Source of the DNA: Iphinoe sp. HA4291-MV1
Lineage (GTDB): Bacteria > Cyanobacteriota > Cyanobacteriia > Cyanobacteriales > Nostocaceae
Direction of reading: 5' to 3'
Assembly: GCA_019359415.1 (NCBI GenBank)
Contig: JAHHHH010000002.1
Span: 151,172-215,171, forward strand
Length of the DNA stretch: 64,000 nucleotides
Each line of letters starts with the position of its first letter. Within the stretch, counting starts at the first letter, position 1. Under the pieces are notes generated by a model. That model ran no database searches and was not told where the DNA came from. It saw only the letters and a list, made by a program, of their open reading frames with translations. Shown piece after piece: positions 1 to 64,000 of this stretch. Made by a program: the position numbers and the translations under genes.

Positions 1-505
1 AAAGATTACTCGCTACCCAGTAAGATAACTCTACTGGTAAATCTGGCAAATCTTCTGGCAGTTCAATGTTTTGCTCGGTTAACTTAGCTGAGAGACGCAC
101 AACATCTCTCAGCAGTTGTTCTACCTCAGCAGCCAAAAGTTGCAAATTCTTTGTTGGAGGATTATCTTCAATCCACTCAACCAAGCCGACTCTATACGGT
201 TTTTCACGGACATATTTTAAGAGGCGAAATCTTTGTTGACCTAATGTCAGGATCTTCATTCGGTCATCTGGTAGCCTCTGATAATGAATAATTTCTGCAC
301 AACTACCAACGTTAGCAATTGTGCTTCTCATCGGATCTACCATTAAAACCCCGAACCTGCGATCGCTCTCCAAAATCGTGTTCATCATGATTCGGTAGCG
401 AGGTTCAAAGATATGCAGAGGCAATGGTCTGGTGGGAAACAGAACTACTTCCGGTAACGGGAACAGAGGTAGTTCGCAAACTGCAATTTTAGAAGAGGAT
501 GTCAT
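1..505 (-). CDS. Lon substrate-binding (LAN) domain protein, partial
   Basis: The gene reads leftward and runs off the left edge, so only the N-terminal ~168 residues are visible, starting at an ATG at 505-503. The start reads MTSSSKIAVCELPLFPLPEV, followed by the conserved ILHIFEPRYR-type segment (here PLHIFEPRYRIMM) and later DRMKILTLGQQRFRLL. This is the N-terminal domain of Lon protease, which cyanobacteria and plants also carry as a stand-alone protein of about 215 residues without the ATPase or protease parts. I cannot see whether the missing part carries more domains. The gene follows the str cluster in the same direction but lies beyond the rpsJ terminator hairpin, so it is probably transcribed separately. 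The biochemical role of stand-alone members is not established. Confidence 0.8.
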   Translation of the reverse strand, partial: MTSSSKIAVCELPLFPLPEVVLFPTRPLPLHIFEPRYRIMMNTILESDRRFGVLMVDPMRSTIANVGSCAEIIHYQRLPDDRMKILTLGQQRFRLLKYVREKPYRVGLVEWIEDNPPTKNLQLLAAEVEQLLRDVVRLSAKLTEQNIELPEDLPDLPVELSYWVASNL

Positions 506-603
506 TGTCACCTTGGTATAAATTTAATCTTAAAAAGCTTTTCTTCTCTGCTTTTTCCCGCACTTTTTCTACATTCTATCATCTTAGATTTTAATACTAA
601 TAA

Positions 604-634
604 AAAGCCCTGAAGAAATATATCTTCGGGCTTT
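604..634 (-). terminator. intrinsic terminator after rpsJ
   Basis: Arms AAAGCCC-t-GAAGA (604-616) and TCTTCGGGCTTT (623-634) pair with one bulged base around a short AT loop. On the minus strand the stem is followed by a T-rich run, which fits a Rho-independent terminator about 80 nt past the rpsJ stop. A T-rich run also follows on the plus strand, so it could work in both directions. Confidence 0.7.
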
Positions 635-714
635 GTTGTCTTTTATACCAAGATTTTCTAAATTATTGTTGATTAGTTATTAAAGAGTATAACTAAGCAC
701 TAATAAATAATCAA

Positions 715-1032
715 CTACAGCTTAACTTCAATGTCCACACCTGATGGTAAATCCAGTTTCATCAAGGCATCAATAGTTTTAGAAGAGGGTTGGTAGATAT
801 CGATAATTCGACGATGAGTGCGGGTTTCAAAATGTTCCCGTGAGTCTTTATCTACGTGGGGCGATCGCAGTACACAGTAGATTCGGCGTTTTGTCGGTAA
901 AGGAATCGGTCCTATGGCTGTTGCATTAGTGCGGTTTGCTGTGTCTACAATCTTCTCGCAAGATGTATCCAATAAGCGACGGTCAAAAGCCTGTAAGCGA
1001 ATTCTAATCTTTTGCTGCTGTAGAGTTGCCAT
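715..1032 (-). CDS. rpsJ: 30S ribosomal protein S10
   Basis: The product is the 105-residue S10 of the small ribosomal subunit. It starts [17 protein letters not shown] and has the family signature around [20 protein letters not shown]. The reading frame stays open upstream to about 1119, but the ATG at 1032-1030 matches the usual S10 length and the extra residues match nothing. It is the last gene of the cyanobacterial str arrangement (rpsL-rpsG-fusA-tuf-rpsJ), all on the minus strand. A 190-bp spacer with a hairpin separates it from tuf, so expression may be partly independent. S10 is also a partner of NusB in antitermination (family knowledge). Confidence 0.97.
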
Positions 1033-1165
1033 CTTAAATTTTCCAGGTTCTGATGAGTTGTGATTTATGGATTGGGGAGTGAAGACGAGCGAATGGGAAA
1101 GAAGCTTTCCAATCCCCATTTGCTAGTCTCCAATCTACTGCGCGTAACGCGTTTATGGACACGAA

Positions 1166-1200
1166 AAGAGCAGAGTGGGTATTATACCATCTCTGCTCCT
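1166..1200 (-). terminator. hairpin in the tuf-rpsJ spacer
   Basis: GAGCAGAG (1168-1175) pairs with CTCTGCTC (1191-1198), extended by TGG/CCA with a one-base bulge. It lies just after the tuf stop. The following T-run on the minus strand is short (CTTTTC), so it is a weak or partial terminator that may set the tuf:rpsJ ratio. Confidence 0.45.
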
Positions 1201-1223
1201 TTTTTAGTTAAGGTGCAAAGGTG

Positions 1224-2453
1224 CTACTTGACGATTTTGGAAACGACACCAGAACCGATGGTACGACCACCTTCACGAATTGCAAAGCGCATTCCTTGCT
1301 CAATTGCGATCGGGCTGATGAGTTCTACAGTCACTTTGATACGATCACCAGGCATCACCATTTCAGCAGCACTACCATCGTCAGCAGTGAAGACTTTGAT
1401 GGTGCCAGTCACGTCGGTTGTCCGCACATAAAACTGAGGACGGTAACCTGCGAAAAATGGAGTCTTACGACCACCTTCTTTTTCTGTTAAGACGTACACT
1501 TCACCTTCAAATTCAGTGTGCGGGGTAATCGAACCAGGCTTAGCGATAACCATGCCCCGTTCTATATCAGTCTTCTGTATACCACGCAGTAGAATTCCGG
1601 CGTTATCACCAGCCATACCTTTGTCAAGACTCTTCTTAAACATCTCGATACCAGTTACGATGGTGCTGCGAGTATTTTTAATGCCCACTAACTCTACGTT
1701 ATCGCCGACTTTGACTTCACCCCGCTCAATACGTCCGGTAGCTACGGTACCACGACCTGTGATGGAGAACACGTCTTCTACAGCCATCAGGAAAGGCTTA
1801 TCCACATCGCGCTCAGGTGTGGGGATAGAAGCATCTACAGCATCCATGAGTTCGTAGATTTTGTTTACCCAGTCATCTTCACCTTTCTTTATTTTGGGGT
1901 TAGCAGTCATTGTCTCCAGTGCCTTTAGACCAGAACCCTTGATGACTGGAATGTTTTCGCCATCGAAATTGTAGCTAGACAGTAGTTCGCGGACTTCCAA
2001 TTCCACCAGTTCTAGAAGTTCTTCGTCGTCCACCATGTCTTCTTTATTTAAGAAGACAACTAGGTTAGGAACACCCACCTGTCTTGCCAGTAGGATGTGT
2101 TCGCGGGTTTGAGGCATGGGACCGTCAGCAGCAGAAACCACCAGAATGGCACCATCCATCTGAGCAGCACCAGTGATCATGTTCTTCACATAGTCAGCGT
2201 GCCCAGGACAGTCTACGTGAGCATAGTGCCGCTTCTCAGTTTCATATTCTACGTGAGCGGTATTGATGGTAATCCCCCGCGCCTTTTCTTCCGGTGCGTT
2301 ATCGATTTGATCATAGCCTTTAGCCACAGCTTGACCCAGAGCTGCCAGGGTCATGGTGATGGCTGCCGTTAACGTAGTCTTACCGTGGTCAACGTGTCCA
2401 ATAGTACCGATGTTAACGTGGGGTTTATTCCGTTCAAACTTTGCGCGTGCCAT
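1224..2453 (-). CDS. tuf: translation elongation factor Tu
   Basis: This 409-residue GTPase delivers aminoacyl-tRNA to the ribosome. It has the P-loop GHVDHGKTT near residue 19, DCPGHADY near 81, NKED near 136 and the typical C-terminal beta-barrel ending in GVVSKIVK. Length and sequence are normal for cyanobacteria. The ATG at 2453 is preceded by an AAGGAA stretch about 11 nt upstream. It lies 22 bp after fusA, which indicates co-transcription in the str operon. Nothing unusual was seen. Confidence 0.98.
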
Positions 2454-2475
2454 GAATACTAATTTCCTTTACTAA

Positions 2476-4554
2476 CTAAGCGTTCCCTTTGCTTTTAGCT
2501 ATGATTGCCTCAGCCACGTTGCGAGGCACTTCTTCGTAGTGGCTAAACTCCATTGAGAAGATGCCCCGACCTTGGGTTTTTGATCTGATATCAGTAGCGT
2601 AGCCAAACATTTCTGCTAATGGGACTTTTGCAGTGACTTTGGCAATACTTTGCTCAGATCCCATTCCCTCAATTTGCCCACGACGGGAATTGAGGTCACC
2701 CATTACATCCCCAAGGAAGTTTTCGGGAACTTCTACCTCAACTTTCATCATAGGCTCTAACAGGACGGGTGCTGCTTTCAGCACAGCTTCCTTCATCGCC
2801 ATTGAGCCAGCGATTTTGAAAGCCATTTCTGAAGAGTCTACATCATGGTATGACCCATCTACCAGCGTTGCTTTGACATCAATCAGTGGATATCCAGCAA
2901 GAACACCCGATTCGCAGCTTTCTTTCATTCCCTGTTCTGCTGGTCCGATGTACTCTTTGGGTACAGCACCGCCAACAATTTTAGAGACGAATTCAAAGCC
3001 GCTTCCTGGTTGTCCTGGCTCCAAGTCGATCACAACGTGACCATACTGACCTTTACCACCGCTTTGACGGATGAATTTACCTTCAACTCTGTTAACAGGC
3101 TTACGAATTGTTTCACGGTAAGCAACTTGCGGAGCACCGACGTTTGCTTCCACTTTGAATTCACGTAACATCCGGTCTACCAGAATTTCTAGGTGTAGCT
3201 CTCCCATTCCTGCAATCACGGTTTGGTTGGTTTCCGGATCTACATTCACGCGGAAAGTGGGGTCTTCTTCTGAGAGAGATTGCAGAGCTTTGGACAGCTT
3301 ATCCATGTCATTCTTGGTTTTGGGTTCAACTGCCACAGAAATGACAGGCTCAGGAATGAACAGGGATTCTAGAATGACTGGTGAGCCTTCATCAGAAAGT
3401 GTGTCACCTGTCAAGGTCTCTTTCAATCCCAGCGCAGCTCCCAAATCACCTGAGCGCATTTCATCTACGTCAATCCGCTCATCTGCTTTCAAAATCACTA
3501 AACGAGAAATCCGTTCTTTCTTGTTCTTGGTGGCATTGAGGACATAGCTGCCCTTCTTCAGAACACCAGAATAAACGCGAATGAAGGTTAAGCGACCGTA
3601 GGGATCAGCCATAATCTTGAAGGCAAGAGCCGACATGGGTTCGTTGTCGTCGGCGCGACGCTCAACAGTTTCACCATTTGGCAGTGTCCCTTGAATTGGT
3701 GGTACATCGATTGGTGCTGGTAAGTAATCTACGACTGCATCCAACAACAACTGTACACCTTTGTTCTTAAATGCCGAGCCGCAAAGCAGCGGCACAATAG
3801 TACCTGCAATTGTACCTTTACGCAGAGCCGTGCGGATTTCGTCTTCGGTCAATTCCTCGCCCTCGAAGTACTTGGTCATCAGATCATCATCCGTTTCCGC
3901 AACCGCTTCAATCAGTTTGGTGCGAAACTCTTCGATCTGAGCCGCCATATCTTCGGGGACATCTGTTTCCTTGATATCAGTTCCCTGGTCGTTGGTGTAG
4001 ATGTATGCACGCATCCGTACCAGGTCAACAATACCTTGGAACTCGCTTTCACTACCAATAGGCAACTGAATGGGAATGGCATTTGCCCGCAGGCGATCGC
4101 GCACTTGCTCGTAAACCTTGTAGAAGTTCGCACCCGTACGATCCATCTTGTTGATAAAAACGATGCGAGGCACCTTATAACGATCTGCTTGACGCCACAC
4201 AGTTTCTGTTTGCGGCTGCACGCCACCCACAGAACATAAAACTGTAATGACACCATCCAGTACCCGCATGGAACGTTCTACCTCAATTGTGAAGTCTACG
4301 TGTCCTGGAGTATCAATAATGTTAATTTGATGATTATTCCAACTGGTACTGATAGCAGCAGCAGTGATAGTAATTCCCCGCTCCCGCTCTTGTTCCATCC
4401 AGTCAGTTACAGCGGTTCCTTCATGAACCTCACCAATCTTATGAATTATCCCAGAGTAAAATAATATTCTCTCTGTTGTCGTTGTTTTGCCCGCATCTAT
4501 ATGCGCCGCAATACCAATATTGCGTACTTTCTCCAGCGGGTTTGTACGTGCCAC
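2476..4554 (-). CDS. fusA: translation elongation factor G
   Basis: This 692-residue ribosomal translocase has the GTPase motifs [12 protein letters not shown] (residues ~17-28), DTPGHVDF (~81) and NKMD (~135), then domain II, the domain IV region with GQYGHVV and the C-terminal domain V. The start is GTG at 4554-4552 with a strong Shine-Dalgarno AGGAGG five nt upstream. It is in the order rpsG-fusA-tuf. The 136-bp spacer to rpsG carries two copies of ACACGATATATCG and an inverted pair GGAAAACCG/CGGTTTTCC, which could form a structure in the mRNA. Confidence 0.98.
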
Positions 4555-4690
4555 AGCTGCCTCCTATAGTTTTCGCCTCATGATACTTGTATATTACACT
4601 TTGTTAAGATATTATACTTTTACGGAAAACCGTCTTTTTATCGTAAACACACGATATATCGCTCTTCAACACGATATATCGGTTTTCCAC
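4555..4690 (-). repeat. rpsG-fusA spacer with short direct and inverted repeats
   Basis: Two direct copies of ACACGATATATCG (around 4649 and 4669) sit inside an inverted pair, GGAAAACCG (4624-4632) and CGGTTTTCC (4680-4688). No gene is seen. An effect on mRNA processing between rpsG and fusA is only a possibility. Confidence 0.5.
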
Positions 4691-5161
4691 TTAGTAGCGA
4701 TAGTGAGCAAAAGCTTTGTTTGCTTCTGCCATCCGGTGCGTTTCTTCACGCTTGCGAATCGCGTTTCCGCTTTCGTTAGCAGCATCCATCAATTCATTTG
4801 CCAGTTTGCCTGCCATTGTACGCCCTGGACGTTGTCTTGAAAACTGCACCAACCAACGCAGTGCGAGGGTTGTACCCCGCTCAGCACGCACTTCCATTGG
4901 GACTTGGTACGTCGCCCCACCAACTCGACGAGCTTTGACTTCTACTAAAGGCGTTGCGTTACGCACAGCTCTTTCAAAGGTTTCCAACGCATCGCTACCA
5001 GTCCGTTCCCCAATTGTTTTCATAGCATCATAAACAATGCGTGCGGCGAGAGATTTTTTGCCATGACGCATTATCCGCCTAATGATCATACTGATAAGGC
5101 GACTGTTATACACAGAGTCAGGCAGAACCGGACGTTTTTGAATAACACCACGACGAGACAT
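4691..5161 (-). CDS. rpsG: 30S ribosomal protein S7
   Basis: This 156-residue primary 16S rRNA-binding protein of the 30S head starts [18 protein letters not shown]. It contains the S7 signature region [11 protein letters not shown] and ends [13 protein letters not shown], a full-length cyanobacterial form. The ATG is at 5161. It is usually preceded closely by rpsL; here more than 1 kb of repeat-rich DNA intervenes, so rpsG probably needs its own promoter or transcription through the repeats. Confidence 0.97.
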
Positions 5162-6223
5162 ACTTAAACCTTTAGTTCTAAATTGGCAATGAGACTATAT
5201 GCTATATGCTATCGAACACCAGCATTTCTAAACGGCAAATGCCGCCGTCTAATTTTCTTGAGCTGTTTCACTGCGATTGCAGCTACACTAACTTGCAAAA
5301 ACTGCTGTTCTTAACAACAGGAAGCGACAAAATTATATACCGTGACTGACCCTACTCATTCAACTCTTATAAGCAATACATAATTGCTGGAGATGTTCAT
5401 TTTGTAGAGTTGCGCGTACTTTGAGCTTTACATCGGCAGATACAGTTCACAGTCTTACTAGACTCTGTGTACCAGTTTCACGCCTAGTCTGCCAGACCGA
5501 CCGATGGGTGTTACCAGAAAATTCTATTGCACTTTTATCTCGGCTCTAAGCCAAGTTTTGTACAAATACAAATTTATCTTTAGAGCATGGCTTCCTAAAT
5601 AGAGAAGCATCTCACTTAATAATTTGTGCAAAAAAAGCCCTCTTTTGTGAGTCATGAAGTGCTGAGTAGACATAATGCTTTGTTTAACTCAGCAAAGTCA
5701 ATTGCTATCCCCTGAGCTACTCTCGCTTAAAGCACAAGCTACGTCTGCCTTGCTCCGCGTAGACGCCCGTAGGGTAGAGTGCGAGCTTACGCTAACACAA
5801 AGCGTTTCCAAAGGAGATACACACAAACTACAAACTATAGAAGGAATTTCCCTTCTCATGAGCGGAGACGTTTCGCGTTGGCGTAGCCTGTCCGCAGGAC
5901 TTACAGGTTTACCCTCTGGGTTTGCCAGTCCCTCATCGTGACGGAAATCGCCATCGCTCTTAGCGTCTCCCCTTGGGAGACGCTAAGGGCGATGAGGTCT
6001 CCTCAGGTAGAGCATCTGGCGTTGGAAACCCTCCTGCTGCGCTGGATTCACCGTACAGCGCTACTCCACTCTACTCTATGGGAAGCTCCCTGTGGGCATC
6101 TACGGGAAGCCACCCTTCAAAGGACACTGTGTTGCGGAATTTCTTCCGTTGTTGTAAGAGCGTCTCCGCTCTTGATAAGCAAGTACCTGTGGCGTCTACA
6201 GCACTCATTGCATGAGCACTGTT
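5162..6223. repeat. 1.06-kb repeat-filled gap between rpsL and rpsG
   Basis: No convincing gene is seen; the open frames here have no RBS and are built from repeats. The right half is a patchwork of palindromic, GC-richer pieces: a GCGTAGCCTGTCCGCAGGAC-type piece near 5880-5900, a near-perfect 19-bp hairpin at 5953-5993, AGAGCG-tctc-CGCTCT near 6158, and others. The left half (5162-5650) is AT-rich and could hold an rpsG promoter. Such GCGTAGCC/GGAGACGC pieces also occur elsewhere in the window (near 45345 and 56340), which marks them as dispersed repeats. Confidence 0.7.
5953..5993. repeat. 19-bp near-perfect hairpin (REP-like)
   Basis: ATCGCTCTTAGCGTCTCCC (5953-5971) and its complement (5975-5993) pair with a single G-U and a three-base loop. 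There is no poly-T tail, so it is more likely a dispersed palindromic repeat than a terminator. Confidence 0.75.
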
Positions 6224-6595
6224 CTATTTAGGACGCTTGGTTCCATACTTAGAACGACCTTGCTTGCGGTCTTTGACTCCAGCTGTATCTAAAGTTCCAC
6301 GGATAATGTGGTATCTCACGCCTGGTAAGTCCTTAACGCGACCGCCGCGAATCATGACAACAGAGTGTTCTTGCAAATTATGACCAATTCCTGGAATGTA
6401 AGCTGTGACTTCAAATTGAGAAGTCAACCTTACCCTTGCCACTTTGCGTAGAGCTGAGTTTGGCTTTTTCGGTGTGGTCGTGTATACTCTAGTACAAACG
6501 CCCCGACGTTGAGGGCATTGCTTTAGAGCTGGGGACTTGGTTTTCTGACGCGCTTTTTCGCGTTCGTTACGTATTAGCTGCTGTATTGTTGGCAT
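6224..6595 (-). CDS. rpsL: 30S ribosomal protein S12
   Basis: This 123-residue decoding-centre protein starts [19 protein letters not shown]. It carries the signature [19 protein letters not shown] and the loop [13 protein letters not shown], where streptomycin-resistance changes map in other bacteria; the residues there look wild type. It is the first ribosomal gene of the str cluster. The large repeat-filled gap to rpsG downstream is atypical. Confidence 0.98.
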
Positions 6596-6670
6596 GAGTT
6601 ACAGCGGGAGAAGCTGCCTTTAGTCTAAGTTTTAACAAATCCTAATTATATCTTTTTTTATGCTTTTGTG

Positions 6671-7021
6671 TCAAACTTTTTGGGCATTAGTCAAGTCATT
6701 AGTTGTTGAAAAGGAGTTACCACATCCACAAGTTGCATCCGCTTGCGGGTTATAGAAGCGAAAACCACCGCCCATCAAATCCTCTGAATAGTCCAAAGTC
6801 AACTCATTGATATATTTTAAGCTTTCGGCATCTATGACGATTTGAGTACCATAACAGTCAAAAACGGAATCATCAACTTGTACCGCTTCATCAAAGGACA
6901 TCTCATAATACCAGCCAGAGCAACCACCAGGTTTAACAGCCAAACGAAACAGGACATTTGGCTGTTGCTTTGATTTTAATCGCCTTATTTCATTGGCGGC
7001 CGATTTACTCAATTGAATCAT
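6671..7021 (-). CDS. HesB/IscA-type iron-sulfur assembly protein
   Basis: This ~116-residue A-type Fe-S carrier or scaffold protein starts at MIQLSKSAANEIRRLK. It has the three family cysteines in GGCSGW and CGCG near the C-terminus. The frame is open further upstream to 7054, but the ATG at 7021 gives the family length. A-type proteins receive clusters from the SUF machinery and pass them to apoproteins. The gene sits 75 bp upstream of rpsL on the same strand and may be co-transcribed. I cannot tell IscA from SufA or ErpA orthology by eye. Confidence 0.9.
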   Translation of the reverse strand: MIQLSKSAANEIRRLKSKQQPNVLFRLAVKPGGCSGWYYEMSFDEAVQVDDSVFDCYGTQIVIDAESLKYINELTLDYSEDLMGGGFRFYNPQADATCGCGNSFSTTNDLTNAQKV

Positions 7022-7097
7022 AAAAGTGGTAAAGCAATTTAAAAAGTCTATCAATAGACCTTGTCAGTGGGGTGAGTACACTAGCTCACAAATGTGT

Positions 7098-7132
7098 GAA
7101 AAACTCGGTTTCTTCAAGAAACCGAGTTTTTC
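7098..7132 (-). terminator. terminator-like hairpin after the cupin gene
   Basis: GAAAAACTCGGTTTCTT (7098-7114) is perfectly complementary to 7116-7132, giving a long stem with A/T tracts on both sides. It lies between the cupin gene and the iscA-like gene (both minus), so it can terminate the former. Similar AACCCGGTTTCT palindromes recur (45170-45235), so it is also a member of a dispersed repeat family. Confidence 0.6.
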
Positions 7133-7247
7133 AAAAAATAGCATATTTTGTCTTACTTTTGCTTCCTGCCTATTCTAGCCGGAGCTTGCTATATTAAAGA
7201 TATTCAAGGTGTAGACATACTTTCCTATTCGTGCTTCGATAGCGCTC

Positions 7248-7676
7248 TTATTGGTCATCATCTTCAGCACGGGAATAGTCGTCCTGGTAACGGATAATAT
7301 CATCTTCTCCTAAATATTCTCCGTTTTGAACTTCAATTAACACCAAGGGAATCACACCAGGATTCTCTAATCGATGAGCTGTACACTGGGGTACATAGGT
7401 TGACTGATTATTGCTGAGCAAGACTTCTTCATCACCGCAAACAACCCTAGCTGTACCAGAGACGACAATCCAATGTTCGCTGCGATGATGATGCATTTGC
7501 AAGCTGAGGCGGTGTCCAGGCTTAACTTCAATACGCTTAATTTTATATCCACGCCCTTCTTCTAAAACAGTAAATGAACCCCAAGGGCGAAGCTCAGTTG
7601 CAGCCACACCTCTTGGGGTGACCGCAGGCGGAAGGGGCAATGTGTTAATTTGTGTTGCTTCTTGAAATTGAGCCAT
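7248..7676 (-). CDS. cupin, type II phosphomannose isomerase-like
   Basis: This ~142-residue single-domain cupin resembles the C-terminal domain of bifunctional ManC/PMI proteins. It carries RPWGSFTVLEEG, then the metal-binding cupin motif GHRLSLQMHHHRSEHWIVVSG and a second motif with PQCTAHRLENPG. The ATG at 7676 is preferred over an in-frame upstream ATG (7697) because GAGG lies just upstream of it. Stand-alone forms are probably mannose-6-phosphate/GDP-mannose pathway enzymes acting in polysaccharide supply, but catalytic activity cannot be shown from sequence. It is flanked downstream by a terminator-like hairpin. Confidence 0.88.
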   Translation of the reverse strand: MAQFQEATQINTLPLPPAVTPRGVAATELRPWGSFTVLEEGRGYKIKRIEVKPGHRLSLQMHHHRSEHWIVVSGTARVVCGDEEVLLSNNQSTYVPQCTAHRLENPGVIPLVLIEVQNGEYLGEDDIIRYQDDYSRAEDDDQ

Positions 7677-7910
7677 ATTTACCTCGCGTTGTGACACAGC
7701 AGACGGTCAGCACTCTTGAATCAATCATTGACGCAAAAACAAGGCATGATGTTGCAACTACGGAGATGAGCAATCCACGCCACTTCTGCCAAAGATAACA
7801 AAACCAGGTGAGAGAGTGTCATCAATAACTCTGAAAAAACTGTGTCTACACCAACTCTTCATCAAGTAACATCACAACTTATTGTCAGCTTCAAAGTTAA
7901 GGAGCAAGGG

Positions 7911-10184
7911 TCAAGGGTTAAGATTAATTGCTTTGGACTTTGGACTTTTGACTGATGGACTTTGCAAGGGCGGTAAGAATATACCAATACCGTTGTGAAC
8001 ACGAGCAGCAGTGTTAGGGGAACGGTCAAGGAGTTGTCCTCCCAAGTAAAGACTAGTAGAACTGCCGCCATCCAAATTAAGAGCATCTACACACCCTAAG
8101 AGTTGCATGAGTTGGGCATGTTCTGCCAGGGTTGGCCCTGCACCGCCAGCACGATTGTGTACAGCCGCAATAATCAGATTTCCTGTTGTCGTTGTGCAGA
8201 TACCACTGCGAATAGCCTTTTGGGTGATAAAGGCGTTGCTAAATTTTTCGCTCTTAGCATCAAGGACAATTTGACGATTTTGCAGTAGCAGTGGTCCTGC
8301 TCCTACAATGTGTGGGTAACGACTAAAAACAGCAGGAGCAGTGGAACTGGCAATCCTCACAGAGGAGCCAATTGGTAAGATAGCACCATTGCTCGTAGCG
8401 TTACCGCGTAATATTAGCAAATAGCTATCTTGTGGTATCGGAACGGTAATTTCACCAGCTTTACCTCCTGTTTGCTGATTCATAACTTGGTTTTTCTGCA
8501 CAACGAGAATGATTTCATTGTCAGTGAGGGGAGTGTAAGTTGCTCCCCATGCAGCAGTGTAACGGGCAATACCGCTTTGAACGTAGCCACTGTTGAGAGT
8601 CAAAATCGGTAACTGTACGTTGTTGTTGCCTATTAAAGTTTCCAGCAAGTTGAGACGACCAATGTAAAACTGCCCAGAATCATTCCAAGCGATCGCTCCT
8701 CGGTTAAGAATTGGACTTGACAACCATAACCCATCCCGACGAATTGCACCCAGAGGTAACTGATTATTGCGGTTAAAATAACCACCATTAATTGCTGCAA
8801 CTGCTGAGTGTGCCAGTGCAGTTTGAACCAGAGGAGCAGTGCCTACCAAGGTGTTAGTCATTGTCCAGATAGGTTTTAATTTTATTCCGGAAGTACGAGG
8901 ACTAATTTCTAACCACACAATAGGAAAGCGTTCTTTACCTAAGTTTACAAACCGCTGTCGCCAGTTTAACCCGGGTGCCCATGTAATATTTCTTTCCACC
9001 ATCGCATCGGGTCGAATTTCAATAATCAGACGGTTGGGGTTAGGTACAGTACTAATCCGAGGAGTGAAACCAAAGGGAACACTCAGACGCATTATCGTTT
9101 GGTTGTTGACCACCTCCATTTGTTGTATTAGTGGTAGAGATGAGGGGGATGAGGAGGATGGGGAAATGGGGAGATGGGGGGACAAGGGGATGGGGGGGAA
9201 AGAGCCAGTGGACGTTGACTCTTCCCCTGTCGGGGAGGCTGCGCCAACATCTCCTCTGCTCCCCTGCTCTCCTGCTCCCCTAGGGGGAGTGTAACGTTGT
9301 ACCAACACTGGATCGGCTATTCCATCAAGGGTAATTATCCACTCTCTATCTGGTAGCGAGGAAGAATGTGGGAGCGACGAAGGAAGTTGTTTAGAGGAAT
9401 TCCCCTCCTCCTCTATTTGAGGTTGAGGTTTTTTGACGCTTAGCCCTTGCGTGATTTGCCAGGGAGTTGGACGATCCAAATCTACGATAATGTGATGAAC
9501 TGCAAGTTGTTTATCCTGGGAAATATTTGTGACTTTTGCGCTTGGTGTAGTAATGACTAACGTGTTATTGACAACTTGCATCTGCCATTTGGCTGCTTGT
9601 GCGAAATTCGTAATATCTAGATATCGATATCCTGTCGCTAGTAAACTAGTTAACACTAGTGGTTTAGTGTTAGATGAAAACCATTGTATTGGTTGCCTAT
9701 CTGGATTGCTGCTGTTTAATAAATCTACCCCGAATAATTGCCTAACTGCTGCATCACTAAGATGAATACTCAACGAGCCTGTTTTTCCGCGTTGCTGCAA
9801 CCAAGCTCCAGATAAGATGCGACCATTGAGAGAAATTTTGTTACCATAGGAAATTACCCCGCTTAAAGCAGGAGGTGGAGGTAATGGTTGCTCAAGAAGA
9901 CTTTGAGAGGGAAATTCCCTCCTTTGAGGGAACTGTTGTTGGGAGATGCGCAAACGAGGATAAGTCTCTTTCTCCCCGTGTTTGTGTGTTCCTGTGTCCC
10001 TTTTGTGTCTCTGTGTCCCGTTGTCAGTTTCTAACAAGAACTGGGCTTTTGCATTCATACAAGTAGCTATTAAGCACAGTAGTGTCAAAATTATTGGTGA
10101 CACGAAAACTACGACATGCCTGCCATTGCCTTTATTGACAGTAGCACTGTGGTGGTTTTGGCAAAAAGTTGGTATTTCTCCCAT
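7911..10184 (-). CDS. phosphodiester glycosidase (NAGPA/DUF2233)-like exported protein
   Basis: This 757-residue protein has an N-terminal hydrophobic segment (VVVFVSPIILTLLCLIATC, residues ~25-45) followed by AKA-Q, which looks like a signal peptide or anchor. The C-terminal ~280 residues match the phosphodiester glycosidase family: AAINGGYFNRNN, then AVHNRAGGAGPTLAEHAQLM and NLDGGSSTSLYLGG. This fold includes the human uncovering enzyme NAGPA; bacterial members are linked to exopolysaccharide. The middle (residues ~300-360) is a Pro/Ser-rich low-complexity insert encoded by G-rich repeats (about 9120-9290). The ATG at 10184 is preferred over an upstream TTG. It is monocistronic as far as I can see. 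The substrate is unknown. Confidence 0.85.
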   Translation of the reverse strand: MGEIPTFCQNHHSATVNKGNGRHVVVFVSPIILTLLCLIATCMNAKAQFLLETDNGTQRHKRDTGTHKHGEKETYPRLRISQQQFPQRREFPSQSLLEQPLPPPPALSGVISYGNKISLNGRILSGAWLQQRGKTGSLSIHLSDAAVRQLFGVDLLNSSNPDRQPIQWFSSNTKPLVLTSLLATGYRYLDITNFAQAAKWQMQVVNNTLVITTPSAKVTNISQDKQLAVHHIIVDLDRPTPWQITQGLSVKKPQPQIEEEGNSSKQLPSSLPHSSSLPDREWIITLDGIADPVLVQRYTPPRGAGEQGSRGDVGAASPTGEESTSTGSFPPIPLSPHLPISPSSSSPSSLPLIQQMEVVNNQTIMRLSVPFGFTPRISTVPNPNRLIIEIRPDAMVERNITWAPGLNWRQRFVNLGKERFPIVWLEISPRTSGIKLKPIWTMTNTLVGTAPLVQTALAHSAVAAINGGYFNRNNQLPLGAIRRDGLWLSSPILNRGAIAWNDSGQFYIGRLNLLETLIGNNNVQLPILTLNSGYVQSGIARYTAAWGATYTPLTDNEIILVVQKNQVMNQQTGGKAGEITVPIPQDSYLLILRGNATSNGAILPIGSSVRIASSTAPAVFSRYPHIVGAGPLLLQNRQIVLDAKSEKFSNAFITQKAIRSGICTTTTGNLIIAAVHNRAGGAGPTLAEHAQLMQLLGCVDALNLDGGSSTSLYLGGQLLDRSPNTAARVHNGIGIFLPPLQSPSVKSPKSKAINLNP
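9120..9290. repeat. G-rich short repeats inside a CDS
   Basis: Runs of GGGGAGAT/GGGGATG-type units (about 9135-9215), followed by a CTCCCCTGCTCTCCTG-type segment, lie within the minus-strand glycosidase gene and are translated in frame as a Pro/Ser-rich linker (SPHLPISPSSSS). Such units normally sit between genes in cyanobacteria. Confidence 0.65.
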
Positions 10185-11035
10185 AATTTGCAATTTCCTT
10201 GGTAAAAACAATTGTTTAAAGTACTGAAGAATTCATTCAAACTGTAGTTTTTGAGTATAGAGAAAATTTTGAATCACTTAATACACTCAATCCTCCATAC
10301 TCGACATCATTTTTAACAGAGAAGCAGAGTGCGTCAATTGTCTAAGTCAAGAAATAATGACATGAGTTTCGAGCGAGAATGGGATATGATATTGTATATA
10401 TGGGCTTTCTATATCTTGAAAAAAAGCAAAAAACTGTTTCTGTATAACTATCAAAATGACGAGACGAGCGCTAAGTGACATGAGTGCTCCTAATATATGA
10501 CAGCAGCTTTAGTTGTCAAAATTAAAGTGATGGGATCTTCCATGCTTCCTCAAATTCGGTATGCAAGTTAAATCATGCTACTAGCAATGCAATTGACAAG
10601 AATGAGTTAATAAAATTTAGAACAACTTAAGGATATATAAGATAGGAATTGTCAAATGACCCTATAGTGTAATACGCTGAATTTGTTACCAAACCGCTAG
10701 AATTGTAGATTTAAAAGTAGTAAAGACATATGTTTGAGTTTTTCAGGTAAGCCATACAAGGTTAAACCTGAAAACTAGCCTTCGAGTAACAGAGAATTGA
10801 GGAATAGAATATAGACGAAAACGCTGAGGTAAACACCGTCTCCTTAAGTCAAGACAATTACATAAAATAACGAAAGGTTTTAACACGGGTAAAGCAAAAA
10901 TAAAACCGAGGTTAAAATTTTTTTTCCCTAATTTTCAGTTATTCTGTATCTCTCGATATCTCTTCATTCCTGATTTAGCAAAATTTTCCTAACAAAAAGT
11001 AGCAAAAATTGTAACCAAGACGTCAGGGATTGTCT
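10185..11035. other. long intergenic region upstream of glsF
   Basis: This is about 850 bp between the divergent glycosidase and glutamate synthase genes. It is AT-rich, with no convincing gene, tRNA or long repeat. It must hold both promoters. One near-match to the NtcA consensus (GTA-N8-TAT instead of GTA-N8-TAC) lies at 10946-10959, 77 bp before the glsF start; alone it is weak evidence. Confidence 0.5.
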
Positions 11036-14000
11036 ATGAATAAAAAACGGGTGAATCAAAAACAGAAAATGACATCACTAGAGACTTCCTCAAAGTGTAA
11101 CTATCAAGGACAAAGATGGCTCGTAGAGGAACGAGATGCATGTGGCGTGGGTTTTATTGCCCATCGCCAAAACCATGCCAACCATGAAATAGTGGAAAAG
11201 GCGTTGGCTGCTTTGACTTGCTTGGAACACCGAGGCGGTTGTAGCGCAGATCAAGACTCTGGTGATGGCGCGGGAATATTGACCGCGATACCTTGGACGT
11301 TGTTCCAACAGGATTTGGCTATGCGCGGGATACAACTTCCTACTGAAAATATTGCTGTGGGGATGATTTTTTTACCACAAGAGCCACAAGCAGTGCAAAA
11401 AGCGCGTGCAGTTGTTGAGCAAGTCGCAGAGTCGGAAAAATTAATTGTACTGGGCTGGCGAGTAGTACCCGTGCAACCAAAATTACTAGGGGTACAAGCA
11501 AGAGAAAATCAACCTCAAATTGAACAAATCTTCTTAGCCTCTCAAGACAAAAGTGGCGATGAACTGGAACGTCAAGTGTATATTACCCGCCGCCGAATTC
11601 ATAAAGTTATTCGCCAACTCAATAGCACTTGGTCAGAAGACTTTTATATCTGCTCCCTATCGAACCGCACAATTGTTTACAAAGGCATGGTGCGTTCTGC
11701 AGTATTGGGAGAGTTCTATCACGATTTAAAAAATCCATCATACACAAGCGCTTTTGCTGTCTATCACCGCCGCTTTAGTACCAATACCATGCCCAAATGG
11801 CCCCTAGCTCAACCCATGCGGCTTTTGGGTCATAACGGCGAAATCAATACCTTATTGGGTAATATCAACTGGATGATGGCACGAGAAGCTAGTTTGTATC
11901 ATCCAGTGTGGGGCGTTGGCGCAACCTCTGGAGAGGAGACTCGCCTCAATGAATTGAAGCCGTTTGTCCATATTGACAACAGCGACTCAGCTACTTTAGA
12001 TAACGTGTTCGAGTTACTGGTATGTTCTGGACGCAGCCCACTGGAAGCCTTGATGATTATGGTTCCAGAGGCTTACCAGAATCAGCCGGAGCTGCGTAAT
12101 TACCCAGAGATAGTTGATTTCTACGAATACTATAGTGGTCTGCAAGAAGCATGGGATGGACCAGCATTGTTGGTGTTTAGTGATGGGCGCAAAGTTGGTG
12201 CAACGCTAGACCGCAATGGTTTAAGACCAGCTCGTTACTGCATTACCAAGGATGACTACATTGTCGTAGCTTCTGAAGCAGGAGTCGTGAACATAGACGA
12301 AGCCAACATCCTGGAAAAAGGTAGACTTGGTCCTGGGCAAATGATTGCTGTGGATTTAGAAACTCAAGAGGTGCTGAAGAATTGGGAGATTAAGCAGCGC
12401 ATTGCCCAAAGCAAACCATATGGGGAATGGGTGCGCCAGTACCGCCAAGAACTCAAAGTGCGATTGAGTGGTGATTCGTCAGCAGTTAATGGTAATGGTG
12501 TCAATGGGAACGGACATTCCACAACAAATAAAATTGAAAGACTTGCCTTGCTGCGACAGCAAGTAGCTTTTGGTTACACCACAGAAGATGTGGAAATGGT
12601 TATTCAGCCAATGGCGATCGAAGGTAAAGAGCCAACTTTCTGCATGGGGGACGATATTCCCTTAGCAGTCCTGTCAGAAAAATCCCACCTGCTTTATGAC
12701 TATTTCAAACAGCGCTTTGCTCAGGTGACGAACCCTGCAATTGATCCCCTGAGAGAAAGCCTGGTCATGTCTTTGAAAGTAGAACTGGGTGAGCGAGGTA
12801 ACTTACTACAGCCAAAACCAGAATATGCTCGCAGAATTAAGCTGGATTCTCCAGTACTATATGAGGCAGAATTGGAGGCTATCAAGCTGTCGGGATTTGC
12901 CACTGCTGAATTATCAACTCTGTTTGAAATAGCTGCAGGTCCAGAAGGATTAAAAGCAGCAGTTCAGTCTTTGCAAGCACAAGCTGCTGAATCAGTGCGG
13001 ACAGGAGCTAAGATACTTATCCTCAGCGACAGGGTAGGTAATAGCATTGATACTGAATACACTTATATTCCCCCTCTACTCGCGGTAGGTGCAGTACACC
13101 ATCACCTCATCCACGAAGGACTGCGGATGAAAACATCTCTCGTCATTGAGACGGCACAGTGCTGGAGTACACATCACTTTGCGTGTCTTATTGGCTATGG
13201 CGCAGCTGCTGTTTGTCCGTATATGGCTTTGGATACTGTGCGTGATTGGTGGTTCGACCCGAAAACCCAACAGTTTATGGAACGGGGTAAAATCACTGCC
13301 ATCAGCTTGGAGCAAGCGATCGCCAATTATCGCCAAGCAGTAGAAAGTGGTTTGCTCAAGATTCTCTCCAAAATGGGGATTTCCTTGCTCTCTAGCTATC
13401 AAGCAGCGCAAATCTTTGAAGCAATTGGCATTGGTCAAGATTTATTAGAACTGGGATTCTATGGTACGACTTCCCGCATAGGTGGTCTTAGCGTAAGCGA
13501 ACTCGCTCAAGAAGTGCTGGCGTTCCACAGCAAAGCTTTCCCAGAACTCACAACTAAGAAGTTAGAAAACCTTGGGTTTGTCAACTACCGTCCTAACGGT
13601 GAGTACCACATGAACAGCCCAGAATTGGCAAAAGCGTTGCACAAAGCAGTGGATGGTACTCACTACGACCACTACGAAGTTTACAAGAAGCACCTGCAAA
13701 ACAGACCACTCACAGCGTTACGTGACTTGCTGGATTTCCAAAGCGATCGCTCTCCTATTTCTGTTGAAGAGGTCGAGTCAGTCAATGAGATTGTCAAACG
13801 CTTCTGTACTGGTGGGATGTCATTGGGAGCACTGTCGCGGGAAGCTCACGAAACTTTAGCGATCGCTATGAACCGCCTTGGTGGTAAATCTAACTCTGGG
13901 GAAGGTGGCGAAGATCCAGTACGTTACATAGTTCTGGATGACGTAGACCAAACAGGTCACTCGCCAACCTTACCGCATTTAAAAGGATTGCGGAATAACG

Positions 14001-15751
14001 ATACCGCTTCCAGTGCGATTAAGCAAGTTGCATCGGGACGCTTTGGTGTGACGCCAGAGTACCTGATGAGCGCCAAACAAATTGAAATCAAAATCGCCCA
14101 AGGTGCAAAACCAGGAGAAGGTGGACAGCTTCCAGGGAAAAAGGTCAGCCCTTACATTGCGATGTTGCGACGCTCTAAGCCTGGAGTGACATTGATTTCA
14201 CCGCCACCGCACCACGACATCTATTCCATCGAAGACTTGGCACAACTCATTTTTGATCTGCACCAAATTAACCCGAAAGCTTGTGTATCGGTGAAGTTGG
14301 TAGCAGAAATTGGTATTGGTACCATCGCCGCTGGTGTGGCGAAAGCAAACGCTGATATCATTCAGATTTCCGGTCACGATGGCGGTACAGGAGCTTCACC
14401 ACTCAGTTCGATTAAACACGCTGGTTCTCCGTGGGAACTCGGTTTAACTGAAGTGCATCGTGTGCTTCTAGAAAATAGCTTGCGCGATCGCGTGATTTTG
14501 CGCGTAGATGGTGGCTTCAAGAGCGGCTGGGACGTGCTGATGGGCGCATTGATGGGCGGAGAAGAATTTGGCTTTGGTTCCATCGCCATGATTGCTGAAG
14601 GCTGTATCATGGCGCGAATTTGCCACACCAATAATTGCCCTGTGGGTGTCGCCTCCCAGAAAGAAGAACTGCGCAAGCGCTTTACCGGAATGCCAGAACA
14701 TGTCGTCAACTTCTTCTACTTTATTGCCGAAGAAGTCCGTAGCCTTTTAGCAAGACTTGGCTACCGTTCCTTAAGAGAAGTCATTGGACGTGCTGACTTG
14801 CTGAAGGTTCAAGAAGACGTACACATACATAAGACACAGGCGCTGAATCTAGACTGCTTGCTTCAACTACCAGATACAAGAGAAAATCGCAATTGGTTAG
14901 TGCATGAGCAAGTCCACAGCAACGGTGTGGTTTTGGATGACCAATTGCTTGCTGATCCAAATATTCAAGCTGCCATTCGCAACCAGTCTTCTGTCAGTAA
15001 AACAGTAGCAGTGGTTAATACCAACAGAACTGTTGGCGCACGGATAGCAGGGGTGATTGCTTCTCGCTATGGCAATAATGGCTTTGAAGGACAAATTCAC
15101 CTTAATTTCAAAGGTAGTGTTGGGCAAAGTTTTGGTGCTTTTAATCTTCCCGGTATGATTCTCAGCCTTGAAGGGGAAGCAAATGACTATGTTGGTAAGG
15201 GAATGAACGGTGGTGAGATTATCATCAAACCCCCAGCAAATGCCAGTTATAACCCTGCACAAAACGTGATTATTGGCAATACCTGCCTTTACGGTGCGAC
15301 TGGTGGCGTCTTGTTTGCTGGAGGTTTAGCCGGAGAACGTTTCGCTGTACGTAACTCCAAGGGAACAGCAGTCATTGAAGGAGCAGGGGATCACTGCTGT
15401 GAGTACATGACTGGTGGCGTGGTTGTCGTTCTCGGAAAAGTCGGACGCAACGTCGCAGCCGGGATGACTGGTGGACTAGCATACTTCTTAGATGAAGATG
15501 GTTTGTTTCCTGAGTTAGTCAACCGGGAAATTGTTAAACTCCAACGTGTCATTACCTCAACTGGTGAGAAGCAACTGCAAGAGTTAATCAGAGCTCATGC
15601 TGAACGTACTGGTTCACAAAAGGCGAAGATGATTCTAGAGAATTGGCAGGAGTTCTTGCCTAAGTTCTGGCAAGTGGTTCCGCCTTCGGAAGCGGATAGT
15701 CCACAGGCTAATCCCCAAGTTGTGGAGGAAAAACAGCTTGTGAGTTATTAA
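11036..15751 (+). CDS. glsF: ferredoxin-dependent glutamate synthase
   Basis: This 1571-residue Fd-GOGAT catalyses glutamine + 2-oxoglutarate + reduced ferredoxin to two glutamates, the second step of ammonium assimilation. A class II amidotransferase domain follows Cys36 ([12 protein letters not shown]), which should become the N-terminal nucleophile after propeptide removal. The central and FMN domains include [11 protein letters not shown] and [14 protein letters not shown]; the 3Fe-4S cysteines are in [12 protein letters not shown] (around residue 1190); and a C-terminal GXGXG domain is present. There is no NADPH subunit nearby, as expected for the Fd type. ATG at 11036 is chosen; a TTG two codons upstream is unlikely. 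A short Asn/Gly-rich insert lies near residue 485. It stands alone on the plus strand. Confidence 0.97.
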
Positions 15752-15787
15752 TTTTGATTTAAGAGGATTTGGAACCGCAGATGCACG

Positions 15788-15822
15788 CAGATGCAAGCAG
15801 ATAAATTACCTGCTTGCATCTG
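15788..15822 (+). terminator. hairpin after glsF
   Basis: CAGATGCAAGCAG (15788-15800) pairs perfectly with 15810-15822 around a nine-base loop, 37 nt after the glsF stop. There is no clear T-run, so it may be an mRNA 3'-stabilising or Rho-type structure, or a dispersed GATGCAAGCAG repeat. Confidence 0.5.
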
Positions 15823-16002
15823 TGTTTATGCATAATTTTGTCACACAGTATAAGCTTCCCCATCTGCCTTACTTTGGAGGACTATATTGCCATTTTTCAA
15901 TAGTAAATTTCCAGGCATTGTATACCTTGTCTATTAGACACATCCGGAATATTAACTAGGTACTAAAAAAATGGTAGAACGGGATTTTAACCGTCTACCA
16001 AA
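15823..16002. other. spacer with probable IS end hairpin
   Basis: An imperfect inverted pair, GGTAGAACGG and CCGTCTACC (about 15972-16000), lies just before the broken IS5-type transposase and may belong to the left end of that element. Nothing else was recognised. Confidence 0.35.
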
Positions 16003-16883
16003 ATGAAAAATCCACTTGATTATATTCAAGAATATCCGCACCGCACAAAACAAATTCTGGGAATAACCAAGACCAATTTCGAGACTTGTTAGCACAAGCC
16101 GAAAAGCATCATAACGAACTTCAAGCTGAAATAGAACTTAATCACAGAAGAGGTGTGTTTGTGTTTATTTTACTTGAGACAGATGCCAACATTTGAGGTT
16201 TTAGGGTTACACTTTGGAATCTCAAAAACTGAGGCTAATGATACATTTCATTACTGGCTAAAAATATTACGGAGTATCTTGCCTGCTAGCCTGCTCGAAC
16301 AAGTTGAAAAACAGGACAGTGACTACGCGATTGCGCGGAGCGCACTGCCCTTCGGGCAATCGCGTTAGAATTATTGAAGGAGTTTAAGTTAATCGTGGAC
16401 AGTATGGAACAGCCACGCGAACGCCCTTCCGACAATCAGGAACAGAAAGAGTATTTTTCGGGTAATCAAAAACAGCACACATTTAAAAACCAATTTATTA
16501 TCTTACCAGAAGGAAAAGATATTGTCGATATAGAGGTAGGAGAAAAAGGACCAACGAGCGATATTAGCTTGTTTCGGGAGCAACAAGAAAAGTTTGAAGC
16601 CAACCAAATGTTTGAAGGAGATAAGGCATATCAAGGAGGAGAGAATATTACGACCCCCCACAAGAAGCCACGAAAAAGAGAGTTAACTGCAAACCAAAAA
16701 GCAGAAAACAAAGAGTTTTCCAGTCAACGCATCTTTGTTGAACATGTAATTAGACTCGTCAAAATTTTCCAGATTGCACGGCAAAGATTTTCACTTAATT
16801 CTCGAACTTATGAGGAGGTAATTCTTACCATTTGTGGATTGGTTAGGCTCAGAATTGGTGCGCTAATTTTGCCATCTTCATGA
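16003..16883 (+). pseudogene. broken IS5-type (DDE_Tnp_4) transposase
   Basis: Pieces of one transposase lie in different frames. MKNPLDYIQEYPHRTKQILGI (frame 1) is followed by DQFRDLLAQAEKHHNELQAEIELNHRR, then FYLRQMPTFEVLGLHFGISK, and finally DSMEQPRERPSDNQEQKEYF through FVEHVIRLVKIFQIARQRF to the C-terminus. There are at least one frameshift near 16060, an internal deletion near 16150, and a stop caused by a palindromic HIP-type repeat insertion at about 16325-16364. The catalytic order (D, D, E) is largely still readable. It is certainly inactive. It lies next to a second IS, in a region that looks like an insertion hot spot. Confidence 0.85.
16325..16364. repeat. palindromic HIP-type repeat inside the dead transposase
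   Basis: CGCGATTGC at the left and GCAATCGCG at the right flank a GC-rich core containing GCGCACTGCCCTTCGGG. Its removal would rejoin ..SDYAI with ELLKEFKLIVD, so the repeat was inserted into the transposase gene. Related pieces occur near 33640-33665 and at 58893-58935. Confidence 0.7.
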
Positions 16884-17080
16884 AACTTGTAAATTTGAGG
16901 TAGGTGATGAATTAGCTATCAACATTTTTACTGATAGTTGCTGTCAGTAACTATCCCCAACACTTATTCTTACGTTGGATCTGGTTTACAGCCAACGCTG
17001 TCGAAAGCCTGGCTCAGAGCGTGTTGCAAATTTTCGGACGAGTCTATTGTTTCTTCATCCAAGAAATATTTATTGTTTGT
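16884..17080. other. spacer between two IS remnants, with a short minus-strand reading frame
   Basis: On the minus strand a short frame enters from the IS end and stops at 16972-16970; it encodes about 35 residues including NKYFLDEETIDSSENLQHAL and ends KPDPT. It does not resemble KAS III (the gene cut at the other end of the IS) and I do not recognise it. It may be the C-terminal end of a gene destroyed by insertion or rearrangement. Confidence 0.3.
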
Positions 17081-17308
17081 ATCCCACATTCCGCACTTCA
17101 ATAAGTAGCATGAAAAAACTACATTTTCGCTCAATTAAAAACTATTGTTTTTAACAATCAAGTCCCAATAAAAAATAAATTATACATACCAAAAATTCAG
17201 CTATTTTATTGTGTAGAAAAAGCTATTTAGACAGAAATATTGAAGTTTAATTTTTTAATCAGTCATGAAAACATAAGTATATCCAATAAGGAACTTTAGA
17301 TTTTAAAA

Positions 17309-19039
17309 CTAAGATAATAAATAATATTTCTGACAAGTAGTAGGTAGAAATTGTAATATGTAATAACGTGACTCTGTTAAGTTAAGAATTTGTTTAAACC
17401 CTTGTATAATCAGAAGATGAATCCCTTGAAAACATTGGAATATCCAGCGTAAAGTAGGGGATTCTGTTGGTTGATTCAGTTGGTTTTTAACTTTAGCTTT
17501 TTGGTGCTTCAATGACATTCTTAATTGTCTTTGCCCCAAATTATAAACGAAAAGACATAATGACATTAACATCATCATCGTCTCTACTCTTTCGGGATTC
17601 TTCACAAACAGACTATCAGCAAAAAATAATGGATCTTTGATAAATCTAAACCCTCTTTCTGTTGATTGCTGCTCCTTATATATTCTCAGGATTTCTCTTG
17701 GTTCTAACTTGGTGGTATCTAAAATATTGGTTGCTAGAATAAATCTGCCACAAGAGTTTTGTTGTTGTGTGATTAACTCCTGATTTTCTATTAATTTACC
17801 TCTAACTCGATAGACTGCTTTTTTCCCTTTATTTAACGTCTCGATAATTTCTAAGTCCGATATTTCATGATATTTTAATTTGGCTGCTAGTTCTTTAATT
17901 TTTAACTCAGCTAAAGATTGCTGTTCAAATTCTTCCTGTTCTAATCTAGCTACTTGTTTGCTAGTTTTTAGCAACTCTTCTTGGATTTTTTGGTTAAGTT
18001 TCTTTAAGTCTGCTTCTTTTCTCTCTGAACTTTCTACTAATAGCCATCTTTGTTCTATTCCCCCATAAGATACTTGTTCTTCTTGATAGCTATATCCTTT
18101 AATTTCACTGGCTTTCAGTTCTTCACTTGTGAATGCTTTTATGAAGTTTTTGGCTTTCTTAATCGATAAAGGTACTCGACTTATCCACTTCATATTTGAC
18201 ATTAATTGTAAATTACTCTCACTGTATAATGCACTGTCACGGGGTCTGACACGTAAGAAATGAGCGGAACCTTGTTTTTGTTGATCTGTGTTGTCATCTC
18301 GCGTACTCGAAGTATGAAGGTTCCGCTCATTTTTAGGGGACAATGCGTCAGCCACCATGATACTTTCAAAATCTATTTGTTTGGAATACTCTACTAGAAT
18401 GTGAGCGAATATCGCTTTGTCTGATTCATTTCCTGATGCTCCTCTAAAAAATAAGGGTATATCACCATCACTACTTACTATTAAATCTAATATACATTGT
18501 TTTAGATCGGGACGATGGTCACGAGAATATCCGTGTGTAATTATAATCGGATTTTCTCGACTCATTTCTAATTCTTTCTCTAGTGCAACTGGGCAATTTT
18601 TATATTCTCCATGTAAATGTAATGAGGTGGAATCCAAGTGGGAATATTTAGTTTCTATTCCATATTTTTTGACGACTTCTAAGGCAATTATTAGGAATAA
18701 TTCAGTTAATCCATATTTAGAGAGTTTATCCATGACTCTACCTATCTTGTCATCATTTAAATCTGATGCTTTTATCTCTACTCCTAGCAAATGTTCTACA
18801 GCTTTATCTTCAAAGAATTGAGAAAATAAATATAATGGTCTTGAGACAAAACCAAGTCCATTGAGAATGATTGCTTTGACTACAACTCCAGTATTCACTT
18901 TCTCTCTAGTATCTATTGAAAATATCTCATTAATTTTTTCCACTATTCCTGCCTCATCTATTATTCCTGCTATTATTCCTAAGTGATCTACGTTTTTACT
19001 CTCTAACTCTTTTTTTTGGTCATTCATATTTTCTAGCAT
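17309..19039 (-). CDS. IS1634-family transposase with in-frame 37-residue insertion
   Basis: This 576-residue protein has an N-terminal DUF4277-like part (LGIIAGIIDEAGIVEKINEIF, TGVVVKAIILNGLGFVSRPLY) and a DDE transposase core (YSHLDSTSLHLHGEY with the first Asp, then SGDIPLFFRGASGNESDK, MVAD, and RGFRFIKDPLFF near the third acidic position). Between MVAD (the Asp here is normally followed by SALYS) and SALYSE there are 37 extra residues, encoded by a 111-bp palindromic insertion (18236-18346). Without it the protein would be 539 residues, a normal size. The inserted segment sits next to a catalytic-region Asp and may inactivate the enzyme, but the frame is preserved throughout. Confidence 0.88.
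   Translation of the reverse strand: MLENMNDQKKELESKNVDHLGIIAGIIDEAGIVEKINEIFSIDTREKVNTGVVVKAIILNGLGFVSRPLYLFSQFFEDKAVEHLLGVEIKASDLNDDKIGRVMDKLSKYGLTELFLIIALEVVKKYGIETKYSHLDSTSLHLHGEYKNCPVALEKELEMSRENPIIITHGYSRDHRPDLKQCILDLIVSSDGDIPLFFRGASGNESDKAIFAHILVEYSKQIDFESIMVADALSPKNERNLHTSSTRDDNTDQQKQGSAHFLRVRPRDSALYSESNLQLMSNMKWISRVPLSIKKAKNFIKAFTSEELKASEIKGYSYQEEQVSYGGIEQRWLLVESSERKEADLKKLNQKIQEELLKTSKQVARLEQEEFEQQSLAELKIKELAAKLKYHEISDLEIIETLNKGKKAVYRVRGKLIENQELITQQQNSCGRFILATNILDTTKLEPREILRIYKEQQSTERGFRFIKDPLFFADSLFVKNPERVETMMMLMSLCLFVYNLGQRQLRMSLKHQKAKVKNQLNQPTESPTLRWIFQCFQGIHLLIIQGFKQILNLTESRYYILQFLPTTCQKYYLLS
18236..18346. mobile_element. 111-bp in-frame palindromic insertion (miniature element)
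   Basis: The insertion is bounded by GTCA at 18236-18239 and again at 18347-18350, a 4-bp target duplication. Inside is an inverted pair, AAATGAGCGGAACCTT (around 18259-18274) and AAGGTTCCGCTCATTT (around 18316-18332). Removing 111 bp restores the family motif VADSALYSE exactly. The length is divisible by three and it contains no stop in the transposase frame. The extreme ends are not inverted repeats of each other, so the element type is unclear. Confidence 0.75.
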
Positions 19040-19234
19040 TCTTATTTAACACAAACTCCAGATCTCATCTTGTCTCCTGATTTTATTGTCAATACCTTAC
19101 CAATTTCAGGTTGTTGGCATTTTTTAATATTCTCTATACTTGTTACTAAAAAAATATGTGCTTTCACTTAAGGATTTAATGCTGCTTTTTACACTCGTAT
19201 ATGTGTTACAAACTGAAGTGCGGAATGTGGGATA

Positions 19235-19922
19235 GAGGAGCGTGAAAAGCTTGATGGACTTCCTCAATAAAACCTTTAGAAATTTGGTGTCCCACCACTA
19301 AAGCTAAATGTTCGTAAAAGGGATCTTCTTGAAATTCTTGCTGGCGGTAGCGGTTATATTCCTTGAAATAAGGAATGGTGTACTTGCGTATCAATTTACC
19401 CAACTCAGGCATATCTAGATAAAATCGATGACGAGAAATACCTTTAGGATGATGACGCCAATCTGTGTGTTCGGGAACGTGACATAAGTGCCAGTATTCA
19501 CTCATACTCATTAGGTTGAACTCCAAAAATCCCAACTTCCCATCTGATGGCTCAACAACAATAGCAGCCCCAGCGTCCCCTAAGGTTAACCCGCCAAGCT
19601 TAGTGCGGAGTTCCTCCTTACTGGAAATTTTATGATAAACATCGCGCTTTTGTCCATCTTGCCAAGTGGCGATGACGCGCTTGGTTTCCTCAACCATCAC
19701 TTCTCCATAAGAAGTAATTATCTGTGTGTGGAAAGCCGGTTGAGCCAATTTGCGCTGTTGATGATAAAACTTCCCTTCACTGAGAAACAAGCCGTTACCT
19801 AGTACTAACTTGGAGTTATTACGCAAGAAATGACCTTTCCTCATAAAGACCCTATTTTGCTGAGAGAAAATTTTCTTGGTGTAAGATGTGAGCGCCCAAG
19901 GGGCGCGATTACACGCCCGCAA
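19235..19922 (-). pseudogene. P450 / KAS III chimeric gene remnant
   Basis: One open frame joins two unrelated fragments. Residues ~25-98 (19629-19922) are from the N-terminal region of a cytochrome P450 (LVLGNGLFLSEG, QRKLAQPAFH, YGEVMVEET, ATWQDGQ), lacking the heme-binding part. Residues ~99 onward (19235-19628) are from the middle of a 3-oxoacyl-ACP synthase III-like enzyme (LTLGDAGAAIVVEPSDG, then HLCHVPEHTDWRHHP). The frame is cut by the right inverted repeat of the IS1634 element. No start or RBS fits a real gene. It is probably the product of a deletion fusing two genes of a former secondary-metabolism locus, then the IS insertion. Confidence 0.75.
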
Positions 19923-20019
19923 CGAATGAAAGAAACACCTCTTTCCCTTCTTCCCTGTTAAGAGTTCCCTGTGTTTCTTGAGAGGTTACACAGCCGTAAA
20001 ATCCGCAGGACATAACTTT

Positions 20020-20676
20020 TCATAATGTCGCTTTATGCAACTGCGCTGCCAAAGCGATCGCTGCTGGTAAAATCCGATGTTCTTGAACTTGAATTCTAGC
20101 GTGGAGTGTTTCTGGTGTATCATCAAGCAACACAGGTACCGCCGCTTGCATCAAAATGGGACCACTATCCATTTCGAGACAAACTATATGTACAGTACAA
20201 CCAGTAATTTTCACCTCAGATGCAAGGGCTTGTTCTACTGCACGTGAACCTTTAAAACTAGGTAACAAACTAGGATGGATGTTGATAATCTTGTCAGGAA
20301 ACGCATCGATAAAAACTGACGTGACGAGTCGCATCCAACCTGCCATGACTACCCACCCTACATCATACTCCCGCAAAGTTTGCACGATTTGCCTATCTAA
20401 TTCTTCACGGCTTTTGTAGTCGCGGTGGTTAAGAAGTATGGCAGGGATACCCCACTTTGCTGCTCGTACTGCGGCATAGGCATCTGGATTGTTGTAAATT
20501 AAAACTTGAATTTGGGCAGACAATTGCCCGTCTTTGATTGCTTGGGCAACAGCCTCAAAATTACTGCCACCTCCAGAAGCTAGAATTCCTAATTTTATGG
20601 GAGATTGTGTACTAAGTGCGTCAGCACTGACATTGGGAGAAACTAGGCTAGGGATAAAATCAGGGCTAAGGTTCAT
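20020..20676 (-). CDS. purN: phosphoribosylglycinamide formyltransferase
   Basis: This 218-residue GAR transformylase performs step 3 of purine synthesis (10-formyl-THF dependent). It opens with KLGILASGGGSNFEAV (substrate-phosphate loop, residues ~28-43) and has the catalytic Asn/His in INIHPSLLPSFKG and the catalytic Asp region in CTVHIVCLEMDSGPIL. There is an N-terminal extension of about 25 residues before the family core; the ATG at 20676 is the only good upstream start. It is monocistronic. Confidence 0.96.
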   Translation of the reverse strand: MNLSPDFIPSLVSPNVSADALSTQSPIKLGILASGGGSNFEAVAQAIKDGQLSAQIQVLIYNNPDAYAAVRAAKWGIPAILLNHRDYKSREELDRQIVQTLREYDVGWVVMAGWMRLVTSVFIDAFPDKIINIHPSLLPSFKGSRAVEQALASEVKITGCTVHIVCLEMDSGPILMQAAVPVLLDDTPETLHARIQVQEHRILPAAIALAAQLHKATL

Positions 20677-20746
20677 AATGGCAGGGAGGGTGAATCAGTA
20701 AATGCCAAAAATATATACTAAGTCATGGTTATTCAAAAGGTAGATT

Positions 20747-21325
20747 ATGTTTATCAACTACATCTCCTTAATGTTAATAAATTTAGTAGCTGGGCTAGTT
20801 CTCCTGGCAGGTTACGTGTATTTTGGTCTGGATCATGCAAATCAGAAGCGCTGGATACCGGGTTTTGGCATGACAGGGGCGATCGCACTTGTAACCGGCT
20901 TGCACATGATTTTCACTTGGCCCGTTACTGGAAGTTATAATATCGCTTATGGCGAAACGACGGTTTTGTTTGGAATTTTGTTTATCGCCACTGCCATAGC
21001 GCTAGCCCAAGGTTGGGATTTATTTACAGTTGCAATCTACGGTTTCTTCGCTGGACTGGCTGCCATTGTGATTGGAGTACGCATCATTAACCTAGATTTG
21101 ACAAGGCGTCCGTTCATATCAGGAATAGGGTTCATCCTCACAGGATTAGCAGGAGTATTTGCTGCACCAACACTGTATTTACAAACCATACGTACCTTGC
21201 GAATAATTGGCGCGATCGTACTAATAGCCGCTGCTGGCATTTTTGCTTTTACAGGTTATTTCGCCTACTGGGGTCATCTTGCTGATTACTCCAATTGGAA
21301 ACCCTTACCCATGCAAACACCTTAA
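20747..21325 (+). CDS. DUF981-family membrane protein
   Basis: This 192-residue protein is almost entirely hydrophobic with about six to seven membrane segments (for example LMLINLVAGLVLLAGYVYF, FGILFIATAIALAQGWDLF, GIGFILTGLAGVFAAPTLYL, IIGAIVLIAAAGIFAFTGYF). The pattern and the motifs HMIFTWPVTGSYNIAYGE and GHLADYSNW fit the DUF981 family. Its function is unknown. It is divergent from purN (70 bp apart) and probably single. Confidence 0.8.
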   Translation: MFINYISLMLINLVAGLVLLAGYVYFGLDHANQKRWIPGFGMTGAIALVTGLHMIFTWPVTGSYNIAYGETTVLFGILFIATAIALAQGWDLFTVAIYGFFAGLAAIVIGVRIINLDLTRRPFISGIGFILTGLAGVFAAPTLYLQTIRTLRIIGAIVLIAAAGIFAFTGYFAYWGHLADYSNWKPLPMQTP

Positions 21326-21615
21326 TCAGTTTTGGTTGGAGAGTATTAAGTTCTGAGTCCATCGTTCCAGCACTAAATACTCGTTATTTAGCACTGCTTT
21401 GCTAAATAATCAAGTTTTTGCAACCTTTATCAGAGTACTTTGACATAAAAAAAGACTTAAAGCTTTTGTTTTAAAGCTTTTACCGATTTTTATGGATTTT
21501 TTCTCAAGTTTTTTAAATTCTTTACTCAGCTTATATACTTTTGAGGTGTAATCTCAAAAATACAGTGATTTTTAGTATCCCTAGTTTGGATATATTACAC
21601 CCAGATGTCAATACC

Positions 21616-22272
21616 ATGAGAAACTTTACTGAAAAACACGAATTCATTCTCAATCAAATTACAGATCAATCTTTTCAACGAAGGGACTTGAGTGGATGCG
21701 ACTTAAGTGGTATCGACTTGAGAGCAGTTAATCTAAGTGGAATTAACTTGATAGGAGCTGATTTGCAGGGGGCAAATCTAAGTGGTGCTATCCTCACTGG
21801 TGCAAACCTAAGTGGCGCAAATTTGCTGCAAGCTAATTTACGAGAAGCTTATTTATATGAAGTTTCTTTATGTGAAGCTAATTTAAGTCATGCTGATTTA
21901 ACAAATGCAAATTTGTGTGGAGCTTTCTTATGGCGAGTGAGGTTATGTGGAAGTAAGCTATGGGCAGCTTCTTTGTGTGATGCTGATTTGAGCGAAGCTG
22001 ACTTAACTGAAGCTAACTTAGTTGAAGCATCACTCATCAAAGCCAATTTAGTGAGAGCCAATCTCACAGGAGCAAAGCTTTGTGGAGCAAGGTTATTAGA
22101 AGCAAATTTGAATCAAGCTAACTTAACTGCTACTGACTTGACATGGGCAAATCTCATGGAAGCAAATTTGAATGAAGCAAACCTTTGGGAGGCAAATTTG
22201 ACAAACGCAAAACTACAAGGTGCAATCATGCCTGACGGAACTATTCACCAACCTCAAATATTCTTCTTTTAA
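21616..22272 (+). CDS. pentapeptide-repeat protein
   Basis: This ~218-residue protein is built almost wholly of A(D/N)LXX pentapeptides from residue ~20 to ~205 (GADLQGANLSGAILTGANLSGANL and so on), which fold as a right-handed quadrilateral beta-helix. Two irregular stretches carry bulky residues (LYEVSLCEANL, LWRVRLCGSKLW). There is no signal peptide or membrane segment. ATG at 21616 is chosen; the upstream in-frame TTG would add 25 unrelated residues. Such proteins are abundant in cyanobacteria; a specific role cannot be assigned. Confidence 0.9.
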   Translation: MRNFTEKHEFILNQITDQSFQRRDLSGCDLSGIDLRAVNLSGINLIGADLQGANLSGAILTGANLSGANLLQANLREAYLYEVSLCEANLSHADLTNANLCGAFLWRVRLCGSKLWAASLCDADLSEADLTEANLVEASLIKANLVRANLTGAKLCGARLLEANLNQANLTATDLTWANLMEANLNEANLWEANLTNAKLQGAIMPDGTIHQPQIFFF

Positions 22273-22387
22273 TTAAGGGAAAGTGGTTATGAAGAAGAAC
22301 GCAGAACACAGAATGCCCCAAATCAAAATATCCATTAGTCATTAGTACTAAGGACTAAGGACTGATTACTGAGTTCTGTGTTCTTCT

Positions 22388-23167
22388 TCAGAATTCTCGT
22401 TGCGAGAAGATAAACATAGCTATTGCTAACAGTAAGATACTATACATTAAGCCATAGCTAGCATTTAAAATTAGAGAGCTTGTGTTAGGCAGCGCTGCTA
22501 AACCATACACAGCTTCATTTTTCAAATCTAATCGAGATAGATCTGGCAAGACAAGATACAAAGCTTGAGTCATGCGTTCAATGCTAGGATTGCTACTCAA
22601 ACGACTCAGTTGTAGTATATCTTTGGCAGCGTTCCCCATGAGATACACTGCAAATGTTAAAGCAGTCGCTAGCAAGGAACTAGTAAACATACTCAAGGTT
22701 ATCGCTACAGCAGTTATTAAGGACAACTGTAAAAATAGAAAAACTGCAGCAAGAAGAATACTTCCTACCGGATAAGGAGTATTCCTAAACTGTAAAAATC
22801 CTAGATAAATGACCGTCATGGCGGTGATGAGCACAGCTAGCACTGCTAAGGAACCAAAATATTTACCAACAATCAACCCACTGCGGCTTAAAGGTTTAGT
22901 AATTAATACCAAAACGGTGCGTTTCTCTATTTCTTTGCTAATTAATACTGTACCAACAAATATAGCAACAACTAAGCCAAGAAAACTCATCGCCGCCAAA
23001 CCAAAGTCTAAAAACATTTTGTCCTCTGTTGAGGCGGCAAATTCAGGAAGTAACAGAAGGGCGGCTGCAAGTATTAAAGCATACAAAACAATAATGTAAA
23101 AGATGCGATCGCGCACCACTTCCCGAAACACATGACTTGCCAATACAGAAACTCTACCAAAATTCAT
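22388..23167 (-). CDS. fraE: filament integrity protein FraE, ABC-2 type permease
   Basis: This 259-residue membrane protein has about six hydrophobic segments (IFYIIVLYALILAAALLLL, FGLAAMSFLGLVVAIFVGTVL, SLAVLAVLITAMTVIYLGFL and more) and the ABC-2 permease feature KEIEKRTVLVLITKPLSR. It follows fraC and fraD on the same strand in the order known from Anabaena/Nostoc, where fraE is needed for heterocyst function and filament integrity at the septum. The name rests on this gene order plus the permease character. No ATPase gene is adjacent. The spacing to fraD is 72 bp. Confidence 0.85.
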   Translation of the reverse strand: MNFGRVSVLASHVFREVVRDRIFYIIVLYALILAAALLLLPEFAASTEDKMFLDFGLAAMSFLGLVVAIFVGTVLISKEIEKRTVLVLITKPLSRSGLIVGKYFGSLAVLAVLITAMTVIYLGFLQFRNTPYPVGSILLAAVFLFLQLSLITAVAITLSMFTSSLLATALTFAVYLMGNAAKDILQLSRLSSNPSIERMTQALYLVLPDLSRLDLKNEAVYGLAALPNTSSLILNASYGLMYSILLLAIAMFIFSQREF

Positions 23168-23239
23168 AGAAATTGAGTTATTAGTTATTAGTCATCAGTT
23201 ATTCTCGTCATCATCTCACCTCCCCCACTCCTTTTCTCA

Positions 23240-24307
23240 TCACTTCTGCTGTGGTGGAGAAGCTACAGAAAATGAAGTTTTTCCTTCGCACTCAATTTCG
23301 GCGATCGTATTTCTGTCTTCCGTTTTCCTAGCAGTTTCGCTGGAGGCACTTTCAGATGCTAACACTGGATCAATTCGACAGGATTTCACTAAGTAATATC
23401 CACCCGGACCAACTCGACAGGATTTCTCTATATAATATCCACGGGGATTGGAACTAGGACCATCCCAGATACTGATGAGATCCAGTTTGTATCCATCCTT
23501 TATGTTGGATACACATGGTTCAACACGCCATAGAAATCTTTCTTCATATGTTGCCAAGTTTGTTTGAATAACTTGCCTGCCTAAGTTATTCACGTTTTGT
23601 CTTGCATTGATTAACCATTGTTCTACTTGTGACCAGGGTTGTTCAGCTATTTGTGCTTCGACTTGTGGGGCAAGTTTATCTAAAATTAAAACACCGTTTT
23701 TGGGAATTTTATCAGTTGATTGTGTTTTGATAACAAAGGCACTACCTTTATAATTGTCTACTAGCAGACTAGGATATTCATTTATCCAATTCTCTGTCAC
23801 AAAATAGAATTGTAACCAGCAACTAATTACCATACAACTACCAAGTAGAACAATGATTTTTTGGCGTTCTTCTATCTTAGGAATTTGAGTCTTTGCTTCT
23901 GTACCAGTTCCTTCAAAAAATTCTGCCATTGCAGTAATGACTGCTGCAATGGTTGGCCAAAGAACAATTGTCCTTGGTGTCAAAACATCTTCTTCTTGAC
24001 CAAAAGCAAAAACACTGACCAGAAATCCAGTAATGACTGCTCCTATAGGCATATTAGTCCCAGGAATGTATAACGGACTATCTGTGGTGTACCAAGCAGT
24101 ACCAAAAATGAGAAATAACCAACCACAAAATGCAATTATATCCTTGACAATTCCTCCAGATAGAGATGACATTAACCAAGAAAAAAGACTTAAATAAATT
24201 AAAGTTTGCCAAGAGTAAGCTCTCGGTGGAATCAATATCTTCTTTATTCGCTCGTAAACAGCTTCAAAAATTCCAAATATACCAATGACGTCTCTTATTA
24301 TTCGCAT
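23240..24307 (-). CDS. fraD: filament integrity protein FraD (septal junction)
   Basis: This 355-residue protein has five predicted membrane helices in the first ~170 residues (LIYLSLFSWLMSSLSG, IIAFCGWLFLIFGTAWY, GAVITGFLVSVFAFG, IVLWPTIAAVITAMAEF, IIVLLGSCMVISCWLQFYFV), then a soluble domain of about 185 residues. This matches the architecture known for FraD, a septal-junction component required for cell-cell molecular exchange in Anabaena. The ATG has a GGGGGA Shine-Dalgarno. The C-terminal domain contains two near-repeats, RGYYIEKSCRVGPGG and GGYYLVKSCRIDP, which I have not seen noted for the family. It lies between fraC and fraE. Confidence 0.85.
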   Translation of the reverse strand: MRIIRDVIGIFGIFEAVYERIKKILIPPRAYSWQTLIYLSLFSWLMSSLSGGIVKDIIAFCGWLFLIFGTAWYTTDSPLYIPGTNMPIGAVITGFLVSVFAFGQEEDVLTPRTIVLWPTIAAVITAMAEFFEGTGTEAKTQIPKIEERQKIIVLLGSCMVISCWLQFYFVTENWINEYPSLLVDNYKGSAFVIKTQSTDKIPKNGVLILDKLAPQVEAQIAEQPWSQVEQWLINARQNVNNLGRQVIQTNLATYEERFLWRVEPCVSNIKDGYKLDLISIWDGPSSNPRGYYIEKSCRVGPGGYYLVKSCRIDPVLASESASSETARKTEDRNTIAEIECEGKTSFSVASPPQQK

Positions 24308-24406
24308 GTTTCCCCCTTATGAACAATAAAAAATATTTATTTTAGTTGATTCTTCTTGTAACTTAAACTGACCAATCGCAGGTCATGAGTTCCCTCTTTA
24401 ACTTTT

Positions 24407-24955
24407 TTACACATTGACAGAGCGAATAAATAAGATGATTGCTATTAAACTATAGCTGAGTGCATTTGCTATAAGTATGGTCATCACTACATTTGTATTT
24501 TGCCATTTGCTCTTATAAGCAAGACGAGAATTGCGTCGCTGTGGTATTGGTTGAGGTTCTTCTGGTTTGGTTTTTCTTGGTTCACTTAATGATATTAAAA
24601 ATATTCTCAGTAAAGCATACTTAACTAAAAAAGTCCCAAAGAAAATGATGAAAGCAATTAGAATTAATAATGTTTGTACACTGGTTGTTTGTAAACTATT
24701 AAAAAAAACAAAAGTGATTAATTCTGATTTTATATTTGGTAACAAGACTGGTTCTATGAAGAAAAATATTATCCATCCGATAACGTTAGAAAAGACATTG
24801 ATAGAGATGGCATAAAAAGCACTCGTCTTTTTGTCAAACTTTAGCCTTGTATTTAAGACATATGCTTCTATAGGAATTGCTACTAGTAAAAATAAAAAAT
24901 TAAACAGAATTGCCCCAATGGGAAAAATTTTAGGAAGTTCCGGAATTTCAAACAT
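24407..24955 (-). CDS. fraC: filament integrity protein FraC
   Basis: This 182-residue integral membrane protein starts MFEIPELPKIFPIGAILFNF, with about four hydrophobic segments (to residue 33, ~43-70, ~90-122, ~155-178). Length, start and position before fraD and fraE fit FraC (about 179 residues in Anabaena), needed to keep filaments from fragmenting. An in-frame ATG at 25021 would add 22 residues; the shorter form matches the family. No clear Shine-Dalgarno is visible. First gene of the fraCDE operon. Confidence 0.85.
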   Translation of the reverse strand: MFEIPELPKIFPIGAILFNFLFLLVAIPIEAYVLNTRLKFDKKTSAFYAISINVFSNVIGWIIFFFIEPVLLPNIKSELITFVFFNSLQTTSVQTLLILIAFIIFFGTFLVKYALLRIFLISLSEPRKTKPEEPQPIPQRRNSRLAYKSKWQNTNVVMTILIANALSYSLIAIILFIRSVNV

Positions 24956-25282
24956 AAATAAGTAATCGCTAAAGTGTGACTTAAGAGAGTATAGCCGCAT
25001 TACTGAGTGTGATGGGGGCAATTATCTCATTCTTCCAGTTTTTTACCATCTTTTTATTTCAGTATCTTCTTGTTGCTTTTCTTCATATATTTCAATACCT
25101 TATAGGATATGGGATGTAAAGAGTCCTTACACCCCACACCTTGTATTTAATCTGAAGATGCACGGGACTTCAGGTAAATTCATTGGAATCGTTGCTTCAC
25201 AAGGATTCCCGCGTCTTTAGACTGAAGAGTTTCCAAAAACCTTGGGTAAGATGAGAGACTGCCACGTTCAAGCTTTCAAAAG
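24956..25282. other. divergent promoter region fraC / CobO-like gene
   Basis: About 330 bp, AT-rich, without a gene or long repeat; it must hold the promoters of fraC (minus) and the CobO-like gene (plus). Confidence 0.4.
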
Positions 25283-26419
25283 ATGACAAGGAACAGTATT
25301 GGTATTCGTACGGCACAATTGCGCCCCTCAAGACTTACTGGTCAAATTCACGTTTATGATGGTGCAGGCAAAGGCAAATCACAAGCAGCTTTAGGAGTCG
25401 TCTTGCGCTCTATAGGGTTGGGGATAAACACTCCCAATAATTCAAACCGTGTTTTGCTGTTGCAGTTTTTAAAAGGACCAGAACGGGATTATGACGAGGA
25501 TGGAGCGATCGCAGCCTTGCAACGCGGTTTTCCTCATCTGATTGACCAAGTTCGCACTGGTAGAGCAGAATATTTTGGACCAGAACAAATTACAACCTAC
25601 GACAGAGTTGAAGCAGCACGGGGTTGGGATGTCGCAAAAGGTGCGATCGCCTCTGGTTTATATTCGGTTGTCGTTTTGGATGAAATTAACCCCGTCCTAG
25701 ATTTAGGTTTGCTTGGAGTAGATGAAGTGGTGCGGACACTAAAATCCAAACCACAGGAGTTAGAAATTATTGCTACTGGACGTGCAGCACCGCCACAGTT
25801 ACTTGATATTGCGGATCTACACTCAGAAATGAAACCCCAAGTCCACCCAACAGCACAAACACAGGGGATACAAGGTATTGAAATTTACACTGGCGCGGGG
25901 AAAGGTAAATCAACTAGTGCCTTAGGCAAGGCTTTAAAAGCAATTGGTAGAGGAATCAATCATCCTGGGTCTACTCGTGTACTAATTATGCAGTGGTTAA
26001 AAGGTGGCACTGGCTACACTGAAGATGCTGCTATAGCTGCGCTACAGCAGTCATATCCAGAGGTGGTCGATCATCAACGCTGTGGACGAGATGCGATAGT
26101 TTGGCGCAATTCCCGTCAAGAATTAGACTACGTGGAAGCCGAACGCGGTTGGGAAATTGCTAAGACTGCGATCGCTTCTGGATTGTACAAAACCATTATC
26201 CTGGATGAGCTTAATCCCACAGTGGACTTGGAACTATTACCGATTGAACCGATTCTTCAAGCTTTACTTCGTAAACCCCGTGATACCGAAATCATTATCA
26301 CAGGTCGCTGTCAAAATCAACCAGCATATTTCGACTTAGCTAGCGTTCACTCTGAAGTTTACTGCCACAAGCACTATGCCAATCATGGTGTAGAACTCAA
26401 GCAAGGGGTAGATTTTTAA
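25283..26419 (+). CDS. tandem CobO/BtuR-like corrinoid adenosyltransferase protein
   Basis: This 378-residue protein is made of two homologous P-loop domains, each resembling CobA/CobO (cob(I)yrinic acid a,c-diamide adenosyltransferase, about 190 residues). The Walker A motifs are GAGKGKSQAALG (residues ~27-38) and GAGKGKSTSALG (~206-217), and the Walker B-like motifs are VVLDEINPVLDLGLL and IILDELNPTVDLELL. Each half also has the GR-A-EY or GRDAIVW region after the P-loop. The duplication within one chain is a cyanobacterial feature as far as I recall. It would supply adenosylcobalamin, yet it lies 17 kb from the corrin-ring cluster. Whether both halves are active is unknown. Confidence 0.8.
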   Translation: MTRNSIGIRTAQLRPSRLTGQIHVYDGAGKGKSQAALGVVLRSIGLGINTPNNSNRVLLLQFLKGPERDYDEDGAIAALQRGFPHLIDQVRTGRAEYFGPEQITTYDRVEAARGWDVAKGAIASGLYSVVVLDEINPVLDLGLLGVDEVVRTLKSKPQELEIIATGRAAPPQLLDIADLHSEMKPQVHPTAQTQGIQGIEIYTGAGKGKSTSALGKALKAIGRGINHPGSTRVLIMQWLKGGTGYTEDAAIAALQQSYPEVVDHQRCGRDAIVWRNSRQELDYVEAERGWEIAKTAIASGLYKTIILDELNPTVDLELLPIEPILQALLRKPRDTEIIITGRCQNQPAYFDLASVHSEVYCHKHYANHGVELKQGVDF

Positions 26420-26614
26420 CAGTGATGAGTTATCAGTGTCTGAAACCTTGATAACTGATCACTGTTCACTGTTTTGATGATGTTCACTACTATTTTCACC
26501 ACCAAACGCAAGTAAGCTCTAGTAGGCAGATAAACATTCAAAAAACACTGCCAACGCCATCTATGGCATAAGATGTGCAAGAAGCGCGATATGCAAAATG
26601 TGTGAGTGTGACGA

Positions 26615-27163
26615 ATGTTAAATATTGTTAAGCGCCAATCTCGAAACCGAAAACTAAAACGAAAGCCCATTGGTTTGCTTTTGGTCATCTTGGCTTGGAG
26701 TTTAGCTATAGGATGGCTATTAGCCTTAGCAACTCATGCCCAAGGTGCCACTCCTACTTCAGAGGTTGGTACTGTTGATGTCGTACCAGCACAATATCAA
26801 CTAGGACAAGAATTGTACATAGAAAACTGTTCCACTTGTCACATTGCCTTACCACCAGCTGTTTTGCCTACCCAAACCTGGAAAAATCTTTTGGAAGATA
26901 CACAACATTACGGCGCACAGTTAAAGCCTTTGGTCGATCCACCACGCGTTTTAGTATGGAAGTATCTTGCAACTTTTTCTCGTCTTCAACTCCAAGACGA
27001 GCAAACACCATATCGCATCAATAACTCTCGGTATTTCAAAGCTTTGCATCCTAGAGTTAAGCTACCCAATCCTGTGCAGATTGGTAGCTGTGTTACCTGT
27101 CATCCCAATGCTGCAAATTTTAACTTTCGTCACCTCACTCCGGAGTGGGAGAACTCGCAGTAA
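26615..27163 (+). CDS. dihaem c-type cytochrome, membrane-anchored
   Basis: This 182-residue protein has a basic N-terminus and a hydrophobic segment (PIGLLLVILAWSLAIGWLLALAT, residues ~22-44) ending near AQGA, so it is exported to the lumen or periplasm, perhaps with cleavage. Two haem sites are seen, CSTCH (~71) and CVTCH (~163), each CXXCH. The pattern resembles the cyanobacterial dihaem cytochrome c (DHC) family. Axial ligands and redox partner cannot be deduced. Confidence 0.85.
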   Translation: MLNIVKRQSRNRKLKRKPIGLLLVILAWSLAIGWLLALATHAQGATPTSEVGTVDVVPAQYQLGQELYIENCSTCHIALPPAVLPTQTWKNLLEDTQHYGAQLKPLVDPPRVLVWKYLATFSRLQLQDEQTPYRINNSRYFKALHPRVKLPNPVQIGSCVTCHPNAANFNFRHLTPEWENSQ

Positions 27164-27172
27164 TGGAGTGAT

Positions 27173-27243
27173 GGGAATTGGGCAATGGGCAATGGGCAAT
27201 GGGCAATGGGCATTGGGCAATGGGCATTGGGCATTGGGAACTG
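27173..27243. repeat. GGGCAAT/GGGCATT heptanucleotide tandem repeats
   Basis: About nine consecutive seven-base units (GGGCAAT or GGGCATT) lie just after the dihaem cytochrome gene. These short tandemly repeated sequences are typical of heterocystous cyanobacteria. The rest of the 438-bp spacer before secA carries a HIP1-containing stretch and the secA promoter, with no gene seen. Confidence 0.9.
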
Positions 27244-27602
27244 GATTCTTAATTTTGAATGAGACCGCCACGCACAGCGAACGGCGCTACGCGATTTTGA
27301 ATTTTGAATTGTTTAGTCCCCTTGTCCCCTTGTCCCCCCTATCCCCATCGGCGATCGCTACCTGTTGCTGGTCGGGCTTCTCTGCTTCATCTGAAGGCAA
27401 AATGATACTATTAAAACAGTTTAAACTTAAGCTAAAAATTAAAACCAATCATTTAGTGACCTGATTGGCTTATTATCCTTTTGTTTTTTAGCAAATTCTC
27501 ATGCATAACTGACCCAAAACCAAAAAGGTCGGTTGGGTTAAGAGTTTATAATCAATCCCAATCATTACAATCCCCATCCCCCTTGATTTTGTATAATCTG
27601 CC

Positions 27603-30398
27603 ATGCTAAAGACTTTGTTGGGCGACCCCAACGCTCGTAAACTTAAGAAATACCAACCTTACGTTACAGAAATTAATCTTCTAGAGGAAGACGTAAAAGC
27701 CCTTTCGGATGACGAGCTAAAGGGCAAAACAGCAGAGTTCAAACAGCGTCTGAACAAAGGCGAGACTCTGGATGATATTTTGAGCGAAGCGTTTGCTGTG
27801 GTGCGGGAAGCAGGACGGCGAGTGTTAGGGTTGCGGCACTTTGATGTTCAACTTTTAGGCGGTGCTATCCTGCATACAGGGCAAATTGCCGAAATGAAAA
27901 CTGGTGAGGGCAAAACCTTAGTTGCGACTTTGCCTAGTTATTTGAATGCCCTGACAGGAAAAGGCGTACACGTCGTTACTGTGAACGATTATCTGGCTCG
28001 TCGGGACGCAGAATGGATGGGACAGGTGCATCGCTTCTTAGGATTGAGTGTTGGGCTGATTCAGCAGAGCATGACGCCAACTGAGCGCAAGAAAAACTAC
28101 GACTGTGATATCACTTATGTCACTAACAGCGAGGTAGGCTTTGACTACTTGCGCGATAACATGGCAACAGACATCAGAGACGTAGTGCAACGCCCCTTCA
28201 ATTACTGTGTGATTGACGAGGTAGACTCTATCTTAGTTGACGAGGCGCGGACCCCCTTAATTATTTCCGGACAGGTAGAAAGACCAACTGAAAAATACTT
28301 ACAAGCGGCTGAAATCGCAGCAGCATTGAAAAAAGAAGAGCATTACGAAGTGGATGAAAAAGCTCGTAACGTGCTGCTAACCGATGAAGGCTTTGCTCAA
28401 GCAGAGCAGCTTTTGGAAGTCAAAGATTTATTTGATCCAGAAGACCCGTGGGCGCACTTTGTTTTCAACGCTATTAAGGCAAAAGAACTGTTCCTCAAGG
28501 ACGTAAACTATATTGTCCGCAACGGAGAAGTTGTCATCGTAGACGAATTTACTGGTCGAGTCTTACCAGGACGGCGTTGGAGCGATGGACTGCACCAAGC
28601 AATTGAATCAAAAGAACACGTAGAAATTCAACCGGAAACTCAAACTCTGGCAACAATTACTTATCAAAATCTGTTCTTGCTTTATCCAAAACTTGGTGGT
28701 ATGACCGGAACTGCAAAGACAGAAGAAGCTGAGTTTGAAAAAATTTACAAACTAGAAGTCACGATCATTCCTACCAACAGACCCACAGGACGCACAGACT
28801 GGTCTGACATGGTCTTTAAGACAGAACCAGGCAAGTGGGGGGCAATTGCTAAAGAATGTGCCGAAATGCACACAGTTGGCAGACCTGTCCTAGTAGGAAC
28901 AACTAGCGTGGAAAAATCGGAATATCTCAGCCAGTTGTTAAGGCAAATAGAGATTCCCCACGAGTTACTTAATGCTAGACCAGAGAACGTTGAACGCGAA
29001 GCAGAGATTGTCGCACAAGCAGGACGCCGAGGTGCTTTAACAATTGCTACCAATATGGCAGGTAGAGGTACTGATATTATCTTGGGTGGTAATGCTGAAT
29101 ATATGGCGCGTCTGAAGATGCGGGAGTATTTCATGCCCAGGATAGTGAAGCCGGAAGATGAAGATATGTTTGGCATTCACAGAGCTGCTGGGTTACCTTC
29201 TGCTGCAACAGGCGGAGGACAAGGCTTTATCCCTGGTAAGAAAGTGAAAACTTGGAAGGCTTCGCCACAGGTTTTCCCCACTCAGCTTTCTAAAGAAACA
29301 GAGAAACTCCTCAAAGAAGCAGTAGAATCAGCTGTGCGAGAGTATGGCGATCGCAGCTTAAGCGAACTGGAAGCAGAAGACAAAGTTGCTGTGGCGGCAG
29401 AAAAAGCTCCCACTGATGACCCTGTTATCCAAAAAATGCGGGAAGTATACAACCGTATCAAGCACGAATACGAACAGTTCACCAGCCGTGAACACAATGA
29501 AGTGGTAGAATTGGGGGGGTTGCACGTAATTGGGACTGAACGTCACGAGTCGCGACGGATCGACAACCAATTGCGGGGACGTGCAGGACGTCAAGGTGAC
29601 CCAGGTTCAACAAGATTTTTCCTGAGCTTAGAGGATAACCTACTGCGGATTTTTGGTGGCGATCGCGTAGCACGCCTCATGGATGCTTTCCACGTTGAAG
29701 AAGATATGCCCATCGAATCCGGAATGCTTACCCGCAGTTTAGAAGGTGCTCAGAAAAAAGTCGAAACCTACTACTACGATATCCGTAAGCAGGTGTTTGA
29801 GTACGATGAGGTGATGAACAATCAGCGCCGTGCAATCTACGCAGAACGCCGTCGGGTGCTAGAAGGGCAAGACCTCAAAGAACAGGTCATCAAGTATGCC
29901 GAAAAAACGATGGATGACATCGTTGACTTCTACATCAACCCAGACTTACCCTCAGAAGAATGGGAATTAGACAAGCTGGTTGATAAGGTCAAAGAATTTG
30001 TCTATCTGCTAGCAGACTTGCAGCCCACTCAATTAGAAGATATGGGAATGGGTGAAATCAAATTCTTCCTGCATGAACAAGTGCGTATTGCTTACGACCT
30101 TAAGGAAGCAGAAGTTGACCAGATTCGACCAGGATTAATGCGGCAAGCTGAACGATTCTTTATTTTGCAACGGATTGACACCCTGTGGCGGGAACACCTG
30201 CAACAGATGGATGCCTTGCGGGAATCTGTTGGACTACGGGGTTATGGTCAAAAAGACCCGCTGATTGAGTACAAGAGCGAGGGGTACGAATTATTCTTGG
30301 ATATGATGACTAACATTCGCCGAGATGTGGTATACTCCCTGTTCATGTTCCAACCTCAGCCTCAGCCAATGACGGAAGTACCTTCAGAGATGGTTTGA
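27603..30398 (+). CDS. secA: preprotein translocase ATPase SecA
   Basis: This 931-residue SecA drives post-translational export through SecYEG in plasma and thylakoid membranes. It starts [17 protein letters not shown]. It has Walker A in [11 protein letters not shown] (~residue 99), [19 protein letters not shown] (Walker B), the second NBD motif [30 protein letters not shown], and the C-terminal helical domain. The zinc-binding SEC-C tail (CXCX8CH) is missing; the protein ends MTEVPSEMV, as in other cyanobacteria and chloroplasts. Long monocistronic gene. Confidence 0.97.
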
Positions 30399-30419
30399 GG
30401 TTTAAAATACATATCTTGT

Positions 30420-30705
30420 AGGGTAGGCATGGGCAATGCCCACCCAGCCCTTTCAACGCGAACAAATGAACTACTAAATCAAAGGCTGAAACCCGCTCCC
30501 AAACTAGAGCCAAAAATCATAGCTCTAACTCATCCATAGAACCTGAAGCGATCGCAATATCAAATCCGGTCAGAATATTGACCCTTTAGTTGAGTATTTT
30601 ATTGAAGAAAATCCCGTAAGGATGATAACACAAGGATTAATAAAGGAGCGAAAAATATAGTACAAATGAACGCGTTGAAAGGGCTGGCAATGCCCACCCT
30701 ACTTA
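30420..30705. repeat. inverted dispersed repeat with internal insertion
   Basis: Outer arms GTAGGGTAGGCAT.. (from 30420) and ..TGCCCACCCTACT (to about 30702) and inner arms CCAGCCCTTTCAACGCG (30444-30460) and its complement (30671-30687) form one palindrome. ACAAATGAAC occurs in direct orientation at 30462-30471 and again at 30662-30671, as if ~190 bp was inserted into the loop with a 10-bp duplication. A third copy of the inner arm plus loop lies at 63874-63903. Confidence 0.7.
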
Positions 30706-30958
30706 ATTCGAGGATGTATTGCGCCCAAATGCAAACTGCTATAAGCTCTAAACTTCTTGTAAAAATCTGGCGTTGCGTATAGCAATCCTATTTGATTTTT
30801 TGATTTGTATAGGCGTAGCCTGCGCGATCGTGAGTGCGTGTCCATCATTGGCTCACCTGATCCGATAGGAGAAGGACTCAGCGCACAAACCGAGCAGTAT
30901 TGGTCCGGAATCTTGTTGTATACGAATGATTTAGGACTGCTATATCTGCAAGATAATT
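30706..30958. other. spacer before the SGNH hydrolase gene
   Basis: No gene is seen. It contains a GGCGTAGCCTGCGCGATCG-type repeat piece near 30810-30830. It is the 3' side of both secA and the SGNH gene, so terminators are expected, but none with a clear T-run was found. Confidence 0.4.
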
Positions 30959-31942
30959 TTAATGGCTAAGTCCTCTCACATTAAGCCTGTATTCTACTTG
31001 ATTGAGTGCCGATCGCCATACTTCGTACCCTTCCCTGCTCAAATGTAGTCTGTCTGTAGTCAACTCTAAGCGCAAGTTACCTTGAAAATCTGTAAACCAA
31101 TCATAAAGATTTAAATAATAAGCTCCTTCTTGTCTAGCAATAACAGAGAGTTGATAATTAAGGTGACGAATACGGGTATTGGGAATTGTAAATAAACGAG
31201 TTGGTAAAATCGATTGGATAAAAATTATAGTTTGTGGGTGAGTCTGTCGCAACTTGCGAATAATTTGACGGTGATTGCGTAAAATCATTTCGTCTGTCCT
31301 ACCCTTTCGCAAGTCATTAATTCCAGCCATAATATAAATAACATCTGGTCTGGTTTCACCAAAAATAGAGACCCTTTTTAAGATACCACTGGAAGTATCT
31401 CCAGATATTCCTTGATTCAGCCACAATCTACCTACAGGCAATTTTTCTTTAGGAAACCACAAACTTAAAGAATCACCCACTAGGATTCCTAGACGATTGT
31501 CGCCTTGATATTGAGCCATTGCTTTGGCTTCCATTGCCAATAAGCGTTTCCAATCCTCATATGTGAGTTGAGTTTTCGTCGTAGATATCAACGACGATTT
31601 TGCGTTGTTTTCAAGCAAGCTTGGATAAATGTAACCTGCTTTCAGCGCGGCTAATCTTTCGTAGTAAAGTTGGTTTCCAGATGTAATTTGATAGGAAAAT
31701 AGTTGAGTGTTTGAGTTGGGATACGATTCTACTGCTTTTGGCAACAAAGAGTGACTCAATTCTGATGGAGCAGTTTCCACACTAGAGAATATTTTTTCAT
31801 CTACATTTGGCTTTGAACCGTATTTTAAATTCCAACTAACTCTGCCATCTCCTAAGTGGAAATTGGACAGATGTAGAAGAGTTAATGCTGGTATTACCAA
31901 TCCTGTTAACAATCCTGCTGCCAACAGATAAAGGTCCCTCAT
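30959..31942 (-). CDS. SGNH/GDSL hydrolase family protein
   Basis: This 327-residue protein starts MRDLYLLAAGLLTGLVIPAL, a signal-anchor-like N-terminus, with GGAGG about 12 nt before the ATG at 31942. The C-terminal ~190 residues have the SGNH blocks: GILVGDSLSLWFP (nucleophile Ser), NQGISGDTSSG (Gly), GINDLRKG (Asn) and TDRLHLSREGYEVW (Asp/His pair). Members are esterases or O-acetyl hydrolases acting on lipids or cell-surface glycans. A ~130-residue N-terminal region between anchor and hydrolase is unassigned. Confidence 0.85.
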   Translation of the reverse strand: MRDLYLLAAGLLTGLVIPALTLLHLSNFHLGDGRVSWNLKYGSKPNVDEKIFSSVETAPSELSHSLLPKAVESYPNSNTQLFSYQITSGNQLYYERLAALKAGYIYPSLLENNAKSSLISTTKTQLTYEDWKRLLAMEAKAMAQYQGDNRLGILVGDSLSLWFPKEKLPVGRLWLNQGISGDTSSGILKRVSIFGETRPDVIYIMAGINDLRKGRTDEMILRNHRQIIRKLRQTHPQTIIFIQSILPTRLFTIPNTRIRHLNYQLSVIARQEGAYYLNLYDWFTDFQGNLRLELTTDRLHLSREGYEVWRSALNQVEYRLNVRGLSH

Positions 31943-32099
31943 CTTTACGTTTCTCCTCCACGCACTGTTTTTCCTTGTTGACAGCATTCACTCGTTGAAT
32001 TCAGGAAACTTTTTCGGTTGCTATTTCATTATTCCATTTATACACTTATATACGTATTTCTGTAAAGTATGAATTTAATTGAGCCTATCATCTTCTACG

Positions 32100-32458
32100 A
32101 TAACTAAGTCGTTCACCCAAAATTTCTCCAGCAAAGTGTTCATCTCCTGGTATAACTCATATCGTATGGACGCTCCTTTGAGCTTTTGGCGGTTCATTTA
32201 TATATTTCTCAGCACTTTCGTCCCGTATTCTTTTTTGCGTGTGAGTGCAAATGGAGATGAAGTTATGATTAAGTTAATGCAGTTTGCTTCAATAAATGTA
32301 AGTAATTTTAGACTATCACCTAAATATGCTGAACCGTTTTTTTGAGAATAGTAAAAGATAAAATCTCGTGTTTTTTGTGGTGTTTGTTGTTCGTAAACGG
32401 AAACGCAACTAGGACAATATCCCTTTTTTTGAGGGACGACACTAAATAGGTTCTCCAT
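32100..32458 (-). pseudogene. DNA methyltransferase N-terminal fragment
   Basis: From MENLFSVVPQKKGYCPSC the frame reads into GDSLKLLTFIEANCINLIITSSPFALTRKKEYGT, the motif IV region (here TSSPF for the usual S/NPPF) of an amino-methyltransferase. It then stops; a shifted frame continues AEKYINEPPK. The remaining catalytic region is absent. It is the remnant of a restriction-modification or orphan methylase gene. It overlaps the end of the upstream small gene on the same strand. Confidence 0.65.
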
Positions 32459-32648
32459 CTTCAAGGGTATATAAGTCTGGTTCATTATACAGAAAATCAA
32501 ATACTTTATCATACTGTGTAAGTTGCATTAAGTCGTGGGTTAATGGATGTGAACTATCAAAAAATAGCTTTTCTTCTAAGAGAGAACGTTCTTCTTCAGA
32601 AAGAGACAAGATGACTTGTAGCAGCGATTCAACAAGTTTAGTGTTCAT
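32442..32648 (-). CDS. small protein, antitoxin-like, unknown
   Basis: This 68-residue protein starts MNTKLVESLLQVILSLSEEERSLLEEKL, an amphipathic, probably helical segment, and ends DFLYNEPDLYTLEDGEPI. It is acidic overall. Such small helical proteins in cyanobacteria often act as antitoxins or accessory proteins, but there is no recognisable toxin beside it; instead it overlaps the dead methyltransferase by 17 bp. Function unknown. Confidence 0.5.
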   Translation of the reverse strand: MNTKLVESLLQVILSLSEEERSLLEEKLFFDSSHPLTHDLMQLTQYDKVFDFLYNEPDLYTLEDGEPI

Positions 32649-32800
32649 ATTCAGGTTCAGATATTTTACAAAAAGATAAAATGAATAATACACTATAAAA
32701 AATTCCTTGCCTTGCGGTAAAGAATTTAAATTTTCATAGAAATGTATCTACACCTCTATGAAAATTTACTCAGAACTCGGTACTCAGGATTGATGAAACA

Positions 32801-33241
32801 TTACCACTTTTTGTATGGTAGAAATTTGCCAGACATAATCACTTTCACACGATCGCCTTTAGGGTCTTCTTCTTTTTCGATATTCAAAGTAAAATCAATC
32901 GCACTCATAATACCGTCACCAAACTTCTCGTGAATAACTGCTTTCATCGGCATTCCGTAAACTTGCATTATCTCGTAGAAACGATAAATTAGTGGATCGG
33001 TTGGGACAACTGGACCAAGACCTTTCACTGGGTATTCTGTCAATTCTTTAACATCAATCGCATCCAGCCCTAATGCTTCAACTAGTAACTTCGCCTCCTC
33101 CTCTGAAGCACTGGCTTGACGATAGAGAACAGATGCAATCCATACCTCATCGCGTCCCAAAATCTTTTCCAAATCGGCAAAGGTCAGTCCCTTTTCTTTT
33201 TTGGCAGCCAAAAGCTTTTGAGTAATTTCAGGGATGGACAC
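32801..33241 (-). CDS. cynS: cyanate hydratase (cyanase)
   Basis: This 146-residue enzyme catalyses bicarbonate-dependent breakdown of cyanate to ammonium and CO2. A GTG start at 33241 is chosen because AGGAG lies seven nt upstream and the resulting length equals the family; the frame is open another 59 residues without match. The N-terminal helix-turn-helix-like domain ([24 protein letters not shown]) is followed by the cyanase domain with catalytic Arg/Glu in [11 protein letters not shown] and Ser in GIMSAIDF. No cyanate transporter genes are nearby. In cyanobacteria cynS is often under nitrogen (NtcA) control; no clear site was found here. Confidence 0.95.
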
Positions 33242-33699
33242 TAGAAAACTCCTGTAGTTAAATATTACTTCTTTTGTAGAAATTGTCTCATAAGCTTGGT
33301 TTGAAAACATGAAAGTACCAAGAACATATCGAATCAACACTGAACGCTGTATTCTTAGATGCGTCTGGGAACAAGATATTCCATATGTCTTCTCAGCTAA
33401 ACGATTCAAGGGTTTCAACGATGGGATGCTTTAGAGAAGGGCGGGCTGTCCGGTTCACCCCACAAGAGATATGTATAGAATGATTACTGTCGGTTCGCTT
33501 ATTTTGAGATGACAAGAGGAATTAATGCCTTAAGAGGAAAGGAATAAGAAGATTTTCTAACCCAATTGCATAAAGCTTCCCCATTTCCCAGTAGTGTGGA
33601 GAACAGCGATAGCAATTTTCTGGGCGAGCAAGCGATTGCCCAAGGGGCACTGGCGCAGCCAATCGCTAATTGATTTGGGTGTGGGTATAGGGGAAAACA
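33242..33699. other. region with degraded repeats upstream of cynS
   Basis: No intact gene is seen. It contains a HIP-like palindromic piece (AAGCGATTGCCC... to ..CCAATCGC, about 33629-33665) related to those at 16325 and 58893. The cynS promoter should lie at its left end. Confidence 0.45.
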
Positions 33700-33780
33700 G
33701 TGGAAATAAGTTCTGAACGAATAGATGATATTCCAGTGATCGTAGAATGGCTCAAGCAGATGGAAATAGCCAAAGGTTGT
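33700..33780 (+). pseudogene. IS1634-type transposase N-terminal fragment
   Basis: GTG at 33700 opens a short frame reading VEISSERIDDIPVIVEWLKQ followed by MEIAKG, the conserved N-terminal (DUF4277) start of another IS1634-type transposase. It then loses similarity. It is the remnant of an element different from the complete copy at 17-19 kb. Confidence 0.65.
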
Positions 33781-33795
33781 TTATTTTTCGCATAT

Positions 33796-34092
33796 TTAGT
33801 CGCGTTTCGGCTCGTAATTAAGAACAACAATCCCGCAGTCAAATGATGTGGATTTTACTAATGTCAGATTTTGTTTGCTGTCAAGTTCTTTGAAAATTGT
33901 CATTCCGTTACCAATTGCAGTTGGATTAATGAATAAATGAAACTCGTTTATCAGTCCTTGTTTGATTAGAGCCGATACAAAGGTCGCACCGCCATAAGCG
34001 ATGATGTCTTTACCGTCTTGTTTTTTTAGTTTAGTGATTTCGTCAACAAGGTTGCCTTTTGCTAAAACGGTATAAGTAAGGGCGAAATCGGG
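33796..34092 (-). pseudogene. dihydrofolate reductase-family (RibD C-terminal) fragment
   Basis: The minus-strand frame ending at the stop 33798-33796 reads DFALTYTVLAKGNLVDEI, KKQDGKDIIAYGGATFVSAL and INEFHLFINPTAIGNGMTIF, ending NYEPKRD. This is the C-terminal half of a DHFR/RibD-like reductase, about 98 residues; the N-terminal half is missing. The break coincides with the start of an unrelated acetyltransferase fragment on the other strand. Confidence 0.75.
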
Positions 34093-34371
34093 TGGTCACT
34101 TCACCCGAGCTATTGTGGGCGTGGTTATGCAACAGAGGCGGCACAAATATTACTCACCTATGGCTTTGCACACCGCAAGTTGCACCGAATCACCTCGATC
34201 TGCGACACACGTAATACAGCATCTTTTCGGCTTATGGAGCGTCTTGGCATGAGGCGTGAGGGGCATTTACGGCAAAGCCAATCCATGAAAGGCTCATGGC
34301 AGGACGAGTATATGTATGCCTTATTGCATAATGAGTGGCTTGCCCAACAGAGTGTCAACGCAGACGGGTAG
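34093..34371 (+). pseudogene. GNAT acetyltransferase C-terminal fragment
   Basis: The frame reads WSLHPSYCGRGYATEAAQIL, HRKLHRITSICDTRNTASFR and MERLGMRREGHLRQS, ending VNADG. These are the acetyl-CoA-binding (GRGYATEA) and C-terminal parts of a RimJ/RimL-type N-acetyltransferase. The N-terminal half is absent, replaced by the DHFR-family fragment on the opposite strand. No start codon with an RBS fits. Confidence 0.75.
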
Positions 34372-34495
34372 AATTTGTGTCATCTTTTATGTGATTGCAG
34401 CTGATTTGGATTGAGTTTTTATGCTGATAAAAAATCTCCTGCTCTAAAGCAGGAGATTTTTTATCTATTTACAGGTGTTGCTCGAGTCAACTACA

Positions 34496-36721
34496 TTAAC
34501 CAAACTTGCCAGCAGTCGAAGCAATGAGGAATGCTGCGTAGGTTAAGACGTAGCCCACAGCGAAGTGAGTTAAACCAACAACACGAGCTTGAACGATGGA
34601 CAGAGCAACGGGCTTGTCTTTCCAGCGAACCAGGTTCGCTAAAGGAGTACGCTCGTGTGCCCAAACCAGAGTTTCAATCAACTCTTGCCAGTAACCTCTC
34701 CAAGAGATGAGGAACATGAAACCAGTTGCCCAAACCAGGTGTCCGAACAGGAACATCCAAGCCCAGACTGACAGGTTGCTTGTACCGTAGGGGTTGTAGC
34801 CGTTGATTAACTGAGCGGAGTTCGCCCACAGGTAATCACGGAACCAGCCCATCAGGTAAGTAGAAGATTCGTTGAACTGTGCGACATTGCCTTGCCAAAT
34901 ACCAAGGTGCTTCCAGTGCCAGTAGAAGGTGACCCAACCAACTGTGTTGAGTGCCCAGAATGCAGCAAGGTAGAAGGAGTCCCAAGCGGAGATGTCGCAG
35001 GTACCGCCACGACCGGGACCATCACATGGGAAGGCGTAGCCGAAGTCCTTTTTATCGGGCATCAGCTTAGAACCACGGGCATCTAAAGCACCTTTTACCA
35101 ATACCAAGGTAGTGGTGTGGAGAGCCAGAGCGATCGCATGGTGAACTAAGAAGTCACCAGGACCGATAGTTAAGAACAAGGAGTTGGTGTTGTCGTTAAT
35201 TGCACCCAACCAACCTGGCAACCAGACGTTAGCGTAGTTGGGCCATGCTGTGTAAGCAACGCTATCTGGATTAGATAACAGAACGTTCAAGCCATACAGG
35301 ACTTTACCATTAGCAGCTTGATTGAACTGGGCAAACAAAGGCTCAATCAGGATTTGCTTTTCGGGTGTGCCGAAAGCAACAACGACGTCATTGTGGACGT
35401 ACAGACCTAGGGTGTGGAAGCCCAAGAACAGGGATACCCAACTTAGGTGCGAGATAATCGCTTCTTTGTGCTTCAGCACACGGTCTAGTACGTTGCCCTT
35501 GTTTTGTTCTGGATCGTAATCACGTACCCAGAAGATTGCTCCGTGAGCAAAAGCTCCGAGCATTAGGAAGATCGCAATGTACTGGTGATGGGTGTACAAA
35601 GCGGCTTGGGTTGTGTAGTCCTTCGCAATGAATGCGTAAGATGGCATTGAGTACATATGCTGTGCCACCCAGGAGGTTACTACCCCTAAGCAAGCTAGGT
35701 GCCAACCCAATTGGAAATGGAGCGAGTTGTTGTAGGTATCGTAGATACCTTGGTGAGGCATATTGAACGGACCTTCGACAGGAACGCCGAAGAAGGTCTT
35801 GGAGTTCATCATCTCCTTAATGCTGTGACCGATACCAAAGTTGGTCCGGTACATATGACCCGCGACGATGAACAGCACTGCGATCCCCAAGTGGTGGTGA
35901 GCAATATCTGTCAGCCACAGCGCTTGAGTCTGGGGATGGAAGCCACCTAGGAATGTCAGAATTGCAGTTCCTGCACCATCTGACGTACCAAATACATGGT
36001 TCGCTGTATCGGGGTTCGTAGCGTAAGCAGCCCAGTTCCCGGTAAAGAAAGGTGTCAATCCTGCTGGATGGGGTGGTGTGCTTAGGAAGTTATCCCAACC
36101 CACGTGCTGTCCGCGAGATTCAGGGATTGCAACGTGAATCAAGTGACCTGCCCAAGCCAAAGAACTCACACCAAACAGACCTGCTAGGTGGTGGTTCAAA
36201 CGTGGTTCTGCACTCTTAAACCAAGCCAAGCTAGGACGGTATTTGGGTTGCAAGTGCAGCCAACCAGCAAACAGGAACACTGATGCCAACAGCAGGAGGA
36301 ACACTGAACCTACGTACAGGTCATTGTTCGTCCGCATACCAATGGTGTACCACCAGTGGTAAATGCCGGAGTAGGTTATGTTTACTGGATAACTCGCCCC
36401 GCCTTGGGTAAAAGCTTCTATTGCTGGTTTCCCAAATTGCGGATCCCAAATTGCATGCGCGATTGGACGGATATGAAGAGGATCTTTAATCCACTGTTCA
36501 AAGTTACCTTGCCAGGCTACATGGAACAGTAGGCTCGATGCCCACAGGAAGATGATTGCCAAGTGACCGAAGTGAGTTGCGAAAATCTTTTGGTAAAGAT
36601 TTTCTTCTGTCATGCCATCGTGACTTTCAAAATCATTTCCTGTTGCAATCGCATACCAGATCCGACGTGTCGTCGGGTCTTGTGCTAGATCCTGGCTAAA
36701 TTTTGGAAATTTTGTTGCCAT
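34496..36721 (-). CDS. psaB: photosystem I P700 apoprotein A2
   Basis: This 741-residue core subunit of photosystem I has eleven membrane helices and binds P700, chlorophylls and carotenes. The FX-cluster loop [18 protein letters not shown], with its two cysteines, is near residue 560. It starts [20 protein letters not shown] and ends ASTAGKFG; the length is standard. It follows psaA by 120 bp in the usual dicistronic order. Confidence 0.99.
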
Positions 36722-36769
36722 AGGTTTGATAAATCCTCTGACCTTCAGCCATCAGGTTCTTAGAGTTTT

Positions 36770-36820
36770 GAGTTCTGAGTTTTGAGTTGGTGAGTATTCA
36801 GCACTCAAAACTCAGAACTC
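36770..36820 (-). repeat. perfect 18-bp inverted repeat in the psaA-psaB spacer
   Basis: GAGTTCTGAGTTTTGAGT (36770-36787) and its exact complement (36803-36820) flank a 15-base loop. The repeat unit resembles dispersed GAGTTCTGAGTTTTGAG sequences (another near 57812). In the psaAB mRNA it could act as a processing or stability element, or a partial terminator. Confidence 0.8.
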
Positions 36821-36841
36821 ATGACTTGTAAGAGCTGATTT

Positions 36842-39100
36842 TTAGCCCAGTGAAATAATTCGTGCGTGGAAGAACGCCCAGGTAGTAGCAATTCCTCCTA
36901 AGAGGTAGTGAGCCACACCAACAGCCCGACCTTGAATGATGCTAAGAGCGCGGGGTTGAATTGCTGGTGCTACTTTCAGTTTATTATGTGCCCAAACAAT
37001 CGACTCAATAAGTTCTTGCCAGTAGCCGCGACCACTGAACAGGAACATTAAGCTGAATGCCCAGACAAAGTGAGCGCCCAAGAAGAGCAGACCATAAGCT
37101 GACAGCGCACTGCCGTAGGAGTTAATCACTTGTACAGCTTGTGCCCACAAGAAGTCACGCAACCAGCCGTTGATTGTGAGAGCGCTTTGGGCAAAGTTGC
37201 CACCCGTGATGTGAGTCACAACACCGTCTGCGTCTACAGTTCCCCAGACATCCGATTGCATCTTCCAGCTGAAGTGGAAAATCACAATGGAGATGGAGTT
37301 ATACATCCAGAACAGACCGAGGAATACGTGGTCCCAACCAGATACCTGACAGGTACCGCCACGACCAGGACCATCGCAGGGGAACCGGAATCCCAAGTTA
37401 GCTTTGTCTGGAATCAGACGAGAACTACGGGCAAACAGGAAACCCTTGACCAGAATCAGAACGGTGACGTGAATCGTGAAGGCGTGAATATGGTGAACTA
37501 AGAAGTCCGCCGTACCCAGTGCAATGGGCATCATTGCCACTTTGCCGCCTACAGCCAGAATACCGCCACCAAAAGCGTAGCTAACGGGTTCTAGTGCATT
37601 GGGCGCAGTTGTACCTGGTGCTACAGTATGTATGTTTTGTACCCACTGAGCAAACACTGGTTGCAACTGAATTGCGGTATCCGAGAACATATCTTGGGGA
37701 CGACCCAAGGCACGCATCGTGTCATTGTGGACATATAGTCCAAAGCTGTGGAAGCCCAGGAAAATACATACCCAGTTCAGATGAGAGACGATTGCATCTC
37801 TGTGGCGAATGACCCGATCCAGTACGTTGTTCCGGTTTACCACTGGATCGTAATCCCGCACCATGAAGATTGCTGCGTGAGCAGCTCCACCAACAATCAA
37901 GAAGCCACCAATCCACATATGGTGAGTGAAGATGCAGAGTTGGGTGGCGTAATCTGTTGCCAAGTACGGATACGGGGGCATCGCGTACATGTGGTGCGCG
38001 ATGATGATAGTCAGTGAACCGAAGAAGGCAAGGTTAGTTGCCAACTGAGCGTGCCAGGAGGTGGTCATGTTTTCATAAAGACCCCTGTGACCATCACCAG
38101 TGAAAGGACCTTTGTGGTTTTCCAGGATCTCTTTGATGCTGTGACCAATACCCCAGTTGCTACGGTACATATGACCAGCGACGATAAACAATACCGCGAT
38201 CGCCAAGTGGTGATGGGCATTGTCTGTCAGCCACAAGCCACCTGTGACTGGGTTGAGACCTCCCTTGAAAGTGAGGAAGTCTGAATAAACACCCCAGTTC
38301 AAGGTGAAGAAAGGCGCTATACCGTTGGCAAAGCTGGGATACAGCTCGGTCAACAAGTCTTTGTTCAAAATGAACTCGTGGGGCAACGGTACATCTTTTA
38401 AAGCCACTCCCGCATCTAGCACCTTGTTAGTTGGCGCGGATACGTGGATGAGGTGTCCTGCCCAACCCAATGAACCACAACCCAGCAAGACTTGCAAGTG
38501 GTGATTCAGCATGGACTCCGCATTCTGGAACCATTCCAACTTGGGAGCGCGCTTATGGTAGTGGAACCAGCCGGCAAACAAGAACAAGCCTGCTAATACC
38601 AGACCACCAATGGCAGTGCAGTACAGTTGGAACGAGTTGGTAATACCCCAGCCACGCCATATTTGGAACCACCCGGAGGTGATTTGAATACCGTGGAAAC
38701 CGCCACCGACATCTCCATTCAAAATGTTTTGACCAACGATTGGCCAAACAACTTGAGCACTTGGCTTGACGTTGAGGGGGTCGCTCAGCCAAGCTTCATA
38801 GTTTGAAAAACGAGCGCCATGGAATATCATCCCGCTGAGCCAAATAGCCACTACGGCTAAGTGACCGAAGTGTGCTGCAAATATCTTGCGGGATATGTCT
38901 TCTAAATCGCTTGTATGTGTATCAAAATCATGGGCGAGCGCGTGTAGGTTCCAAATCCATGTTGTGGTTTTGGGACCTTTGGCTAGAGTTCTTTCGAAAT
39001 GTCCTGGTTTTGCCCATCGTTCAAATGAAGTGGGAACCGGATCATTATCGACTATCACTCTTGCCTTTTTTTCCTCTCGCTCTGGAGGACTTATCGACAT
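36842..39100 (-). CDS. psaA: photosystem I P700 apoprotein A1
   Basis: This 752-residue partner of PsaB in the P700/FX core starts [20 protein letters not shown] at the ATG 39100, with AGGAGGT five nt upstream. The frame extends 15 codons further, but the RBS and the family length settle the start. The FX loop [18 protein letters not shown] is present and the protein ends HARIISLG. It lies upstream of psaB in the same operon. Confidence 0.99.
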
Positions 39101-39659
39101 TCGACCTCCTCTCTTTAACAGGATTGAGGAATCATTGAATACCACATAGTATCTTCAAAGGCTTTAGTTAACCTAATTTTCGCTTCCTCCAGAAACAGAT
39201 GACTGGAGCAGCGACGAAGACCATATGTGGTTCGTGGTTTCTGTTGAATTATAAAGGTTTATCTTGTACATAGTTACAGATATTTTAACAATAATTCAAA
39301 ATCCTTGAATCAATTGTCTAATCTACTTTTTGCATGAAAACTATTGGACAAAAAGTCAATAGTTTCTTCATTTATTTTACAAAGAGCAACAATTTGTAAA
39401 ATTTGTGTTCCCATACCACAATTTCAATCTTTGCTGCTTCTACTTAATATCACTTCATATTATCCAGGCAGTTTTATATACCACGGATAGTTAAATCTTA
39501 ATTAAAAAAAATTAAAAATTTATGTAAAATTTTTGACATTATCTTCCTTGAAGATGATAACTCTACGAAGAATTCTCCTTTTGGGCTATAGTGACCAGTG
39601 GACAGTTTGCGCCAAAATTATTCAGTCAGTTGTAGTAGGAGTATCACTGGGTGGAAGGT
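39101..39659. promoter_or_regulatory. psaA upstream region
   Basis: About 560 AT-rich bp between divergent psaA and the lipoprotein gene. There is no gene. A small hairpin, AAACTATTG...CAATAGTTT, sits at about 39337-39365. The psaA promoter and its light-responsive elements must lie here, but no consensus could be fixed by eye. Confidence 0.45.
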
Positions 39660-41045
39660 ATGAACTTATGGCAGAAGACCGCAACTGCTATCCTCAGATT
39701 GCTGATGGCATCTGTACTGGTATTAACATTCACTAGTTGTGGGGAGAAAGCTGTCAGCCAAGAACCTTATGGCAGCTTGCTTTCAAAAGCTCAACTTTCA
39801 AAGCAAATCTCAGAAGTTTCTCCTCCAGCAACAATCCAAGAACTGCGCTCAGCCTTGGAAGTTTATCAACCACAGGTAGCAATAGTGACTCCTAAACAGG
39901 ATGAAATTCTCCAAGACGATACAGTCACAGTTCGTTTCCAAGTTAAAGACTTATCTATATATAAAGATCCAAAACTCGAGCTTGGTCCTCATTTACACGT
40001 TATTCTCGATAACGAACCTTACATAGCCGTATATAACCTGAACGATCCCCTGGTTTTGCCAGACTTGTTACCAGGTACCCATACCCTACGTGTCTTTGCC
40101 TCTCGTCCTTGGCATGAAAGCTTTAAAAATGAAGGTGCTTACGCTCAGACAACATTTCACATCATCACCAAAACTGACGACAACAACCCTGATCCAACCA
40201 AGCCATTGTTAACATACAGTCGTCCCAAAGGCAGCTACGGTGCAGAACCGATTCTACTGGACTTTTTCCTAACTAACGCCCCACTGCATCTAGTTGCGAA
40301 AGAAGACCCCAACGACGACATAGCAGATTGGCGTATTCGCTGTACAATTAACGGTGAAAGTTTTGTTTTAGACCGCTGGCAAGCCCTTTACCTTAAAGGC
40401 TTCAAGCCAGGTAAAAATTGGGTAAAACTTGAGTTTCTCGACGAACAGGGAAATCCTGTGAAAAATGTCTTCAACAGTACAGTGAGACTCATTACCTATG
40501 AACCCAAGGGGAAAGACACTTTATCTAAGATTGTTAGAGAAGAACTATCAGCAGATCAAGTTCGCAGCATTGTAGATCCGAATTACACTGCCAAAATCCC
40601 AGCTGCTGAACCCACACCCACCCCAACTTTAACGCCTACTGTTAAAGAAACACCCGAAACACAACCCAAGGAAGAAACACAGCCCATTCCTGAACCTATA
40701 CCCACTCCAACCTCAACGCCCAGCGTTGAAGAAACACCTCAAACACAACCTCAAGCAGAAAAACAGCCCGTTCCGGAATCTCAGCAAGTACCCCAAATAC
40801 AGCCAGAAAAACCAAAATCAGGTGGCTTTTTCAATTGGTTTCAACGTCGGGCAGACAGGAGGATACCGACTCCACAAATACCAGTTGAAACAGCTCCTGG
40901 CTTACCTCCTACCTTGCCAGAAGTTATTGAAACTCCACAAGCAGAAAGCATAACGGAACCACAACCAGAAGTTACACCAGAAGCTGAGTCATCCCCTACA
41001 AAGGAATTCAAAATTCAAAGTTCAAAATTAAGACCTCATGGATAA
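39660..41045 (+). CDS. conserved cyanobacterial lipoprotein, Pro/Glu/Thr-rich C-terminus
   Basis: This 461-residue protein starts MNLWQKTATAILRLLMASVL and has a lipobox-like LTFTSC near residue 30, so it is probably a lipoprotein. Residues ~60-300 form a conserved domain of unknown role, including VTVRFQVKDLSIYKDPKLEL, DLLPGTHTLRVFASRPWHES and KGSYGAEPILLDFFLTNAPL. From ~310 the chain is Pro/Glu/Thr-rich with duplicated segments (PTPTLTPTVKETPETQPKEE versus PTPTSTPSVEETPQTQPQAE). A GTG three codons upstream is an alternative start. Function unknown. Confidence 0.75.
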   Translation: MNLWQKTATAILRLLMASVLVLTFTSCGEKAVSQEPYGSLLSKAQLSKQISEVSPPATIQELRSALEVYQPQVAIVTPKQDEILQDDTVTVRFQVKDLSIYKDPKLELGPHLHVILDNEPYIAVYNLNDPLVLPDLLPGTHTLRVFASRPWHESFKNEGAYAQTTFHIITKTDDNNPDPTKPLLTYSRPKGSYGAEPILLDFFLTNAPLHLVAKEDPNDDIADWRIRCTINGESFVLDRWQALYLKGFKPGKNWVKLEFLDEQGNPVKNVFNSTVRLITYEPKGKDTLSKIVREELSADQVRSIVDPNYTAKIPAAEPTPTPTLTPTVKETPETQPKEETQPIPEPIPTPTSTPSVEETPQTQPQAEKQPVPESQQVPQIQPEKPKSGGFFNWFQRRADRRIPTPQIPVETAPGLPPTLPEVIETPQAESITEPQPEVTPEAESSPTKEFKIQSSKLRPHG

Positions 41046-41129
41046 ATTTAGGAGATTGAACCGTTGTTCAAATTTAACAACTAACAAGCAGCAGATACCT
41101 CTAAGACAGATTAGTGCGTTTCGAATTGA

Positions 41130-41306
41130 ATGCGTGGAGTACATCAACTAGCTTGTGCTAGGGAACAACTCGTGAGGAAGCTAATCGCAAATATTAAAGA
41201 AGCGATCGCTCTTGACATTGAAGTTCTGCAAGACCGAGGCGAGTCTGTTCCAGATGATAGGATTTCTTCTGTCAGTTGCTCAATTGAACGCATTGTCAAT
41301 GCATAA
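41130..41306 (+). pseudogene. HicB-type antitoxin C-terminal fragment
   Basis: The plus-strand frame reads ACAREQLVRKLIANIKEAIA then LDIEVLQDRGESVPDD. The ANIKEAIALxxE part is typical of the end of the HicB fold. The N-terminal part of HicB is absent. The segment ACATCAACT(A/G)GCTTGTGCTAG near its start recurs at 41379-41399, suggesting a local duplication. Weak but specific similarity. Confidence 0.4.
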
Positions 41307-41378
41307 AATATTGAATCCTGCTCACAGTGTAACAGCGATAAGCTGGCATCAGTTACGTATGCACCGTTGTGAAGCACA

Positions 41379-41627
41379 TCAACTGGCTTGTGCTAGAGAG
41401 CGTACAGTTAGAATTTCGTCAGCACGCAAGGCTTCAACAGCAGATACTGGAACAGTAACCACTGCAATCGACTCACCCACCGCGTTGAATACTTCCAGTA
41501 CACAACCATTTTCTCCGCCAGTAGGATGAGGAACAAAATCAACTAACGTTGCAATATCACCGGCTCTAAGCTGATATTCGCTCAAGTTGAGAGTTAAAGC
41601 AACCTCCTTATATAACTCAAGTGTCAT
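41379..41627 (-). CDS. DUF4926 domain protein
   Basis: This 82-residue protein starts MTLELYKEVALTLNLSEYQL, then RAGDIATLVDFVP and ENGCVLEVFNAVGESIAVVT, an SH3-like beta-barrel pattern seen in DUF4926. The start has AAGGAG seven nt upstream and overlaps the DUF6883 gene by 11 bp, so the two are translationally coupled. DUF4926/DUF6883 pairs recur as small two-gene modules in cyanobacteria; the pairing suggests a toxin-antitoxin or immunity-like unit, but no activity has been shown to my knowledge. Confidence 0.75.
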   Translation of the reverse strand: MTLELYKEVALTLNLSEYQLRAGDIATLVDFVPHPTGGENGCVLEVFNAVGESIAVVTVPVSAVEALRADEILTVRSLAQAS

Positions 41628-41958
41628 GGCGAGACTCCTTACGAGGTTTGAGGGTGACAAACTGAAATTTGCCGTCACTTTGTCGTTGTAGCCAAATTGT
41701 AACAACTGACAAGTTCATTCCATTAATGCCGTTCAAATCTCCTTCAACACGATAGAAGATGCCATATTCATTAGTTCCATCTTCCACAGCTTCGACCAAC
41801 TCAGCAAGTGACTCAATAGCTGCTCGCAATGCTTCCGGATTTTCTTGGATGAATCCAGCCTGCGCTAGAAACTTGGATTTATCGTTTCTTGCTTTATACA
41901 CCAGCAGATAGCGGGTTAGTTTGTCGTTTGGAATAATTGCATCTGCTGGAATTTTCAC
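41617..41958 (-). CDS. DUF6883 domain protein
   Basis: This 113-residue protein has a GTG start. Conserved parts are KIPADAIIPNDKLTRYLLV, DDKSKFLAQAGF-like (NDKSKFLAQAGFIQENPEAL) and NEYGIFYRVEGDLNG. The family appears in small mobile modules and as a C-terminal domain of larger proteins; its activity is unknown to me. The start overlaps the stop of a hicB remnant by four bases (GTGA), and the end overlaps the DUF4926 gene, so hicB-DUF6883-DUF4926 was once one coupled operon. Confidence 0.75.
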   Translation of the reverse strand: MKIPADAIIPNDKLTRYLLVYKARNDKSKFLAQAGFIQENPEALRAAIESLAELVEAVEDGTNEYGIFYRVEGDLNGINGMNLSVVTIWLQRQSDGKFQFVTLKPRKESRHDT

Positions 41959-42100
41959 ACTGAAACTGGTAAACCACGTTTTGCGCGAACTTGTAGACAG
42001 GCTGCGATCGCATCTTTGATATTTTCAATAGCTTCCTGTTTAGTTTGTCCACTCTACAATCCAAATTCCGTCTTCGTCGCGATCATACGTATTATACTGC
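41955..42100 (-). pseudogene. hicB antitoxin with internal deletion
   Basis: The minus strand reads YDRDEDGIWIVE (the HicB N-terminal strand) and then, after a frameshift and a deletion of roughly 10-15 codons, QTKQEAIENIKDAIAACLQV and RAKRGLPVSV with a stop at 41957-41955. The usual central CxSQGxT segment is missing. No hicA toxin gene is adjacent. Confidence 0.7.
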
Positions 42101-42108
42101 CTTCTACC

Positions 42109-43317
42109 TTACGACTTCACCACCACCCACTGCGTCACAGGTACCATCGGCTTCCACCCCAAAAACCTGCCAATAGGAGCAGCCCGTTGAACAGCAACAC
42201 GGATCAACTCCCCGCCTACCTGATTGTGCCATTGCAACAACTTCTGCTCGCTTTCAACCGTCACAGCATTAGCAACAAAACGCCCACCCAGACGCAAAGC
42301 TTCCCAACACACCTCAAATAAACCTTCTGTCGTTGCTCCACCGCCAACAAAGATAGCATCCGGTTGAGGCAAATCTTTTAATGCTGCGGGAGCCTTACCT
42401 GCAATAATTTGTAAATGAGGTGTACCAAGAGCAGCAGCATTGTCAGCAATATATTGTAGTCGGGTAGAGTTTTGTTCAATCGCGATCGCTTGACATCGAG
42501 GATGACTCCGCATCCACTCAATACCAATGGAACCACATCCCGCACCCACATCCCACAACAACTGTCCCGGCGTAGGAGCTAAAGCAGAAAGTGTTATTGC
42601 TCGTACCTCACGCTTAGTCAGCTGTCCATCATGATGGTAAGCATCATCTGGTAGTCCTGCTAACCGAGGTAAGGGGATAACTCCAGCATCAGCAATGCAT
42701 TCTACAGCGATGGTGTTTAAATCAGCTACTTCTATTGTCGTCCATGACGCGGCTGTCCCTGCTATCATTCGTTCCTCAGAACCGCCCATGTGTTCCAGAA
42801 CGGTAATTTTACTACCACTATAACCACGTTTTGTCAAGATATCAGCGACAATTGCTGGGGTTTCCTTTCCTTGACTTAAAATTAGAAGACGTGCTCCTGG
42901 GTAGATAGCGGTTTGGATGAGAGCAGGGGGACGAGCGTTTAAGCTTAATGTCTCGACTTCGGTAAGTGACCATCCTAGTCTCGCACAGGCAAGGCTGAAA
43001 GATGAAGGTGCGGGGATGATAGTCATCTCAGAAATGGAAATTTGGCGGGTGAGGGTAACTCCGATACCAAAGCACATGGGATCGCCACTTGCCAAAACGC
43101 AAACTGATTGACTCCGGCGACGGAGAATTTCTTCTATCGAATGACTGATCGGGGAAGTCCAGATAAGTTTTTCTCGTGAATCGTCTGCTGGTAGCATGGC
43201 GAGATGGCGTTTTCCACCGACTATCACTTGTGCATGCTCAACAACACAAAGAGCGATCGCACTCAATCCCGATAGCCCATCCTCACCAATACCTACCACT
43301 GATAACCATTTGTGCAT
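42109..43317 (-). CDS. cobL: precorrin-6Y C5,15-methyltransferase CbiE-CbiT fusion
   Basis: This 402-residue fusion enzyme of corrin-ring synthesis methylates C-5 and C-15 and decarboxylates the ring-C acetate. The N-terminal ~200 residues are the SAM-dependent tetrapyrrole methylase CbiE (VVGIGEDGLSGLSAIAL, LASGDPMCFGIGVTL). The C-terminal ~190 are CbiT with a Rossmann-type SAM site (LLWDVGAGCGSIGIEW, DAIFVGGGATTEGLFEV). It is divergent from the riboswitch-controlled cobG-cobH-cobI set, so it has its own promoter in the 80-bp shared spacer. Confidence 0.93.
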   Translation of the reverse strand: MHKWLSVVGIGEDGLSGLSAIALCVVEHAQVIVGGKRHLAMLPADDSREKLIWTSPISHSIEEILRRRSQSVCVLASGDPMCFGIGVTLTRQISISEMTIIPAPSSFSLACARLGWSLTEVETLSLNARPPALIQTAIYPGARLLILSQGKETPAIVADILTKRGYSGSKITVLEHMGGSEERMIAGTAASWTTIEVADLNTIAVECIADAGVIPLPRLAGLPDDAYHHDGQLTKREVRAITLSALAPTPGQLLWDVGAGCGSIGIEWMRSHPRCQAIAIEQNSTRLQYIADNAAALGTPHLQIIAGKAPAALKDLPQPDAIFVGGGATTEGLFEVCWEALRLGGRFVANAVTVESEQKLLQWHNQVGGELIRVAVQRAAPIGRFLGWKPMVPVTQWVVVKS

Positions 43318-43398
43318 CTAGCAACTGATGAAAGAGTTAAGAAGAATTGGCAAAAAGAGGTAAGGCTATTATCTCATGCTAAACTACACAAACTTAGA

Positions 43399-43507
43399 GT
43401 CGGGAAAGTCCGGTGAGATTCTGGCACTGTGCCGCAGCTGTAATCAAGTAAAAAGTGAGCCAGCGCTGCAGGAGGGTTTCCCTCCGTAGGCGACTGGCGA
43501 ACCCGAA
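43399..43507 (+). promoter_or_regulatory. cobalamin riboswitch
   Basis: The hallmark core CCGGTGAGATTCTGGCACTG followed by GTGCCGCAGCTGTAAT (B12-riboswitch conserved segment) is present, as is GAGCCAGCGCTGCAGG and a closing helix TCGGG (43400-43404) with CCCGA (43502-43506). It lies about 130 nt before the cobG start, as expected for B12-responsive repression of a corrin gene. Confidence 0.88.
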
Positions 43508-43638
43508 GGGTAAAAAGTAAATTATTTTCTTTTACCTTTTACCTTTCAACTTTGTTAGTCAGAATACCGACTCCAAGGGTGTCTTGTAGACACAGTTATT
43601 ATCTGCTCTCCGCGTCGCACGGGGAAGGAGTTTTAGGC

Positions 43639-45255
43639 GTGTCTAGTTGTCCTGGTCTTTTTTATCAAACGTCCGCGCGAGACGGTACATTATCTCGCAT
43701 CCGCATACCTGGAGGAATACTGACGAGTCAGCAGTTTCATGTCATAGCTGACTTAGCTGACGAGTTTGGAGAAGGGTACACGAATATTACCAATCGTGCC
43801 AATCTTCAAATCCGTGAAATCCTTACAGAGATTCCCGCTGATGCTTTGAGAACACTGCAGGAGATTGGTATAGCTTCAGCCATTCCAGAGGTTGACCATT
43901 TGCGTAATATCATGGCTAGTCCCACGGCTGGCATTGATTTATACGAACTCATTGATACGCGATCGCTTATCCATGAATTAGACAATTACATTACCACTCA
44001 CGCTGAACTAGCACCACTTTCACCGAAATTCAGCGTTGCTTTTGATGGCGGTGGTTCTGTGTCGATTCGCGATCGCCTCAATGATATCGCTTGGATTGCT
44101 GTGATGATTGATACTAACGTTTACTTCCGCCTCAAGCTGAATTTAGGTACATCACTGTTTGAACCATTTATTGATACAGGCATCCTGCTGAAACCAGAAG
44201 AGTGTACAGAGGTTGTGGCTGCATTAGCAAAAGTCTATTTGCAGCATCTAACAGTAGAGACTGGAAAAATTATTCCTCATCGCAAATCACGTCAGCCTCG
44301 TCTCTGGGAGATTTTGAACAATTTAGGTATTGAAAGATTTCTTCAAGAAGTTGAACATCATCTTCCCTATCCACTGCGGCGGTTTTCTGCGAAATGGAGT
44401 GATACGGAGACGAAGGAGGGATGTAGAGACATTGCATCCAATGTCTCTGTCAGGTACCAACACATAGGTGTGCATTCCCAACGACAGAAAAGATTGTCCT
44501 ACATTGGTGTTGTGGTACCTGTTGGTAGATTAGATACTTGGCAAATGCGTGAGTTAGCGGATGTTGCTGAAACTTACGCCAGTGGTACACTGAGGCTGAC
44601 GCCTTGGCAAAATCTCCTGATACCAGATATTCCTCAACAGTGGATTCCCAATATACAAAGTAAAATCAAAAACTTAGGATTGCACTGGTGTGCAACTAAT
44701 ATTCGTAGTGCCCTAGTTGCTTGCACTGGCAATACAGGATGTGCGTCTTCGGCAACAGATACCAAAAGTCACGCCCTCGCATTAGCTGAATATTTAGATA
44801 GTCGCCTTATTCTCGACCAACCAGTCAACATTCATTTTACAGGTTGTGAAAAATCCTGTGCTCAGCATAGCAGGAGTGATATCGCCCTTATCGGTGTCAC
44901 CATTGAAGATAAGAGAGAAACAGTGGAGGGCTACAAAGTCTATGTAGGTGATGGTGATAGTCACGAAAAATTTGGACGAGAAATTTACCGTTGGGTACCT
45001 TTTGCAGAACTACCTCGATTGGTAGAACAGATGCTGCAAATCTATATGGCAGAACGTGAGACTCCCAATGAATCCTTTGGGGAATTCGTTAATCAATATG
45101 CTATTGCAGACTTGCAACAGTTGTTTGAGAAAGGAGAGTGGTTAGTGGTTAGTAAACCAGGACTTACGCAAAGAAACCCGGTTTCTACCAAAAATCGTCT
45201 GTTTCGCAACCAAATACGAACGAAGAAACCGGGTTTCACAGCAGATGGTGCGTAA
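43639..45255 (+). CDS. cobG: precorrin-3B synthase
   Basis: This 538-residue oxygen-dependent monooxygenase of the aerobic corrin pathway belongs to the sulfite/nitrite reductase fold. Two ferredoxin-like half domains are seen (SSCPGLFYQTSARDGTLSRI...). The 4Fe-4S cysteines are in CTGNTGC (C-x5-C) and GCEKSC (C-x3-C). The GTG at 43639 is chosen because AAGGAG lies eight nt upstream; an in-frame TTG at 43552 is possible. The last ~30 residues (from KPGLTQRNPVSTKN) are encoded by a MITE-like palindromic repeat that also supplies the stop. It is under a B12 riboswitch and heads cobG-cobH-cobI. Confidence 0.9.
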   Translation: MSSCPGLFYQTSARDGTLSRIRIPGGILTSQQFHVIADLADEFGEGYTNITNRANLQIREILTEIPADALRTLQEIGIASAIPEVDHLRNIMASPTAGIDLYELIDTRSLIHELDNYITTHAELAPLSPKFSVAFDGGGSVSIRDRLNDIAWIAVMIDTNVYFRLKLNLGTSLFEPFIDTGILLKPEECTEVVAALAKVYLQHLTVETGKIIPHRKSRQPRLWEILNNLGIERFLQEVEHHLPYPLRRFSAKWSDTETKEGCRDIASNVSVRYQHIGVHSQRQKRLSYIGVVVPVGRLDTWQMRELADVAETYASGTLRLTPWQNLLIPDIPQQWIPNIQSKIKNLGLHWCATNIRSALVACTGNTGCASSATDTKSHALALAEYLDSRLILDQPVNIHFTGCEKSCAQHSRSDIALIGVTIEDKRETVEGYKVYVGDGDSHEKFGREIYRWVPFAELPRLVEQMLQIYMAERETPNESFGEFVNQYAIADLQQLFEKGEWLVVSKPGLTQRNPVSTKNRLFRNQIRTKKPGFTADGA

Positions 45256-45260
45256 GTCCT
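45159..45260. mobile_element. 102-bp MITE-like palindrome at the 3' end of cobG
   Basis: Terminal inverted repeats AGGACTTACGCA (45159-45170) and TGCGTAAGTCCT (45249-45260) enclose a second inverted pair, AGAAACCCGGTTTCT / AGAAACCGGGTTTC. It has no coding capacity of its own. It lies across the end of cobG, whose TAA is at 45253-45255 inside the right repeat. Confidence 0.8.
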
Positions 45261-45395
45261 ATAAACAAACAAACAATTAACAACTACTCCCTTCTTGCTA
45301 CAAAATTACCTATTTTTTTCTTGGCGTCCTTCTCAAGAGCGGAGACGCTGCGCAAAGGCGTCTTGGCGGTTCGTTTAACAATTAACAATTAACAA
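45261..45395. repeat. cobG-cobH spacer repeats
   Basis: A GAGCGGAGACGCTGCGCAAAGG-type piece (about 45339-45360) belongs to the same dispersed family as in the rpsL-rpsG gap. Three AACAATT-type units (about 45377-45395) run up to the cobH start. No clear Shine-Dalgarno is seen for cobH. Confidence 0.55.
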
Positions 45396-46025
45396 ATGAC
45401 TATTGACTACATAAAAGACGGTAACGAAATATATCGCAAATCCTTTGCCATTATTCGCTTTGAGGCAAACCTGTCTGTACTTGCCCCGGATGTCGCAAAT
45501 GTTGCCGTACGTCTTATTCATGCTTGTGGCATGACAGATATTGTTTATGATCTAGCAGCTTCACCAACAGCTGTGGAATCTGGACGACGATCCTTAGCAG
45601 CAGGCGCACCAATTTTGTGTGATTGTCGGATGGTGGCAGAAGGTATTACACGGCGACGACTACCAGCAGACAATTCAGTGATTTGCACTCTCAATCATCC
45701 CGATGTACCAAACCTTGCTCAAAAACTGGAAACCACTCGTTCTGCTGCTGCTTTAGAATTGTGGCTACCAGTGTTAGAAGGGGCGGTGGTAGCAATTGGC
45801 AACGCACCTACCGTTTTGTTCCGGCTACTAGAAATGCTAGATGCTGGAGCACCAAAACCAGCGCTCATCTTGGGTTTTCCAGTTGGATTTGTGGGGGCGG
45901 CTGAGTCGAAAGCAGCACTGGCTGCAGATAGTCGTGGTGTGCCATTTCTGACATTACATGGTCGGCGAGGTGGGAGTGCGATCGCGGCTGCAGCAGTTAA
46001 TGCTTTAGCGATGGAGGAAGAATGA
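45396..46025 (+). CDS. cobH: precorrin-8X methylmutase
   Basis: This 209-residue enzyme moves a methyl group from C-11 to C-12 to give hydrogenobyrinic acid (CbiC in the cobalt-early route). It reads YIKDGNEIYRKSFAIIRFEA and then VRLIHACGMTDIVYDL with the catalytic His, followed by the substrate-binding region DCRMVAEGITRRRLP. Length is normal. The stop overlaps the cobI start by four bases (ATGA), indicating translational coupling. Confidence 0.95.
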   Translation: MTIDYIKDGNEIYRKSFAIIRFEANLSVLAPDVANVAVRLIHACGMTDIVYDLAASPTAVESGRRSLAAGAPILCDCRMVAEGITRRRLPADNSVICTLNHPDVPNLAQKLETTRSAAALELWLPVLEGAVVAIGNAPTVLFRLLEMLDAGAPKPALILGFPVGFVGAAESKAALAADSRGVPFLTLHGRRGGSAIAAAAVNALAMEEE

Positions 46026-46726
46026 TGGAAAAAGGTCGTCTTTACGGAATAGGAGTCGGTCCTGGCGATCCGGAACTGATCACATTAAAAGCACTGCGGC
46101 TATTACGTTCTTGTCCAGTAGTCGCCTATCAATCTGCAGACGACAAAGAAAGTATTGCTAGAGGTATCGTAGCCCAATATCTCCCTGGTAATCAAATCGA
46201 GGTACAGTATCATCTTCCCCGCGCTCTTGATCCGTATGCAGCACAACCGATTTATGACCAGGTTGTCATCCCTATAAAAGAACATCTTGCTGCTGGGCGA
46301 GATGTGGTGGTATTGTGCGAGGGCGACCCGTTATTTTACGGCTCGTTTATGTATGTATTTACACGACTTTCTGACCAGTTTGAAACAGAAGTCGTGCCAG
46401 GAGTTTCCTCACCGATGGGGTGTGCTTCAGCATTAGGAGTACCGCTGAGTTATCGCAACGATGTTTTCAGTGTACTGCCAGCTACACTGCCAGCTGAAGT
46501 CCTAGAAGCACAATTATTAAATGCTGATGCTGCTGCCATTATTAAGTTACAACGGCATTTCGCAAAAGTTCGTGATGTATTGCATAAACTAGGGCTGGTG
46601 TCAAGGGCGCGTTATATTGAGCGAGGGACGATGGCAAACCAGCGAATTATCTCGCTAGATAATGTAGATTCAGCCCAAGTGCCTTACTTTTCGATGATTC
46701 TAGTGCCGAGTAAGAGTCATTTATAG
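46022..46726 (+). CDS. cobI: precorrin-2 C20-methyltransferase
   Basis: This 234-residue SAM-dependent methylase (CbiL/CobI) starts with two consecutive ATGs (46022, 46025) after GGAGGAAG. It has the tetrapyrrole methylase motifs LYGIGVGPGDPELITLKALR, LCEGDPLFYGSFMYV and VPGVSSPMGCASALGVPL. It is the last gene of the cobG-cobH-cobI run; a CRISPR array follows 270 bp later. Confidence 0.95.
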   Translation: MMEKGRLYGIGVGPGDPELITLKALRLLRSCPVVAYQSADDKESIARGIVAQYLPGNQIEVQYHLPRALDPYAAQPIYDQVVIPIKEHLAAGRDVVVLCEGDPLFYGSFMYVFTRLSDQFETEVVPGVSSPMGCASALGVPLSYRNDVFSVLPATLPAEVLEAQLLNADAAAIIKLQRHFAKVRDVLHKLGLVSRARYIERGTMANQRIISLDNVDSAQVPYFSMILVPSKSHL

Positions 46727-46995
46727 GAGCGATACGACAAAATGAGTTGATACAGTTTTCTTGCCGAATGCGCGGATGGGTAGGTGTTAGCAAAGAGGTT
46801 GTGAAAAAAATGGCTGAACCTCTCACAGCGTAAAGCTTTACGGGAAAAGTAGCTTATCATCCATCCGCGCTCCTTGTCCAGACTGGATTTCAGCCATTTA
46901 TCTTTACATCAACCCAGATTTTTTATGCTATATTTAGTTCATCCGCGCTGTTGAACCTTGAAAACCTTATACAGAACACTTCTCTGACTCCCGCA
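46727..46995 (+). promoter_or_regulatory. CRISPR leader region
   Basis: About 270 bp between cobI and the first CRISPR repeat. GCGCGGATGG (near 46772) is matched by CCATCCGCGC (near 46860) and again by CATCCGCGC (near 46940), so it contains inverted and direct repeats. It is AT-rich near the array, with a TATATT element around 46928. The repeat orientation (ATTGAAAC at the right) agrees with this side being the leader. Confidence 0.6.
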
Positions 46996-48132
46996 GTTGA
47001 AATTTCTCTTACTCCCTATTAGGGATTGAAACGGACGAGATTCTTTGAGAATAAGAGTGAACGGAAAAGGGCGATGTTGAAATTTCTCTTACTCCCTATT
47101 AGGGATTGAAACACTTTATTCCAGCTTTTTCCATTCCAGCGAAAACCATTCGTTGAAATTTCTCTTACTCCCTATTAGGGATTGAAACTCCGATTTTCCA
47201 GGGACTTCTATTGTACTTCTTTTGTTGAAATTTCTCTTACTCCCTATTAGGGATTGAAACAACAAGCAAATAGCGAAGGATTTAGTATCTCTTGGGCAGC
47301 AGGTTGAAATTTCTCTTACTCCCTATTAGGGATTGAAACCTCATTTCAGTGACTGAAATGAGTTACGGTACTCGCGTTGAAATTTCTCTTACTCCCTATT
47401 AGGGATTGAAACGGCGCGGTAGAGATCAGCGATCGCTGGATCAAGTTGAAATTTCTCTTACTCCCTATTAGGGATTGAAACAAATCAACCATATCAGGAT
47501 GTTTGCCAAATTAATAGTTGAAATTTCTCTTACTCCCTATTAGGGATTGAAACGTCTGTCTCCTCATTATTGAGGAAGCAATAGTCGTTGAAATTTCTCT
47601 TACTCCCTATTAGGGATTGAAACTGGCTATTTTTGCCCATTCTGGGTGTGCCAACAAAGTTGAAATTTCTCTTACTCCCTATTAGGGATTGAAACGCTTC
47701 AATAGCAGACGCTGCTTTGACCCCAGAAGTTGAAATTTCTCTTACTCCCTATTAGGGATTGAAACAAGCTATCAACTATTTTCCACAACCAGCCGTCTTC
47801 ATGAGTTGAAATTTCTCTTACTCCCTATTAGGGATTGAAACCAGAAAATTTTCTATCATTCCCGCCACTGTATCTTGTTGAAATTTCTCTTACTCCCTAT
47901 TAGGGATTGAAACGGGAAGATGTGATTCTCAACTACATCAGGAGCCGTCCATGTTGAAATTTCTCTTACTCCCTATTAGGGATTGAAACGTAAATTTGCT
48001 ATATCATCTACTGTCAAAAAAACTGTTGAAATTTCTCTTACTCCCTATTAGGGATTGAAACTACCGTTCCACGACTTACCCCTAGATGTGGTGGCGTTGA
48101 AATTTCTCTTACTCCCTATTAGGGATTGAAAC
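46996..48132 (+). CRISPR. CRISPR array, 16 repeats of 37 bp, 15 spacers
   Basis: Sixteen identical 37-bp repeats begin GTTGAAATTTCTCTTACTCC, contain the small palindrome TCCCTATTAGGGA and end ATTGAAAC. Repeat starts are 46996, 47076, 47152, 47224, 47303, 47376, 47445, 47517, 47587, 47659, 47729, 47805, 47877, 47953, 48025 and 48096. Spacers are 32-43 bp (43, 39, 35, 42, 36, 32, 35, 33, 35, 33, 39, 35, 39, 35, 34). The ATTGAAAC end is typical of cyanobacterial type I/III arrays. No cas gene is present in the window, and the array lies inside the cobalamin cluster. All repeats including the last are intact, as far as read. Confidence 0.98.
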
Positions 48133-48165
48133 CTCATCGCGATCGCTCTCTACAAACTCAAAAAG

Positions 48166-48480
48166 ACTCGTCAGCGAGTATCAAAGACTCATCAGCGCGT
48201 GTGAGAAACTCGTCAGCGAGTATCAAAGACTCGTCAGCGCGTGTGAGAAACTCGTCAGCGAGTATCAAAGACTCATCAGCGCGTGTGAGGAACTCGTCAG
48301 CAAGTATCAAAGACTCATCAGCGCGTGTGAGGAACTCGTCAGCAAGTATCAAAGACTCATCAGCGCGTGTGAGGAACTCGTCAGCGAGTATCAAAGACTC
48401 ATCAGCGCGTGTGAGGAACTCGTCAGCAAGTATCAAAGACTTATCAGCGCGTGTGAGGAACTCGTCAGCAAGTATCAAAG
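48166..48480. repeat. 42-bp minisatellite (15 half-units of 21 bp)
   Basis: Two alternating 21-bp units, ACTCGTCAGCGAGTATCAAAG-like and ACTCATCAGCGCGTGTGAGGA-like, occur fifteen times without interruption, starting 33 bp after the last CRISPR repeat. Single-base variants exist (CGAG/CAAG, CATC/CGTC). Because 21 is a multiple of three, long frames stay open on both strands: plus SSASIKDSSARVRN, minus SLILADEFLTRADE. No RBS supports either as a gene. Confidence 0.95.
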
Positions 48481-48525
48481 ACTCTTTCATTGCTAAAAAA
48501 AGCTGCTAACTTCCACTACAGTCCT

Positions 48526-50361
48526 ATGATCAAAATCGCACTCGCCGTTGTCATACTAGGTAACAACAGTATCCCTATAGCAAAAAAAATTACTAGTGTT
48601 ATGCCAGGAGCACAGTTATACGGATTGGCAGGTCGTACTTGTGATGTAGATGTCAGTTTTACTGAGTTCGGAGCAACACTACGGGAGTTATTTACCAATG
48701 GAGTGCCAATCATTGGCATTTGTGCTACAGGTATTCTCATCAGAACTCTCGCGCCACTGCTTGCCAATAAGCGACAGGAACCTCCAGTTCTTGCAGTTGC
48801 TGAAGATGGTAGTGCAGTGGTGCCACTTTTGGGCGGACTCAATGGTGTAAATTCCTTGGCACGCCAAATCGCTGAGGTACTGGGTGTCAAACCCGCTATC
48901 ACAACCACAGGTGACATTCGTTTTGGCATTGCGCTGGAAGATCCCCCTGTAGGCTACCGTTTGGCTAACCCCGATGACGCCAAATCGTTCATGTCTGACT
49001 TACTAGCGGGAAACTCTGTAAGGTTGGAGGGCAATGCACCTTGGCTGATGAATAGTTCGTTACCAATTGCCCAGGATGCAGAGAGAGTTATACAAATTAC
49101 TGAAAAGCAAGTCGTTCCTACATCAACCCGTCTTGTCTATCATCCCACAACAGTAGCGATCGCAGTGAGTAGAACCTCACCCCCTGCTCCTTCCCACAAG
49201 CAAGGCAGGGTGATGAAGATGGAGTGGGGTTCTGAGGAAATTGCTCTTGTGCAGCAAATGCTAGTTGATGCTGAGTTAGCCCCTGCATCTGTTGCTGGAG
49301 TCTTCGCTAGTACCCTTGATGCTGCCAATCCAGCTTTACAAGCAATTGCTGATGCCCTCAATGTGACTGTTCGCTTTTTTACCCCAGATGAAATTGCCGC
49401 TGTGATGTCACAAAATAACACCGTAGATGTGGCGGCGGCTGCGGCTCTAGCAGCTTCCTCTGGGCAGTTGGTGATGCAACGACAAACATCTGACTTTAGC
49501 TGTGCCATTGCGTTAGCGGAGCTTGCCGAAGGCATCGCACTCTTACCTATTCATATCAATACCACAGGGAGACCACGCGGTCGATTGACAATAGTTGGCA
49601 CTGGTCCTGGAGGAAGCAATTGGATGTCGCCGGAAGTCAAGAAAGTTTTAAGTAATGCCACTGATTTAGTTGGTTATTCTACTTACTTGAAATTAGTAGG
49701 GTCTTTGGGCAAAGGCAAAAGATGGCATGAGTCTGACAACCGGGAAGAAATTGCACGAGCACGAATGGCGCTAGATTTAGCAGCAGAAGGGCGTTTGGTC
49801 GCAGTCGTCTCTTCTGGTGATCCTGGTATTTATGCGATGGCTGCAGCGGTATTTGAAGTGCTTGAGAAGGAGGCAAAACCGGAATGGCAAGGTATCGAAA
49901 TTCAAGTAGCACCAGGTATTTCTGCGATGCAAGCAGCAGCAGCAAAAATTGGTGCACCACTTGGTCACGACTTCTGTACCATCTCCCTGTCTGACATCTT
50001 GAAGCCGTGGTCAATTATCGAACAACGAATCACTGCTGCTGCACAAGCAGATTTTGTGATAGCCTTCTACAATCCAGTGTCAAAGCAGCGCACTTGGCAA
50101 CTGGCAGAGGCAAAAAATATACTGCTACGTTACAGACATCCTGATACTCCAGTCGTGCTTGCTCGCAACCTTGGTAGGAGTGGAGAATCTATTCAGGTTT
50201 GCACTTTGGAACATTTAGTACCAGAACTCGCTGATATGCGGACGGTTATTCTTGTGGGATCAAGCAAAACTCGGATGATTGAACGGTGTGATGGTAGCAT
50301 CTGGGTTTATACTCCCCGTCACTATGACTCACCCTCCCACAAGAGCGATCGCTCTTCCTGA
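48526..50361 (+). CDS. CbiG-CobJ fusion (cobalamin biosynthesis)
   Basis: This 611-residue protein joins a CbiG-like domain (cobalt-precorrin-5A hydrolase family; GLAGRTCDVDVSFTEFGATL, IIGICATGILIRTLAPLLAN, EDGSAVVPLLGGLNGVN, residues 1-~350) to a CobJ/CbiH C17-methyltransferase (LTIVGTGPGGSNWMSPEVKK, VVSSGDPGIYAMAAAVFEVL, VAPGISAMQAAAAKIGAPL). The ATG at 48526 starts MIKIALAVVILGNNS; an upstream in-frame TTG adds 12 unlikely residues. No Shine-Dalgarno is evident. The fusion is common in cyanobacteria. The CRISPR array and a minisatellite separate it from cobI, so it probably has its own promoter or one in the repeats. Confidence 0.93.
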   Translation: MIKIALAVVILGNNSIPIAKKITSVMPGAQLYGLAGRTCDVDVSFTEFGATLRELFTNGVPIIGICATGILIRTLAPLLANKRQEPPVLAVAEDGSAVVPLLGGLNGVNSLARQIAEVLGVKPAITTTGDIRFGIALEDPPVGYRLANPDDAKSFMSDLLAGNSVRLEGNAPWLMNSSLPIAQDAERVIQITEKQVVPTSTRLVYHPTTVAIAVSRTSPPAPSHKQGRVMKMEWGSEEIALVQQMLVDAELAPASVAGVFASTLDAANPALQAIADALNVTVRFFTPDEIAAVMSQNNTVDVAAAAALAASSGQLVMQRQTSDFSCAIALAELAEGIALLPIHINTTGRPRGRLTIVGTGPGGSNWMSPEVKKVLSNATDLVGYSTYLKLVGSLGKGKRWHESDNREEIARARMALDLAAEGRLVAVVSSGDPGIYAMAAAVFEVLEKEAKPEWQGIEIQVAPGISAMQAAAAKIGAPLGHDFCTISLSDILKPWSIIEQRITAAAQADFVIAFYNPVSKQRTWQLAEAKNILLRYRHPDTPVVLARNLGRSGESIQVCTLEHLVPELADMRTVILVGSSKTRMIERCDGSIWVYTPRHYDSPSHKSDRSS

Positions 50362-50914
50362 TTTTTTTGCATTACTACTTCATAATAACTTCTGCGACAG
50401 TTCAGAGGAGATATCGCAGTCGCCAAGCTGATTTGGACGAAGGTTCTTGGTTTATCCTCTGGGATAACTTTTTCCAGAGGTTCTAAGATTTCTGTCCACT
50501 GCATTAACAATGTCAGTAGACCGAAAACTTTTGTCAGTCAACGCAAGAATGAGGGTTTGGGGCGATGTTTTGGGCACAGGGTCGAGCGATCGCTTACCTT
50601 AGCAGGAGAACTCATCTACAACCCTATTGCTCAAAACGCAGATGATACGGGCATTCTGGCGGATTGTATACAATCCGCCAGAATGCCCCAATGGTAAGCC
50701 TTCTAGAAATCTTTTCGGTCTACTGAATGTGAGTCGATGCATTAACAATGCGAGTCGATGCATTAACAATGCATTGACTTGCGTTTAGATATCGCAGTCG
50801 CCAAGCTGATTAGGACGAAAATTCTTGGCTTATCCTCTGGGATAACTTTTCCCAGATGTCTTAAGATTTCTGTCCACTGCTATATATTGGAAAAAACTAG
50901 CAAAAACAAAAACA
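50362..50914. repeat. repeat island with 93-bp direct repeats and a 40-bp perfect palindrome
   Basis: A 93-bp segment at 50410-50502 recurs directly at 50788-50880 with about ten differences. Between them lie TCAGTAGACCGAAAA (50513-50527) and its complement (50712-50726), a perfect 40-bp palindrome at 50649-50688 (GGGCATTCTGGCGGATTGTA and complement, no loop), and a tandem 21-mer (50731-50751, 50752-50772). There is no gene. It looks like an insertion of a small palindromic element with flanking duplication. Confidence 0.8.
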
Positions 50915-51142
50915 ATGATTACCTTCGTCCAAAGTCCAGTAAGTTCCGATCCAGAAGTCATGGGCGGTACGTTGGTATTCCGAAATACGAGAGTTCCAGT
51001 CCAATCGCTTTTTGATTATCTAGACGATGGATTTTCTCTAGAGGAGTTTTTGGACAATTTCCCATCTGTGACTCGTGCAGATGCGGTCAATTTTCTGAAA
51101 CTTGCTCGTGAACACGTTAAAGATGAAAATCATTCTGGATGA
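50915..51142 (+). CDS. DUF433 antitoxin-like protein
   Basis: This 75-residue protein contains the DUF433 pattern: DPEVMGGTLVFRNTRVPVQS, LDDGFSLEEFLDNFPSVTRA and DAVNFLKLARE. It has a winged-helix-type fold used by antitoxins that pair with PIN-like DUF5615 proteins. It overlaps the next gene by 20 bp, typical of a toxin-antitoxin operon with the antitoxin first. Confidence 0.9.
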   Translation: MITFVQSPVSSDPEVMGGTLVFRNTRVPVQSLFDYLDDGFSLEEFLDNFPSVTRADAVNFLKLAREHVKDENHSG

Positions 51143-51437
51143 GAATTTACCAAGAGCTTTAAAGCGCTATTTGTCTGGTTATGAGGTGACTACTGTTCAG
51201 GAGCAGGGATGGGCTGGCGTTAAGAATGGCGAACTGATGGCGAGGATTGATGGTGTGTATGATGTTTTTCTGACATCAGACAAGAATTTGAAATACCAGC
51301 AAAACTTAACTGAACAAAGCATAGCGATTATTGAGCTTCCCACAAATCGATTAAAGCTCTTGGAAACTCTTACCGATAAAATTTTGGCAGAAGTCAAGAG
51401 CGTTTCGCCAGGAATGTATGTGCAAGTCTCTCTTTAG
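51123..51437 (+). CDS. DUF5615 PIN-like toxin
   Basis: This 104-residue protein starts MKIILDENLPRALKRYLSGY. Acidic residues are in LDENLP and FLTSDKNLKYQQ, as in DUF5615, a compact PIN-like nuclease family (Mut7-C related). With the overlapping DUF433 gene it forms a type II toxin-antitoxin module; RNase activity is inferred from family only. It lies just after the repeat island, fitting an accessory insertion. Confidence 0.88.
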   Translation: MKIILDENLPRALKRYLSGYEVTTVQEQGWAGVKNGELMARIDGVYDVFLTSDKNLKYQQNLTEQSIAIIELPTNRLKLLETLTDKILAEVKSVSPGMYVQVSL

Positions 51438-51484
51438 CCACCGTGTTGCATCGCGCAGCGACATGATTATTATCCCTTTTTCTC

Positions 51485-52753
51485 CTATTGTTCACTAAGT
51501 GCTTTCAACAAATTGTGAATCTCTTCAACAGTATTGTAGTGGACCAGCCCAATCCGCAAAAGTCCTCCACTTGACTCAACTCCTAATTCTTTGGTAAGAC
51601 TGAGCGCATAAAAATTACCGTTCCAAGTAAAGATACCCTGCTCACCCAACACTTTCGCAACCGCGTGAGGTGTTCGCCCAGCAAGTCGTATGCTAACAGT
51701 TGGTGTCCGCCAATCAAAGCGGGTTAAATCAGTGATACCGTACAAAGTTAGACCAGTAATTTCTAGCAATCCAGTAACCAACTTTTGGCACAAATCTCTT
51801 TCGTACTGTTTAATTGCTATCATCGCTGTAACTAGGGCTTCTCGGCGGTTCTGAACACCTGGTAAGACTTGGCGACCTAGTTGAGCAAGGTAGTTAATTG
51901 TCGCGACTACCCCTGCTAGTCCCTCGTAATTCTGGGTTCCATTTTCCCAACGTGACGGAATTTCCTCTGGTGCTGGTTGCACTTTGTAAGGGCGCAGTCG
52001 AGCAAGATGCTCGCGCTTTGCATACAAAACTCCAACATGGGGTCCAAAGAATTTATAAGCGGAACAAGTGAGAAAATCGCAATCAAGCACACGTACATCA
52101 ATGGGAGCGTGAGCGACGTAGTGAACTGCATCCACAAAAACCATCGCCCCAACAGCATGAGCTAATTTCACAATTGTTGCGACATCGTTAATTGTACCCA
52201 CAGCGTTGGATGCATACCCTACCGCCACTAACCGCGTCCGCTCATTGATCTGCTGCTTGAGATGGTTCATGTCTAGGGTGCAGTCTTCTACGTTAATTTC
52301 GACCTCACGAATGACAACACCGCGTTCAGAAAGCGCAGACCAAGGTGAAACGTTGGCATAATGGTCTAGTTTCGTGACAATAATTTCATCACCGCTTTGA
52401 AATTCCTGCGCGATAGCCCTTTGGGCGGCTCCCTGCTGGAGCATCGCTCGACTCAAGATATAAGTGAGCGTCGTCATATTCGGACCAAAGACCACTTCCT
52501 CAGAAGCACATCCCAATAAATCAGCCATAGCTGTACGAGCTGAAGTTATGAGCGCATCTGTCCGCTCACTTGTTGCAAAAGCACCGTGTGCATTGGCGTT
52601 TGAACTCACTAGGTATTCGGCGATCGCATCTATGACTGACTTTGGTACCTGAGTTCCACCAGGTCCATCAAAAAAAATCACAGGTTGACCATTGATTTGT
52701 TGTGAAAGTGCTGGAAACTGATTGCGTATCCACCCTAAGTCAAGGTCAACCAT
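51485..52753 (-). CDS. cysteine desulfurase-like class V aminotransferase
   Basis: This 422-residue PLP enzyme of the SufS/CsdA-like fold has FFDGPGGTQVPKSVIDAI near the N-terminus and the PLP lysine in CDFLTCSAYKFFGPHVG. It also has GEQGIFTWNGNFYAL and LRIGLVHYNTVEEIHNLL at the C-terminus. It resembles the cysteine desulfurase-like subgroup lacking the clear active-site cysteine loop of SufS, so the reaction (desulfurase, lyase or epimerase-type) is uncertain. It lies downstream of a 2OG-Fe dioxygenase gene on the same strand with a 71-bp spacer, so the two may act together on an amino acid. Confidence 0.82.
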   Translation of the reverse strand: MVDLDLGWIRNQFPALSQQINGQPVIFFDGPGGTQVPKSVIDAIAEYLVSSNANAHGAFATSERTDALITSARTAMADLLGCASEEVVFGPNMTTLTYILSRAMLQQGAAQRAIAQEFQSGDEIIVTKLDHYANVSPWSALSERGVVIREVEINVEDCTLDMNHLKQQINERTRLVAVGYASNAVGTINDVATIVKLAHAVGAMVFVDAVHYVAHAPIDVRVLDCDFLTCSAYKFFGPHVGVLYAKREHLARLRPYKVQPAPEEIPSRWENGTQNYEGLAGVVATINYLAQLGRQVLPGVQNRREALVTAMIAIKQYERDLCQKLVTGLLEITGLTLYGITDLTRFDWRTPTVSIRLAGRTPHAVAKVLGEQGIFTWNGNFYALSLTKELGVESSGGLLRIGLVHYNTVEEIHNLLKALSEQ

Positions 52754-52824
52754 AAAAGCTCCTTTGTTTGTGATATTACTTTACCGTTTACTCAAGTCAA
52801 AGTCTGGATGGTGAATTTAATTCT

Positions 52825-53502
52825 TTACTTATTGTTCGGCGAACTCAATCCTGGACAAGTTAACACAAACACATCTCTGACCCCACCTTCTGAGGAGGTT
52901 GCATTGATAGCAGACGTAAAATGGAAAAATTCGCGATCGCTAAATACTAACAATTCTCCAGGGTTGAGAATTTTGTTAAAAACTGGGCTATCATTCTTAG
53001 ATTTGTATAAATGAGTTTCTCCTCCTTCAATTTTGTCTCTGTTCACAGAGAATATGCTAATTAGGTCTACTCCATCTCTATGGATTCCTTCAGGAGCAGG
53101 TTTGCCTATTTGCTCCAAAGAAGCAGTGGTTCTAATTTGATGAACTGCAACTTCTTTAAAGGTTGAGCAGAGTTCACAAAACTCGAAAAATTCTAAAATC
53201 ATTCTCTGAAAGTCTTCCAGGTTTATCAGTTCGTCATCTAGTTCTGGATACTCCCTGACTACATCACCCAACAAAGGATTATATTGTTTGGGTTGATATA
53301 AAGGACGATGTGGCAGCTTGACTATACTCTTGTCAGAAATGTGAAAATGAGATAAGCGCCTGAAACGATAATTACCTGCTAAGTATGGATCTGCAGGAAG
53401 ATTGATAAAGAATGGCTGAAGCTTATCTACATCTATAGAAGATATACTTTCTAAAGCGTAGCTGGTAATACAGTTAAAGTCTTTTCTTTGTAATTCCAAC
53501 AT
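52825..53502 (-). CDS. 2OG-Fe(II) dioxygenase family protein
   Basis: This 225-residue protein has the iron-binding facial triad apparent in GIHRDGVDLISIF (HxD) and FFHFTSAI (distal His), with the 2-oxoglutarate Arg probably in GGVRDVFVLT. It fits the 2OG-Fe dioxygenase family PF10014, which includes free L-isoleucine/leucine hydroxylases (family knowledge). The substrate cannot be predicted. It is upstream of and co-directional with the cysteine-desulfurase-like gene. Confidence 0.82.
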   Translation of the reverse strand: MLELQRKDFNCITSYALESISSIDVDKLQPFFINLPADPYLAGNYRFRRLSHFHISDKSIVKLPHRPLYQPKQYNPLLGDVVREYPELDDELINLEDFQRMILEFFEFCELCSTFKEVAVHQIRTTASLEQIGKPAPEGIHRDGVDLISIFSVNRDKIEGGETHLYKSKNDSPVFNKILNPGELLVFSDREFFHFTSAINATSSEGGVRDVFVLTCPGLSSPNNK

Positions 53503-54187
53503 TTTACTATTCTCTCCAGGTTAATCTAATCTAGTCATGTTGACACCTGACAAAGCTTGGGTTGGCTATATAGTCGAACCCAATATAAAAATTTCAGTCA
53601 AAATACGCACCATTCTACTGCCAATCAAAAATTTCCACAGCGCAAAAAATATCCTTGAGCTATGCTCAACTTTTACTGACAATTAGAAGGCTCAAATTGT
53701 TGATACTTATCGGACAAAGCGATTTTTTTTAGTTTTTTTGAAACCCGATGATTTTTAAACTTATTTAACCTAGTGGTTTGTAGTTTTCCTTAAATTTTGG
53801 TGCTTTTGTCTTGCACCTTTTTCTTCAATTATAAGCAAGGAAAACCTGACCTGCAATATTGATATCAATATCGTATTGATTCAGTACTTATACTCTGTAA
53901 ACGACTAGAAGCGCTTATGGTCTGTAGTCCTGTCGTTTGCCTTATGAAGTCTTATGGGAAAAGATGAGGGAGCAGGGGAGATAGCGATCGCCCGTACATG
54001 CCCAAAGGGTTTTCCTCTAGAAAACCCTTTCCCAAAATCGGAGATTTGGGGCACCCTGCGGAGCTTTCTTGGGGCATAGGGCGCTAAGAGTAATCGCCAC
54101 ACCCAACAACAGAAAAATTTGATGCTGCCTTTGGGTTAGGATGAAATGCACAAGGGTTAAGAATGAATGAAAAAGGGAGTTGGTTTT
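53503..54187. other. intergenic region with a small hairpin
   Basis: About 680 bp, AT-rich, with no gene supported. A 10-bp hairpin, AAAGGGTTTT (54004-54013) / AAAACCCTTT (54021-54030), sits in a GC-richer patch with one HIP1 site. The promoter of the dioxygenase gene should be at the left end and that of the unknown gene at 54188 at the right end. Confidence 0.5.
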
Positions 54188-54661
54188 GTGAGTTTAGCCC
54201 AGCAACGAATGCTACTTTCCCATAACTTTAATGTGTCAGACAACAGTGTTCCCGAACTCAATCGTGAGCAGTTTGCTACTGTTTTCATGAAAGGGTTTAG
54301 CACTTATGAGAATATCAAATGTCGGTTAGTAGATAATCCCCACTGGATCGTAGAAATTCTGTTTACCAGCGATCAACTATCACCGCAGCAGGTTGGCAAA
54401 CACTGCGCTCAGATACTAGCCCAAAAGCGTCGATCGCAACAGCCTGCTGAACAACCAATCCCAGATATTTTGGTTCTGGGAGGAATGAAAACAACTCCAC
54501 CAACGAGTACTTCTCCCGAATCATTGCAACCTGGAGAATGGGGTGTGGATGTTGTGGAAACTGCCTCGGTAGAGGAGTTTCTGCGAGCGATCGCTTGGGA
54601 AGCTACTATTGCCCAAAGGCCTGCTGATGGTGTGTTTAAAGTTGAATTAAAACAAGTGTAA
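54188..54661 (+). CDS. unknown protein upstream of phycobilisome genes
   Basis: This is a 157-residue soluble protein. The GTG at 54188 (VSLAQQRMLLSH) is chosen because GGGAG lies eight nt upstream; an ATG seven codons earlier overlaps that site. Visible parts are NREQFATVFMKGFSTYENIK, NPHWIVEILFTSDQLSPQQV, a Pro/Thr/Ser-rich middle (TTPPTSTSPES), and GEWGVDVVETASVEEFLRAI. I do not recognise the family. It is followed 13 bp later by an ankyrin protein on the same strand and shares the locus with light-harvesting genes, so a role there is possible but unproven. Confidence 0.6.
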   Translation: MSLAQQRMLLSHNFNVSDNSVPELNREQFATVFMKGFSTYENIKCRLVDNPHWIVEILFTSDQLSPQQVGKHCAQILAQKRRSQQPAEQPIPDILVLGGMKTTPPTSTSPESLQPGEWGVDVVETASVEEFLRAIAWEATIAQRPADGVFKVELKQV

Positions 54662-54674
54662 GAGTTAGAAAACC

Positions 54675-55379
54675 ATGTCTTCGTTAGACCATGAACTGAT
54701 CAGAGCTACTGTTCGAGGAGATGCTACAGCAGTGACAAATCTCTTAGCTCAAGGGGCAAACGTCAATACAACCGGGGGAGTCACACCAGTTGGAGAGAGC
54801 AATACCGTACTCATGTGGGCAGCCGGAGAGGGTTATGCGAATGTGGTTAACGTCTTGCTGACTCATGGTGCAGATGTAAATGTCAAAAATGATGCTAACT
54901 ATACTGCTCTAATGTACGCTGCAGAGGGTGGGTATTCAGAAAGCGTCAATGCGTTACTAAATTATGGAGCCGATATCCATCCGAGAAACCACTATGGTGA
55001 GACTGTACTGATGTCCATTGCTCGATTTGGTCTGACAGATTTGATTCTGTGTCTGATTGATTTGGGGGCAGATGTACATGCAACTAATAAGATTGGCGAT
55101 ACGGCGCTGTACTTGGCAGTTGACAATGGGCAGTTTTACACTGTAAAGGCACTAATTGAACGAGGAGCCTCCGTGAATACACAGAATATTGGTGGCTGGA
55201 CTCCTCTAATGATGGCATCAGCAAGGGGAGATTTGGAGGTAATGGAACTCTTGCTGGCACATGGCGCAGACTTTCGTCCCAGAAACCGTTGGGGGGCAAC
55301 GGCATTGAGTGAAGCAAAGCAATCGTTCCGTCCCATCAGGGCGGCTCAAATATTGCAGCAGGCAGGCGCAACGGAGTGA
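54675..55379 (+). CDS. ankyrin-repeat protein
   Basis: This 234-residue protein consists of about six ankyrin repeats from residue ~5 to the end (for example NVLLTHGADVNVKNDANYTA, LNYGADIHPRNHYGETVLMS, ALIERGASVNTQNIGGWTPL). It starts MSSLDHELIRATVRGDATAV. There is no signal peptide or membrane segment. Ankyrin proteins bind other proteins. It is 13 bp after the unknown 157-residue protein, so the two are co-transcribed and may form a complex. The partner is unknown. Confidence 0.88.
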   Translation: MSSLDHELIRATVRGDATAVTNLLAQGANVNTTGGVTPVGESNTVLMWAAGEGYANVVNVLLTHGADVNVKNDANYTALMYAAEGGYSESVNALLNYGADIHPRNHYGETVLMSIARFGLTDLILCLIDLGADVHATNKIGDTALYLAVDNGQFYTVKALIERGASVNTQNIGGWTPLMMASARGDLEVMELLLAHGADFRPRNRWGATALSEAKQSFRPIRAAQILQQAGATE

Positions 55380-55595
55380 AGTTACACGACAAAACCTTAT
55401 ATAACAACTTTTTTACTCCTCAAATATCCTCTCTCTGAGGTTCTGTATCAGCAAATGTATTAAGTTCTGAATCTATACCGTCGGTAGGGTTAAGAACACT
55501 GAATCTGATCGTTACCGTTAGTAACGAGTAAGGTGATTTCTTTCACGCTAATCACCAAAAGACAAATCATTTGTTGAGTTTGGAAAAATTTAATC

Positions 55596-56066
55596 ATGAC
55601 ATCTGCTTACAAAAGCCAGCCAGAGGTGTACTCAGAAACCTTCAGAAGTCTTAATGTAGATAACAAGCTTGGCGTTCTGTGGTTTCTCTATATCAAGATG
55701 GGTGGCTCGACCAGACCGCAAGATCCCAGTGGTACAGCACCTGACAGTTCGGAACCACTATTCAATAAAGTCAAACAAAAGTCTCACGAAGAGCAACTCC
55801 AAGTGATGCGTGACCTGTTGACAGGAGCAGATACGGACGTTACTCAGGAATATAATTCTCTCACAAATAATACCAAGCTGGCTTTGTGGTACCAATTAGC
55901 TCAAGGCATGGAAAATTCTGAGATTATTCAGGTACCGTCCAGCTATCAACTTTCTCCTGATGCGAAAAAGTTGTTGTCCTTGGTCGAACCGATAGGATTT
56001 GAACAACAGTATGTTTTCTTGCGCGACTCGTTACTGTCAGACAATGGCAAGCCTTCTGTTGGTTAA
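55596..56066 (+). CDS. helical carotenoid protein (OCP N-terminal domain only)
   Basis: This 156-residue protein equals the all-helical carotenoid-binding N-terminal domain of orange carotenoid protein: VYSETFRSLNVDNKLGVLWF, LYIKMGGS, LFNKVKQKSHEEQLQVMRDL, NTKLALWYQLAQGM and IGFEQQYVFLRDSL. There is no C-terminal regulatory domain, so it is an HCP-type paralogue; such proteins bind carotenoid and, depending on clade, quench singlet oxygen or phycobilisome energy. The clade cannot be told by eye. It sits about 700 bp before cpeC, same strand, and 217 bp after the ankyrin gene. Confidence 0.85.
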   Translation: MTSAYKSQPEVYSETFRSLNVDNKLGVLWFLYIKMGGSTRPQDPSGTAPDSSEPLFNKVKQKSHEEQLQVMRDLLTGADTDVTQEYNSLTNNTKLALWYQLAQGMENSEIIQVPSSYQLSPDAKKLLSLVEPIGFEQQYVFLRDSLLSDNGKPSVG

Positions 56067-56760
56067 CTGTTTTTTTGAGCAATCCCTCAATGTTGCTTCT
56101 TGAGCGATAACCTTTAGAAGGACGATTTAAAAGTTATCCCAATAGGTAAGTCGTTAAAGTGGGTAATTCCGATCAGCACAAGTCGGTGTTACCCATTTAA
56201 TGTGTAGTGCTAGGTTATACTGTGATAGAGACACTTATCAGAGGTGGTACTAGTTGGTTTTAAAGTTTAACAAAAAACACTTCCTTAAAATTCTCATAAA
56301 CTTGAAAAATTAGTTAAGAAATATGAATACTTACATCTGGCGTAGGCGTAGCCCGTCGTAGACATCGCCCGCCTAGTGACTAAAATCCTAGATGCCAAGA
56401 TAATCAGTTTGAAAAAACTAAATTTGGACTGTTGTGGCTACAGCGGCTTTAAGCAACAGCGCTCTACGAGGGCTTAAGTGATGTCTCAGTGATGTCAAAC
56501 TGATGTAACTAATCTACACAATAAAACTTCACGATTCTTAATATTTTTGGTTACGACGTTATATGAAGATTGAGGGTGTGCAAAATATAAAACCTTGATA
56601 GAGAGTTAAAAAACTCATATAATTAGCAGTTTTTCTAACTCCTAGAGTTGATAAAAACTCTAAACTCTAAATTTGTTGCTTGAAAAAGCAATTCTTAATT
56701 TCCTTAATCTTTTGAGACAATTGCTCTGTTGCTTATGTCGTTAACCAGGAGATTTGCTTA
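56067..56760 (+). promoter_or_regulatory. region upstream of cpeC
   Basis: About 690 bp with no gene. A hairpin (GGGTAATTCCGA 56161-56172 / TCGGTGTTACCC 56183-56194, two mismatches) may terminate the HCP gene. A dispersed GGCGTAGGCGTAGCCCG piece lies near 56340. Closer to cpeC there is one TGTGCAA (56577-56583), a half of the inverted L-box, and CTTCACGATTC (56527-56537), resembling the CcaR G-box CTTTNCNATTT at all but two fixed positions. These sites are suggestive only. A good Shine-Dalgarno AGGAG precedes cpeC. Confidence 0.5.
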
Positions 56761-57609
56761 ATGCCTTTTGGACCAGCATCACGCTTAGGAGTTAGCGCCT
56801 TTGATGAAACCCCTCCGTTTGAGTGGGTTCCCGGTCGCTCTGACGCAGAAGCAGAAACCCTCATTCAAGCCGTTTATAGACAGGTGTTGGGCAATGCATA
56901 CGTTATGGAAAGTGAGCGGTTAGTAGTGCCAGAGTCACAACTTAAACGTGGCGAACTCAGTGTTCGTGAGTTCGTTCGGGCTGTAGCAAAGTCCGATCTC
57001 TACTTCTCCCGCTTTGCTGACTGTCCTCGCTATCGTTTTATCGAGCTAAACTTCCGGCATTTGCTCGGTCGCGCTCCCAACAGCTACGATGAAATGAAGG
57101 CTCACAGTGCCATCCTGGATACAGGTGACTTTGAAGCTGAAATCGACTCCTACCTTGACAGCGACGAATATCAGAACACCTTCGGTGAAAACCTGGTGCC
57201 TTACATCCGGGGCTATAAGACCGATGCATTGAGCCATATGATCGGCTTTACCCATACCTTCCAGTTGGTGCGAGGTGCTTCCACTAGCTCTCTCAAGGCA
57301 GATTTGGCAGGTAAGTCTCCGAAACTCAACTCATTAGTCATTAATGCAACACCAACCCCTGTCGTTCCACCAGGGACAACCTTCCGCAACCCGCCAGTAG
57401 GCGCGCGTGTCCGGCTTGGTGCGGGAGCCAGCGACGAAGGTAAGGTTTATCGCATTGAAGTCACTGGCTACCGTTCAAACGCGGTTAACCGAGTTTCCAA
57501 GTTCCGCCGCAGCAATCAGGTTTATTTGGTGCCATTCGATAAGCTATCGGAAGAGTATCAACGGATTCACAAACAGGGTGGTGTTATCGCTAGTATCACA
57601 CCTGTATAA
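56761..57609 (+). CDS. cpeC: phycoerythrin-associated rod linker CpeC
   Basis: This 282-residue phycobilisome linker places phycoerythrin hexamers in the rod. Residues ~25-170 form the linker (PF00427) domain: [77 protein letters not shown]. Residues ~220-282 form a CpcD-like domain (VYRIEVTGYRSN... QVYLVPFDKLSEEYQRIHKQ). Its size and place at the head of cpeC-D-E-S-T-R match the Fremyella operon. AGGAG nine nt before ATG. The assignment as CpeC rather than a phycocyanin linker rests on the downstream cpeS, cpeT and cpeR. Confidence 0.88.
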   Translation: MPFGPASRLGVSAFDETPPFEWVPGRSDAEAETLIQAVYRQVLGNAYVMESERLVVPESQLKRGELSVREFVRAVAKSDLYFSRFADCPRYRFIELNFRHLLGRAPNSYDEMKAHSAILDTGDFEAEIDSYLDSDEYQNTFGENLVPYIRGYKTDALSHMIGFTHTFQLVRGASTSSLKADLAGKSPKLNSLVINATPTPVVPPGTTFRNPPVGARVRLGAGASDEGKVYRIEVTGYRSNAVNRVSKFRRSNQVYLVPFDKLSEEYQRIHKQGGVIASITPV

Positions 57610-57853
57610 AAATAGTGAATCGTCTGCCTAGGGACACTTGGTGGACGTTAAACTAAAATGCCTGCTGACTCGTCTGACGGGGGCTAGGGAGAATACTAGT
57701 TTTCCTTTTGTCTAGTTAAGAGGGGATGAAGCAGGAAGTTCCAGGAGATGACTTTTGGAATTCCCAACCTCAACCGCAAGGTAGGTTGGGGAAATGTCAA
57801 TAACTGAGTTTTGAATTCTGAGTCAAACAAGTTTTAAGAGTATTCGCTTAATT

Positions 57854-58609
57854 ATGGCAACAATAACACCGATAGAACTTTGGTCCACTAGCACTATGGA
57901 AGACGTGCTCTCAGCAATCCGGGCAGTCTACAATCAGGTTTTAGGCAATCCCCATGTGATGGAAACTGAGCGATTAGTGACGGCAGAATCACAATTGAAG
58001 GATAATACTATCTCTGTACGGGAGTTTGTCCGGGCAGTTGGTAAGTCCGATTTCTACCGCTCTCGTTATTTTGAACAGTGTGCTCCCTACCGTTTTGTGG
58101 AACTGAACTTCAAGCACTTCCTTGGTCGTCCGCCTCAGTCCCAAGCGGAAATTTCTGAACACATAATTCGTTGCGTAGAAGAAGGATACGACGCTGAAAT
58201 CGATTCCTACATCGACAGCGAAGAGTACCTGCTGGCATTTGGCGAAAATGTTGTACCTTATAATCGTGGGGCGAAAACAGAGGTTGGGCAGAGCCAGGTT
58301 ACGTACAACCGTATGTTTGCTCTAGATCGTGGTCCTTCTCAAATCAGTAGCGCGGTTAAGTCGTCTCGACTAGTTTATGCAGTGGCAACCAACAGCCCGA
58401 ACAAGATAAAACCAGCAGATGTTAACCTCGGTGGTTCGGGTGAAGCGAACAAAAAGAAATTCAAGATTCTGGTGCAGGGTTCCAAGTTTGATAGCCCTCG
58501 TCGGTTCAGCACCACCGAATACATTGTTCCTGGTGACCGCATGACCCCTCAAATTCAATGGATTAACCGCAGCGGTGGTAAGATTGTCAGCATCACTGAA
58601 ATTGTCTAG
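57854..58609 (+). CDS. cpeD: phycoerythrin-associated rod linker CpeD
   Basis: This 251-residue linker has a PF00427 domain ([76 protein letters not shown]) and a C-terminal CpcD-like domain (KKFKILVQGSKFDSPRRFST... WINRSGGKIVSITEIV). It is the second of three linkers. There is no clear Shine-Dalgarno. The 244-bp spacer to cpeC contains a hairpin (CCCAACCT 57763-57770 / AGGTTGGG 57783-57790). An 11-bp hairpin follows the gene. Confidence 0.85.
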   Translation: MATITPIELWSTSTMEDVLSAIRAVYNQVLGNPHVMETERLVTAESQLKDNTISVREFVRAVGKSDFYRSRYFEQCAPYRFVELNFKHFLGRPPQSQAEISEHIIRCVEEGYDAEIDSYIDSEEYLLAFGENVVPYNRGAKTEVGQSQVTYNRMFALDRGPSQISSAVKSSRLVYAVATNSPNKIKPADVNLGGSGEANKKKFKILVQGSKFDSPRRFSTTEYIVPGDRMTPQIQWINRSGGKIVSITEIV

Positions 58610-58625
58610 GCTTTCAACCTTGAAA

Positions 58626-58652
58626 AATTGCAAAGGCATGTCCTTTGCAATT
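58626..58652 (+). other. 11-bp hairpin after cpeD
   Basis: AATTGCAAAGG (58626-58636) pairs perfectly with 58642-58652 around a five-base loop, 17 nt after the cpeD stop. There is no T-run, so it is more likely an mRNA stability or processing element inside the operon than a full terminator. Confidence 0.55.
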
Positions 58653-58892
58653 CTAGAGAGCGATGCTCACGCTGGGAGCAGCACAAGGGGTGATCAAAAA
58701 GAACCTTGAAGATCTCGTTCAAGAGATTGAAGTTTAGATAACATTGTGCTAGAGACTATGTGCAATGACCAGTTGAGCCGTTCCATTGGAAATTACTCAT
58801 ACCAATCATTGCCGTAGAAATTGAAAATTAGTTTTGAACCTATAGTCTAATCAGCTTTGAGATGATTTTCCCTTTTGCCGACTAAATTATGA

Positions 58893-58935
58893 GAGCGATC
58901 GCCCAAGGGGCACTGCGCTACGAGTGCGATCGCTC
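58893..58935. repeat. HIP1-bounded palindromic repeat in the cpeD-cpeE spacer
   Basis: GAGCGATCGC at the left and GCGATCGCTC at the right bound a core CCAAGGGGCACTGCGCTACG. Same family as the copies at 16325-16364 and 33629-33665. It lies about 45 bp before cpeE, inside the linker operon. Confidence 0.75.
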
Positions 58936-58982
58936 AACTGTATCAAACTGAGCAATAAAAACTCATTTTAGGAGGAACTACA

Positions 58983-59747
58983 ATGGCACTTTGGATTGCA
59001 GATTTGGATTCTGTTGAACTGCGCTCCAACACTTCAGAGGATGATCTACAGACGATCATTCGGGGAGTCTATCGGCAAGTACTGGGCAATGCCCACGTCA
59101 TGGAAAGCCAGCGCCTTACCAGTGCAGAATCCTTTCTGCGGAATGGTGATACTACCGTTCGAGAATTTGTGAGAGCCGTTGCCCAATCCGAACTCTACCG
59201 CTCGTTGTTTTTTGAGACTTCATCCTCCTACCGTTTCATTGAATTGAACTTCAAGCATCTGTTAGGGCGTGCTCCGGCTGATCAGGCTGAGATTTCGGAA
59301 CATGTTCTAATCTACAATCAGCAGGGCTACGAAGCTGAGATTAACTCCTACATTGACAGTGATGAGTACACCCAGAGTTTTGGAGAAAACGTGGTTCCTT
59401 ACTCACGCGGTAATCGTACTCAAACTGGCATTAAAAATGTCGGCTTTAATCGCACCTTTGCTCTAGATCGAGGATATGCTGCCTATGACGCCGCTAGCAA
59501 AAAGGCGAAATTGATTAGCGACGTAGGGAGTAACCTTCCGACTAAAATCAAATTCCCAGCATCTGGCTTTGGAGCTTACAGCAATACCGGCAAGCGTTTC
59601 CGGATTACTGCTGCCAAGGCTAGCTTTAATCCTCGGGTGAAGCAGGGCAATGTCACCTTTGAAGTAGGCTATGACCAAATGTCGCAGAAGATTCAGAACA
59701 TCCACAAGACTGGCGGCAAGATCCTTAGTATTACTGAAGTTGCCTAG
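58983..59747 (+). CDS. cpeE: phycoerythrin-associated rod linker CpeE
   Basis: This 254-residue third rod linker carries the linker domain ([80 protein letters not shown]) and a C-terminal CpcD-like domain ([20 protein letters not shown]... [15 protein letters not shown]). A strong Shine-Dalgarno AGGAGG lies seven nt before ATG. The spacer before it carries a HIP1-bounded repeat; the 260-bp spacer after it carries the inverted CAGTTATCAGT/ACTGATAACTG pair. Confidence 0.86.
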
Positions 59748-59778
59748 AGAATAATGAGGACTCAGCCATGAGTCAATA

Positions 59779-59892
59779 GTTGTCAGTTATCAGTTATCAG
59801 TAAACAGTAAGATCTATGCTGCACCCCAAGTAACTCTGATGCGGGGAAACTGGTTCTCCTGTTAGATTATCACCTTGGTAACTGATAACTGT
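59779..59892 (+). other. imperfect inverted repeat in the cpeE-cpeS spacer
   Basis: CAGTTATCAGTTATCAGT-type units (59783-59803) face GGTAACTGATAACTG (59876-59892) about 75 bp away. It could attenuate transcription from linker genes into the lyase and regulator genes, or be a dispersed repeat. Confidence 0.45.
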
Positions 59893-60007
59893 TTTTACTC
59901 TCGTCTAAGAATGGTAATAAGTCTGGAACGTTTTAGAATCGGCGGCGAGGTGGCAAACAAACACCCAAAAAGTATTGGGTTTTTCTGTTGCTCTTAAAAT
60001 TCATTGC

Positions 60008-60556
60008 ATGAAACTGATGGATATTACGCAGTTTGTTGAGCTTTCAATTGGGCGTTGGCGATCGCAGCGCAGTGCCCATCATTTGGCATTTAGCCACTTT
60101 GAAGCTGTACAATCGGTTATTGATATCATTGCACTCTCACCTGACGCTCCAGCTGTTATCGCTCTGTGTAAGTCATACAATATTGACAGAACCCAGATAG
60201 TATCTCCCTTTCAGATGACTTGGGAGGGACAATCGGATTGGGATGAGGAGAACGCAGAGATAAAGGGGAGTAGTATCTTGGTACCAGTTCCCGATCCTAA
60301 TGTCCCCCATCGGGGCAAATTACTTAGAGATCAAGGATATGCTGAAACCGTAGCAGCAGCTGGTGACTATCACCTGACAGAAGACGGGACGTTTGTGCTG
60401 CTCACGACATATGATCGGGCGGCGGCTGAGGAAAAAATTTGGTTTGCCAATCCAAACTTACGATTTCGGGTATCATTCATCAAAACCAGTGGTGGAAGTG
60501 GAGTGGTAACTGCATCCTTTGCCTCAGAAATTCGTTCGTTGTCCAGTAATAAGTAG
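60008..60556 (+). CDS. cpeS: phycobiliprotein lyase, CpeS family
   Basis: This ~182-residue lyase attaches phycoerythrobilin to cysteine of phycoerythrin subunits (Cys-82-type sites in characterised members). It has MDITQFVELSIGRWRSQRSA, HHLAFSHFEAVQS, then YTVLTTYDR-like (FVLLTTYDRAAAEEKIWFAN) and LRFRVSFIKTSGG. ATG 60008 is used; the ATG at 60017 aligns better with known starts and is equally possible. It follows cpeE and precedes cpeT, as in cpeCDESTR. Confidence 0.88.
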   Translation: MKLMDITQFVELSIGRWRSQRSAHHLAFSHFEAVQSVIDIIALSPDAPAVIALCKSYNIDRTQIVSPFQMTWEGQSDWDEENAEIKGSSILVPVPDPNVPHRGKLLRDQGYAETVAAAGDYHLTEDGTFVLLTTYDRAAAEEKIWFANPNLRFRVSFIKTSGGSGVVTASFASEIRSLSSNK

Positions 60557-60688
60557 CCACCATGAACTCGCGTACACAAAGACGGGTGACAATTAGGAGT
60601 CATTCGGATTAAAAATGCAAAATTAAAAGCTAAAAATGAATAAGTTCCAATTTTTAATTGTCTGAAATAACCCTCACAACACGTGATC

Positions 60689-61294
60689 ATGACTTCAGTA
60701 AAAGCCAATGATTTAACAACGCTGGCTCAGTGGATGGCAGGTGATTTCAGCAATTACAAGCAATCCTACGAAAAGCCTCAGCAATTCGCTCATATCCACA
60801 TCTTTTTTCGTCCCTTACCCTTTGAGTTTTTTAACACGATTGGTTTTTACTCGGAACAGGTTTACGATCACGACTTGTGGAGTCCCTATCGTCAGGGAGT
60901 GCATCGATTAGTTGACCAGGGAAATCAAATTTATATTGAAAATTACGGTCTTAACGATCCATTGCTCTATGCAGGAGCAGCACGGGAATTAAGCATTCTC
61001 AACAACCTTAGACCTGATTGCATCGAACGACGGTATCACTGCTCTATGATTTTCAAACGAGAGGGCGAGATGTTTCGAGGCTGTGTAGAGCCAGGAAACA
61101 ATTGCCTAATCGAGCGAAAGGGCTGTTTGACCTATCTGATCAGTGATGTGGAGCTTACGGCAACAACGTGGGTTAGCCTTGATAAAGGTATGGATGTCAA
61201 TACCCATCAACAAGTCTGGGGGTCTACCTTTGGACCGTTACGGTTTGAAAAGCGTGAAAGTTTTGCAAATGAACTTCCCCTGGATCGTCTTTGA
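60689..61294 (+). CDS. cpeT: chromophore lyase CpcT/CpeT family
   Basis: This 201-residue protein starts MTSVKANDLTTLAQWMAGDF. Family features are AHIHIFFRPLPF, IGFYSEQVYDHDLWSPYRQG, EEYHCSMIF-like (ERRYHCSMIFKREGEMFRG), and CVEPGNNCLIERKGC. CpcT family members attach bilins to Cys-153-type positions or act as chaperone-like helpers; CpeT of phycoerythrin operons is related. A GTG two codons upstream is an alternative start. It is 12 bp from cpeR. Confidence 0.88.
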   Translation: MTSVKANDLTTLAQWMAGDFSNYKQSYEKPQQFAHIHIFFRPLPFEFFNTIGFYSEQVYDHDLWSPYRQGVHRLVDQGNQIYIENYGLNDPLLYAGAARELSILNNLRPDCIERRYHCSMIFKREGEMFRGCVEPGNNCLIERKGCLTYLISDVELTATTWVSLDKGMDVNTHQQVWGSTFGPLRFEKRESFANELPLDRL

Positions 61295-61306
61295 AGCAAC
61301 AGTTTT

Positions 61307-61657
61307 ATGAACGCATTGGGTGAGCAAACGGAAGCTGGGGTAAAAATAGGAATGTTGCCGCCGGAAGCTGAAAAAAAGATGCAATGCTGGATCCGGAGCC
61401 GACATCTGATCTGTTCAGGAAATTTTTTTGTTTTTGAATCAGTTGATTACAGTGCGGTTGAACGATTTTCAGAGTGTATTGCAGCGCTGGGAGGGGCGTT
61501 ATTATCCATTGAACCCATTGGCAAAATCTGGATGGGCGATCATCGTCAGGTGATTCTTTATCGAGCGAAGGCAAGTTTACATACACCTCACCATACCTTA
61601 AAACAATACTGGCTGAAATACGGTGGTTTTCGCACAAGATTTGATGAACGTGTTTAG
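61307..61657 (+). CDS. cpeR: phycoerythrin operon activator CpeR
   Basis: This 116-residue protein starts MNALGEQTEAGVKIGMLPPE. Conserved parts are MQCWIRSRHLICSGNFFVFE, FSECIAALGGALLSIEPIGK and QVILYRAKASLHTPHHTLKQ. In Fremyella diplosiphon CpeR is made from the cpeCDESTR transcript and is required to activate cpeBA in green light. Its distance from cpeT (12 bp) fits co-transcription. This assignment strongly supports the phycoerythrin identity of the upstream linkers. Confidence 0.9.
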   Translation: MNALGEQTEAGVKIGMLPPEAEKKMQCWIRSRHLICSGNFFVFESVDYSAVERFSECIAALGGALLSIEPIGKIWMGDHRQVILYRAKASLHTPHHTLKQYWLKYGGFRTRFDERV

Positions 61658-61932
61658 CACGGGAGCATAGCCACAAGCGGTGAGAGGTAAGAGGTGGGTT
61701 GCTTTTGCTATAGAGCATTCAAACGATCTTCAAAAATATAACAATCTTTTGCGATCACCCGGAAGGGCGCGGTGCTCAGCGTCGTTGCATAAATATTTTT
61801 TCCAACAGGATCTTGATGTTTTCAAGCGGCTTTTGCAACATAGCTTTGAAATCGCATTTTTATAATTATATCATTAAATGCACATTTACGCCATGCTGTA
61901 CCAAAGATTTCTCAATATTCAACACTTTTGAT
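61658..61932. other. cpeR-porin spacer
   Basis: About 275 bp. It contains a repeat piece GGAAGGGCGCGGTGCTCAGC (about 61760-61782), of the type found at cyanobacterial IS ends. The porin promoter is expected in the AT-rich right part. No gene. Confidence 0.4.
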
Positions 61933-63618
61933 ATGATTAAACTTTTTTGCAAAACTTTAATAATTGCCTTCACTGTCTATTGCAGTGTGCAGTTGCTGAA
62001 AACGAAAGCTCTGGCTATAGATTCCTCAGTTAGCGAGCAACCAACTGCTTCACCCGCTCCTACTGTTGTGGAGCAGATGTGGTCACAACCAGTTGGTGAA
62101 GTGCAGGGCGCTCCTCAGTCATCAAAAGAAACCACTCAGATGGCACAGGTAACCTCAGTCTCTGAGCTAACCGACGTACAGCCCACGGATTGGGCATTTG
62201 GGGCACTACAGTCATTGGTAGAGCGGTATGGCTGTATTGAAGGTTATCCAAATAGCACCTATCGAGGTAACCGAGCGATGAGTCGCTACGAGTTTGCTGC
62301 TGGGTTAAATAAATGTTTGGAGCAGATTAGCGAACTGATAACCACACAAACGACTTCTGGTGTGAGTAAAGAAGACCTAGCTAAACTGGAGCGGCTGCAA
62401 AAAGATTTCGCCTCAGAACTAGAGAATCTAAGAGGTCGCGTGGATACTTTGGAAGCTCATACAGCAAGCTTAGAGCAACAGCAGTTTTCCACAACCACCA
62501 AGCTGAGCGGTCAGGTGTTAACCTATTTGGGAAATGCTTGGGGTGAAAATGCAGGCAAGGCGAATAACACTGCATTGGGCTATCGAGCCACACTCAACTT
62601 CAATACCAGCTTCACAGGTAAAGATAACTTGGCTGTCTCCCTGCGAGCCATCAATTTAAGACGACTTGACACCGCTACGAAATTTCCTGAAGGTTCTTTG
62701 AGCGGTAGCACCGATGAAACTCGTTTTCTTCCAAGCAGTATATCTGGGGATGGGGATATTAGCCTCAGCGACTTACAATACAAGTTTCCGGTAGGCGACA
62801 AACTGGTGGTTTTTCTAGATGCATTTTCTGGCGATAGACTTCTGACAGAACCCATCACGCCTTTATCTAGTCCGGCTACGGGTGCCATAACAAACTTTGG
62901 TTCACTCAACCCCTTCAGTTATCCCGTTGGTCAGCAGACAGGAATTGGTTTGCAATGGACAGCCGCTAACTGGCTCAACATTGACGTCTCTGTTTCAAGA
63001 GAAGACGAGACAAACGATCCGGCTGTGGGACTGTTCGGTGGCGGCGGCTACGCAGCTTCTGTCCGACCAGTGATCACTCTCGGTTCGCTTCGGTTGGCTT
63101 TTCCTTTTGTCCACTTCTACTCCCGTGAGTTTGGAGTTGATACGCTCGCCGGTAGTAACGCTGCTAAACTCCTTGGGGCAGGTCCGGTTGTCGGTAATAG
63201 TTATGATGTTTCATTCAACTATAGAATTACGCCAAAGCTCACCTTCGGTGGTTCAGTAGGCCATATCGCTGCACGTACCTTGGGAGACGGGACTAAGGGA
63301 AATGCTCAGCTGTGGGACTATCGCTTCAATTTGGTTTTTTTTGACGTGGGCAAAAAGGGAAACTTAGCTGCTTTAATCTTTGGAATGCAACCCAGGCTGA
63401 CAGGTACGAGCAATGCGGCGCTAGCTGGTGCGATTGGTTTACCACCGGGGCAGAGGAGCGATCGCAACGTTGGATTTCACATCGAAGCCTTTTACACGCA
63501 TCGGCTGAGCGACAATATCACCATTACCTCAGGTATTGTATGGTTGACGGCTCCTAACCACGATGAACGCAACTCTGATGTCATTGTTGGGGTCATTAGA
63601 ACCGCCTTCCAGTTTTAG
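61933..63618 (+). CDS. SLH/OprB-type outer-membrane porin
   Basis: This ~561-residue protein starts MIKLFCKTLIIAFTVYCSVQ, a signal peptide, probably cut after KALA. It has an S-layer-homology domain (VQPTDWAFGALQSLVERYGC, MSRYEFAAGLNKCLEQI, residues ~75-140) and a coiled coil (KLERLQKDFASELENLRGRV, ~180-215). The remainder is an OprB-like beta-barrel ending in an aromatic residue (GVIRTAFQF). This is the layout of cyanobacterial SLH porins, some involved in iron or small-solute uptake; the substrate is not predictable. The open frame begins 40 codons earlier but the signal peptide fixes the ATG at 61933. Confidence 0.92.
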   Translation: MIKLFCKTLIIAFTVYCSVQLLKTKALAIDSSVSEQPTASPAPTVVEQMWSQPVGEVQGAPQSSKETTQMAQVTSVSELTDVQPTDWAFGALQSLVERYGCIEGYPNSTYRGNRAMSRYEFAAGLNKCLEQISELITTQTTSGVSKEDLAKLERLQKDFASELENLRGRVDTLEAHTASLEQQQFSTTTKLSGQVLTYLGNAWGENAGKANNTALGYRATLNFNTSFTGKDNLAVSLRAINLRRLDTATKFPEGSLSGSTDETRFLPSSISGDGDISLSDLQYKFPVGDKLVVFLDAFSGDRLLTEPITPLSSPATGAITNFGSLNPFSYPVGQQTGIGLQWTAANWLNIDVSVSREDETNDPAVGLFGGGGYAASVRPVITLGSLRLAFPFVHFYSREFGVDTLAGSNAAKLLGAGPVVGNSYDVSFNYRITPKLTFGGSVGHIAARTLGDGTKGNAQLWDYRFNLVFFDVGKKGNLAALIFGMQPRLTGTSNAALAGAIGLPPGQRSDRNVGFHIEAFYTHRLSDNITITSGIVWLTAPNHDERNSDVIVGVIRTAFQF

Positions 63619-64000
63619 AGTGTCGATCCAGTCATCAGAAAACTCTGCCCTTTTATCAGGCATAAATTCTTGACTCAGGCAGAACCTCAAGCTGACAGTA
63701 TCCAAACGCTAAATCAAGAGTGTTGGTAGCAAGCACATCCAAAGGATTGACTCAAGGTAGTGCTACTGTTTCCATTCTGGCAAAACAAACCGATAATTCG
63801 CTGCATCCAGCGATCGCTATCTCTGCTCCTTGCTCTTTTAGCCAGCAACTTGCTTTCTCTAAGATGTTTATTACCAGCCCTTTCAACGCGAACAAATGAA
63901 CTAGGATTTTGAAATCTAAAACCCTGTGCCAGTCAGGAATCTGAGGTACAACTTCGATGTATCCTCAAGATATAAGGGCGAGTTTGGGTGTCAAGATGCT
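63619..64000. other. right-edge intergenic region
   Basis: No gene is supported up to the window end. It contains one HIP1-like site (near 63810) and a 30-bp copy (63874-63903) of the repeat arm found at 30444-30473, starting CCAGCCCTTTCAACGCG. Here it is not followed by a matching inverted arm within the window. Confidence 0.5.

Follow-up and report, generated by a model that had tools for sequence, protein, structure and literature searches.

Iphinoe sp. HA4291-MV1 carries, inside the transposase gene of an IS1634-family insertion sequence, a copy of an element family of Scytonemataceae-type cyanobacteria that is characterised by fixed, unequal ends and a covarying hairpin. The copy lies in the window, i.e., the whole stretch of 64,000 nucleotides that was analysed. 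Relatives without a copy at the corresponding site show that copies of this family are net insertions; the target is TGAC-like or a C-run, and 1-4 nt are duplicated depending on how the ends are read. Taken together, the observations are very probably explained by a non-autonomous palindromic family, similar to miniature inverted-repeat elements (MITEs), that is moved in trans, keeps its arms matched by copying and inserts without regard to the reading frame, the copy in the window being an in-frame survivor.

The host insertion sequence occupies positions 17081..19233 on the minus strand and has the perfect 20-bp terminal inverted repeats that had been predicted for it (17081-17100 and 19214-19233). 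Its transposase ORF (17309..19039, minus strand), delimited by Pfam, ORF and alignment evidence, contains DUF4277 and DDE_Tnp_1 domains and stays open across the insert. The top plasmid tblastn matches of this transposase are named IS1634-family transposases, and these relatives, the DUF4277/DDE domains and the terminal inverted repeats are all features of IS1634. The ORF contains 111 extra nucleotides, which correspond to 37 codons free of stops. The 107-bp core of the insert (18240..18346) reads GCATTGTCCCC ... AGACCCCG on the minus strand and CGGGGTCT...GGGGACAATGC on the plus strand, and one 4-nt flank copy brings the net length to 111 nt. GTCA (TGAC on the minus strand) stands on either side of the core, at 18236..18239 beside the right end of the element and at 18347..18350 beside its left end, where the GAC may belong to the element. 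On the minus strand, the conserved left end GACGCATTGTCCCC spans 18336..18349 and the conserved right end ACGTGTCAGACCCCG spans 18240..18254. The hairpin arms, AAATGAGCGGAACCTT (18258..18273, plus strand) and AAGGTTCCGCTCATTT (18317..18332, plus strand), are the inverted pair of about 16 bp noticed in the original prediction; both are 16 nt long, with 100% complementarity. Within the window, this arm sequence is found in the two arms alone, where 0.03 occurrences are expected with up to two mismatches. The minus-strand RNA of the insert folds better than all 200 of its dinucleotide shuffles (z -3.7).

Alignment with seven homologues places the insert within the invariant motif V-[A/C]-D-SALY. 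The 37 residues are absent from all seven, and the closest plasmid match, a homologue from a Nostoc N6 plasmid, has exactly 111 gap columns at the insert. The proposal that an in-frame, stop-free segment interrupts a transposase that is continuous at this position in its relatives is thus borne out. Alternatively, the lineage of this transposase might possess the segment as a regular domain. Nothing was found in support of such a domain, and its probability is negligible, given that the residues are missing from 7/7 aligned homologues and that copies of the DNA turn up in unrelated genes.

The invariant Asp beside the insert is presumably the second catalytic acid, as judged from IS4-type DDE enzymes. 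Since the insert adjoins this residue, the host transposase is probably inactive. No further close copy of the host insertion sequence was seen in the same genome among the 40 of 77 first-pass candidates that were scored; apart from the insert, the matches in this set are two fragments, with 67% and 71% identity. Uninterrupted versions of the transposase are represented by the seven homologues. The suggestion that the host insertion sequence could still spread the insert is doubtful, with the invariant motif split beside the invariant Asp and no other close copy among the scored candidates. Two further ORFs lie close by in the window. The one at 16374-16883 encodes a DDE_Tnp_4 transposase of 169 aa, probably a fragment. 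The other (19206-19922) is overlapped by the end of the insertion sequence and has a weak N-terminal P450 match, below the curated cut-off; it resembles a fusion or a truncated gene.

The insert had been suspected to be a miniature mobile element, and its core does recur across the genome and the genus. A blastn search of its own genome returned 50 pieces at E ≤1, with the query's own place counted, and 13 pieces at 11 distinct places, again including the query's own, at E ≤1e-5. The exact left core GCATTGTCCCC is present 44 times in this genome and the exact right end ACGTGTNAGACCCC 24 times, while the reversed-pattern controls gave 0 in each case. For five of 30 left cores inspected in the same genome, the contexts look unrelated. 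A strict whole-copy pattern occurs in all eight genomes of the genus, with 4 to 33 copies per genome and 0 in controls. The same pattern is found in 94 stretches of the GTDB species genomes, and the 80 of these that were listed belong to Brasilonema, Scytonema, Fischerella muscicola, Nostocales HT-58-2 and one Nostocales MAG. The window insert matches two plasmid records, from Brasilonema and Scytonema, and the strict pattern has 0 matches in viral contigs. The collected set comprises 116 copies with 112 distinct sequences.

Not all ends are paired at the usual distance. Six end pairs lie 157-370 nt apart and, by their ends alone, are taken to be nested copies. Among 19 right ends without an exact left partner, 14 have a left-like motif with up to three mismatches somewhere in the stretch and five have none. 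An ORF for a 464-aa TnpB near the end of contig C125 of the same genome (L002, 3-1394) contains three element copies in frame, which we read, judging from the ends, as one copy followed by a copy nested inside a copy. Other repeats are also found in contact with the element. At two loci of this genome (L005 on C99 and L006 on C31), the element sits inside a different palindromic repeat with inverted ends GGAAAAATCGCCCC, and in L043, L039, L082 and L047 other short hairpins, e.g., CTTAGCGCAGCGGCTCCCCTAGGGAGCTTCC, are inserted in its stem or loop. A further repeat, GACGCATTAATCGACAC..., adjoins several copies (L028, L035 and L048), and its first eight bases are those of the left end.

A typical copy runs from GACGCATTGTCCCC through the stem, a loop of about 40 nt and the other arm to [A/T]CGTGTNAGACCCC, often followed by G. 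The stem has 15-18 pairs in 95 of the 112 distinct copies if one mismatch is allowed, and there are 93 distinct arms. Covariation was scored on 28 distinct copies of length 103, with 18 pairs and 502 cells in total. In this set 97.2% of the cells are paired, compared with 37-65% in slid controls, and stem changes are two-sided in 74 cells and one-sided in 8. Out of 500 shuffles, none reached four of the five hairpin measures, and eight reached the fifth (further pair types). The covariation is almost exclusively Watson-Crick, with few G-U pairs. More G-U intermediates would be expected if the stem were under selection as RNA, and the pattern thus suggests that the arms are corrected against each other at the DNA level.

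The loop core occurs in two orientations, A in 30 and B in 41 of the 112 distinct copies, with the remaining 41 unassigned. The likeness of loop A to the reverse complement of B is 0.69, against 0.40 to B read directly; because the class of a loop was set by one 8-nt motif, the likeness of A to reversed B is partly by construction. With this proviso, A and the reverse complement of B seem to form a single population. An integron attC site was also considered, as GTTAGAC fits its R' box. This candidate was rejected: the base at issue varies among the 112 distinct copies (A 60, T 48, C 3, G 1), and GTTAGAC finds no pairing partner in the left end.

Empty sites were sought using joined flanks as queries, for 38 copies and for 10 C-run copies. 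Aligned relatives without the copy were recovered for 13 of the former and nine of the latter. A scripted search yielded an empty relative for 50 of 113 queried copies, from which two same-locus matches were excluded; 29 of the remaining 48, not each inspected by eye, are at ≥80% identity. In the commonest class, TGAC or a near sequence (e.g., TTAC) is present once in the empty site and twice in the filled one. In the C-run copies L089, L110, L142, L160, L168 and L173, the empty site has neither GAC nor the extra CC, and GAC is missing also from the empty relatives of L132 and L126, while those of L124, L125 and others have GAC or a similar sequence (TNAC). Flanks were scored for 101 copies, after 15 of the 116 had been dropped for their other right ends. 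GAC flanks the element on the left in 85 and on the right in 28. The base preceding the left GAC tracks the one that immediately follows the right end (T/T in 50 and C/C in 24). We read this as an element that starts with GAC and prefers TGAC as its target, with one or two bases of the target duplicated. A small TCATT/TCATC class, in which about four bases are duplicated and GAC is absent, counts against the GAC start. As for the GTCA duplication that had been claimed for the window copy, GTCA does stand on both flanks and a 4-bp duplication is a possible reading, but the empty sites of several other copies lack the left GAC. L124 and L152 interrupt related DDE_5 transposases at an identical position; their stems differ and their loops are in opposite orientation, one copy being in frame and the other frameshifting.

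Another possibility is that the family consists of palindrome-associated transposable elements (PATEs) moved by an IS200/IS605-type Y1 transposase. In that case the element would insert 3' of a TGAC target without duplication, and its right end would carry a TGAC of its own. The target of ISDra2 is TTGAC, which counts in favour of this idea, as do the hairpin, the unequal ends, the non-autonomous character and the left-flank GAC in 85/101 copies, a TGAC-like site; moreover, Y1 transposases are encoded in all eight genomes of the genus. However, the GAC that a PATE needs in its empty site is missing at L126 and L132 and at the six C-run loci named above, and the extra duplicated bases do not fit a clean Y1 insertion. 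The T/T and C/C correspondence across the two ends also counts against it. In addition, none of the 30 Y1 loci examined, out of 62 Y1 matches, is flanked on both sides by element ends; a complete short copy is found near two of the 30 and a lone left end near three. An origin as a Y1-mobilised PATE is therefore unlikely.

Neither the inspection of Y1 loci nor the end-pairing searches uncovered a mobilising enzyme or an autonomous copy. Pairing exact ends by coordinates in four genomes (the same genome, G003, G005 and G007) likewise showed no autonomous parent. A 1.8-kb end-to-end pair in G005 (contig C321) was examined as a candidate parent and set aside, since its 388-aa ORF is antisense and was read as an insertion sequence inside the element. 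The family resembles MITEs in its small size, high copy number, short duplications with empty sites and presumed mobilisation in trans. Classical MITEs are bounded by terminal inverted repeats and have a parent insertion sequence; here, by contrast, the outer ends are unequal and non-complementary (GACGCATTGTCCCC and [A/T]CGTGTNAGACCCC), the inverted repeats are internal, and the four genomes yielded no parent.

The effect on genes was assessed for 104 copies flanked by 300 nt on each side, with an ORF of at least 150 aa judged on the joined flanks. An ORF is interrupted by 36 of these copies, 20 of which are in frame and open. Coding status is supported by Pfam (E ≤0.001) for 22 of the 36 sites. 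Twelve of the 22 are in frame and open, a share that is probably inflated, because broken genes decay and are then more easily missed; the other ten are broken, and there the Pfam match rests on one flank piece. The open sites include, besides the window IS1634, four TnpB genes, an IscB-like gene, four further DDE transposases, a C5 DNA methylase and an nSTAND1/CHAT protein, so related copies are indeed found in frame in other genes, a check that had been proposed for the insert. Of the ten broken sites, one is in a gene for a RecD2-like helicase and the other nine are in genes for transposases or TnpB. When copies from 68 non-genic sites were drawn at random into the same 22 sites, 1.86 open in-frame cases were expected compared to the 12 observed, and 12 or more were reached in 0/20000 draws. 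Lengths are a multiple of three in 17/22 coding copies and in 27/68 non-genic ones (Fisher p 0.003).

This excess holds for smaller sets. The inserts of L117 and L151 are identical and probably represent one event; without one of them, 11/21 are open and in frame against 1.71 expected. If three weaker sites are also removed (L202, below the Pfam curated cut-off, and L091 and L106, whose position close to the 5' end of a stop-to-stop ORF may put them outside the gene), the figures are 11/18 against 1.57, with 0/20000 draws. Taking coding status from the empty relative instead gives 9/19 against 1.65 expected (0/20000), and net lengths divisible by three in 13/19 versus 11/31. In this relative-based test, the four of 19 rows with a gap beside the join (L012, L109, L124 and L152) were counted as not in frame, and L149 shares one relative with L178, as does L117 with L151. 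Outside the 22 sites, the ORFs of L049, L105 and L107, without a Pfam match, may be spurious, and L047 (class 3) was scored out of frame but was probably trimmed one base short. Since genes for transposases, TnpB or IscB make up 19 of the 22 coding sites, the evidence for tolerance in other kinds of genes is thin.

In principle, the element could itself be adapted for translation, its length and frames having evolved to stay open so that it acts as a protein-level insertion module, as the original prediction supposed. Net lengths of 108 and 111 are common, the 17/22 coding copies with multiples of three are in keeping with it, and phase 0 gives recurrent peptides (ALSPKN...FLRVRPRD). Yet over 90 inserts only 104 of 540 frames are open (19%), compared with 16.8% in mononucleotide shuffles of 68; the non-genic copies, too, are divisible by three in 27/68 cases; genes use both strands and several phases; and 10/22 Pfam-supported sites are broken. 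Adaptation of this kind is thus improbable. Because the frames of the element are hardly more open than shuffled ones, survival after insertion best accounts for the in-frame cases.

The enrichment of open copies bears on another alternative as well, in which the 37 residues are absent from the protein, owing to ribosome bypass or splicing of the RNA hairpin, and the transposase works. The insert does place a stable hairpin at an invariant motif, and reading continues in frame. Inserts removed in this way need not be open, though, and open ones are enriched; the few G-U pairs argue against selection at the RNA level; and Rfam has nothing around the insert at the gathering score. Bypass or splicing is therefore very improbable. 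Rfam matches to a plastid psbJ hairpin are weak, far below the cut-offs, and were taken as chance.

Under the preferred explanation, survival of frame-blind insertions, copies would be moved in trans by an enzyme recognising both ends. Copying between the arms at the DNA level, through hairpin extrusion or template switching, would keep them matched while they drift, and the same process may invert the loop. Insertion would take no account of the reading frame; open copies with a length that is a multiple of three would survive in genes as ~36-37 extra residues, as do the palindromic elements of Rickettsia, and others would break the gene. The window copy would then be such a survivor, and the transposase around it has probably lost its activity. 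It is tempting to go further and propose an undescribed class of mobile hairpins with a single-stranded or cruciform DNA intermediate, in which a putative enzyme recognises the two fixed, unequal ends, any cycle may turn the hairpin round and copy one arm anew from the other, and in-frame survivors contribute new peptides, sometimes from three copies per ORF. This extension is speculative and rather unlikely.

Among known systems, the closest kind are the Rickettsia palindromic elements (RPEs), described in the available parts of the literature as dispersed palindromes of ~105-150 bp that lie in frame within protein genes (PMC2229807, PMC10969869). The cyanobacterial element seems to work like them and may be regarded as similar in kind: it is a repeated palindromic element of similar size (~100-150 bp), dispersed in the genome and inserted in frame and free of stops in protein genes above expectation. 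It differs, as far as those accounts go, in its cyanobacterial host, its fixed, non-inverted ends, its two loop orientations, its TGAC or C-run targets and its location, predominantly in genes for transposases and TnpB and not in metabolic ones.

Other families are more distant. The cyanobacterial MITEs named in the part of the literature available, Nezha and those of Anabaena PCC 7120 (PMC10969869), are alike in kind. The CGTC-tagged palindromic repeats, whose description notes that RPEs of Rickettsia conorii end in CGTC, have no known dedicated transposase; their stems are 8-9 bp and their loops mostly 4-5 nt, and Cyanobacteria are not among the phyla listed in the portion of that paper available (Di Nocera 2013, PMC3733652). 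The left end of our element likewise closes with CGTC on the other strand, and a dedicated transposase is known for neither; by those partial descriptions, its stems of 15-18 pairs in 95/112 copies, its loops of ~40 nt and its cyanobacterial hosts set it apart. Nematomorpha mitochondria have long perfect inverted repeats in protein-coding genes, according to the part of the report available (PMC6649704). Those repeats share the location in protein genes but are mitochondrial. The literature matches listed for the topic and for the end and loop strings contain no description of the present family, many subscription papers lying outside that search. A paper from 2008 reportedly deals with very small mobile repeats of cyanobacteria.

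RPEs have been the standing example of palindromic selfish DNA that is read inside bacterial proteins, and the cyanobacteria add a second lineage. The scarcity of G-U pairs and the inversion of the loop point to DNA-level upkeep of the match within the hairpin. With cyanobacterial hosts, some of them in culture, and many copy-free relatives, the movement of such elements, their tolerance by genes and the making of new protein parts become testable.
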